From the NCBI GenBank assembly GCA_024280455.1, contig JAJRQC010000127.1, forward strand, positions 1 to 35,808: DNA of 35,808 nt. The letters are read 5' to 3'. Positions 1 through 35,808 of this stretch are shown one piece after another. This DNA comes from Deltaproteobacteria bacterium. Its GTDB lineage: Bacteria; Desulfobacterota; Desulfobulbia; Desulfobulbales; Desulfobulbaceae. The first letter of the stretch is position 1; the number at the start of each line of letters is the position of its first letter. The position numbers and the translations under genes are program-made. The notes beneath the pieces were generated by a model. That model did no database searches and was not told where the DNA came from. It worked only from the letters and a program-made list of their open reading frames with translations.

Positions 1-170
1 GCTCAGAAATAACTTCGTAGAGATGAGGTGTAATGTGGACATTTAGAGAAGTGATCTGATTGCATGCAACCGCAGGCGTAGCAGGGCTACGTCGAGGATT
101 GTATAATTGAAGATCGCTTTTCTAAATGTTCAGAGTGCGCCTCAGAATGCGAAATTATTTCTGAGCGCAC
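1..170. repeat. long imperfect inverted repeat (MITE-like palindrome), cut by the window edge
   Basis: Bases 1-58 and 109-168 are near-perfect reverse complements: GCTCAGAAATAACTTCG at 1-17 matches the complement of 150-166 with one change, and ACATTTAGAGAAGTGATCT at about 39-57 matches the complement of about 111-129 with few changes. A second small palindrome, CGTAGC-AGG-GCTACG at 77-91, sits in the centre. The right arm continues (GCGCAC) past the point where the left arm meets position 1, so the element extends leftwards out of the window. No protein is convincingly encoded. Miniature transposable element or structured intergenic repeat are both possible. Confidence 0.6.
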
Positions 171-202
171 CCTAAGTAAGGAATTGACAATAACGAGTTT
201 CT

Positions 203-284
203 CGTCATCCCCGAAGGTAGTCATCGGGGATCCAGTGGGCCGGAAACATTCTGGATCCCCGCCAAAAGCACGCGGGGATGACGG
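203..284. repeat. REP/MITE-like palindromic element of the 'GTCATCCCCG' type
   Basis: Two inverted arms are visible, CGTCATCCCCGAAGG...CGGGGATCCAG at 203-235 and CTGGATCCCCGCC...CGCGGGGATGACGG at 251-284. They share the outer GTCATCCCCG and inner GGATCCAG blocks. This type of element is common in intergenic DNA of many proteobacteria and is not expected to encode protein. Confidence 0.65.
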
Positions 285-506
285 AAAATGAAAATGTGAC
301 AAAGTAGAACTATGTGAAGCTGTACTGTTCATTTTGTTATCTGATTACCCACAATCTTCAGCCTGATACAAACAATATCATAGCTGAACATCACTGGACG
401 TTATGAACTCTATGATTCTTCGATCAATTCATTGAGCCTGCAAACCCGCCGAACAAGCTATGGTATCCCTGATTTATGGAAAGCTGAGATTTGTACGTAA
501 TCAGAT
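285..506. other. gap with no supported gene
   Basis: Low-complexity, AT-leaning spacer downstream of the minus-strand protease gene. I see no ORF with a ribosome site and no clear terminator hairpin followed by a T run. Confidence 0.4.
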
Positions 507-2609
507 TTATTTATACAACAGAAACAAAGGACCGGGGAGAGCTTTCCGCCCCTCGCCGCCATCATAGGAGCCAAGCAACCCTACCCCCGAATAGGATGAG
601 TAGGCACGAATCATAATATAGTAGGTTCCAAGTTCAGGGGATTCAATACGACACACCTCATCACTTCCCTCTGTATATGGTAGACAATCAAAATTAAATG
701 CACTCGGGACCGAGCCATGCTGAACATAGAGGTCGGCATCACCACTGCCGCCGAAAATCCGGATACTCAGATTATCCGCGCCACGGGGAACAAAGAGAGA
801 ATAATAACGGTTCACCAGATCGGCCCCGGCCAGGTCCTTCACGGCAACACCATTAGTCAGCACGGTCATGGTCGGGCTGTTGCTGGTGTTTACATCAACA
901 TAGGACGCCAGAAGGGTAAGCCCGGAGTACTCGACATTGCCATAAATCAGGACATAGTATATTCCGGCATCCGGATTAACAAAAGTGCATGTTCCCTCGT
1001 TATCCGGTGCAGTTGCCGCGCAGTCGTACAAAGAGACGGTCGGTCGGTCGGCGACTCTGACATACAGATCGGCATCACCGGAGCCGCCGGTGAGCTGAAA
1101 TTTCAGATCGGAAGTACCGGCAGGAACACGGAGCGCAAACAGCATCTCCCCATCCTGTATATCTGAAAGACCGCTGATAACGGCCCCGTTTGCAAGCTGA
1201 GTGATTTCATCTATACTTTTAAGTGAATTGTCGTGCTGTACCCTCGGGATTATCAGTCCATTTCTGAAATCAATGATGGGATCACCGTTCTCTATCAATG
1301 CATTGATAGCGGCATTCCGATCCAGAAATGGATTTTTTTCAAAAAATGTGGCCACTACACCGGCAACATAGGGTGTGGATGCAGAAGTTCCGCCGAAACA
1401 AGTCATCATCCCGCCCCCTGCCTGTGCGGTTGTCGCACAGTGAGATGGAGCAAGGATATCGAGAAAATCGGCACTGTTGGAATAACAGGTGACCTGGTCG
1501 GCCCGGGTTGAGCTATCCGTGCACATACTGAAGCCCGCATACCCCAGGTCGGCATCGTAAACAGCCCCGACACTGACCACATCGGGATGGCAGGCCGGAT
1601 CGGACAGGCCGTTACTGTCGGCCTCATTGCCGGAGGCGGCAACCACAACCAGGCCGGCACTTCTGGCTGCAACCAGGGCATCGGCTATAATTGAACCGGT
1701 ACAGGGACTGGAGTAGGTGCTGCTGGTTCCAAGACTCATGGAGAGAACCTTGATACCGTAGGCGTCACGGTTGGTTATGACCCAGTCAATCGCACCAATG
1801 ATATCCCCATCCAGCCAGGACTGTCCACAGCTTGCAGCCCTCTGAATTTTCAGAAAGACAAAGTCGGCATCAGGCGCGGTCCCGGTTATGCCGCCGCCGT
1901 TTCCCACCGCAACCCCGGCCACGGCAGTTCCATGACTCTGACTGACACAGTCAATGGTTGGATCCTTGTCGTAATCGGCAAAATCATAGCCGGCTGTAAT
2001 CCTGCGGTTGGGAAATCGGGTAAAACCACCGAAGGCGGCGTGAGCATGATCAATGCCGTCATCAATAATTGCAATGGTAACCCCCTTTCCGGTCCAGCCT
2101 GCTAAGTGGGCAAGCGCAGTACCCGTGAGAGCAAAAGCCTCAACATCCTTTTTATACAGGATCGGCATTTCCTCGATAAAACGTACATCCTGTGTTGCAA
2201 TCAAGCCTCGTATCCCTTCTATATCTGCTTCAACTGAAAATCCGTACAGGGACCTGTAGCGGGTGAGCACCTTAAAAGAGGTCTCATCAAAACCGGTCAT
2301 CACGCTCAACACTTTTCCCTGAACCCGTTTGATATCTGCTGCCAGGGCCTTATTGCCGCTCTTGGTCGAAAAGGACCGGCCAAGATCAACCGAGGCTCCT
2401 CGTGCACCCAGCCTGACAACAAGCCGATACGTTCTTTGCTTTGCCTTAAACCGACCCGGCAGGTTGTCCTGTTCAAGCTTAGACCTCAGTGCAGGACTTA
2501 TTTTTTCAATACCATTGAGCCCGGCAAGGTCAACGAAGTCTGCTGCCCAGGATGCATGCACCAATGGGAGGAAGAAAAAGACAGCAACAGGGAGTAGACG
2601 ACGCAGCAT
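507..2609 (-). CDS. secreted subtilisin-like (S8) serine protease with two PPC domains
   Basis: Predicted exported serine endopeptidase, about 700 residues. The start at 2609 is preferred over the upstream ATG at 2642 because AAGGA lies 7 bases before it, it opens a signal peptide (MLRRLLPVAVFFFLPLVHA) and it clears the upstream gene by 22 bases. Catalytic triad of the S8 family is present: Asp183 in IIDDGID, His226 in SQSHGTAVAG, Ser409 in GGTSASTP, plus the oxyanion Asn328 in ASGNE. A pro-region fills about 25-170. Two bacterial pre-peptidase C-terminal (PPC) domains follow at about 489-570 and 602-681, each with the motif GGSGDADLYV. Paired cysteines in catalytic and PPC domains fit an extracytoplasmic protein. 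It is probably co-transcribed with the adjacent CSLREA protein, perhaps a substrate or partner (inference). Confidence 0.9.
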   Translation of the reverse strand: MLRRLLPVAVFFFLPLVHASWAADFVDLAGLNGIEKISPALRSKLEQDNLPGRFKAKQRTYRLVVRLGARGASVDLGRSFSTKSGNKALAADIKRVQGKVLSVMTGFDETSFKVLTRYRSLYGFSVEADIEGIRGLIATQDVRFIEEMPILYKKDVEAFALTGTALAHLAGWTGKGVTIAIIDDGIDHAHAAFGGFTRFPNRRITAGYDFADYDKDPTIDCVSQSHGTAVAGVAVGNGGGITGTAPDADFVFLKIQRAASCGQSWLDGDIIGAIDWVITNRDAYGIKVLSMSLGTSSTYSSPCTGSIIADALVAARSAGLVVVAASGNEADSNGLSDPACHPDVVSVGAVYDADLGYAGFSMCTDSSTRADQVTCYSNSADFLDILAPSHCATTAQAGGGMMTCFGGTSASTPYVAGVVATFFEKNPFLDRNAAINALIENGDPIIDFRNGLIIPRVQHDNSLKSIDEITQLANGAVISGLSDIQDGEMLFALRVPAGTSDLKFQLTGGSGDADLYVRVADRPTVSLYDCAATAPDNEGTCTFVNPDAGIYYVLIYGNVEYSGLTLLASYVDVNTSNSPTMTVLTNGVAVKDLAGADLVNRYYSLFVPRGADNLSIRIFGGSGDADLYVQHGSVPSAFNFDCLPYTEGSDEVCRIESPELGTYYIMIRAYSSYSGVGLLGSYDGGEGRKALPGPLFLLYK

Positions 2610-2631
2610 GTTTAAGTCCTTAAAAAAGATG

Positions 2632-3915
2632 TTATTGCTCAAGAAGAAGAGGCATAATCAAGGGAGCTATATTAAATTCAACCATTTCAAAGGCACCGAT
2701 GTCAAAGGCCTTTCTCTGAGGCCGGGCAAGTCCACGCTGATCGGTGGTGATGCCCGTCACCTCATTCCCGGCATCAATTGCCGGACTTCCCGGATTGAGG
2801 GCATGGGTCCGGGTGGGGCCGCCGTTATCACCAAGCGGCGCCAGACGCGGATCAATGTTTTTAAGATCCGCGGCCGTTAACCCGCAGCTGTTATCGCTGT
2901 CAAGATTATGCCCCTCTGAAACAAGACCATTTGCGGACCGGCAGTTGCCGCCAGTGTTGGCGGCGAGCAGCGTGTTGACCATGGAAACGGTGCCGTCATT
3001 GTCGATTCCACCGCCGCTGTTTGCAGAATTTTGGGCAACGGTACAGAAAACGAGTTGAAGCCGGTTCCTGTTTCGAACCGCGCCACCATAAGGAGCGCTC
3101 CCTCCTGCAGCCGAATTTCCACTCAGGGTCGTATTAATCAGCGCCGCTGTTCCCTCGTTCATAAGCCCACCGCCGCCCCGGCTGGAATTTCCGCTCAGGG
3201 TACTTTTTCGGATCTGCAGGGTCGCCTGAGCACCATTAAAGATTCCCCCTCCGGCATGGGCGAAATTGCCCTGTATCGTACTTCCGGCCATGGAGCAGGT
3301 CCCCTGATTCAACAGACCGCCCCCGCCATCACTATCCGTCCATCCCTGGACTGTGTTGCCGGAGAGTGCAACCGTATTAAGAACCAGTGAACCTTGATTT
3401 CGTATACCGCCACCCCCTTTTTTTTCAGAAACCAACCCGGCAGGCAGACGGCCGTTGATAATGGAAACTCCGGACAAAGAAACGGTTGTATTTGCTCCCC
3501 GGATATCAAAGACCCGGTCCAGGCCGTCGGCGTCAATAAAGGTCTTGCCCATCCCGGAACCGATGATCTGCAGAGAATCAGTAATATCCAGGTCTCCGGT
3601 GGCGGCGTTATTTTCACCACGACCTGCAAGCGTCAGCCGGAAGGTGCCCGAACCAAGCACAATAATATCCTCACCCGGCAGTCCATTGGTCTCCTCAATG
3701 GCCCCCCTCAGCGTGCAGAAAGGAATAACAAAGGGCGGGCTGACAAAAATATAAGCAACACAGAGACCGTTACCGGGCTCAAGGTCGTTGACATCATAGC
3801 GTGAATTGACTCTAAAAGTTGCCCCTGCGGCAGCACCGGCTAAAAACATGACCGACAGAATACAGGAGAAAAGCAGGATATGTGCGATTCTGTTTTTTCT
3901 GCATTGATTCATCAT
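2632..3915 (-). CDS. secreted CSLREA / choice-of-anchor Q parallel beta-helix protein
   Basis: About 427 residues. The signal peptide starts at MMNQCRKNRIAHILLF; no good ribosome site is visible, but the ATG overlaps the stop of a possible upstream small ORF (ATGA), so coupled initiation is plausible. A start at 3993 would put 27 polar residues before the signal peptide and is less likely. An N-terminal CSLREA-type segment (FRVNSRYDVNDLEPGNGLC, then CTLRGAIEETN) is followed by short repeats such as GGGIRNQGSL, GGGLLNQGT, GGGLMNEGT and GGGIDNDGT, typical of right-handed beta-helix rungs. The C-terminus has choice-of-anchor Q signatures (GDNGGPTRTHAL, SPAIDAG, TDQRG, DIGAFE). The family is found in surface or secreted proteins of unknown specific role. 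It lies 22 bases upstream of the protease gene, so an operon is likely. Confidence 0.8.
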   Translation of the reverse strand: MMNQCRKNRIAHILLFSCILSVMFLAGAAAGATFRVNSRYDVNDLEPGNGLCVAYIFVSPPFVIPFCTLRGAIEETNGLPGEDIIVLGSGTFRLTLAGRGENNAATGDLDITDSLQIIGSGMGKTFIDADGLDRVFDIRGANTTVSLSGVSIINGRLPAGLVSEKKGGGGIRNQGSLVLNTVALSGNTVQGWTDSDGGGGLLNQGTCSMAGSTIQGNFAHAGGGIFNGAQATLQIRKSTLSGNSSRGGGGLMNEGTAALINTTLSGNSAAGGSAPYGGAVRNRNRLQLVFCTVAQNSANSGGGIDNDGTVSMVNTLLAANTGGNCRSANGLVSEGHNLDSDNSCGLTAADLKNIDPRLAPLGDNGGPTRTHALNPGSPAIDAGNEVTGITTDQRGLARPQRKAFDIGAFEMVEFNIAPLIMPLLLEQ

Positions 3916-4052
3916 TTGAGCAAGAGGTGCATCATCGGCGCAACTGCAACATCGTTCTGCAATTTTCCACCCCGGTTCCGACCACTGCGCCACTGTATTT
4001 TCAGTTCAGAAAAAAACAGTCCAAAAAGTAAAAATATAAAAAATCTGCTCAT
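3912..4052 (-). CDS. possible small membrane or leader peptide (46 residues)
   Basis: A short ORF begins MSRFFIFLLFGLFF, a hydrophobic stretch, and continues with a basic tail. Its TGA overlaps the ATG of the downstream CSLREA gene as ATGA, the arrangement used for translational coupling. A weak GGA lies about 6 bases upstream of the start. Nothing is recognised by family. It could equally be chance. Confidence 0.25.
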   Translation of the reverse strand: MSRFFIFLLFGLFFSELKIQWRSGRNRGGKLQNDVAVAPMMHLLLK

Positions 4053-4349
4053 AGAGATCCGGATTCGTCTGTTTTTATAGGGCGAGAGCGAAAAAACGCC
4101 GGGTTGTGAATGCTTCTTTTGTATATTGGAAGCCATAACAGGGGTAAAAGTCCAGCGAAAAAACAATTGGTTGACTATGGGGAAGTGCCGGGGGCCAGAT
4201 ACCCGGCAGAGTTTTCTACAACAATTAAAAGATGTTTACAATATCAGCGGCAAGAGTTTCCGGGAGCAAAAAAAAAGATTCCGCAACCGGATCGTTCTCA
4301 TTAACCTGAAGGGCATCAGGGGATTGGCTCTGCAGCCGCAGCCTGATTC
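4053..4349. other. intergenic gap, no supported gene
   Basis: Short plus-strand ORFs here lack ribosome sites and recognisable domains. The region separates two minus-strand transcription units and probably carries the promoter of the CSLREA-protease unit, but no box could be assigned with confidence. Confidence 0.35.
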
Positions 4350-5381
4350 TTAATTCTCGACCATGAGTACCTTTGCTCCCCGAACATCGCCGATCTTGAG
4401 GTCATGCAATGCCCGGTTGGCCTCAGCCAGAGGATAGCACTCCACCTGGGGTTTGATGTTTATTTCAGCGGCAAGTTTAAGAAATTCTCGCACATCCAAG
4501 CGGCAGACATTGGCCACTGACTTGATCTCCTTTTCCATCCACAGGTGACGACCATAGTCCAGACCAAGCAGCTGGTCCTGGTCCCGGGATTCTTTGCGAA
4601 TGGCATTGATCACCAGTCGGCCGCCGGGCTGCAGGAACTCCAGCGCATCAACCACCGGCTTCCAGGCCGGGGTGGTATCAATAACCGCATGGGGCTGTTC
4701 GGGCGGTTCTTGATCGCTGGTCCCGGCCCAGGCTGCCCCGAGTTCCCGGGCCAACTCCTGCTGGCGCGCACTGCGGGCAAAGACAAAGACCGGACTCTCC
4801 GGATAGCGGTGTCGAACCATCTGCAGGACCAGGTGTCCGGAACCGCCGACACCGGTCAGGCCTAAAATCTCACCGTTCTTCAATCCGCTCAATTGCAGAG
4901 AGCGATAGCCGATAGCTCCGGCACAGAGCAGGGGCGCGGCCTGGATATCGGAAAGTGAGTCGGGTATTGGATGGGCAAAATGCTCACTGACCACCATGTA
5001 CTCGGCATAGCCGCCGTCCGCATCGCGACCGGTCCCCTGAAACTGCGGGCAGAGATTTTCCAGACCATCCAGGCAGAATGCACATCGGCCGCAGGCCGAG
5101 TAAATCCAGGCCACTCCCACCCGGTCTCCGAGTTGAAAACGACAGACATCCTCTCCGATTGCTGCAACCCTTCCCACGACCTGATGCCCGGGGATCACGG
5201 GAAGGACAGGCGGCGGCGTACGCCCTTCGATTTCATCAAGCTCGGTATGGCAGACACCGCAGGCAATGACCTGGAGCAGCAGTTCTCCACTGCCCGCAGT
5301 CGGTGTTTCCCGCTCACAAAAATCAAGCGGGTCCGGCTTGACGGACAGATCACAGCATTGATGCAGGAGTTGGGCTTTCAT
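4350..5381 (-). CDS. zinc-dependent alcohol dehydrogenase (medium-chain MDR family)
   Basis: 343 residues, the usual length of the medium-chain dehydrogenase/reductase family. It should oxidise or reduce an alcohol/aldehyde pair with NAD(P) in the cytoplasm. The catalytic-zinc region is visible: CGVCHTELDEIEG near residue 42 and GHQVVGRVAAIG near 65. The structural-zinc four-cysteine loop is complete (CGRCAFCLDGLENLC). The Rossmann motif is GLTGVGGSGHLVLQM. Substrate cannot be read from the sequence. The gene stands alone, with repeat-rich intergenic DNA upstream and no clear ribosome site. Confidence 0.88.
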   Translation of the reverse strand: MKAQLLHQCCDLSVKPDPLDFCERETPTAGSGELLLQVIACGVCHTELDEIEGRTPPPVLPVIPGHQVVGRVAAIGEDVCRFQLGDRVGVAWIYSACGRCAFCLDGLENLCPQFQGTGRDADGGYAEYMVVSEHFAHPIPDSLSDIQAAPLLCAGAIGYRSLQLSGLKNGEILGLTGVGGSGHLVLQMVRHRYPESPVFVFARSARQQELARELGAAWAGTSDQEPPEQPHAVIDTTPAWKPVVDALEFLQPGGRLVINAIRKESRDQDQLLGLDYGRHLWMEKEIKSVANVCRLDVREFLKLAAEINIKPQVECYPLAEANRALHDLKIGDVRGAKVLMVEN

Positions 5382-5449
5382 TGCTTCAGGATTCTAAGTT
5401 TTGAGTTCTGAATTTTAAATTTCCGTCTGGCGACACCGATAAAAATAAC

Positions 5450-5540
5450 AACTATTCAGGTAGCAGCAAAACACCTGCGTAACCTGAGCCTGTAACTGTT
5501 CTGGAGTGCCTTAGATTCCGTAAGGTGCTCCTGAATAGTT
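5450..5540. repeat. inverted repeat AACTATTCAGG / CCTGAATAGTT
   Basis: Outer arms 5450-5460 and 5530-5540 are perfect 11-base complements. Inside, TTCTGGAGTGCCTTA pairs imperfectly with TAAGGTGCTCCTGAA across a 7-base loop. It lies upstream of the alcohol dehydrogenase, next to a CGACACCGA fragment at about 5431 that matches the end of the dispersed repeat family described elsewhere. Mobile or structured intergenic element; no coding potential. Confidence 0.5.
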
Positions 5541-5549
5541 ACGAAATAA

Positions 5550-5588
5550 CAAACAAAAACGGCAACCTGCCGGAAAGACAGGTTGCCG
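5550..5588 (-). terminator. Rho-independent terminator of the coiled-coil gene
   Basis: Read on the minus strand, CGGCAACCTG and CAGGTTGCCG form a 10-bp stem with a short loop, followed directly by TTTTTGTTTG. It starts 30 bases after the stop codon of the coiled-coil gene. Confidence 0.85.
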
Positions 5589-5617
5589 AAAAAACAGTAT
5601 GAAAATGGAGTGAAGCG

Positions 5618-6688
5618 TTACTGAATCGGCGCAGCCTGCAACTGTTCCTGAAGATCGGCAAGTTCCTTGTTCTTGGCCGCAAGCTCTTTAATCAATCCAC
5701 GATTTTCTTCCTGGATCTCCTGCAACTCATCCTGCTGATCGGCAATCTTATTGAGCAGAACATCCATGTTGATCTTCACCCGGTCAAGGGTCCGACTTAT
5801 CTCTTCAATGACCGCATTTTTCTCTTCAATAATCTTTTCCAAACCGATTATTTGAGCCTCAGCGGTCTCAAGTTTGCGGATTGTTGCAGCCTGTATCTGC
5901 TGCATTTTCTCCGCCTGTTTGACGGCTTCGGCAAGTTCCTGATTCGCGGCCTCCGCCGCAGCCAGCTTCTCCTGCAACTGGGCCACCTCCTGCCCGGTCT
6001 TGACAGTGGTTTCCTTAAGTTGCTGCTTACCGACCTTGACTTGGGACAACTGTGCATTTTTTGCCTTCAACGCCTCCTGCAGGGCAGTTACTTTCTTTTC
6101 CAACTCGGCAATCCGCTCTTTTGCAAAGCTTCGCACCCGATTCAACTGCTCTTTCTTCTCATTGAGTTCATCCTGCAGAGCAATCAGCTCTTTCTTCTGC
6201 TGCATACCGGCATTCCCCTGTTTTCCGGCAAGCTGCTCATCTTTCTTTTTCAGCTCTTTCTGCAAAGCAGTCAGTTTTTTCTTCAAAGCGGTCAATTTTT
6301 TCTGCAGATCGCCCACATACTGAATAGTCGAACTCTTGGACTTGATCGCAAGCCGCTCCTTTTCACCAAGGAGTTTCTGCACGGTTGCGTCCCGTTCCGA
6401 TAATCGGGCTTCCAGCCCCTTATTTGCCTTGCGCAGGGTCACCAGCTCCTTTCTCGCCTTGGCCAGCTGCTCCCCCTTTACCTGCAGTTTTTTTTGGGCC
6501 TCAGCCGTCTTGGTCAGCACCTCGTCATGGGCCTGACTGGTGTAAGCTTCCACACTTGCAAGTTTTTCTTCAACCTGTGCAAGCTCACGCCGCAGCAGCT
6601 TGGAATTTTTATTGCCCACTTGCCCCCAGAGGGAACCGAGGACTAACAGACCTGCCAGCACGGCGATGATGAGGTTTTTCTTGTCCAT
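5618..6688 (-). CDS. inner-membrane-anchored long coiled-coil protein, function unknown
   Basis: About 356 residues. The start at 6688 (MDKKNLIIAV) is chosen because GGGAG lies 9 bases upstream; a farther ATG would add 19 residues before the membrane segment. One transmembrane helix (residues about 5-22, LIIAVLAGLLVLGSLWG) is followed by roughly 310 residues rich in Lys, Glu, Gln, Leu and Ala in heptad style (for example KKLTALKKKLTALQKELKKK), predicted to be a continuous periplasmic coiled coil. No enzymatic motif is seen. It follows the TPR lipoprotein and the PBP on the same strand, which suggests an envelope or peptidoglycan-related role (inference). It has its own terminator. Confidence 0.8.
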   Translation of the reverse strand: MDKKNLIIAVLAGLLVLGSLWGQVGNKNSKLLRRELAQVEEKLASVEAYTSQAHDEVLTKTAEAQKKLQVKGEQLAKARKELVTLRKANKGLEARLSERDATVQKLLGEKERLAIKSKSSTIQYVGDLQKKLTALKKKLTALQKELKKKDEQLAGKQGNAGMQQKKELIALQDELNEKKEQLNRVRSFAKERIAELEKKVTALQEALKAKNAQLSQVKVGKQQLKETTVKTGQEVAQLQEKLAAAEAANQELAEAVKQAEKMQQIQAATIRKLETAEAQIIGLEKIIEEKNAVIEEISRTLDRVKINMDVLLNKIADQQDELQEIQEENRGLIKELAAKNKELADLQEQLQAAPIQ

Positions 6689-6713
6689 TGTACGTAACTC
6701 CCAAATAAAATAA

Positions 6714-6834
6714 ACTCGTAAAAAGCCTCTGCACTTGCAGGGCAATACTCTACGTCAATACGTTACAACGCTAACACCGTCGGTGGCGTGACTTTATGGA
6801 ATCACGCCCGTTCTTACACTGCGACACCGACAAA
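6714..6834 (+). repeat. dispersed structured repeat, copy A
   Basis: Begins ACTCGTAAAAAG, contains CCGTCGGT and ends CGACACCGACA, matching copies at about 8727, 19964 and 21543 (reverse). GTCGGT at 6779-6784 can pair with ACCGAC at 6826-6831. An internal 7-bp hairpin, GGCGTGA/TCACGCC (6785-6791 with 6802-6808), lies inside. It occupies the gap between the TPR lipoprotein and the coiled-coil gene. Confidence 0.6.
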
Positions 6835-6846
6835 TAACCCATAAAT

Positions 6847-8670
6847 CTATTCCGTCACCTTTTGTAACTTCAAATCACTACGTTCCTGCCCTTGATCAAA
6901 AACTGATTTTTCCGGGAGGACGGCAGGTTCCGTGATTGAGCCGTTGACGGTAACAGGGGCGGAAAGCAGAGAAGGATCAATGGCATTAATCTCTTTATCT
7001 ATCCGCTTGAGATTCCGCTGGACCTTGCTTATCAGATCGGACTGTGGGTACTTGATCAAAATATCCTGCAACAGCTTCCTGGAGGAAAGAAGTAATTTTT
7101 TCCGACTTTCCAGGTCACTGGTTCGGTTGGAACGGACAAAAAGTTCCGCCGCCCGTTTACGATCTTCCTGAGCGGCTAGACTTGCGGCCTCGTCAATCCG
7201 GGCTCTGGCCCGATCACCATACGAGCTGTCCAGCAGCTTGCTGAAGGCCTCTATCGCCTGATCATATTCCTTACGTTCAAGAAAGGTCATGCCCTTATTC
7301 CAGTCTTCCTGCAGCTGCTGCTCCAGGGCAAGCAGTCTTGTTTCCCTGGTTATGGCCTCCGTTGTTGCCAATTCCGTGGATTTGGCCGCCAGTTCCTGCT
7401 GTTTTTCCAGGGGAAGAATCGTTCGCGGCACCCGTTCCAGGAGAAGTAGAGCTTCCTGAAACTTTTCCTCAGCCGCAAGTTCATCCACCTGCTGCAACAG
7501 GTTCTGATACCATTGCTCGGCGCTCTCCCGGCTGACGGTGACCAGATGATCTGCACTGGAGGCCACCAGCGAATAGGGATAGGTATCGATAAAGGCCTCA
7601 GCCTTCCGGACCACGGTAAAACCATCCCGGTCAGGATTATAAGCCAGATAGCTGCGCAACAATTCAGAATAGGCCTTAACTTCTTCGCTCTGCTCATCAG
7701 CAACATTCAATACGGAAAGCTGCTGTTTGGCCCAGTTGTTCTTCTCGCTCAACTCTTTATAAACCCGGACAAGTTCATTGTACTGACTTCTTGCCGAATC
7801 ATAGGTTCCCAAGGCGAAATCCAGGTCACCAATAAGCTGCATCAGTTGAAACTCCCAGAGGGCCTGATCATTTTGACGAATCCGGGCAAGCAGGTCCTGA
7901 AACACCTTGCGGCCGTCGGATTCATGCCCGGTCTTCATCAGGGCCTTGCCATAGGCCAGGGACACCTCGTAGGGCGGATCCTGGAAGGTCTCCCCAAGAA
8001 GATCTTCATACTCCTGGATGGTTTTCTCATAGTCGCCGGCTGCATACGCATCGCTGATCGCCTGGGCTTTCCGCCCGCTCAACACTTCTCCAGTCGACTG
8101 CCCGGGGACCACGGCCTGCTCACCTGCCGCAGACGCATTGCAGTCGCTCTCCAGAAACTGAAAGTCCTGTTTTTCAAGGTTGAGCAGCGTTTCTCCCTTG
8201 AGCAGGTCGGCGGTCGTTACCGAGTCCCTCTGCAGGAGCTGCCGGTGGAGGTCGTTATACTGTTCCAGAATAACCTGCATCTGCTGTCGGCAACTGTCTG
8301 CAGCATCCGACTGCTCTCCGGAACCCGGAACCCAGCCTTCCTCAACCTGCTTCTTCCAGGCTGCCAGTTTCTGCTCATAGGAAAAAATCCGCTCATTGAT
8401 ATGGGTCAATACCGGCAACATCAGATCATCATCCGCCAACACCTGTTGACGGTGAGAGGGGGGTTCAGGAGTCTGGCCTGCCGGGAGGGGTTCTTCAACA
8501 ACCGGTCGTTCATAACCGGGTTGCTGCATGGCGACTTCACGCTGGGCCTTACCCTGGTAGGGCGGGATCATCTGCTTGTCCGCCACACAGCCGCCGGAGA
8601 ACACAGTTATCCCCAACAGGGCTGGAACGTAGAGAATACGGAACAATTTCGGAATTAAACACCTATACAT
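6847..8670 (-). CDS. TPR-type outer-membrane or periplasmic lipoprotein
   Basis: About 607 residues. The ATG at 8670 is preferred to the GTG two codons earlier because AGGA sits 9 bases before it. The signal peptide ends in a lipobox (VFSGGC, Cys28), so the protein should be a lipoprotein. The body is almost all alpha-helical, with tetratricopeptide-like pairs such as AYAAGDYEKTIQEYEDLL, FALGTYDSARSQYNELVRVY and FLERKEYDQAIEAFSKLL. A stretch around 340-400 resembles BamD/YfgL-type solenoids only loosely. No catalytic motif. TPR lipoproteins often scaffold envelope complexes, and its place between a PBP and a coiled-coil membrane protein fits that (inference). Confidence 0.8.
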   Translation of the reverse strand: MYRCLIPKLFRILYVPALLGITVFSGGCVADKQMIPPYQGKAQREVAMQQPGYERPVVEEPLPAGQTPEPPSHRQQVLADDDLMLPVLTHINERIFSYEQKLAAWKKQVEEGWVPGSGEQSDAADSCRQQMQVILEQYNDLHRQLLQRDSVTTADLLKGETLLNLEKQDFQFLESDCNASAAGEQAVVPGQSTGEVLSGRKAQAISDAYAAGDYEKTIQEYEDLLGETFQDPPYEVSLAYGKALMKTGHESDGRKVFQDLLARIRQNDQALWEFQLMQLIGDLDFALGTYDSARSQYNELVRVYKELSEKNNWAKQQLSVLNVADEQSEEVKAYSELLRSYLAYNPDRDGFTVVRKAEAFIDTYPYSLVASSADHLVTVSRESAEQWYQNLLQQVDELAAEEKFQEALLLLERVPRTILPLEKQQELAAKSTELATTEAITRETRLLALEQQLQEDWNKGMTFLERKEYDQAIEAFSKLLDSSYGDRARARIDEAASLAAQEDRKRAAELFVRSNRTSDLESRKKLLLSSRKLLQDILIKYPQSDLISKVQRNLKRIDKEINAIDPSLLSAPVTVNGSITEPAVLPEKSVFDQGQERSDLKLQKVTE

Positions 8671-8726
8671 GGTCACAGATCCTGACGGGGATGACAGAGT
8701 TTTACGGCAATGCTCCGAATTATAAT

Positions 8727-8826
8727 GGACTCGTAAGAAGGCAAAAACGCCACTTGCACTCTACGGAAATACAAGAAGTTACGATCTTTCCGCCGTCGGT
8801 GGCGAGGATTTTCACGACACCGACAA
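8727..8826 (+). repeat. dispersed structured repeat, copy B (shortest)
   Basis: Starts GGACTCGTAAGAAGGCAAAA, then CCGCCGTCGGT, and ends CGACACCGACA. The outer GTCGGT (8795-8800) pairs with ACCGAC (8819-8824), leaving only 18 bases between them, so this copy lacks the interior stems seen in copies C and D. It lies upstream of the TPR lipoprotein gene. Confidence 0.6.
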
Positions 8827-8998
8827 TTATGATTACGGCTTAAATAAAAGAAGTATTTGACAAAGTATCAGATTCCATACGAAGCGACAATTGGTTTTTT
8901 GTTAAAATTTCAGAAAAATCGCCGCCGTTGCCGGAGTGATCAACAGCTCTTCCTGCACAGATGATTTTATCGGTGAGGCCTGTCTTCACCCCCCCCGG

Positions 8999-11900
8999 TC
9001 ACTCTACCGGTGCGGCGGAGCTGTTTTTCCAGAAGGGCTGGAACATCCTGGCCGGTTCAAACCGACCTCCCGCACCAACCGGACCATAACTCAGAATAAC
9101 CGGACGATCTGGTGCAATCCTGGTCTGCAATCCTCCCCGGCCCTGAAGTACCGCCCCGCCCCGATCAGGATCCGCCGGCACAAACAGCTGACCGGTATCC
9201 GGATAGCGCAGGCCAAGACCGTTAAAAGTCAGATCAACCGGATCAAAACGCTCTGCCGCCTGTTCTTTTTCAAGCAATGCCTGCGCCATATCGCTCCAGA
9301 TGGGCAGTCCGCCGGAAGAACCGGTTATATGGGTGGTTCCGCTGATCATGGGATTATTTTTGTCATACCCCACATAGGCTCCAACGGAATATCCGTTATC
9401 CGGAACCACAAAGGCATCGCCATCAGCAGCCGGAACCGGTACAAAACCAATAAAAGAAGAATTCCGATACCGATTGGCGGTTCCGGTTTTACCCATGAGC
9501 GGAATGGGCAGATTCAGGGTCTCGAGCTCCTGCTGAACCTCGGGGTCTTCACTGTGGAGACGGACATGATCCTTTGCATAGGTGCCGGTACCGTAACTGA
9601 CCACATTCTGCAGGATATTTGTCACCGCTGAAGAAGTTTTCTCATCAACGACCCTGACCGCGGCCGGTCTGCGGGCATATAAAACCCTGCCTTCCGGGGT
9701 TTCAATCCTGTCTATTATTGCCAGACCATCCTGGTGCCCTTCCCGTTCCTGACGAATGACTCCATTATCCGGATCAGGGAGGCCGACATCAAAACGCCGA
9801 CCGGTGACAAGTGTTTCGTACATGCGCACGGATTCAGCCAGGGATACGACGTTTGAACCGAGCGGAAATGAAAGCACCGGTTCAAGCCTGCTCTCGATAC
9901 CGCAGGCTTTGCCAAGTCGTACCAGATACTGCAGACCGACCATAACCCGATAATCCCGGATAGCCGACAGCACTTCCATGGAATAGGGGTCTATCGCCAA
10001 CAGTTTTATCCGTTCACGCTCCATCTGAGCCTGGACCTGATCATAGGTGCAGGCGCAGACAGCGCCCTCAAGCTGAACCGAATCCCAGAACCGGGCAGCC
10101 TGTTCCTCGTCCATGCCCCGCAGCCGCTCGAGAATTACGGCTTCGGAAACCGGCAGCCAGTCCTCGGGCAATTCTTCCTGCACTGTAAGAATCAGATCAC
10201 CCTGGTCGTTTTCAACAAAAGCCCCCCCGGGCCGAACCGGCGGCGGACGCTCATTAAAAAAAGAAAAGAATGAATCCTCCTCTTCAAGCAGCCCTTTAAA
10301 ATACTCCTGCTGACTGCGTAACAGGGCAAGCAGCGGCTGCAAATTGAGATATGAACGGCCCAGCAGCCTGACACGCAGCTGCAGCTCCAGACGCTGACGT
10401 TCTTTCAGCTTTGATTGTTTCAGCTTTTCCTGCAAGGGTTGCAGATACTGATCGAAATGAAGCCCGTAGGGCAGTCGCTGCAACTGGGCATAGGCCGCTG
10501 CCCGATCTTCAAAAAGGAAATCCGCCTCCAGCGATTTGACCGCCAGATCATAGGCAGCCTGCTCCAGAACCGCCCGGTTGACCACAATACCGAAACGGTC
10601 ACGGATACGGGCTCTGAACTGTTGATATGATTCCCCGCCCCGGTCGGTCTGCCGCGGGGCCATATCCAGATACCCGGCCACATCCCGAAGCCTGGGCGGC
10701 GTCAGGTAGTCGGTCAGGTGGTACAGGAGCCAGACCGCCGCAACGTTTTCAGACTTAACCCCGGCCCAGCTCATGGAAACCCTGTCAAAGGGACTGTGAT
10801 GATCCGGGCGCGGAAAATACGGCCTGTCCATGAAGACAAATACATCACGGCGATTATCAAGCATGTCCACACTGTTCCAGCCAAGCTGCAGGGCAGCGGT
10901 AAACAGAAAGGGTTTAAAGGTTGAGCCCATTAATCGTTTGGCATCAATGGCCCGGTTGAAAAAACGATTCTCCATCCCTCCGGCCATGGCCATGATGGCT
11001 CCTTTTCGCATGATCAACGCCGCCCCTTCCACCTTCGGGTAGCGCTCAAGATCAAGCTGAACGGCTCCATCCAGGTCAAAACCGCGCACACTGACATAGA
11101 CCCGGTCCCCTGTTTGCAGCTGGGCCAGCAGCAGGGGCAGATCTTTTTTCATATTGACTGTGGTCCAGCGATTTCTCTTCTGCTTGATAAAGGCGGTAAG
11201 TATTCTCTCAAAACCCTGCTTATCTATAATTCCAGGGGGCAGTGCGTCGCCGAGCGAAACCGTGACTGTTGGCTCCCCTTTCTGCCCGGTCTCCATGGAG
11301 AGAATTGTCCCGAAAACAAAATCACGGGGCTGCAGGTCTTTTTTCTTCACCACATCCATCGCCCCGTACGCTTTCAGAACTTCTTCACGATTATAACCGC
11401 GCATGCGGACATCAAGCAGGCAGAGTTGTCTGCGCAAGGCGTACAGGGTCTTTTCCTGCAGCTCACGGTCAACGCTTGTAATGATCCGAACTCCGGAGGT
11501 GGCGATATTTGAAATACCGTGCTCATCCAGAACATCGGTGATCAGTTCCGAGGACAGCCCTTCCTTGACCAGATCCATGATGGTGTTGAGGGCAAAAGCC
11601 ATCTTGCCCCGGTTGAAGACGATATCCCGTCCAACCGCATCCTCATACTGTTGCGGGGTAATCATCCCCTCTTTAAGCATGTTGCGCAGGACGTAGCCGG
11701 CACGCTCATCAGCCCTTTTTTTAGCAAGCCCGGCCTGCCGTTTATTTTTCTTGGTAAAGGGATTGTAGTAGTTGGGCCGTTTTACACTGCCGGCGATAAA
11801 GGCACATTCAAGCAGACTGAGTTGGCCTGGCTCCTTATCAAAATAGTACCGGGCCGCAACCCCGAGTCCATGGCCGTTGCCGCTGACATAAAACTGGTTG

Positions 11901-12427
11901 CAGTAAAATTCAAGAATCTTTTCCTTGGAATAATGATATTCCAGGCGCAGGGCATAGAGGAGTTCCTTGAGCTTTGCCTGGTAACTGCGCGATTCCCGCT
12001 TAAAAAGATTTTTTGCAGTCTGCTGGGTCAGGGTGCTGCCCCCCTGGACGATCCGTCCGGCCTTGAAATTGGCAATCATGGCCCGGGCAATACCGGCAAG
12101 GTCTATACCGAAGTGCTGAAAAAAACGGTTATCCTCGGCCGCGACCAGGGCATTGATAAACTTCCCGGGAATCTGATCATAGCCCAGATACTGTCGATGA
12201 AAATCCTGAAAAAGCACGCCTATCTTTTCCCGACCGTCATTGTAAAAGACAGGGCTCTCCCGTCCGAGAATGGCCTCAATGTTAGCCTCTTCTATTTCCG
12301 GGCCGGGATTGATCACGACCAGATAATAGAGTCCGCCTCCTGCAGCGGCAGTGAGCAGCAGAACCAGGGTGAGACAGAAGAAAAAAAGATATTTAAGAAG
12401 GCGCAACATTACGTTTTTTCTTGTCAT
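8999..12427 (-). CDS. bifunctional penicillin-binding protein (class A, PBP1a-like) with an enlarged transpeptidase
   Basis: 1142 residues, long for class A PBPs (usually 650-900). It polymerises and cross-links peptidoglycan at the inner membrane. One N-terminal transmembrane helix (about 11-36) precedes a GT51 glycosyltransferase: AAEDNRFFQHFGID with catalytic Glu98, GGSTLTQQTAKNLF at about 129-142 and the RLEYHYSKEKILEFYCN segment. The transpeptidase has SxxK as GSTFKPF (Ser502), SxN as SEN (559-561) and KTGT at 980-983. The stretch between SxN and KTG is about 420 residues; much of it (about 570-830) is charged and helical and looks inserted. The C-terminus is Gly/Pro-rich. It is divergent from the lytic transglycosylase 94 bases away, pairing a synthase with a hydrolase. 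Confidence 0.92.
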   Translation of the reverse strand: MTRKNVMLRLLKYLFFFCLTLVLLLTAAAGGGLYYLVVINPGPEIEEANIEAILGRESPVFYNDGREKIGVLFQDFHRQYLGYDQIPGKFINALVAAEDNRFFQHFGIDLAGIARAMIANFKAGRIVQGGSTLTQQTAKNLFKRESRSYQAKLKELLYALRLEYHYSKEKILEFYCNQFYVSGNGHGLGVAARYYFDKEPGQLSLLECAFIAGSVKRPNYYNPFTKKNKRQAGLAKKRADERAGYVLRNMLKEGMITPQQYEDAVGRDIVFNRGKMAFALNTIMDLVKEGLSSELITDVLDEHGISNIATSGVRIITSVDRELQEKTLYALRRQLCLLDVRMRGYNREEVLKAYGAMDVVKKKDLQPRDFVFGTILSMETGQKGEPTVTVSLGDALPPGIIDKQGFERILTAFIKQKRNRWTTVNMKKDLPLLLAQLQTGDRVYVSVRGFDLDGAVQLDLERYPKVEGAALIMRKGAIMAMAGGMENRFFNRAIDAKRLMGSTFKPFLFTAALQLGWNSVDMLDNRRDVFVFMDRPYFPRPDHHSPFDRVSMSWAGVKSENVAAVWLLYHLTDYLTPPRLRDVAGYLDMAPRQTDRGGESYQQFRARIRDRFGIVVNRAVLEQAAYDLAVKSLEADFLFEDRAAAYAQLQRLPYGLHFDQYLQPLQEKLKQSKLKERQRLELQLRVRLLGRSYLNLQPLLALLRSQQEYFKGLLEEEDSFFSFFNERPPPVRPGGAFVENDQGDLILTVQEELPEDWLPVSEAVILERLRGMDEEQAARFWDSVQLEGAVCACTYDQVQAQMERERIKLLAIDPYSMEVLSAIRDYRVMVGLQYLVRLGKACGIESRLEPVLSFPLGSNVVSLAESVRMYETLVTGRRFDVGLPDPDNGVIRQEREGHQDGLAIIDRIETPEGRVLYARRPAAVRVVDEKTSSAVTNILQNVVSYGTGTYAKDHVRLHSEDPEVQQELETLNLPIPLMGKTGTANRYRNSSFIGFVPVPAADGDAFVVPDNGYSVGAYVGYDKNNPMISGTTHITGSSGGLPIWSDMAQALLEKEQAAERFDPVDLTFNGLGLRYPDTGQLFVPADPDRGGAVLQGRGGLQTRIAPDRPVILSYGPVGAGGRFEPARMFQPFWKNSSAAPVE

Positions 12428-12521
12428 TTAACACATTCTAATGGTAAGGATTTGTACGAGGTACATTTTTTTTCGCATCCTACTCGCAATCTAAAAAAAA
12501 ACAATATCATTTCAGGAAACT

Positions 12522-14297
12522 ATGCAGCCGGTTAACAGACTGACCATAACCGGTGCCATGAAATACTCCAGGGCAACCATTTCACCACAAACCAATATGA
12601 TAAAATTATCCACCTCGGGCCTCTTCCTGCTGCTCATCCTGCTGAGCCTTGTTGCAGGCTGCTCCCCTCTGCAAACTGCAGACAGTGCGTTTCCCCTCCG
12701 ACAGATCCAGGACATTTCCGGGGACAATGTCGATGCCGAACATTATGTCATTGCCGAGCCGGAAGAGCTCCTGGAAGAGGAGTTATCGGAACTGAACAAA
12801 ACCGGGACCTGGGCAAACAATCCGCCCCAAGTGCAAATCGAAGAAGAGCCGGACATTGTCTATGATTTCCCGATCACCATCAATAAGCAGGTGCAATTTT
12901 ATCTGGACACCTTTCAGGGCAGGCAGCGTAAATATTTCAAAAAATGGCTGGCCAGGTCAGGAAAATACCTTCCTGCTATCCACCGGGAATTTAAAGAGGC
13001 CGGTCTTCCCCGGGATCTGCTCTATCTTGCCATGATCGAATCAGGCTTCAACCCGTCGGCCTACTCCAGGGCCCATGCCGTCGGGCTCTGGCAATTCATC
13101 AAAGGTACGGGCCGTCACTACGGACTGCGCATTGACTCCTGGGTTGATGAACGCCGGGAACCGGAAAAGGCAACCCGGGCTGCCGCCGCCTATCTGGGCA
13201 CGCTTTACAACGAATTCGGTGACTGGTATCTGGCCGTTGCCGCTTACAACGCCGGAGAAGGAAAGATACGCCGGGCAATCAAACGATACAAGACCCGTGA
13301 TTTCTGGGAACTGGCTCAAGGCAAATACCTGCGGCTGGAAACCAAACGCTACGTACCCAAGCTGATTGCCGCAATCATTATTGCCAGGGAACCGGCCAAG
13401 TACGGGTTCACCGACATCGACTACCAGTCGGCAAAACCATTTGAACTGGTCACCGTGCCGCCGAGAACCGACCTGGCGGCGGTAGCCGTCGCTGCGGGCA
13501 CAAAAACAAAAACAATTCGCAAGCTCAACAACGAATTGAAAAAAAACCAGACCCCGCCGAACATCAAGGCGTATCAGATCAAGGTTCCACAGGGAAGCCG
13601 TCAGCTGGTGACTGCCAATCTTAAACGGCTGCAGCCGGTCATTACCACGGGCTACAAGACCCATACCGTGCGTAAAGGCGACACGATTGGCCGTATCTGT
13701 CGGACCTACAATCTCAACAAAAAAACCCTGCTCAAGGCCAACAACCTGCACAGCGCGAAACTGGCAAAGGGGCAGCATTTACGAATTCCTTATCGCACCA
13801 CCCGCTATGTCCTGCTCAAGGAAGGGGAAACCCTGTCCAAGCGCTACGCCATGGCCGGGAAGAACAACCCCCTTATCCTGCACAAGCTGAAAAAAGGGGA
13901 AACCCTGTCCAAAATATCCAAGCAGTACAACGTGCCGGTTGAGATCATCATGCAGTGGAACGACATCACCAACGTTCGCAGGATCCGGGCCGGTCGACAT
14001 ATCGCCCTCTATGTTGAAAACAATGGATTGCAGAGCGTCATTCGGACGGCATCAACAGACGCTACCATCACAAAAGGAAAAAAGAAACAATACATCACCC
14101 TTGTCGCCGGCAAGAAGCGAAAACCGTCCGCAGGCACGGTTGAGGCCCAGTTGACCTGGTATAAAGTACGTAACGGTGATTCCCTCTGGACCATCGCCCG
14201 TAAATTTCAGGTTTCAGCCCGAGACATCCGGAAGTGGAACAACCTGCGCTCAAATATGATTCACCCCGGTAAACGGCTGGTGGTGAAAAAAGTTTGA
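12522..14297 (+). CDS. mltD: MltD-like membrane-bound lytic murein transglycosylase with three LysM domains
   Basis: 591 residues. It cleaves the MurNAc-GlcNAc bond of peptidoglycan. The ATG at 12522 has AGGA 4-5 bases upstream but gives a long n-region before the lipobox LVAGC (Cys47); the ATG at 12597 ([10 protein letters not shown]) gives a normal lipoprotein signal but has no clear ribosome site, so the start is uncertain. The SLT domain is at about 157-280, with catalytic Glu173 in [20 protein letters not shown] and the later [15 protein letters not shown]. LysM domains lie at about 380-422, 452-497 and 546-590. A partial LysM-like start, KEGETLSK at 433-440, repeats KKGETLSK at 457-464, with a 17-base identical DNA block 72 bases apart, suggesting local duplication. 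Its stop overlaps the start region of the RND adaptor reading frame. Confidence 0.9.
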
Positions 14298-14341
14298 CCG
14301 TCCGACAACAAAAGTATCTATACTCACCCGGCCCGCGCATC

Positions 14342-15400
14342 ATGAGGCCCTTACCTCGCCTGCTCCTGCTCTTGAGCTGCTGGCTGCTTTTACCTTTTTC
14401 GCTGTCGCCCTCTTTGGTCCATGCCCGGTCCATCTGCCGGGCCGAAACCGCCGGAATTACCATCACACTCACCGGGTTTACCCGGCCGCAAACATTTCTC
14501 GATCTTACCCCTGAAGTCACCGGACGCTGCACTGAAGTTCGGGCCGATGTCGGAGACCCTGTCCCGGATGACACCGTGTTTGCCCGCATTGATTCCACCT
14601 TTACCATCCTCAAACTGCAGACAAATGCGCTGGCCAGAACCCGGACTGAAAAATCACTGGCCTTTGAAAAAAAACAGGTGGGCCGCTATAGAAAGCTGGT
14701 CACCACCAAAGCCTCTGCGCAAACCAGACTCGAAGAGCTTGAACTGCAATACGAGCAGACCCTTCTTTCACTCCAGGAGCTCGAAACCCAACAGGAGCAA
14801 CTGAGAGAAACGCTTGCCAGACACACTGTGCATGCACCTGCGGGCTGGCTGGTTATAGAACGGCAAATCGAACTTGGTGAATGGGTACGGGCCGGGCAAG
14901 CGGTTGCCAGGGTCGGCGATTATCAGCATCTGGTAGTTCCTGTCGTGCTCCGCCCCGAGGAGCTCCATTATCTTCGGTCGGCAGACACGTTTTCGCTCTT
15001 TATTGTTGATAACGAGATCCGGGGCACGGGAACACTTCGACGCATCGCCCCGAACTTTGACCCCGTAACTCGTAAAACAAAGGCTGATATCGCCTTGAGC
15101 GCTGCTACCCTTGCGCAGATATCGGATAAACGGGGCGGACTGCGGGTAGAGATCCCGGTAGCCCTCAAGGATCCCATGCATGCTTTCCTCCTTCCTGCCG
15201 AGGCTGTGGAAGAACGGTACGAGGAGAACTGGCTGACCCGTGAAAACGGTGACACATTCCGGGTTATCGTCCTTGGCCCGGAACTCTCCCCGGCTGCAGG
15301 CAACGGTAAACGGCTGCGAATTGTTGCAAAAGAAATCAAAGAGGGTGACCTTTTCAGGTGCAGGGAGCTCTCCAGTACCGATGGGCAACAGAAACCATGA
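14342..15400 (+). CDS. RND efflux periplasmic adaptor (HlyD/membrane fusion protein family)
   Basis: About 352 residues. The start at 14342 opens a signal peptide (MRPLPRLLLLLSCWLLLPF); a TTG at 14294 overlapping the previous stop would add 16 residues. Neither has a strong ribosome site. The order typical of membrane fusion proteins is visible: a biotinyl-lipoyl half (GRCTEVRADVGDPVPDDTVF), a helical hairpin (about 105-160, rich in Leu, Glu and Gln), the second lipoyl half (HAPAGWLVIERQIELGEWV), then a beta-barrel (DYQHLVVPVVLRPEELHYL, VTRKTKADIAL). It should bridge the RND pump encoded downstream to an outer-membrane channel. No TolC-type gene is present in the window. Confidence 0.85.
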   Translation: MRPLPRLLLLLSCWLLLPFSLSPSLVHARSICRAETAGITITLTGFTRPQTFLDLTPEVTGRCTEVRADVGDPVPDDTVFARIDSTFTILKLQTNALARTRTEKSLAFEKKQVGRYRKLVTTKASAQTRLEELELQYEQTLLSLQELETQQEQLRETLARHTVHAPAGWLVIERQIELGEWVRAGQAVARVGDYQHLVVPVVLRPEELHYLRSADTFSLFIVDNEIRGTGTLRRIAPNFDPVTRKTKADIALSAATLAQISDKRGGLRVEIPVALKDPMHAFLLPAEAVEERYEENWLTRENGDTFRVIVLGPELSPAAGNGKRLRIVAKEIKEGDLFRCRELSSTDGQQKP

Positions 15401-15499
15401 ACGGTAGAGGCGTGGTTCCTGCTACCGGTATCCGCTGGAGGCGGGAAGCTTCAAGCCTGAAACCCGGAACAGCAAACCTGGAACCTGTTTTATAATCCC

Positions 15500-16639
15500 A
15501 TGCAAGCCTTCATCCGCTTCACCCTAAAGCAACGGGTTCTGCTCAACCTGCTCTTTGTCCTCATCATGCTCGTCGGGGCCTGGGCTATGCTCCGCTCTCC
15601 GGTTGAACGCTACCCGAACATTCACTTCGGCAAAGTTCTGATCGACACCTATTATCCGGGAGCCTCTCCCCAGGATGTTGAGGCATTGGTGACCCGTGAG
15701 ATTGAAGACGCGCTGGAAGATCTGGACAACGTTGAATACATCCTTTCCAACTCCTATAGCCAGCGTTCATCCATCCTGGTCAAATTCGTCGATGATACCG
15801 ACTATCAGGCCGGGTATGACGAACTCCGCTTCCGGGTCCAGGGTATGCTCCAGGATCTGCCGCCCACGGTTGATCCGCCGAAATTCAATGAACTTGACGT
15901 TAACGACTGGTTTCCCGCAATTTCGGTCAATATTCTGGGCGACAGGTCAAACCGGGCCCTGGCACTTATCGCCGAAGACCTGAAGACCAGGCTCAGCCGG
16001 ATTGAAGGCCTCAAGGAGGTCAAACTTGTCGGTGAATATGTACGGGAATTTCACGTCCTGCTTGATCCGGTCAAAATGCGTACCCTGGGCATTACCTTTG
16101 AACAGGCCGCCCGGGCACTGAACCAGGGGAACATCATTGTTCCGGCCGGTGAATTTACCACCGGCGGCGGCGAGTTCATGCTGCGGGTGGATGAACGGTA
16201 TCGCAGCCGACAGCAGGTCATGGATACCATCATCCGCATTGACGGCGACGGCACATTTGTCCGCATCAGCGACATTGCCCTGGGCGCCTCTCTCGATTAC
16301 CGGGATCCCTTTGTCATGTCTTCGGTCAACGGCAGGGACTGTGTGACCCTGCAGTTGATCAAGACCCGGGAGGGCAATGCCATTCGCATTGCCGCTGCTG
16401 CCAGGGCCGCTGTTGCCGAAAATCAGGCCCGCTATCAAAACGAAGGGATACAGCTGGTTCTGACCCAGGATTCCACGGTCAAGATCAAGGATTCCATGCG
16501 GGTCCTCGGCTTTAACCTGTTGCTTGGCATTATCCTGGTCAGCCTCCTCATCTACGCGGTGATGGGGTTTCGCAATGCCGCTCTGACTACAATCGGCATC
16601 CCCTTGCCTTTCTGGTCACCATGGGCATCATGTACCTGA
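15500..16639 (+). CDS. RND transporter, N-terminal fragment before frameshift 1
   Basis: Frame carrying the first transmembrane helix (LLNLLFVLIMLVGAWAML), the porter subdomains PN1 and PN2 and the start of the helix bundle (LGFNLLLGIILVSLLIYAVM). The last dozen residues (PFWSPWASCT) are out of frame and should be ignored if the frameshift is real; homology ends at GIPL near 16606. Without the rest of the protein this fragment could not form a pump. Confidence 0.7.
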   Translation: MQAFIRFTLKQRVLLNLLFVLIMLVGAWAMLRSPVERYPNIHFGKVLIDTYYPGASPQDVEALVTREIEDALEDLDNVEYILSNSYSQRSSILVKFVDDTDYQAGYDELRFRVQGMLQDLPPTVDPPKFNELDVNDWFPAISVNILGDRSNRALALIAEDLKTRLSRIEGLKEVKLVGEYVREFHVLLDPVKMRTLGITFEQAARALNQGNIIVPAGEFTTGGGEFMLRVDERYRSRQQVMDTIIRIDGDGTFVRISDIALGASLDYRDPFVMSSVNGRDCVTLQLIKTREGNAIRIAAAARAAVAENQARYQNEGIQLVLTQDSTVKIKDSMRVLGFNLLLGIILVSLLIYAVMGFRNAALTTIGIPLPFWSPWASCT

Positions 16640-17643
16640 CCGGCAACTCCATCAACGAACTCTCCCTGTTTTCTTTTGTCCTGGTCTCAGGCATCATTGT
16701 TGATGATGCGATTATCGTAGTAGAAAATATCTACCGCCATATCCAGGCCGGAAAGAATATTAACGACGCGGTGGTCGACGGCGCCGCCGAAGTCTTCCTG
16801 CCGGTTATCTCCGCCACCCTGACCACCATTACCGCCTTTCTGCCCATGCTGATCATGACGGGCTCCATCGGTGAGTTTTTTGCCATTATCCCCAAGGCGG
16901 TTACCTATGCTCTGGCCGCATCTTTGATCGAATGTCTGTTTATTCTTCCCATTCACTACCTGGACTACGGCCCCAGAAAAAACCAGACTATCAGGCGGGG
17001 CCGCAAATACACCATACGCTGCGACACCCTTGAATTCAAAGTGGAAGACACCCCGTTCATGGCCGCCTGCAGAGTTTTTTTCAACCGTCTGCTGCAACTG
17101 GTTCTTCGTTATCGGTTCACCAGTCTGGCTGTGCCGGCCTTCTTCTTCTGCCTGGCCGCATTTATTGCCCTGGCCTCCCTGTCCGGCAAGATGAACCTGA
17201 TCCGGGTCACCTTTTTTCCCGATGATTATTCGACCTACTACGTGGAAATCAGTGGGCCGGTCGGCACCCCGATCGAAACCACCCATGCCCTGATTAAAGA
17301 CATTGCAGCCGAGGTCATGGCCGACGGCCCGGGCATGACGACATCAGCTCAGGGCATGGCCGGATTTTATCTCAACGAGGATTACATGGCGGTCTGGGGT
17401 AATCATCTCGGCCATGTAGTCGTTACCCTGCCCGCTCTCCGGGACCGTTCTTTTGAAGATGCACCGAAAAACGATATCCTCGCCCATCTCGATACCATGC
17501 GGAAAAAGCTGGCCCATTTTACAGAATCCGGCTTCAGCCTGCGGATCCGACCGGAAAAGACGGGCCGCCCTCGGGCAAAGATGTCAATATCCGGGTGCTG
17601 GGCAAACAGCTTGACTCGGTTCAACGACTCAGTAAGAAACTGA
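16621..17643 (+). CDS. RND transporter, middle fragment between the two frameshifts
   Basis: Carries the paired acidic residues of the proton-relay helix (GIIVDDAIIVVENIYRH, equivalent to AcrB Asp407/Asp408), further helices of the first bundle, then the start of the second periplasmic loop (SGKMNLIRVTFFPDDYSTYY, EISGPVGTPIE). Its ATG is an internal methionine, not a natural start; homologous sequence already runs in this frame from about 16606. The final 25 or so residues after RIRPEKTG are shifted out of frame. Confidence 0.7.
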   Translation: MGIMYLTGNSINELSLFSFVLVSGIIVDDAIIVVENIYRHIQAGKNINDAVVDGAAEVFLPVISATLTTITAFLPMLIMTGSIGEFFAIIPKAVTYALAASLIECLFILPIHYLDYGPRKNQTIRRGRKYTIRCDTLEFKVEDTPFMAACRVFFNRLLQLVLRYRFTSLAVPAFFFCLAAFIALASLSGKMNLIRVTFFPDDYSTYYVEISGPVGTPIETTHALIKDIAAEVMADGPGMTTSAQGMAGFYLNEDYMAVWGNHLGHVVVTLPALRDRSFEDAPKNDILAHLDTMRKKLAHFTESGFSLRIRPEKTGRPRAKMSISGCWANSLTRFNDSVRN

Positions 17644-18728
17644 TGGGCTTTCTCAGGCAGAACCCGGAGATAGCCCCTGCCCTGATTGATCTTGAAGATA
17701 ATCAGGGCCAACCGGGCCGGGTGGTTCGCTTTCAAATCAACAGTGAACGGGCCGGCGAATACGGGTTGTCCACCGATCAGGTCGCTCTGCTTGCCGCCGG
17801 GGTCCTCAACGGCCGGGTGGCGGGAAAATACCGGATGCTTGACGAGGAGCTTGACCTCAAGGTTAAGATAGATTCAACTTCAGGCAAGGGTTTACAGCAG
17901 CTCATGCAGACCCCGATCATCGAGCATGCCGACGGCCCGGTCCTGCTCGGCGACCTCTGCACACCGGTTTTCAGCTCCGAGCCAGGATCTCTCAACCGGT
18001 TTCAGGGCATGCGGGCGATCACCCTGACCGCCAATATCCGTGAAGGCAGTTCCGTTTCCTCGCAGCTGGTGGTTGACCGGGTGCAAACTTTTTTTTCAAC
18101 AATCCGCAGTAAATTCCCGGGGGTCGCGCTCAATTTTGCCGGAGAATACGAATCAACCCAGCGCTCCTACACCTCGCTGACCTATGCTTTCCTGGTCGCC
18201 CTGCTGCTTATCTACCTGATCCTTGCCACCCAGTTCAGCTCGTATGTGCAGCCGCTGATCATAATTTCGGCAGTTGCCTTTGCCCTGATCGGGGTTATCT
18301 TCGGCACATTTCTCTCACGAAGCCTCTTTACTATTAACTCGTTCATGGCTATTGTCGGGGTAACCGGAGTGGTGGTCAACGACTCGCTGGTGCTGATTGA
18401 GTTTATCAACAAATCCTTTCAGCAGGGACTCTCACGGCGGGAAGCCATTGTCCGGGGAACAAATATCAGGCTGCGACCGATCATCCTGACCACCCTGACC
18501 ACGACCCTGGGCCTGTTGCCGATGGCCATCGGCATCCCTGAATATTCACTGGTCTGGGGCACAATGGCCATGACCTTTGTGACCGGTCTCTGTACGGCGA
18601 CCTTTTTAACCATTGTTCTTATCCCGGTGGAATGGGATCTTCTCATGGCCGCAAAAGAACGAAAAGAAAAAAATGCGGATCCGGCCGGTTCCCGCCCGAC
18701 ACGAATCGTGATTACACGAGAATCCTGA
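17595..18728 (+). CDS. RND transporter, C-terminal fragment after frameshift 2
   Basis: Carries the rest of the second porter loop (GEYESTQRSYTSLTYAF) and the C-terminal membrane helices (LLLIYLILATQFSSYVQPL, FMAIVGVTGVVVNDSLVLIEF, RLRPIILTTLTTTLGLLPMA), which match RND family signatures. The ATG is internal; in-frame homology begins at about 17565 with a GKDVNIRV segment. It ends with a charged cytoplasmic tail, 28 bases before the TraB-family gene. Confidence 0.7.
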   Translation: MLGKQLDSVQRLSKKLMGFLRQNPEIAPALIDLEDNQGQPGRVVRFQINSERAGEYGLSTDQVALLAAGVLNGRVAGKYRMLDEELDLKVKIDSTSGKGLQQLMQTPIIEHADGPVLLGDLCTPVFSSEPGSLNRFQGMRAITLTANIREGSSVSSQLVVDRVQTFFSTIRSKFPGVALNFAGEYESTQRSYTSLTYAFLVALLLIYLILATQFSSYVQPLIIISAVAFALIGVIFGTFLSRSLFTINSFMAIVGVTGVVVNDSLVLIEFINKSFQQGLSRREAIVRGTNIRLRPIILTTLTTTLGLLPMAIGIPEYSLVWGTMAMTFVTGLCTATFLTIVLIPVEWDLLMAAKERKEKNADPAGSRPTRIVITRES

Positions 18729-18756
18729 AATTGATTGCTTCAACGTAGACAAAAGA

Positions 18757-19962
18757 ATGACTGACATAACCCAAAAATTTCCGGCCCACCAGCATCCAGA
18801 TGACGTGGCCGTACTGCACCAGGACGACAAGACCATTCTCCTGGTGGGCACGGCCCATATTTCCAAACAATCCGTCGACCTTGTCGAGCAGGTCATAAAT
18901 GATGAACAACCCGATACCGTCTGCATCGAACTGGATGACAAACGATATGAAGCGCTCTCCAAACAGAAGCGCTGGGAAAATCTTGATCTCAAACAGGTTA
19001 TCCGTAAAAAACAGCTCTCCACCCTGCTGGTTAATCTGGTTCTCTCCTCCTATCAGAAAAAACTCGGCACCCAGCTGGGCGTAATGCCGGGAACCGAGTT
19101 GTTGCGGGCGGCGCAGGTCGCTGAAGAAAACAATATCACGGTCGCGCTCTGTGACCGCGAAGTCCGGGTCACTCTTCGTCGGGCCTGGCATGCAACCTCA
19201 CTCTTTAAAAAAGGGTATCTGGTGGCAACCCTTTTCGCCTCACTGTTTGACAACACCGAACTGGATGAAGAAAAACTTACCGAACTGCGCAATAAGGACG
19301 TATTATCGGAGCTCATGAATGAGATGGGCGAGGCTCTGCCCGCCGCCAAGGAAGTACTCATTGATGAACGGGATATCTACATGGCTGAAAAGATCAAGGC
19401 TGCTCCCGGCAAACGCATCGTTGCCGTGGTCGGCGCCGGCCACATGGAAGGAATCAAACGGGTTATTGGTCAGGATAACCGAAGCAGAATCCATGAAATT
19501 GACACCATCCCGCCGGTTTCCAGGATCTGGAAGATCGCCGGCTGGTCGATTCCAGCCGCCATCCTGCTTTCCATTGCTGCGATCGGTTTCCGCCAGGGGG
19601 CTGGAGAAGCCGGGGCAAACGCTCTGTATTGGATCCTGGCCAATGGTATTCCTTCCGCCATCGGTGCGGTGCTCGCTTTTGCCCATCCGGCGACCATCTT
19701 CTCCGCCTTTGCTGCCGCCCCGATTACCAGCCTGACCCCGGTTATCGGAGCCGGATATGTCTGCGCCTTTGTCCAGGTCATGACCCAGCCGCCCATGGTC
19801 AAGGAGTTTGAGAGTGTAGGCAATGATATCGGTCGATTGCGTGGCTGGTGGCAGAACAAACTCCTGCGCATCTTCCTGGTCTTTATCCTGACCGGACTCG
19901 GTTCCAGCATCGGGACCTGGGTCGGCGGCTATCGAATTTTTACCAACCTGTTTCAATCCTGA
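18757..19962 (+). CDS. TraB/GumN-family membrane protein
   Basis: 401 residues. The N-terminal half is a TraB domain (Tiki/TraB/PrgY-like fold, in some relatives a metal-dependent peptidase): LVGTAHISKQSVDLVEQVI with the conserved GTAH, the ELDDKRYEAL segment, ALCDREVRVTLRRAW, and a second conserved GAGHMEGI. The C-terminal third holds about four transmembrane segments (IPAAILLSIAAIGF, ALYWILANGIPSAIGAVLAF, PVIGAGYVCAFVQVM, IFLVFILTGLGSSIGTW), so it is anchored in the inner membrane. Bacterial members are widespread but their function is not settled. Only 28 bases separate it from the RND gene, so it may be co-transcribed. Confidence 0.85.
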   Translation: MTDITQKFPAHQHPDDVAVLHQDDKTILLVGTAHISKQSVDLVEQVINDEQPDTVCIELDDKRYEALSKQKRWENLDLKQVIRKKQLSTLLVNLVLSSYQKKLGTQLGVMPGTELLRAAQVAEENNITVALCDREVRVTLRRAWHATSLFKKGYLVATLFASLFDNTELDEEKLTELRNKDVLSELMNEMGEALPAAKEVLIDERDIYMAEKIKAAPGKRIVAVVGAGHMEGIKRVIGQDNRSRIHEIDTIPPVSRIWKIAGWSIPAAILLSIAAIGFRQGAGEAGANALYWILANGIPSAIGAVLAFAHPATIFSAFAAAPITSLTPVIGAGYVCAFVQVMTQPPMVKEFESVGNDIGRLRGWWQNKLLRIFLVFILTGLGSSIGTWVGGYRIFTNLFQS

Positions 19963-19963
19963 C

Positions 19964-20127
19964 GGACTCGTACAAAGTCAAAACCGCCATTTGCCCAGTA
20001 CGGAATTACAAGATGACACGATCTCTCCGCCGTCGGTTTCGTGTCTTTTCGGAATCTCACGAGTTAGCTCGTCATGTGGCATTGCCACATCACTACTGGA
20101 AGTCTACGCTATCTACGACACCGACAA
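19964..20127 (+). repeat. dispersed structured repeat, copy C (full length)
   Basis: Starts GGACTCGTACAAAGTCAAAA and ends CGACACCGACA. Predicted pairings: outer stem 20032-20042 with 20115-20125 (10 of 11 pairs), hairpin ACGAG-TTAG-CTCGT at 20059-20072, and hairpin ATGTGGCA/TGCCACAT at 20074-20090. Copy D keeps all three. It lies in the gap between the TraB-family gene and yhbY; there is no coding signal. Confidence 0.65.
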
Positions 20128-20233
20128 TCCTGATCGGCATGGCCGGACCTTTTTTAAAGGTTGCGGCAACAGAAATGACAATCAACGGGAATCACTCCGA
20201 TTTGTGGAATATTTTCAACTATAAACAAGAACG

Positions 20234-20578
20234 ATGAAAAAACAAAACATGGACGAACAAGAAGAAATACCAACAAAAGTAGTATTGACCGGCAAAGATA
20301 AAAAATACCTGCGCGGACTGGGCCATCACCTGGATGCAAAAGCCCATGTCGGCCGGGAAGGGCTGACCCCGGCAGTGCTCAAATCAACCAAAACGGTGCT
20401 GAAGGTTCATGAGCTGGTCAAAGTCAAACTCGGGCAGAACTGCCCGATCGGCAAGAAAGAGGCGGCTGAACAACTGGCCCGGGAAACCGAGTCTGCCCTT
20501 GTCCAGCTGATCGGTAAAACCGTGATTCTCTATCGCCCCAATAAAGACCTGCCCAAGGACCAAAGAATAACCCTCTGA
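20234..20578 (+). CDS. yhbY: YhbY-family RNA-binding protein (CRM domain)
   Basis: 114 residues, a usual length for bacterial YhbY once about 18 N-terminal residues are allowed for. The single CRM domain is clear: LTGKDKKYLRGLGHHLDAKA at about 17-36, the GxxG-type loop HVGREGLTPAVLKS at about 39-52, HELVKVKLGQNCPIGKKEAA, and the final strand LIGKTVILYRPNK. CRM proteins bind structured RNA, and YhbY associates with pre-50S ribosomal particles in E. coli. It stands alone on this strand, converging on the VTT gene. An alternative start is Met6 at 20249. Confidence 0.9.
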   Translation: MKKQNMDEQEEIPTKVVLTGKDKKYLRGLGHHLDAKAHVGREGLTPAVLKSTKTVLKVHELVKVKLGQNCPIGKKEAAEQLARETESALVQLIGKTVILYRPNKDLPKDQRITL

Positions 20579-20629
20579 CCCTTTGCCGATTACAAGAGTT
20601 GATTCTGATCCGGGTCATGCTGTGCCCTC

Positions 20630-21352
20630 TCAAGCCCTCCTTTTCCGCAGGGCCATAACCGCAAGCAGGAGAATCATCATAAAAACTCCGGCAAAATACA
20701 CCTGGGGCGAGACCGTATTGGAGACCAGCCTGTTTCCCATAAAGGAATAGAGTAAAAGACCGGGTAAGAGACCAATGCCGGTTGCCTTCATAAAATTTTT
20801 CCAGGATACCCCTGCACCGGCGGCGGCGGCATTGATCAGGGTAAACGGAAATATGGTAACAAGCTGCAGGCTCATGACGATGACATATCCATGCCGCCGA
20901 ATAACATCTTTTATCCGGGCACCCTTGCGGCTGTTTCCCCATGCATCTTCAATGTAAAGGGCCTTGACCAGCATATAAGCGATATTGGCGTTGATGAGGC
21001 ATCCGATGTAGGAGAGAAAAAAGCCCTCCAGCGGACCAAAGGCGGCGGACCCGGTCACGATAACCAGGGTAAGCGGCGAGAAAAGGGGCAGCACCGCGAC
21101 CATAACGATATAGGTCAGCATCCCGTAAATCCCCATGCCGTTCAGGGTGAGTTTCAGATAGATCCAGTCCTTGAGCGGATAGGGATCCAGGATCTGGAAG
21201 ACCAGCAGAGCGCCCAGAAAAACAGTCATCCCGAGAATACCCAGGCTTATGCCCCTCTTGATCCGGGAATTGCTCCCGGCCAGCCCATGATACCATTTGA
21301 CCGTCCGGTGGACGACCTTTACGGTTTGCTTGAAATAACTCTGTATTATCAT
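20630..21352 (-). CDS. TVP38/TMEM64 (VTT, DedA-like) membrane protein
   Basis: 240 residues with about five hydrophobic segments. After an N-terminal amphipathic region and helix 1 (LGILGMTVFLGALLVFQIL), the VTT core is visible: the re-entrant segment PLFSPLTLVIVTGSAAFGP, the GFFLSYIGCLINANIAYMLV helix and the second re-entrant FPFTLINAAAAGAGVSWKNF, followed by GIGLLPGLLLYSFMGNRLV. VTT-fold proteins are linked to lipid scrambling or transport in membranes; the substrate here is unknown. It converges with yhbY, 51 bases apart. It is basic at both ends, typical of an inner-membrane protein. Confidence 0.85.
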   Translation of the reverse strand: MIIQSYFKQTVKVVHRTVKWYHGLAGSNSRIKRGISLGILGMTVFLGALLVFQILDPYPLKDWIYLKLTLNGMGIYGMLTYIVMVAVLPLFSPLTLVIVTGSAAFGPLEGFFLSYIGCLINANIAYMLVKALYIEDAWGNSRKGARIKDVIRRHGYVIVMSLQLVTIFPFTLINAAAAGAGVSWKNFMKATGIGLLPGLLLYSFMGNRLVSNTVSPQVYFAGVFMMILLLAVMALRKRRA

Positions 21353-21542
21353 GACACTGCTATATAGTCTACCGGCTGGTGAATGTTAAATAAAAAATTC
21401 CAGGGTCTTCTTCCAGAAAGTTATCTGAAAATCGCCCACGAAGTGATGTCGATCCGGGCTATTTTCATCGTTGGTTGTGGCTGAGACCTGTAAAATCCTG
21501 GTCCAGCCATGCTGGTTTATACATTTTTCCTGGAAACTCAAG

Positions 21543-21710
21543 GTTGTCGGTATCGTAGACAGCAAAGACTTCCGGTAGTGATATGGTAATGTCCACATGA
21601 CAAGCGAACTCGTGAGACTCCGAGAAACCACGAAACCGACGGCGGAGAGCGTGTATCACCCTGTAATTCCATATTATGCAAGGGGCCTTTTGGACTTTTG
21701 CCCATCAACT
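21543..21710 (-). repeat. dispersed structured repeat, copy D (reverse orientation)
   Basis: Read on the minus strand it parallels copy C closely: CTCTCCGCCGTCGGTTTCGTG, TCTCACGAGTT, TCATGTGG, GGAAGTCT and a final CGATACCGACAACC. The two inner hairpins are kept, with C-to-T changes that turn G-C into G-U pairs (ACGAG/CTTGT and ATGTGG/CCATAT). The surrounding 21353-21833 holds no gene I can support. The 12-mer CTTCTTCCAGAA occurs at 21407-21418 and 21763-21774, flanking a block of about 345 bases that contains this copy. Confidence 0.6.
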
Positions 21711-21833
21711 TTCCATCTTCCCGGAAATTAAATCCGGAAACTCGTAGACAACCCAGGATACACTTCTTCCAGAACCTGGCCAAAAATACCTAATTACTCA
21801 GAAATACTGTACTTTTCCAAAGGACACCAACCC

Positions 21834-21849
21834 TGGTACGGATATTGCT
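21834..21849 (+). promoter_or_regulatory. sigma-54 (RpoN) promoter of the first heptahaem cytochrome
   Basis: TGGTACG-GATA-TTGCT fits the -24/-12 consensus TGGYACR-N4-TTGCW, with GG and GC separated by exactly 10 bases. It lies about 115 bases upstream of the cytochrome ATG and points at it. A strong ribosome site (GGGGGAGG) follows 8 bases before that ATG. The required enhancer-binding activator is not encoded in the window. Confidence 0.7.
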
Positions 21850-21963
21850 AATCCCTCTGTTGCAACCATTTTTCTCTTCATTGCATAAGAACGGTTGACG
21901 CGATACATTAACGATACAGAATAAACAGGTCCAGATATTGTACCAAAGGGGGAGGTCGTCTTT

Positions 21964-23550
21964 ATGAAATCAGGAAATCTTTTACTCAGCGGAGTGCTCG
22001 TGTTCAGTCTCCACGCCATGTCCGGCACAGGAATTGCCAAGATGGGCGGTGGAGGTATGATGGGCAACGTTTCCCACCAGACCCATTGGAACGCTGAATG
22101 GGGCCCAAAACTCGGCAACAAGTGCTCTACCTGCCATAACGGCAGGCCCTCCAGACGCACCGTCAGCTATAAAAACTGTATACCATGTCACAGTCCTGAT
22201 GGGGCGTATGACGGCGTAAACGACCCTGTCATCGGTGCCAGATACAACTGGGGCAGGATGTCCTCCGCTATTTACGACAGCAATGACCAGCTCAGGCCGG
22301 GAAAAGAAAAATGGTGTGCAGGTTGCCACGATGACGGCACAGCCGTAATTGATGATGTCCGGGCGCCGAATGTGACCGGTAAATCCATGAGCGGCGACTG
22401 GCAAAGTCCTGCTTCGATTCTTGATTCCGATTTTCCGGACGCGGAAAACCTGTTGAACAACGACCTCTCTCTCGGACTCGTTGATTACCATGGTACCTAT
22501 GTACTGTTTGATTTTGGCAGCCCGCAAGATATTTCGCACATCAGACTGTATACCGGAGCTGAATCCGATAGCTACTGGGAGGTCTACGGCGGAAATGATC
22601 CGGACAACCTGGACAGAATTCTATTGGGCCAGGCAATTCTGTTTGCCCGTCCCTCCTGGGAGGTTGGCCCGGAAGAGGGCTGGAACGATATCAGGTTGGA
22701 TAGTTTTATTCAGATGCGCTATCTCAAACTTATCAAAATCAGTCCCTGGTCATTTACAGTTAACGGTGTCCGTGAATTTGAGTTCAAGAAAGATCTTGAG
22801 TACGGCTACTATGCAAATGGACATAAACTGAGCTGCGATAACTGCCACGACGTAAAGAGCAGTCATATAGACGGACTGTCAAGAACCTACCAGGCCGATC
22901 AGGACAACTACAACTCCGGCTACCGGCTGACAAATGTCCAGGTGGACTGGGAGGTTGTCCCTGCAATGCAGATCCCGCGCACCGGCTGCAGTAAAGACGA
23001 GGGCCAGAACAGCAATGATTTTGCCCTCTGTTTCAAATGCCATGATAAAACTATGGTTTTAGGGGATGCCTACAGCCAGGGAGAGTTTTACCAGGACCCT
23101 CTGCAGACAAATTTTCGCAACGATACCCATGTCGATGAAAACGGCATGGTGAGCAACGAGCACCTTCGCCATATCCTCGGCCGTGGCTACTGCGGTAACA
23201 CCGAGGACTGGGATTCGGACTGGGACGGCACCCCAGATTCACCTATAAGCTGTACCGCCTGCCACAACGTTCACGGCTCGCCGACACCGGCCATGACCAG
23301 GCATGGAGAACTCACCAGCCCGGCCGGAACCAACGAGAATGTCCCCATGATTAATTTTCAATACCTTGATGCAAACGGTATAGCTGACAGGGACCTGTCC
23401 AATGTCATGAAAAGTACCGGTGGCCAGACCCAGTTTTATGGACCGGGGCCGGGAAAACCGGATAAAAACTCCACCTGCAAAATGTGTCATAACGATCAAA
23501 TTTCCTATCAACGTGAACCAGCAGCCGTTGACCACGGTTTACTGCCATAA
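21964..23550 (+). CDS. exported heptahaem c-type cytochrome with an inserted discoidin-like domain (paralogue 1)
   Basis: 528 residues with a signal peptide (MKSGNLLLSGVLVFSLHAMS). Seven CXXCH haem sites start at Cys54, 72, 118, 291, 356, 430 and 505. The 170-residue gap between haems 3 and 4 holds a beta-rich segment (about 145-276) resembling a discoidin/F5-8 type C galactose-binding fold: VLFDFGSPQDISHIRLYTGA, YWEVYGGNDPDN, MRYLKLIKIS, VREFEFKK. Near haem 6 an aspartate-rich DWDSDWDGTPDSP resembles calcium-binding thrombospondin type 3/EF-like loops. It probably moves electrons in the periplasm or at the surface, with the inserted domain binding a ligand, surface or partner (inference). 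It is expressed from a sigma-54 promoter. A paralogue at 30249-31841 shares order and spacing. Confidence 0.88.
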   Translation: MKSGNLLLSGVLVFSLHAMSGTGIAKMGGGGMMGNVSHQTHWNAEWGPKLGNKCSTCHNGRPSRRTVSYKNCIPCHSPDGAYDGVNDPVIGARYNWGRMSSAIYDSNDQLRPGKEKWCAGCHDDGTAVIDDVRAPNVTGKSMSGDWQSPASILDSDFPDAENLLNNDLSLGLVDYHGTYVLFDFGSPQDISHIRLYTGAESDSYWEVYGGNDPDNLDRILLGQAILFARPSWEVGPEEGWNDIRLDSFIQMRYLKLIKISPWSFTVNGVREFEFKKDLEYGYYANGHKLSCDNCHDVKSSHIDGLSRTYQADQDNYNSGYRLTNVQVDWEVVPAMQIPRTGCSKDEGQNSNDFALCFKCHDKTMVLGDAYSQGEFYQDPLQTNFRNDTHVDENGMVSNEHLRHILGRGYCGNTEDWDSDWDGTPDSPISCTACHNVHGSPTPAMTRHGELTSPAGTNENVPMINFQYLDANGIADRDLSNVMKSTGGQTQFYGPGPGKPDKNSTCKMCHNDQISYQREPAAVDHGLLP

Positions 23551-23610
23551 GAAAAGATTCGGTTGCAGACGATCCCGGTCAACCGACACTTGCAATATTC
23601 CAGTTCTCTC

Positions 23611-23646
23611 CACGGACATTGCCCGTTGCATTGGGCAATGTCCGTG
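23611..23646. other. perfect 14-bp hairpin
   Basis: CACGGACATTGCCC (23611-23624) and GGGCAATGTCCGTG (23633-23646) are exact complements around an 8-base loop. No T run follows on either strand, so this is not a standard intrinsic terminator. It could be a binding site, a recombination site or the end of a small mobile element. It lies 61 bases after the first heptahaem gene. Confidence 0.5.
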
Positions 23647-23649
23647 CGA

Positions 23650-23830
23650 GCAGGAACTCATGCCGACCACCCATTCGGGTATTTGGGAAAATTTAGTTCG
23701 TTCCAGTTCAATTCGGATTCTCCCGACGACCACTCAAATCAGCCTCGCTACACAAAACCCCATTCCGGGCAACCCCTGCCCCACCTGCCATAAAATCACC
23801 ACAACAACTCAGCTTATCCTTTCACCTGGG
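23650..23830 (+). pseudogene. possible frameshifted remnant of a multihaem cytochrome
   Basis: One frame reads GTHADHPFGYLGKF from about 23653, a His-Pro pattern often seen beside haem sites. Another frame reads NPCPTCHK, with a CXXCH motif at 23777-23791. The frames differ, so a shift would be needed between them, and no start or stop brackets them. The location directly after an intact multihaem cytochrome supports decay of a related gene, but the evidence is short and could be chance. Confidence 0.3.
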
Positions 23831-23838
23831 ACACTTTT

Positions 23839-24114
23839 ATGCCTGCCCCTTCTCCCACATTTTCCCAAAGAGGCCTGGTCAAGCGTGAGCGGGATGAAAA
23901 GGACAGGAGATACTTCAACGTGATCCTGACTAAAAAGGGGAAAAAGTTAATCCGGAAAATTTTTCCCGGTCATGCAAATGGAATCGTTTCCGCCATGGAG
24001 AACCTGACCAAAAGTGAACAAAAACAACTCGGAATACTCTGCAAAAAAACTGGCTGGAAAAGTATAAAGAGGCACAGGATTCGCTTAACCCAACTTTGTA
24101 AGTACGTTTTATGA
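23839..24114 (+). pseudogene. MarR-family regulator, C-terminal fragment
   Basis: Residues from about 23869 onward read RGLVKRERDEKDRRYFNVIL, then TKKGKKLIRKIFPGH and LTKSEQKQLGILCKK. This is the winged-helix wing (with the conserved DxRxxxVxLTxxG pattern) and dimerisation helix of the MarR family. The N-terminal dimer helices and the recognition helix are missing; upstream sequence in this frame (MPAPSPTF) is unrelated. The fragment cannot bind DNA as a normal MarR protein. MarR genes often sit beside pirin genes, and a pirin remnant follows, so the two probably decayed together. Confidence 0.65.
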
Positions 24115-24130
24115 ATTATTATAATTTCAG

Positions 24131-24231
24131 CATGTTACCGTGACGACAAATGGCTGTTTGGCACTACATCTTTTATTTTGTTGTTTTTTGTCAAGATGTT
24201 ACGGGCAGAAAAATTTCGTTTGGCACTACAC
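24131..24231 (+). repeat. short imperfect tandem repeat ending GTTTGGCACTACA
   Basis: The segment around 24131-24168 (ATGTTACCG...GTTTGGCACTACA) recurs at about 24196-24231 (ATGTTACGG...GTTTGGCACTACA). Outside it, TTAACCCAAC at about 24087 and GTTGGGTTAA at about 24333 form a perfect 10-base inverted pair. The stretch between the MarR fragment and the pirin remnant is very AT-rich and shows no gene. Confidence 0.35.
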
Positions 24232-24392
24232 AGAGCTCATTTTTTATAACATATTGTAATTAAAAAAATTTATTTTTTTATGCTTTACGAGAAACCTTCA
24301 TTACAGAGTTGTTTGGGAATCAATCGCAAAAGGTTGGGTTAAACAGTTCAACATTGGATCCACCAGATGTCTTTTTAAATAGAGGCGTGAAC

Positions 24393-24779
24393 ATGATAGA
24401 AATTATTCCTCCGGAACAAAGACATTTTACCGATTTTGGCTGGTTAAAAACGTACTGGTTGTTTTCCTTTGAAGACGACTAAGACCTGAAAAATATCCAG
24501 CACGGCAGACTCAGGGTATTCAATGACGACGTTGTTGAGCCCTGGCAGGGGTTTTCGATGCACCCTCATGAAGAAATGGAAATTATCTCCTTAATCCTGA
24601 GTGGAGAAATGGTTCACAAAGACACAATTGGTAATGAGATCATCGTCAGGGCTACTGAGGTATAGAGAATGTCTGCAGGAACAGGGCTCTATCACTCTGA
24701 ATGGAATCATACAAACGAACCGGTTCACACAGAAGTAAAGATCAAGGGCGGAGGAACACCCGCCCCATTACAAGAGTAG
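24393..24779 (+). pseudogene. pirin-family cupin, N-terminal half with two in-frame stop codons
   Basis: One frame, read through two stops, gives clear pirin signatures: RHFTDFGWLKTYWLFSFED, then LRVFNDDVVEPWQGFSMHPH with metal-binding histidines in HPHEEMEIISLILSG, MVHKDTIGN, and RMSAGTGLYHSEWNHTNEPVH. TAA at 24480-24482 replaces a codon just after FSFEDD, and TAG at 24663-24665 falls where pirins usually have Gln before RMSAG (CAG to TAG). The second cupin half is missing: the frame ends at 24779 after unrelated residues. Pirins are iron-containing cupins, some with quercetinase activity. This copy is non-functional. Confidence 0.8.
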
Positions 24780-24896
24780 TATTCAATACCATTTTTTACT
24801 TTACAGCTGCAAACAGATAAGATAATATCCAGATTAAGAATTATTCTTTCATACTATTTAATCAATCTGAGCAAAGTAATTAAGGAGACCCGGCGT

Positions 24897-26009
24897 ATGA
24901 AGCTCAAGTATTACAGTATCTCGCTCCTGGCTGTCACCGCCCTTGCCACCTGGGCTGCGGCAAAAGACGCACCCCTGCCCCTGGGACTGCCCCCGGTCCC
25001 GGTCCCGATCGACAACCTCCAGGATCCGGTAAAAATCAAACTTGGCGACAAACTCTTTAATGACAAACGGTTCAGTGCCACCGGCGAGGTCAGCTGTGCC
25101 ACCTGTCACGCCCCGGAAAAGGCCTTCACCGACAGCCCGCTGTCGGTTTCCGAGGGCATTGAGAAAAAAACCGGAACACGTAATGCGCCTACGGTTATCA
25201 ATGCGGCATTCCTCCATTCCCAGTTCTGGGATGGCCGGGAACCGACTCTGGAATCACAGTCCGGCCAGCCCTTTCTCAATCCGGTTGAACACGGGCTCAA
25301 GGATTACAGCCCGATTCTAAAGATTGTCAGAACCGATCCGGAATATCAGGCCCTGTTCAAGGAAGTTTTCAACAAAGAAGGTAAGGACATTACGATTGAC
25401 GAAGTAGAAAAGGCCATTGCCAGCTTTGAGCGCACCGTCATCTCAGGAGATTCCCCATTTGATCGCTACCACTACGGCAGGGACAAAGGCGCGATGACCG
25501 AGGCGGCCGTCCGTGGATTCAAGGTTTTTGTCGGCCAGGGACGCTGTGTTTCCTGCCATACCATGACCGATACCCATGCCCTGTTTACCGACAACCGGTT
25601 CCATAATCTCGGGGTCAGCTTCAGCGTAATTGATAAGGATCTCAAAGAAATGGCCACCGCATTTACAAAGGCAAAGAGCGAGGGAACAAATGTTGATATT
25701 GCCATCCTGACCAACCAGAACGTTTCGGAACTGGGACGTTTTGCCGTTACCGGCCAGTGGCGGGATATCGGCTCTTTCAAGACCCCGGGCCTGCGTAACG
25801 TTGAGATGACCAGCCCCTACATGCATGACGGCAGCCTGATGACCCTTGATGACGTGGTGGAATTCTATAATCTTGGGGGAATCCTGGAAGAAGGAGATCC
25901 CGTCAACAGTTTCCAGAGTGGCGGCATTCGTCCCCTGAACCTGAGCGATGAGCAGAAAAGTGACCTGGTCCAGTTCCTTGGAGCCCTGACCAGCCCTGAA
26001 TATAAATAA
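24897..26009 (+). CDS. dihaem cytochrome c peroxidase / MauG-family protein
   Basis: 370 residues, with AAGGAG 9 bases before the ATG and a signal peptide (MKLKYYSISLLAVTALATWA). Two CXXCH sites, CATCH at 67-71 and CVSCH at 217-221, lie in the two cytochrome domains of the bacterial CCP/MauG family. Family blocks are present: FNDKRFSATGEVSCATCH, GTRNAPTVINAAF, FWDGREPTLESQ, FKTPGLRNVEMTSPYMHDGS and FYNLGG. Members reduce hydrogen peroxide or carry out MauG-like oxidations in the periplasm; which one applies is not decidable here. It is the first gene of a three-gene operon (14 bases to the next start) with a metallophosphoesterase and a small cytochrome. Confidence 0.9.
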   Translation: MKLKYYSISLLAVTALATWAAAKDAPLPLGLPPVPVPIDNLQDPVKIKLGDKLFNDKRFSATGEVSCATCHAPEKAFTDSPLSVSEGIEKKTGTRNAPTVINAAFLHSQFWDGREPTLESQSGQPFLNPVEHGLKDYSPILKIVRTDPEYQALFKEVFNKEGKDITIDEVEKAIASFERTVISGDSPFDRYHYGRDKGAMTEAAVRGFKVFVGQGRCVSCHTMTDTHALFTDNRFHNLGVSFSVIDKDLKEMATAFTKAKSEGTNVDIAILTNQNVSELGRFAVTGQWRDIGSFKTPGLRNVEMTSPYMHDGSLMTLDDVVEFYNLGGILEEGDPVNSFQSGGIRPLNLSDEQKSDLVQFLGALTSPEYK

Positions 26010-26023
26010 AAAAGGAGTAAGCA

Positions 26024-27088
26024 ATGAAGATCCTTAACCGACGTGATCTCCTCAAAGGTGCAGGAGCACTGGTTGCCGGAGCAACCCTGCCGATCAGTCT
26101 GGTAGAAATGGCCTTTGCAGATTCGAGCCTGAATTTTACCTTTGCCTACATTTCGGATTCCCACATCCAGCAGATCAAGGGCAGCAAATTTGTCCGCAAC
26201 TGGGACCGCGGCCTGATCCGCGCCGTGGCCGAAGCCAACCTGATGAACCCAAGGCCCGACTTTATTTTTTATGGCGGTGATATTGCCCAGCTTGGCAAGA
26301 AATCCGAGATTGACCACGGGCTCGATATTCTTTCCGGGCTCCGTGACAAGGTACACTATGTAATGGGCGAACATGACTATTATCTTGACCTCGGTGAACA
26401 CTGGAAGAAACGGCTCGGCCCTGATCATTACAGTTTTGACCACAAGGGCATGCACTTTGTCGTCCTCAATTCGATCCTCACTTACGACGACTGGACCTAT
26501 GACCGCTGGAAGGATGGTGAAGAGCGGATGGGCGTGATGGCCGGTCTTGACGACCACCGCGGCTCGCCGTTTATGGTCGGTGAAAAACAAAGGGCCTGGC
26601 TTAAAAAAGATCTGGCAAAGGTCGATGTCAACACGCCGGTCACCGTGCTTTCCCATTCGCCCCTGCAGAAGATCTACCGGGGCTGGAACTTCTGGACCGA
26701 AGATGCAGAACAGATTCAGGCGCTGCTGAAGCCCTTTAAAAAGGTCAACGTCTTTTACGGACACGTGCACCAAATCCAGTACAACCAGATCGGCAACATC
26801 AGCTTTCATGCCGCCATGGCCACGGCCTGGCCCTGGCCTTATCCGCAGTCAAATGCCAAGGCCGAAAGTTCACTGCCCAAGCTGACGGTGCAGATGAACC
26901 GGGCCGACCCATTCTTTGAACGCGATGCAACCGGCTGGCAATACATCGATATTCACAGCGGCAACGCGACAATGAATTTCAGTCTGCCGGACAACTCGCC
27001 CCGGACAGTGGCCTTTAATCCTGCCACCGGGCGGCCCGAGGATGTGAAATATCAGCACAACCGCATTCCACCCCAGACCCATTTTTAA
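26024..27088 (+). CDS. Tat-exported metallophosphoesterase with a GEHD site
   Basis: 354 residues; AAGGAG lies 8 bases upstream of the start. The N-terminus has a twin-arginine signal (LNRRDLLKGAGALVAGATLP), so the protein is folded before export. Calcineurin-like phosphoesterase motifs are all present: SDSHI (Asp45, His47), YGGDI (Asp86), GEHD (116-118, where the family usually has GNHD), LSHSP (His211) and GHVH (His247, His249). The Asn-to-Glu change at the metal-bridging position is a notable deviation. It should bind two metal ions and act on a phosphoester outside the cytoplasm; the substrate is unknown. Its position between two c-type cytochrome genes suggests a shared periplasmic process (inference). 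Confidence 0.85.
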   Translation: MKILNRRDLLKGAGALVAGATLPISLVEMAFADSSLNFTFAYISDSHIQQIKGSKFVRNWDRGLIRAVAEANLMNPRPDFIFYGGDIAQLGKKSEIDHGLDILSGLRDKVHYVMGEHDYYLDLGEHWKKRLGPDHYSFDHKGMHFVVLNSILTYDDWTYDRWKDGEERMGVMAGLDDHRGSPFMVGEKQRAWLKKDLAKVDVNTPVTVLSHSPLQKIYRGWNFWTEDAEQIQALLKPFKKVNVFYGHVHQIQYNQIGNISFHAAMATAWPWPYPQSNAKAESSLPKLTVQMNRADPFFERDATGWQYIDIHSGNATMNFSLPDNSPRTVAFNPATGRPEDVKYQHNRIPPQTHF

Positions 27089-27114
27089 AAAAGCGGCGAC
27101 AATAAAAAAATACA

Positions 27115-27150
27115 AACCGGATCCGCCCATGTATGGGCCGGGAACCGGTT
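27115..27150 (+). other. intercistronic hairpin before the small cytochrome gene
   Basis: AACCGG (27115-27120) pairs with CCGGTT (27145-27150), and GCCCAT (27125-27130) with ATGGGC (27133-27138), giving a near-continuous stem. No T run follows. It may stabilise or process the mRNA between the metallophosphoesterase and cytochrome genes; a partial terminator is less likely. Confidence 0.5.
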
Positions 27151-27171
27151 TAAAAGACAAGGAGGTTAGTA

Positions 27172-27585
27172 ATGACGAGCAAAACAGTGACCATGGTTGT
27201 GCTGATAACGGCAGTGCTCTTGATGACCGGCATCCAGGCGGTTCAGGCGGACGAATACACCTCAGCCGATCTGGAACTCTGGCAGAACGAATATGACGCG
27301 GCCGTGAAGAGAGGACGCCAGGTGTTCACCGACCAGAAGCTGGGCACCAACGGTGTGGTTTGCGCCCAGTGCCACCCCAACGCGGCCAACACCCACCCGG
27401 AGACCTACCCGAAATACCAAAAACAACTCGGTAAGGTAGCCACCATGGCCGAAATGATCAACTTCTGCATTATGAACCCGCTGGAAGGTTCGGCTCTGGC
27501 TCTTGACGACCAGCGAATGGTCGACATGCAGGCCTACATCACCAATGAACGAAAAGGTGAATCTCTGGCCCCGGGCAAACACTGA
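27172..27585 (+). CDS. small periplasmic monohaem cytochrome c
   Basis: 137 residues with a very strong ribosome site (AAGGAGG, 7 bases) and a signal peptide (VLITAVLLMTGIQAVQA). The haem site CAQCH is at 64-68. The C-terminal part, MINFCIMNPLEGSAL followed by MVDMQAYITN, matches class I cytochromes of the SoxX/SoxA-like type, with candidate axial Met residues near 115-120 and a free Cys in NFCIM. It probably exchanges electrons with the dihaem peroxidase of the same operon. A hairpin lies in the 83-base gap upstream, so its translation or mRNA stability may be tuned separately. Confidence 0.85.
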   Translation: MTSKTVTMVVLITAVLLMTGIQAVQADEYTSADLELWQNEYDAAVKRGRQVFTDQKLGTNGVVCAQCHPNAANTHPETYPKYQKQLGKVATMAEMINFCIMNPLEGSALALDDQRMVDMQAYITNERKGESLAPGKH

Positions 27586-27606
27586 ACATGGGATTTATAA
27601 TCGCTG

Positions 27607-27733
27607 CCGCTCCATCGGGAGCGGAACAATAGATAAAAGGCTGATCAGCTGAAGGAAGATGAAACTCCCCTGCCCCGGACGGAACGCCACTGGCCATGGG
27701 CAGGATCATCGCCGGCAAAACGCCTTTTGCCGG
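27607..27733. terminator. two hairpins in the convergent gap (weak terminator candidates)
   Basis: CCGCTCC-ATCG-GGAGCGG at 27607-27624 and CCGGCAAAA-CGCC-TTTTGCCGG at 27712-27733 are perfect stems lying between the convergent cytochrome and efflux permease genes. Neither has a proper downstream T run, although the second carries T residues in its arm on both strands. Confidence 0.35.
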
Positions 27734-27738
27734 GGCAT

Positions 27739-28989
27739 TCATAGCGGTTTACTTGCTTTCAAATCAGCTAAAGGCTGGAGCGGCACAACCTGCTCCGGAG
27801 TTGTGCATCCCCCCCCGCAACCGCAGGCGGCATCATGGAGATGTTGACGAAGATGTTCATGTCCGTGGCCATGATCATGGCCCGTGCTGCAGGAATCGGA
27901 AGCGCAGCCGCAGCCATCGCCCTTTCCGAACCAGCCATTCACGATAGTGTACAACGGCCTTACTGAGAGAACAAGCAGCAGCAGAGTTGCCGCAGTCATC
28001 AGCCAGTCGGGCAGTACTTCAGCCGCCTGCCCGACCACGGCTACGGCGGAAATCCCCAAGCCGAGATAGATTGCATCCACAGCCAACCCGCAAAGTACAC
28101 TGACAACGGCAATCGAAGTCAGGTATAAAACCGTGGCCCGTTTTCCGAGCAGTCCGACCAGAACCGACAGGGAGGTCACGTTGGTGGCCGGCCCGACCAG
28201 GAGAAAGACCAGGGCCGTGCCCGGGCTGACTCCTTTCATAATAAAGGCGGCCGCAATCGGCGTTGATGCGGTTGCACAGATATACAGGGGAATACCAAAG
28301 GCGAGCATGAGCAACATTGAAGAGAGGCCGCCGCCCAGGTACCGGGAAATCACATCATCAGGGACCAGCACGGTAATAATCCCGGCCAGCAGGATGCCGA
28401 TGAAAAACCAGCCGGCAAGATCAGCCCAGAGGTCGGTTGCGGCATATTTGATTCCAACCTTGAATTTACTTTGAAAACTATGATGGTTCCGGTGTTCCTC
28501 GGGCGGACAGTCAACCCCGTCACAGCAGTTATCAATCGGACAGCTCAGATCGGGTGTCACCCTATTTTTCGTATCCGGTGGGTTAAAAATATTTTCTGCT
28601 ATGCCGGCGGCAAAGGCGGAAATAAAGGCGGAAATCGGCCGGGCAACGGTCATGATCGGATCAAGCAGAGCCCAGGTAATAGAGATGGAATCCACCCCTG
28701 ATTCCGGGGTTGAGATCAAAAAGGCCGTGGTGGCACCGTTATTAGCTCCCTGTTTTTTCAGAGAAGCAGCCGCCGGCAGCACACCGCAGGAACAGAGCGG
28801 AATCGGAATCCCGAGCAGAGCGGCCTTGAAGACCGAACTGAAACGGCCGCTCCCAAGTTGACGTGCCACATAAGACGGAGATAAAAAGACCTTCAGCAAC
28901 CCTCCGACCAGCAGACCGAATAGAATATAAACAGAAGCCTGCTGGAGAAGATCCCAGGAGGCCAGCAGAATGTTGTATAAAAAAGTCAT
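27739..28989 (-). CDS. SO_0444-type metal (Cu/Zn) efflux permease
   Basis: About 416 residues. The start at 28989 is chosen because GAGG lies 5 bases before it; the previous ATG is adjacent and a start at 29031 has no support. Two permease halves of the DUF318/ArsP-like fold are visible, with the signature GIPIPLCSCGVLPAAASLKKQG split over residues about 75-96 and the second-half GIPLYICATASTPIAAAF plus FLLVGPATNVTS. The central loop has CPIDNCCDGVDCPPEEHRNHH and the C-terminus has HDHGHGHEHLRQHLHDA and CGCGGGC, both likely soft-metal binding. Homologues export copper or zinc; the substrate is inferred. It is co-directional with an ArsR regulator 107 bases upstream. Confidence 0.85.
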   Translation of the reverse strand: MTFLYNILLASWDLLQQASVYILFGLLVGGLLKVFLSPSYVARQLGSGRFSSVFKAALLGIPIPLCSCGVLPAAASLKKQGANNGATTAFLISTPESGVDSISITWALLDPIMTVARPISAFISAFAAGIAENIFNPPDTKNRVTPDLSCPIDNCCDGVDCPPEEHRNHHSFQSKFKVGIKYAATDLWADLAGWFFIGILLAGIITVLVPDDVISRYLGGGLSSMLLMLAFGIPLYICATASTPIAAAFIMKGVSPGTALVFLLVGPATNVTSLSVLVGLLGKRATVLYLTSIAVVSVLCGLAVDAIYLGLGISAVAVVGQAAEVLPDWLMTAATLLLLVLSVRPLYTIVNGWFGKGDGCGCASDSCSTGHDHGHGHEHLRQHLHDAACGCGGGCTTPEQVVPLQPLADLKASKPL

Positions 28990-29096
28990 CATGACCTCAA
29001 AAAAACACTCCCCCCACGTCCAGGCCAACACATTGTAACCGACAGGAGCAGCAATAGTTTATGTTTAGTTAGTGAAGCTGGAAGCTCCAAATGAGT

Positions 29097-29474
29097 CTAC
29101 TCTTCCCGCAGATGTTCCAGAGCCAGACGAATTAAGGCCCGAACATGATCATCATCCAGGCGATAATACAGCACAGGCCCCTCACGACGGTTAGCAACCA
29201 GATGCAACCCCCTGAGCTGACGCAGCTGATGACTGACTGCAGATTCGGTTACCCCGATAAACTGCGCCAGATCGCAGACACACATCTCTTCCCGGTCCAG
29301 GGCCCACAAAATTCGCAACCGGTTGGGATCTCCCATTGCCTTGAACAGGGTGGCAAGCTTCTCATTCTCCCTAGAGGCAAGAGCATACTCATGAGCCGCA
29401 TCAACACGATCCTGATGGATACAGCGGCACCGGCACTGCTCCCCCTGCACAATAACTGTCCTTCCTTTTTCCAT
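29097..29474 (-). CDS. ArsR/SmtB-family metal-sensing repressor
   Basis: 125 residues from the ATG at 29474. This start is preferred over a GTG at 29543 because the operator and -10 box fall between the two. The winged helix is clear: LFKAMGDPNRLRILWALD, MCVCDLAQFIGVTESAVSHQ (recognition helix) and REGPVLYYRLDD. Possible metal ligands are the N-terminal CRCRCIH (Cys14, 16, 18), the alpha-3 CVCD (Cys65, 67) and a C-terminal DDDHVRALIRLALEHLREE like the alpha-5 zinc site. This combination is like CadC-type sensors of Cd, Pb or Zn. It should repress itself and the downstream efflux permease. Confidence 0.9.
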   Translation of the reverse strand: MEKGRTVIVQGEQCRCRCIHQDRVDAAHEYALASRENEKLATLFKAMGDPNRLRILWALDREEMCVCDLAQFIGVTESAVSHQLRQLRGLHLVANRREGPVLYYRLDDDHVRALIRLALEHLREE

Positions 29475-29481
29475 ATCCTCG

Positions 29482-29503
29482 CATATGATCAATTGTTCAT
29501 ATG
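29482..29503 (-). promoter_or_regulatory. ArsR/SmtB operator (imperfect palindrome)
   Basis: On the minus strand, CATATGAACA-AT-TGATCATATG is a 10-2-10 inverted repeat with one mismatched pair, close to the ATATGAACA-type sites bound by SmtB/CadC-family repressors. It overlaps the -10 box of the promoter, a position suited to repression. Confidence 0.7.
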
Positions 29504-29530
29504 AATAAACAAGAATCAACTTCTTGTCAA
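29502..29530 (-). promoter_or_regulatory. sigma-70 promoter of the arsR-permease unit
   Basis: Minus strand: perfect -35 TTGACA (29530-29525), a 17-base spacer and a weak -10 TATTCA (29507-29502) that overlaps the repressor palindrome. Transcription would start near 29495, upstream of the ATG at 29474. Confidence 0.55.
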
Positions 29531-29543
29531 CCCTTCTCTTCAC

Positions 29544-30092
29544 TACTCATCTCTCAAGAGGAGACGGTTTCATCATAAATTTCCATTTAAAAAAAAACGA
29601 TAATTAAAATTATCCATCCATGGGCTTTAAAATAATAATCGAGCAGACCCGTGCCAGGCAGCCTTCGCAAAACAATACAAAACGTAAAAAACCACGGAAC
29701 AACGAAACCAATCTCAAGATATTTTCACTTTCTTCTTAACAAATCCTCTCAACTCAAGCCTCGAGAAGAACAGCGTTACGACTAACATTTTATGATCACT
29801 ACAAATAAAAAAAACATTGCGCTGCAACATTTTCCGTCAATCGTGTCGTTTTTTCGCTACAAATACCACAGTGTGCTCTTGTTTTTTTTATCATACTTTG
29901 TCATATTGTCCCATAAAAAGTATCCATTCGAGAATTCTCAACTCAGAATCCAGCTTCCTGCAGGGGTTATGTATAGTTGAGAAAACACTGAGCAATATCT
30001 TTAGTGTCACAACAATAGAGACGGCTTCCCGGATTTTTCAGGAGAAACAACGACGATTAAACGTATTTTCTTATAGGAGGAAAACAGGAAAT
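29544..30092. other. AT-rich intergenic region upstream of the second heptahaem gene
   Basis: No ORF here has a ribosome site and family signature. A possible plus-strand promoter is TTGAGA (29977-29982), 17 bases, TTTAGT (30000-30005). I found no -24/-12 sigma-54 site like the one upstream of the first paralogue. No c-di-GMP (GEMM) riboswitch core was found. Confidence 0.4.
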
Positions 30093-30173
30093 ATGCGTTT
30101 ACAGCTGGAGTCGGTTACGACACGAAACCAAGGCGACTCCTCTTTTTTACCCTGCAGAATGGTTGCCGGTTAA
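30093..30173 (+). CDS. possible leader peptide (26 residues)
   Basis: Short ORF MRLQLESVTTRNQGDSSFLP..., preceded by TAGGAGG 13 bases upstream and AGGA closer in. It overlaps a terminator-like hairpin (30107-30148) and ends 75 bases before the second heptahaem cytochrome. This arrangement would allow translation-coupled attenuation, but the peptide has no regulatory run of one amino acid. No family match is recognised. Confidence 0.3.
   Translation: MRLQLESVTTRNQGDSSFLPCRMVAG
30107..30148 (+). terminator. leader terminator / attenuator-like hairpin
   Basis: GGAGTCG (30107-30113) pairs with CGACTCC (30134-30140) and is followed by TCTTTTTT. The form is that of a Rho-independent terminator with a 20-base loop. 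It lies 100 bases upstream of the cytochrome start and inside a small ORF. A second stem, CATCTTTTTC/GAAAAAGATG (30189-30226), follows before the ribosome site. Confidence 0.55.
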
Positions 30174-30248
30174 GAAAGAGGAACTTACCATCTTTTTCAC
30201 AACAAAAAAAGCAAGCGAAAAAGATGAGATCAAAAAAAAGGAGAGGAA

Positions 30249-31841
30249 ATGACGATTAAAAACATTCTGATTGGAACCGCCGTTGCGATCGGGGTCTGCG
30301 GGTTTGCTCAATTCAGCCTTGCAGAAAGCGCTTTCCATGAAACCCATGTCCATGGGGCAAAAGGAGATCTCGGCCTGAGCTGCTGGGACTGTCATCCGTC
30401 AGGCGGGGGGCCGGGATTCCAAACCCCTCCCCCGGAAGCATGCATTCCCTGTCACAGCCCTGATGGGGCTTATGACGGCCTGATGGATGAGAATATCGGC
30501 GCCTACCAACGATCAAACTGGTCAACAGCCGATGGCGACGTATCAAAAATCTATGATGCCGACGGTAACCTGCGACCGGGAAAAGAAGACTGGTGCCTCG
30601 GCTGTCACGATGACGGCCATTCCGTGGTTCAGGGTGTTGCAGCATCAAATATTGCCGGCATGACCCTGAACGGAACATGGCAGTCGCCCCAGGGCGTTGT
30701 CGACACCGGCCTGACAGGGGTGGAAAACCTGATCGACGGTGATATCACCACCGGTAATGATGCCGGCACCCTGAAAGAGTTAATCTTCGATCTGGGCAGT
30801 GAAACAACCATCACCCATATCAGATTGTACAACTCAGGATCCAGGAAATACCGCATGGAAGTCTGGGCCGGCAACGACCTCAACGAGTGGACCAGGGTTC
30901 AGTGGGGCCGCAAAATCATGGCTGCCAAACCCTTCTGGGACATACTTCCGGCCCAGCAATGGTTTGAAACCAGACTGGATAAATTCGGCTCTTTTCGCTA
31001 CATCAAACTGATTAAAGAGGTGGAGAAAGAAGTTATCGCCGGTGCCCTGCGCGAATTTGAGTACAAGGCGGATATCTCCTACGGATACAACGTCAACGGT
31101 CACAAGATCACCTGCGACAACTGTCATGACACAAGCAGCATGCACATTGACGGTATTGCCAGAACCTATAAGGCGGATCTGAACAACTATGCCGAGGGCT
31201 ATCGTTTTGCCGACATGATTCTTGACTCCGGCGAGGTAGTTCCGGCCCTTGAAATCCCCAGGGTCGGCGTCAACTGGCAGGAAACTCCGCGGACCGACAA
31301 CGATTTTGCCCTCTGTTTCAGCTGCCACAACAAGTATGATCTCCTTGGTGACGCCGACGGCGAAGGTCCTTTCCAGAAAAATCCTCTGCAGACCAACTTC
31401 AGAGACGATGAAAACGTTGATGAAAACGGTAATCCGACCAATGCCCACCAGCGCCACCTGCGCGGCCGTGGCCCTTACGGCAACTCCGCAGACTGGGATT
31501 CGGACTGGAACGGTATCCCGGATTCACCGCAAAGCTGTCCCGCCTGCCATAATGTACACGGGTCACCGAACCCGGTCATGACCAGGCATGGAGAGCTGGT
31601 CTCCACCCCGGGAACCCTGGACCGGGTTCCCATGTTCAACTTCCAGTACAAAAATATGGATGGCGACATTGACCCGGACCTGATGGACACCATGTCCAGC
31701 AGTGGCGGAGAATCTCAATTCTTCCGGGCCGGACCAGCCAAGATCGAAAGAAACAATACCTGCAGAATGTGTCACAACGACAAGAAATCATACAACCGTA
31801 CCGCCACATCCATCCCGCTGCCCGGACAGGGGCCGCAATAA
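30249..31841 (+). CDS. exported heptahaem c-type cytochrome with an inserted discoidin-like domain (paralogue 2)
   Basis: 530 residues, ribosome site GGAGAGG, signal peptide MTIKNILIGTAVAIGVCGFA. CXXCH sites start at Cys45, 65, 116, 289, 356, 430 and 505; the last three are at exactly the same positions as in paralogue 1. Shared blocks include CIPCHSPDGAYDG, NDFALCF-x-CH, DPLQTNFR/NPLQTNFR, DWDSDWxGxPDSP, CxACHNVHGSP and MTRHGEL. A discoidin-like segment (about 143-273: LIFDLGSETTITHIRLYNSG, MEVWAGNDLNEW, FRYIKLIKEVEKE, LREFEYK) lies between haems 3 and 4. It is probably a periplasmic or surface electron carrier. It has its own leader with a terminator-like hairpin upstream and a strong terminator downstream, so it is a single-gene unit. 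Confidence 0.88.
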   Translation: MTIKNILIGTAVAIGVCGFAQFSLAESAFHETHVHGAKGDLGLSCWDCHPSGGGPGFQTPPPEACIPCHSPDGAYDGLMDENIGAYQRSNWSTADGDVSKIYDADGNLRPGKEDWCLGCHDDGHSVVQGVAASNIAGMTLNGTWQSPQGVVDTGLTGVENLIDGDITTGNDAGTLKELIFDLGSETTITHIRLYNSGSRKYRMEVWAGNDLNEWTRVQWGRKIMAAKPFWDILPAQQWFETRLDKFGSFRYIKLIKEVEKEVIAGALREFEYKADISYGYNVNGHKITCDNCHDTSSMHIDGIARTYKADLNNYAEGYRFADMILDSGEVVPALEIPRVGVNWQETPRTDNDFALCFSCHNKYDLLGDADGEGPFQKNPLQTNFRDDENVDENGNPTNAHQRHLRGRGPYGNSADWDSDWNGIPDSPQSCPACHNVHGSPNPVMTRHGELVSTPGTLDRVPMFNFQYKNMDGDIDPDLMDTMSSSGGESQFFRAGPAKIERNNTCRMCHNDKKSYNRTATSIPLPGQGPQ

Positions 31842-31864
31842 CGGGAAGTAGTCTGCCTGAACCA

Positions 31865-31910
31865 AAAGAGCCGAGGCGGATACTCCGCCTCGGCTCTTTC
31901 ATTTTTTTAT
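31865..31910 (+). terminator. strong Rho-independent terminator after the second heptahaem gene
   Basis: A perfect 16-bp stem (31865-31880 with 31884-31899; core GAGCCGAGGCGGA) with a 3-base loop is followed by CATTTTTTT. It ends the cytochrome transcript 24 bases after its stop. It may also help stop the converging radical SAM operon. Confidence 0.9.
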
Positions 31911-32033
31911 CAATGCTGTTGCCTTGATCTTCAAGAACAGGCCCATCAACAGCTAAAAACCATGTGGTTTGCACTCACGTATTCAGATTTTTACCTAACG
32001 TCGGCAAATCCAGAAGCCAAGGCCTCAATATTT

Positions 32034-33071
32034 TCACTTTTTTTTACAGGATGCATTCCGCCAGCAGGTGGGATCCGAGGCCAGGTAATCGCCGGTGAGC
32101 TGGTAGGCCGCGCCCCTGCAGCCATAGCACTCGTCAGCCTTCTCGCAATCTCGGCACTCCCCTTTGATCATCTCCCGGTAATTTTTCAGATTGTTGACCA
32201 CCTCGCTGTTTTTGAGGATATCGGCAAGCGGAGTGTTGCGGATATTGTCCAAGGCAATCGTGACCCCGACACAGGGCATGACATCACCGGTTGCCGTAAC
32301 CACGCAGGAAACCTGATGCCGCATGCACTTGTTGCCGACCAGAGGCGGCTGTGGTTCCCAGCGGCGGCCGAATTGCTGCTGGTCGATGTCGGAGAGCTGC
32401 ATGAACAGCGCCTTTAGCTCTGCGGAATCAACCGTCAGCCACGAGTTTTCAATCGCATTGGCCTGGGGTGTAATAACCTCAAAATAGGGTTCAATCCTTT
32501 CCTGACGCAGCCACTGCCACATGGCCGGCAACTCACCGATGTTCTGTTTACAGATCACGGTACTGATGGCCAGAAACAACTTATCAGAGGGATAACCCGC
32601 ATTCTGCAGGGCAATAAGCGCATTGTTGATGATCTGAAACGCACCCTTTTTTCCGGCCAGACGATCCTGAAGCGCCGCGTCCCGTGAATTCATCTTTAAG
32701 ACTACCCGCACCCGCTCCCGGGCAAGGACCTCAGCCAGATCGTCATCAATGCCGGTGCCGTTGGTAAACATTTCAATCTCAAGCCCTTCACTGCTCAAAA
32801 ATTGCACCATTTCCACAAGGTGCGGATAAATACTGGGCTCACCGCCGAGAATGATTATCTTGCGAGCCCCCAGAGCCTTGGCCTGGAGGATGACATCTTT
32901 GACTTCCATTCGGGAAAGCTCGTTTGCACATTCACTCTTATCGGCAACATAGCAGTAGGAACAACGAAAATTACAGATCCGGCTGAACTCGATCTCCATG
33001 GACAGCAGCCGGTCGGTGGCCACCGCTTCTCGGATCTCCTTTTCGGTAAACTCAAGATTGTATATCTGCAT
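32034..33071 (-). CDS. radical SAM/SPASM-domain protein
   Basis: About 345 residues. The start at 33071 follows the previous stop by 4 bases, with AAGGA 10 bases upstream; a GTG at 33095 would overlap the previous gene. The radical SAM cluster motif is CNFRCSYC (Cys33, 37, 40), with GGEPSIYP as the SAM-binding motif. The C-terminus is cysteine-rich (CMRHQVSC, MPCVGV, CRDCEKADECYGCRGAAYQL, DPTCW), the SPASM pattern for auxiliary Fe-S clusters. SPASM enzymes modify peptides or small molecules. No precursor peptide is visible nearby, so a non-peptide substrate linked to the adjoining lipid-type genes is possible (inference). Confidence 0.85.
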   Translation of the reverse strand: MQIYNLEFTEKEIREAVATDRLLSMEIEFSRICNFRCSYCYVADKSECANELSRMEVKDVILQAKALGARKIIILGGEPSIYPHLVEMVQFLSSEGLEIEMFTNGTGIDDDLAEVLARERVRVVLKMNSRDAALQDRLAGKKGAFQIINNALIALQNAGYPSDKLFLAISTVICKQNIGELPAMWQWLRQERIEPYFEVITPQANAIENSWLTVDSAELKALFMQLSDIDQQQFGRRWEPQPPLVGNKCMRHQVSCVVTATGDVMPCVGVTIALDNIRNTPLADILKNSEVVNNLKNYREMIKGECRDCEKADECYGCRGAAYQLTGDYLASDPTCWRNASCKKK

Positions 33072-33075
33072 CTTG

Positions 33076-34566
33076 TTAATATCCTTCCAGATCACTAAAG
33101 CTGTTCATCCGTTCCCAACGTTCCACCTCGCGCCGGTAACGGCCTTCCCAGCCATAGTTCTTCATGATTCTACGATATCGAAACTTTAAAAAGGGCTTGA
33201 ACAAAAAACGCCAGATCGAAGTCCATATCCGCCCTCGACGACGGGCTGCAGCAGGCGGATTCCACCAGCCGAGCACAACCTGTCTCTGGTACCAGAACTG
33301 ATACTGGAGCTCGTCAGAACTCAAAAATTTTGTTCGCACGTTGGCCCAGAGTCCGTTGTATTTTTTTACATTATCCTTGTTTGTTATCAGATCCGCATCC
33401 AGCAGCTGTTGCCGTATGCCCGTCTTCGGGTAGGGGGTGATAATCTGGCAGTAGGCCGCATCGGCCTCAATACTTTTAAAGAATTCATAGTTTTCCCTGA
33501 TCGATTCAGCGTCGTCTTCCGGAAAACCAAAAATCAGACCGCCGATGACCATCATTCCATATTTATGACAGTTTTCAATCGCCTTCCGGGAAGCGGCCAC
33601 AATATCGCCCTTGCCGGCAACACTCAAGTTCTTTTTTGAGCCGTTTTCAATCCCGAGAACAACAGAGCGGAACCCGGCCCTGGCCATTTTTTTTACCATT
33701 TCCTCATTCTGAGCCATGGAGATACAATCGGCCTGAACAACAAGATTAAGTTTTCTATATCCCCTGGCAATGATGGCATCACAGAGCTCCATGACACGTC
33801 CGGGATTCAGCACCATATTGTCATCGGTAATAAACACCCACCGGACTTTTCTTTTAAAATAAATATCGTCAAGATCCTCGAGAACTCGGCTGATGGGATA
33901 GGTCCTGAAGGTTCGGCCGTACATATGCTTCATACTGCAGAAATTACAGGAGCGGGTACAGCCGCGTGAGGTCTCGAGCAGCTCGATTTTTGCATTGATA
34001 ATATGGTAGCCCCAGGTCAACCGGCGGCTGTCCCGGATCGGCAGCTTAAGGGTGGCAAGATCAAGATTCTCCGCCCGTAGATTATGGACGAATTTCCCGT
34101 TTTTTTTGTGCGAAAGACCGGCTATATCGTCAAGGTCGTCAGTTCCGGCCATTGCATTGACCAGACGCCTGCCAGCCTCTTCCCCTTCGCCGCGAATCAT
34201 GAAATCAATCCACTGTGCCTCTCGGGAACCGGCAATTTCCTCATGCATTAAAGTGGCATGATAGCCGCCGATGACGATTTTCACCTCAGGCCGAAGCTCT
34301 TTGATCAGGTGGGCTATCTTGATGCAGGTAACATACTGCCAGGTCATGGCCGAAAGAAAAATCAAATCAGGCTTGATTTTATTGATGACCCGAGTGAGAT
34401 ATTTTTTGATTGAACGCCGTTTTCGGATTAAATCTATCAGGTAAACTTCATGTTTCGAATCTATATTGCCGCCGATAGAAGCGATGCCGTGATTAGGCAG
34501 ATGGAAGGCTGATTCATGTATAATAATCGGCGCCACATCCGGCATGGATATCAGGATAACTTTCAT
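33076..34566 (-). CDS. B12-binding-type radical SAM protein
   Basis: 496 residues. The ATG overlaps the acyltransferase stop as ATGA, with GGAAGG a few bases upstream, so translation is coupled. The N-terminal Rossmann-like B12-binding domain (about 1-140: LISMPDVAPIIIHESAF, KPDLIFLSAMTW, VKIVIGGYHATLMHEEI) lacks an obvious DxHxxG cobalt-ligating motif. The radical SAM core has RGCTRSCNFC (Cys203, 207, 210), followed by VFITDDNMVLN, VLGIENGSKKN and GLIFGFPEDD. The basic C-terminus (RRRGRIWTSIWRFLFKPFLK) may touch membranes. Such enzymes carry out methylations, ring formations or rearrangements. Its position after a ketosynthase fragment and an acyltransferase suggests lipid tailoring (inference). 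Confidence 0.88.
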   Translation of the reverse strand: MKVILISMPDVAPIIIHESAFHLPNHGIASIGGNIDSKHEVYLIDLIRKRRSIKKYLTRVINKIKPDLIFLSAMTWQYVTCIKIAHLIKELRPEVKIVIGGYHATLMHEEIAGSREAQWIDFMIRGEGEEAGRRLVNAMAGTDDLDDIAGLSHKKNGKFVHNLRAENLDLATLKLPIRDSRRLTWGYHIINAKIELLETSRGCTRSCNFCSMKHMYGRTFRTYPISRVLEDLDDIYFKRKVRWVFITDDNMVLNPGRVMELCDAIIARGYRKLNLVVQADCISMAQNEEMVKKMARAGFRSVVLGIENGSKKNLSVAGKGDIVAASRKAIENCHKYGMMVIGGLIFGFPEDDAESIRENYEFFKSIEADAAYCQIITPYPKTGIRQQLLDADLITNKDNVKKYNGLWANVRTKFLSSDELQYQFWYQRQVVLGWWNPPAAARRRGRIWTSIWRFLFKPFLKFRYRRIMKNYGWEGRYRREVERWERMNSFSDLEGY

Positions 34567-35405
34567 ATTGCCTTCCCCGACTGGACCATCGGTTTTCCCT
34601 CTGGTTTTGCCCCGTCGGTTCCAGACCCGCTCCGCATCATCATGGCTTGTCGAATCCGGTCCTCGAGCATGGACAGGGAGAGTTCCTCTTCAGTGTTCTG
34701 TTCCATGCAGTCCACTATTTCCAAAGAGATGGTATTGTCCATCCGGGTATTAAAGAAAAATTTCCCTGGTGTAAACAGTTTGTCAGTGCCTGTCAGGTGC
34801 AGAACATATATCGGAGCCCTGCACAGTCTGGCAATTTTGAGGGCGCCCCGATTGAGGGGGCCGACTGCGCCGTTCCGGCTTCTGGTGCCCTCGGGAAACA
34901 CGAAAAGATTTCCGCCCTGGGCAAGATATTCATTCATTTGCTCAACCTGGTCAATCATCATTCCTCCGAATTTTCCCTCCCCATCGGCAGGAAAATATCC
35001 GGCGTTCCGTATGAGCCAGCCAAAGATCGGCACCTTGAAAAACTTTGTTTTGACAATGGTTTTCTGGCGTTCCAGCAGCGAAATCAACAGGATCGGATCC
35101 AGGTAGGAGAGATGATTGCAGACGATAACCGAGGACCTTAGCCCGGTTATCCGTTTATCTATCCACCAGTGATGACTCGGTGCAGTCACCCGAAGAAGTT
35201 GGAAAAACCTCCGGTAAAAAAGACTCGTCAAACGCTGAAAGGCAATTTCCCTCCGGGCGGAGAACAGGTAGGCGATGCAGTACCTGTAGGAGAATAAGAA
35301 CACAAAACCAAGGGTAAAATAAGTCCAGCAGATGAGGGTGACCCCGACGTCAATCAGCCGGTCGCCAAAGAGAGCCAGGATGGAGTTACGCGGTTGTTTG
35401 CCGGC
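34563..35405 (-). CDS. PlsC-type lysophospholipid acyltransferase
   Basis: About 280 residues from the ATG at 35405, which overlaps the end of the ketosynthase frame by 20 bases; an upstream ATG at 35498 would lie inside that gene and is rejected. N-terminal hydrophobic helix (VGVTLICWTYFTLGFVFLF) precedes the acyltransferase motif I NHLSYLD (His99, Asp104), the KVPIFGWLIRNAGYFPADG segment and motif III FPEGTRSRNG at about 171-180. It should transfer an acyl group from ACP or CoA to a lysolipid or related alcohol at the membrane. Family members next to ketosynthases are often part of dedicated lipid clusters. Confidence 0.87.
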   Translation of the reverse strand, partial: AGKQPRNSILALFGDRLIDVGVTLICWTYFTLGFVFLFSYRYCIAYLFSARREIAFQRLTSLFYRRFFQLLRVTAPSHHWWIDKRITGLRSSVIVCNHLSYLDPILLISLLERQKTIVKTKFFKVPIFGWLIRNAGYFPADGEGKFGGMMIDQVEQMNEYLAQGGNLFVFPEGTRSRNGAVGPLNRGALKIARLCRAPIYVLHLTGTDKLFTPGKFFFNTRMDNTISLEIVDCMEQNTEEELSLSMLEDRIRQAMMMRSGSGTDGAKPEGKPMVQSGKAI

Positions 35406-35742
35406 CATTTTGAAGCATGAGGCAGGTATTGACCCCGCCAAAGGCAAAGTTTTGAATTGCAGCAATGTTGATCTTGTCATTGACCAGTTCCCGGACATGA
35501 TTGAGCATAGCGCAACGGGGATCGACGGTATCCAGATTCAACGTAGGCGCAACAAACCCCTGTTCCATCATGTAGAGCATCAAAATGAGCTCTATCACCC
35601 CGCAGGTGCCCATGGTATGCCCCATGTAACTCTTGAGACCGGTGACCAGAGGGCCGTTCCCATAGACCTGGATATTCCATATAAGGATGGGCTTGGGCTG
35701 CCATAGTTGCGCCCTGCTCGGAAAATTACAGCTCCCATGGTA
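35386..35742 (-). pseudogene. beta-ketoacyl-ACP synthase, C-terminal fragment (5' truncated)
   Basis: The frame reads VYGNGPLVTGLKSYMGHTMG, then TCGVIELILMLYMMEQGF, TLNLDTVDPRCAML and NFAFGGVNTCLML. This is the C-terminal part of a thiolase-fold ketosynthase with the catalytic-loop His (GHTMG) and the final NxFxFGGxN motif. Homology stops at about 35670. Upstream, the frame reads unrelated residues and meets TAA at 35743-35745, with no start codon, and no other frame of the last 120 bases looks like a ketosynthase. The active-site cysteine half is therefore missing or lies elsewhere. Causes could be decay, an insertion breakpoint or an assembly join. The first gene of the acyltransferase/radical SAM unit. 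Confidence 0.75.
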
Positions 35743-35808
35743 TTACCCGGACACAAATCATAAATGACTGGGCAGCAATTTGCACATGTTTCAAAATAGT
35801 TAACGAAC

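Follow-up and report, generated by a model that had tools for sequence, protein, structure and literature searches.

Two heptahaem cytochromes of a Desulfobulbaceae bacterium with a predicted discoidin-like domain between haems 3 and 4

RESULTS

Two paralogous cytochrome genes

The window analysed here is the whole 35,808-nucleotide stretch of contig JAJRQC010000127.1, from a sulphur-metabolising Desulfobulbaceae bacterium whose genome assembly comprises 173 contigs. It encodes two related proteins, P1 and P2, with the following features (positions in the window, strand, basis of each call in brackets).

21964..23550, +: P1, c-type cytochrome with seven haems and a discoidin-like insert, 528 aa (ORF, Pfam, genome match)
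21964..22038, +: P1 signal peptide, residues 1–25, with Lys, hydrophobic core and GIA (by eye from the translation)
22069..22383, +: P1 N unit, haems 1–3 (profile match)
22384..22797, +: P1 discoidin/CBM32-like insert, the slot (profile, 1.3e-63, P1 itself being among the profile sequences; alignment)
22798..23523, +: P1 C unit, haems 4–7 (profile match)
30249..31841, +: P2, paralogue of P1, likewise heptahaem and with the insert, 530 aa (ORF, Pfam)
30249..30323, +: P2 signal peptide, residues 1–25, with SLA (by eye from the translation)
30330..30662, +: P2 N unit, haems 1–3, with His30 and His33 (profile match, alignment)
30663..31076, +: P2 discoidin/CBM32-like insert, residues 139–276 (Pfam, alignment, AlphaFold, fold comparison, PDB profile)
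31077..31808, +: P2 C unit, haems 4–7, with His285, 299, 400, 403, 437 and 447 (profile, alignment)

Both open reading frames lie where the first-pass annotation had placed them and contain seven CXXCH sites each, starting at residues 54, 72, 118, 291, 356, 430 and 505 in P1 and 45, 65, 116, 289, 356, 430 and 505 in P2; as it had noted, the last three stand at identical residue numbers. The proteins are 49% identical and the P1 and P2 loci are the only matches of P1 in the host genome at E <= 0.001. The motifs of haems 3 and 4 are 173 residues apart in both proteins, against 37–70 residues in the empty-slot homologues resolved in alignment A4 (see below), and the haem-free stretch is therefore an added domain and not a loose gap; its length is about 135 residues, where the first-pass annotation had put it at about 130.

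The interval from P1 to P2 includes genes for a di-haem peroxidase and a SoxA/TsdA-type cytochrome. Clustering of ORFs around 25 loci of the family found no neighbour common to more than six loci except the cytochrome itself, and no kept neighbourhood that ties the cytochrome gene to an export or conduit operon. The four scanned members of the six-locus cluster are histidine kinases of differing make-up, so we draw no function from the neighbours. Elsewhere the host genome encodes the GspD secretin and dsrA, both above cut-offs, and a cluster with a 26-haem protein with a lipoprotein-like start, a 16-haem protein and a haem-free 710-aa ORF; the latter has no Pfam or NCBIfam match, and 'porin' would be only a guess for it. 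A search of the host genome for MtrB/PioB gave no match and carries no weight, as its control was silent too.

The haem units

The heptahaem unit is made of three plus four haems (N and C units). Across the 44 units of alignment A4, eight non-motif histidines are conserved beside the seven CXXCH sites: His285, 299, 400, 403 and 437 in 44/44 units, His33 and His447 in 42/44 and His30 in 40/44. These would be enough to provide a second axial ligand at every haem, so that no haem need stay open for catalysis, and the sequence pattern would fit bis-His ligation. The haem parts matched no PDB sequence better than E 0.08, and they have no known-fold placement, the fold-comparison lists of the P2 model being filled by matches of the insert. 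No Pfam or NCBIfam model among the reported matches spans the whole of P1 or P2. As far as these searches reach, the earlier remark that this is not a characterised family holds.

The insert is a predicted discoidin-type jelly roll

Sequence profile, predicted structure and fold comparison agree that the insert is, as modelled, an F5/8 type C (discoidin, CBM32-like) jelly roll, in line with the galactose-binding-type fold proposed from the sequence. The Pfam search suggested at that stage matched the P2 insert with F5_F8_type_C (1.8e-4, 22.1 bits) and F5_F8_type_C_2 (5.3e-5), both under the Pfam cut-off; P1 alone had no F5/F8 match at E <= 1, and the archaeal homologue L056 exceeds the F5_F8_type_C cut-off (4.2e-12, 46.7 bits versus 28.2). 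Against the PDB, the insert profile matched CBM32 at E 7.8e-7. An AlphaFold model of P2 built on a 44-row alignment (mean pLDDT 75.6, pTM 0.72) was taken instead of a poor one on 12 rows (mean pLDDT 41.7), and the jelly roll was obtained with blocks at pLDDT 84–96 and one at 63, about 90 overall. The nearest PDB structure is the CBM32 of alginate lyase AlyQ (Foldseek E 1.8e-7), which superposes on the P2 model with Z 15.6 and 2.1 Å across 120 residues.

Domains of the discoidin kind often bind sugars. Here the loops expected to form a sugar site belong to the variable stretches of the slot alignment, which leaves no ground for claiming a galactose-site signature. The insert does share with the CBM32 modules D-G-D..T and a C-terminal Glu, positions of the structural calcium site in that fold. 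Trp 92 and Trp 100 are invariant in the inserts, in a region that is partly gap in the AlyQ alignment, and His190 is kept in 24/24 discoidin rows of the alignment and in 26/26 slot copies, the three non-slot discoidin copies having Ser, Ser and Met at this position. Mean pairwise identity is 0.465 for the insert versus 0.610 for the C unit, with the insert lower in 273 of 276 pairs; the N unit, at 0.495, is about equally variable. Lower conservation of the insert in these alignments is compatible with varied specificity, and also with weak constraint.

The slot and its contents among relatives

A genome survey, likewise proposed from the outset, showed that the P1–P2 architecture recurs as a family across bacteria and archaea. 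Sixty two-part units were counted, 59 with both N and C above profile thresholds and one (L081) added by hand; uncounted partial or weaker units include L062, L080, L082 and two ORFs of L074. The slot holds a discoidin domain in 26 of them, Golvesin_C in six and a short linker only in 28, numbers that are not a population sample since the units were recruited with a discoidin-bearing query. Within the set, L065 and L083 are near-identical, and L046 is truncated, as is one L047 copy. Alignment A4, which served for the fold, the histidine counts and the tree, has 44 of the 59 units and omits one truncated discoidin unit and 14 without discoidin. Slot lengths are given as profile gaps and as haem 3–haem 4 spacings; the 28 linker-only units have at most 36 residues between the N and C profile ends.

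The discoidin insertion shares its boundaries across all 26 units that carry it, which come from many assemblies and include one on a 1.9 Mb archaeal contig; the discoidin-bearing rows form a single clade with support 99/99 in a midpoint-rooted tree of A4. Golvesin_C, a domain unrelated to discoidin, stands at the same insertion point in all six cases scanned (five of the 59 units and L081). The nearest solved relative of the L066 copy is a domain of Paenibacillus xanthan lyase (5.4e-19), and proteins with Golvesin_C-type domains are reported as lectins (PMC9166713). The haem unit also occurs within open frames of 936–3,221 aa, and the four large relatives scanned have beta-helix, NosD, GEVED or kelch-type regions beside it. 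The heptahaem unit is, by these alignments, a reusable module with one slot between haems 3 and 4.

Discoidin units were found in Desulfobulbales, under the labels Desulfobulbaceae or Desulfobulbus, and in mcrA-bearing archaea: ANME-3, an ethane-oxidiser-type genome and a Syntrophoarchaeum-labelled genome. The archaeal chain L057 carries discoidin in its unit 1 and Golvesin_C in its unit 2. In the tree the L056 and L057 units are nearly identical despite different archaeal labels, reflecting either recent transfer or a binning error; an MCR alpha match lies on the same contig as L056. ANME-3 archaea and bacteria of the Desulfobulbus group are reported to live together in consortia (PMC9012536).

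DISCUSSION

Function of the cytochromes

From the anatomy, fold, slot exchange and distribution observed for this family, we favour, as the probable function, a secreted bis-His electron-transfer cytochrome held on a polysaccharide or cell surface by a swappable CBM-like domain. P1 and P2 would be exported, most likely beyond the outer membrane to the cell surface or the extracellular space, and their seven c-type haems would form a 3 + 4 chain with the conserved histidines as second axial ligands. The CBM32-like jelly roll interrupts the loop that joins haem 3 to haem 4; both chain ends of such a jelly roll lie close together, so the insert could stand off the haem chain. By binding glycan it may fix the haem chain to polysaccharide or to a surface that bears glycans, whether the matrix of the cell itself, some polymer or a partner cell, with which electrons might then be exchanged. 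The haem unit is the reusable part and the slot domain (CBM32-like, Golvesin_C or none) the plug-in, and archaea have these haem units within larger cytochromes. Of the proposals in the first-pass annotation, the fold stood; docking on a surface, polymer or partner has become more likely, since a second CBM-type domain swaps into the same slot and the four large relatives scanned join the haem unit to beta-helix, NosD, GEVED or kelch-type regions.

It is also conceivable, if rather unlikely, that the insert binds no glycan and is a protein–protein or assembly domain, which would hold subunits together in a filament or attach the cytochrome to an S-layer, pilus or conduit protein. The fold does have protein-interaction uses: APC10/Doc1 is among the Foldseek matches, and IFT25 and SUN domains are among the structure-comparison rows. 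The pattern at His190 suggests that the insert is in part adapted to its place in the haem protein. With seven haems and eight conserved non-motif histidines, one histidine is in excess and could contact an adjacent subunit, and variable sugar-site loops would also fit. However, two domain families occupy the slot, both with carbohydrate-active nearest solved relatives, and neither is present in 28 of the 60 units. We judge improbable a reading in which the jelly roll has a purely structural part and the protein works in the periplasm, as an electron carrier or a multihaem enzyme. It is favoured by the signal sequence, where nothing beyond a standard signal peptide is visible by eye, and by the peroxidase and SoxA/TsdA-type genes between P1 and P2, yet those neighbours are not kept in relatives, the conserved histidines suffice for all seven haems, and related units are present in beta-helix/GEVED proteins of very large size and in archaea, which in these groups are not known to have an outer membrane. 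A haem-free gap due to chance or assembly has a negligible probability: the 173-contig assembly is all that speaks for it, and the conservation of the insertion across relatives, with identical boundaries and a single clade, refutes it.

Direct electron exchange raises the question of how a cell recognises, and stays attached to, its proper partner or matrix. Under the anchored-cytochrome reading, the exchangeable slot domain may be a plug-in part that directs the electron wire towards a surface or partner. Its presence both in archaea of the ANME-3 and ethane-oxidiser type and in genomes labelled Desulfobulbaceae or Desulfobulbus supplies named proteins for testing the partner question, and the slot variants offer a set of naturally swapped domains of use for surface-targeted conductive proteins. 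One may go further and imagine a heptahaem unit with a standard socket for glycan-recognition domains, common to methane- and alkane-oxidising archaea and Desulfobulbales, that aims electrons at particular partners or matrices, so that direct interspecies electron transfer would run over a lectin-guided wire; we regard this extension as unlikely, and a role in that process as speculative.

Comparison with known systems

In the part of the literature covered, we found no work joining a multiheme cytochrome with discoidin or F5 8 type C. Multiheme cytochromes are co-mentioned with galactose-binding, including in work on BdpA, and with a carbohydrate-binding module and extracellular electron transfer.

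The insert shares fold and profile with CBM32/F5_F8_type_C (PF00754), its nearest solved relatives being the CBM32 modules of AlyQ (7d29, 7d2a) and CpGH89 (4a42). Those modules sit on a glycosidase or lyase, whereas the P1/P2 insert sits within a haem chain; its sugar-site loops are not recognisable by comparison, and the region of its invariant tryptophans is partly gapped in AlyQ.

MtrC, MtrF and OmcA are multihaem proteins in which beta domains alternate with haem domains. PF22113 (MtrC/MtrF domain II/IV) matches P2 with 35.6 bits and P1 with 27.1 (cut-off 30), multihaem models being prone to cross-match, as their matches to other haem proteins here illustrate. With TIGR03507 (OmcA/MtrC), P1 scores 18.1 bits against a cut-off of 209.3 and P2 has no row at E <= 0.01. 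Unlike that family, P1 and P2 have seven haems (3 + 4) and a CBM32-like jelly roll. As to the filament cytochromes OmcS, OmcE and OmcZ, no PDB row was so named among nine rows to E 10 and four rows to E 1.

OmcS-like, OmcX and Apc2a proteins of syntrophic sulphate reducers are exported and proposed to take up electrons from archaea (Murali 2023, PMC10553843), and they resemble P1 and P2, as predicted here, in being exported multihaem proteins; the text of that paper does not mention discoidin. Nor does that of Chadwick 2022 (PMC9012536), in which ANME MHC types A/B/C are large archaeal surface cytochromes fused to other domains, with an S-layer or pectin-lyase-type domain and about 20 or more haems; for type C, with its pectin-lyase-like domain, the authors suggest a possible role in partner-cell recognition. 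P1 and P2 have seven CXXCH sites and no S-layer or pectin-lyase-type domain at E <= 1. In contrast to the ANME types, the Desulfobulbales proteins are small and single-unit, and carry their extra domain inside the heptahaem unit.

Two paralogous cytochromes and their haem ligands

The window carries two exported-type heptahaem cytochrome genes.

P1: 21964-23550, + strand, 528 residues, seven CXXCH
P2: 30249-31841, + strand, 530 residues, seven CXXCH

The first-pass annotation had described them as paralogues with seven CXXCH motifs each, the last three at identical residue numbers. This is confirmed: in each protein, motifs 5, 6 and 7 begin at residues 356, 430 and 505. The two are 49% identical, and a search of the 4.15 Mb, 173-contig host genome with P1 matched the places of P1 and P2 only. 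Both proteins match multihaem c-type models of Pfam; P2 alone also matches F5_F8_type_C (residues 157-254) and F5_F8_type_C_2 (residues 160-218), each below cut-off. Read by eye, both have an ordinary signal-peptide-like start, with no lipobox or membrane helix seen. A segment rich in Gly and Met separates the signal peptide from the first haem unit in P1 (window 22039-22068) and its close relatives L030, L031 and L032; P2 is without it.

Eight His outside CXXCH are conserved across 44 aligned units (P2 His285, 299, 400, 403 and 437 in 44/44, His33 and His447 in 42/44, His30 in 40/44). As seven are needed for bis-His ligation at every haem, the alignment predicts one spare. A DxDxDG..DS stretch, which resembles calcium-binding loops, is widely kept directly before haem 6 (P2 residues about 416-426 and relatives).

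The insert is predicted to be a discoidin-like jelly-roll

The proposal that a galactose-binding or discoidin-type jelly-roll lies between haems 3 and 4 is borne out by HMM profiles, by an AlphaFold model and by its structural comparison, and as far as prediction permits the fold can be taken as settled. The model, built from an alignment of 44 heptahaem units, has a pTM of 0.72 and a mean pLDDT of 75.6; means per ten-residue block are 84-96 in the insert, with one block at 63, and the C unit (haems 4-7) is modelled less well, with one block as low as 39. Its best Foldseek match in the PDB is the CBM32 of alginate lyase AlyQ (E 1.8e-7), and VIA-align superposes 120 residues of the two at 2.1 A (Z 15.6; residues 115-248 in the numbering of the trimmed model). 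The same CBM32 is matched at 7.8e-7 by a profile of 29 insert copies (26 from the slot, that is the insertion point, and 3 from elsewhere), as are other CBM32 domains, while F5_F8_type_C exceeds the Pfam cut-off (4.2e-12) in the slot domain of the archaeal homologue L056.

All 29 copies keep Trp6, Leu23, Gly45, Trp92, Trp100, Tyr113 and Glu131 (insert numbering), and Asp25 and Thr30 are nearly invariant. In domains of this kind, the D-G-D..T loop together with the C-terminal Glu makes up the structural calcium site. The loops of the putative sugar site vary among copies. P2 His190, which lies in the insert, is present in 24/24 discoidin-bearing rows of the alignment; of the three copies outside the slot, two have Ser at this position and one has Met. 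Mean pairwise identity is 0.465 for the insert, 0.495 for the N unit (haems 1-3) and 0.610 for the C unit, so the insert varies more than the C unit and about as much as the N unit.

One slot, two unrelated domains or none

The family was split into N unit, insert and C unit, and the profiles were run on the loci in hand; the resulting counts, obtained with a query that carries discoidin, do not estimate population frequencies. Discoidin lies between N and C in 26 units. In 28 of 33 further units at most 36 residues separate the profile ends; the remaining five (the second units of L057 and L058, with L064, L066 and L077) and L081 have a slot of 134-176 residues, where Pfam places Golvesin_C (PF25275) in 6/6. 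L057 has the order N-discoidin-C, then N-Golvesin-C. Insert junctions are clean (...APNxxG / insert / YGYYxxGHK...), and the empty second unit of L053 runs uninterrupted, its haem 3-haem 4 motif spacing being 37 residues versus 173 in P1 and P2. Since one point holds discoidin, Golvesin_C or neither, the haem unit can accommodate either of two unrelated CBM-type domains or do without.

Distribution and phylogeny

A genome survey had been suggested for this architecture; it is found beyond P1 and P2, in both bacteria and archaea. The insert matches at E <= 1e-15 in 11/257 genomes of the host's order and the C unit at E <= 1e-30 in 5 of a draw of 395 phylum genomes, two of them weak (1e-31, 1e-40), the host being counted each time. 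P2 matches at E <= 0.001 in 15/57 genomes, some through haem units alone, and in 2/7 other genomes of the host's genus. Scanning the GTDB species genomes yielded 47 loci, the bacterial ones labelled Desulfobulbaceae, Desulfobulbus, Deltaproteobacteria and others. Archaeal records are:

L056: labelled Syntrophoarchaeum
L057: Methanoperedenaceae GB37, GoM-Arc1_E37, 1.9 Mb contig
L060: DQIO01
L061: archaeal record
L081: Methanophagales, Golvesin_C slot

In PMC9012536, the GoM Arc I group is named as ethane degraders and DQIO01 is listed as ANME-3 sp. HMMV2. MCR alpha was found in 5/5 archaeal and 0/3 bacterial genomes, methanogens among the controls being positive; G258 has four copies, one on the same contig as the cytochrome. 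In the class of L057's genome, 9/199 drawn genomes have a C-unit match at E <= 1e-15, three strongly (G257, G260 and G261, E < 1e-100) and six weakly (1e-16 to 1e-19). Archaeal open frames have 11-17 CXXCH in 684-1777 aa. The cytochrome units at L056 9995-11449 and L057 9995-11452 are nearly identical, although the records are labelled as different archaeal groups.

In a midpoint-rooted tree of the haem parts only (43 rows, 380 columns), all 24 discoidin-bearing rows form a single clade (99/99). Six rows including P1 group together (100/99), as do nine including P2 (100/99), and the two archaeal pairs fall outside a 20-row bacterial clade (97/95). Both types occur in one other genome, G011 (L039, L051). 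A single gain of discoidin and an old P1/P2 duplication would be the simplest reading of these sequences.

Larger cytochromes were also seen among the relatives. L072:1-5247 (-), from a bin labelled Gammaproteobacteria, is a 1749-residue frame truncated at the locus end, with 43 CXXCH and the three-haem N unit seven times at a spacing of about 220 residues, a long tandem haem repeat. In L033-L038, L070 and L079 the open frames span 1,102-3,044 aa, and their 12-23 CXXCH lie towards the N-terminus; of these, L033, L034, L035 and L038 were scanned and contain beta-helix, NosD, GEVED or kelch-type regions.

Genomic neighbourhood

Between P1 and P2 lie genes for a di-haem peroxidase, a metallophosphoesterase, a SoxA/TsdA-type cytochrome, ArsP and ArsR, which do not recur as clusters around relatives. 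A second, different heptahaem ORF directly follows (3') a P2-type gene in two genomes (L027:5854-7131, the same as L043, and L041:11544-12905), and ORFs with 8, 12 and 12 haems lie near L044. The stretch from P1 to the peroxidase looks like decayed genes: a Pirin-like fragment with two in-frame stops (24393-24779) stands beside one that weakly matches a winged-helix domain (23839-24114). A single RND efflux permease (NF033617) is matched piecewise at 15500-18728 by three overlapping ORFs that differ in frame and correspond in turn to its positions 5-366, 374-481 and 669-1007; either two frame changes have disrupted the permease gene, or the sequencing or assembly is in error.

Elsewhere in the host genome, dsrA and a GspD secretin score over cut-off. 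A cluster on contig C61 encodes proteins with 26, 16, 10, 8 and 5 haems, the 26-haem one with a lipoprotein-like start, together with a PPIase and a 710-aa ORF that lacks haem sites and for which no family match was found; the cluster looks like a putative outer-membrane electron conduit.

Possible role and comparison with known domains

We lean towards P1 and P2 being exported electron-transfer cytochromes that would be anchored by the CBM-like plug-in. The chief rival, that the insert instead serves protein docking or assembly, seems to us rather improbable. Sugar binding, a surface location and interspecies electron transfer are putative for both proteins.

The family had not been recognised as a characterised one, and we found no prior description: within our partial literature coverage, no publication turned up for multihaem cytochrome with discoidin or for 'multiheme' with 'F5 8 type C', though a description elsewhere is possible. 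'Discoidin' is absent from the available texts of Chadwick 2022 (PMC9012536) and Murali 2023 (PMC10553843), and PMC5244752, retrieved for multiheme cytochrome and galactose-binding, contains a table of domain counts and a passage about adhesion. A PDB sequence search aligns the Golvesin_C copy of L066 with a Paenibacillus xanthan lyase (residues 917-1034, 5.4e-19). According to PMC9166713, a CBM6-CBM35-CBM36-like domain is common to xanthan lyase and golvesin, which are not themselves lectins, and two Bacteroides proteins that carry it are reported to be lectins.
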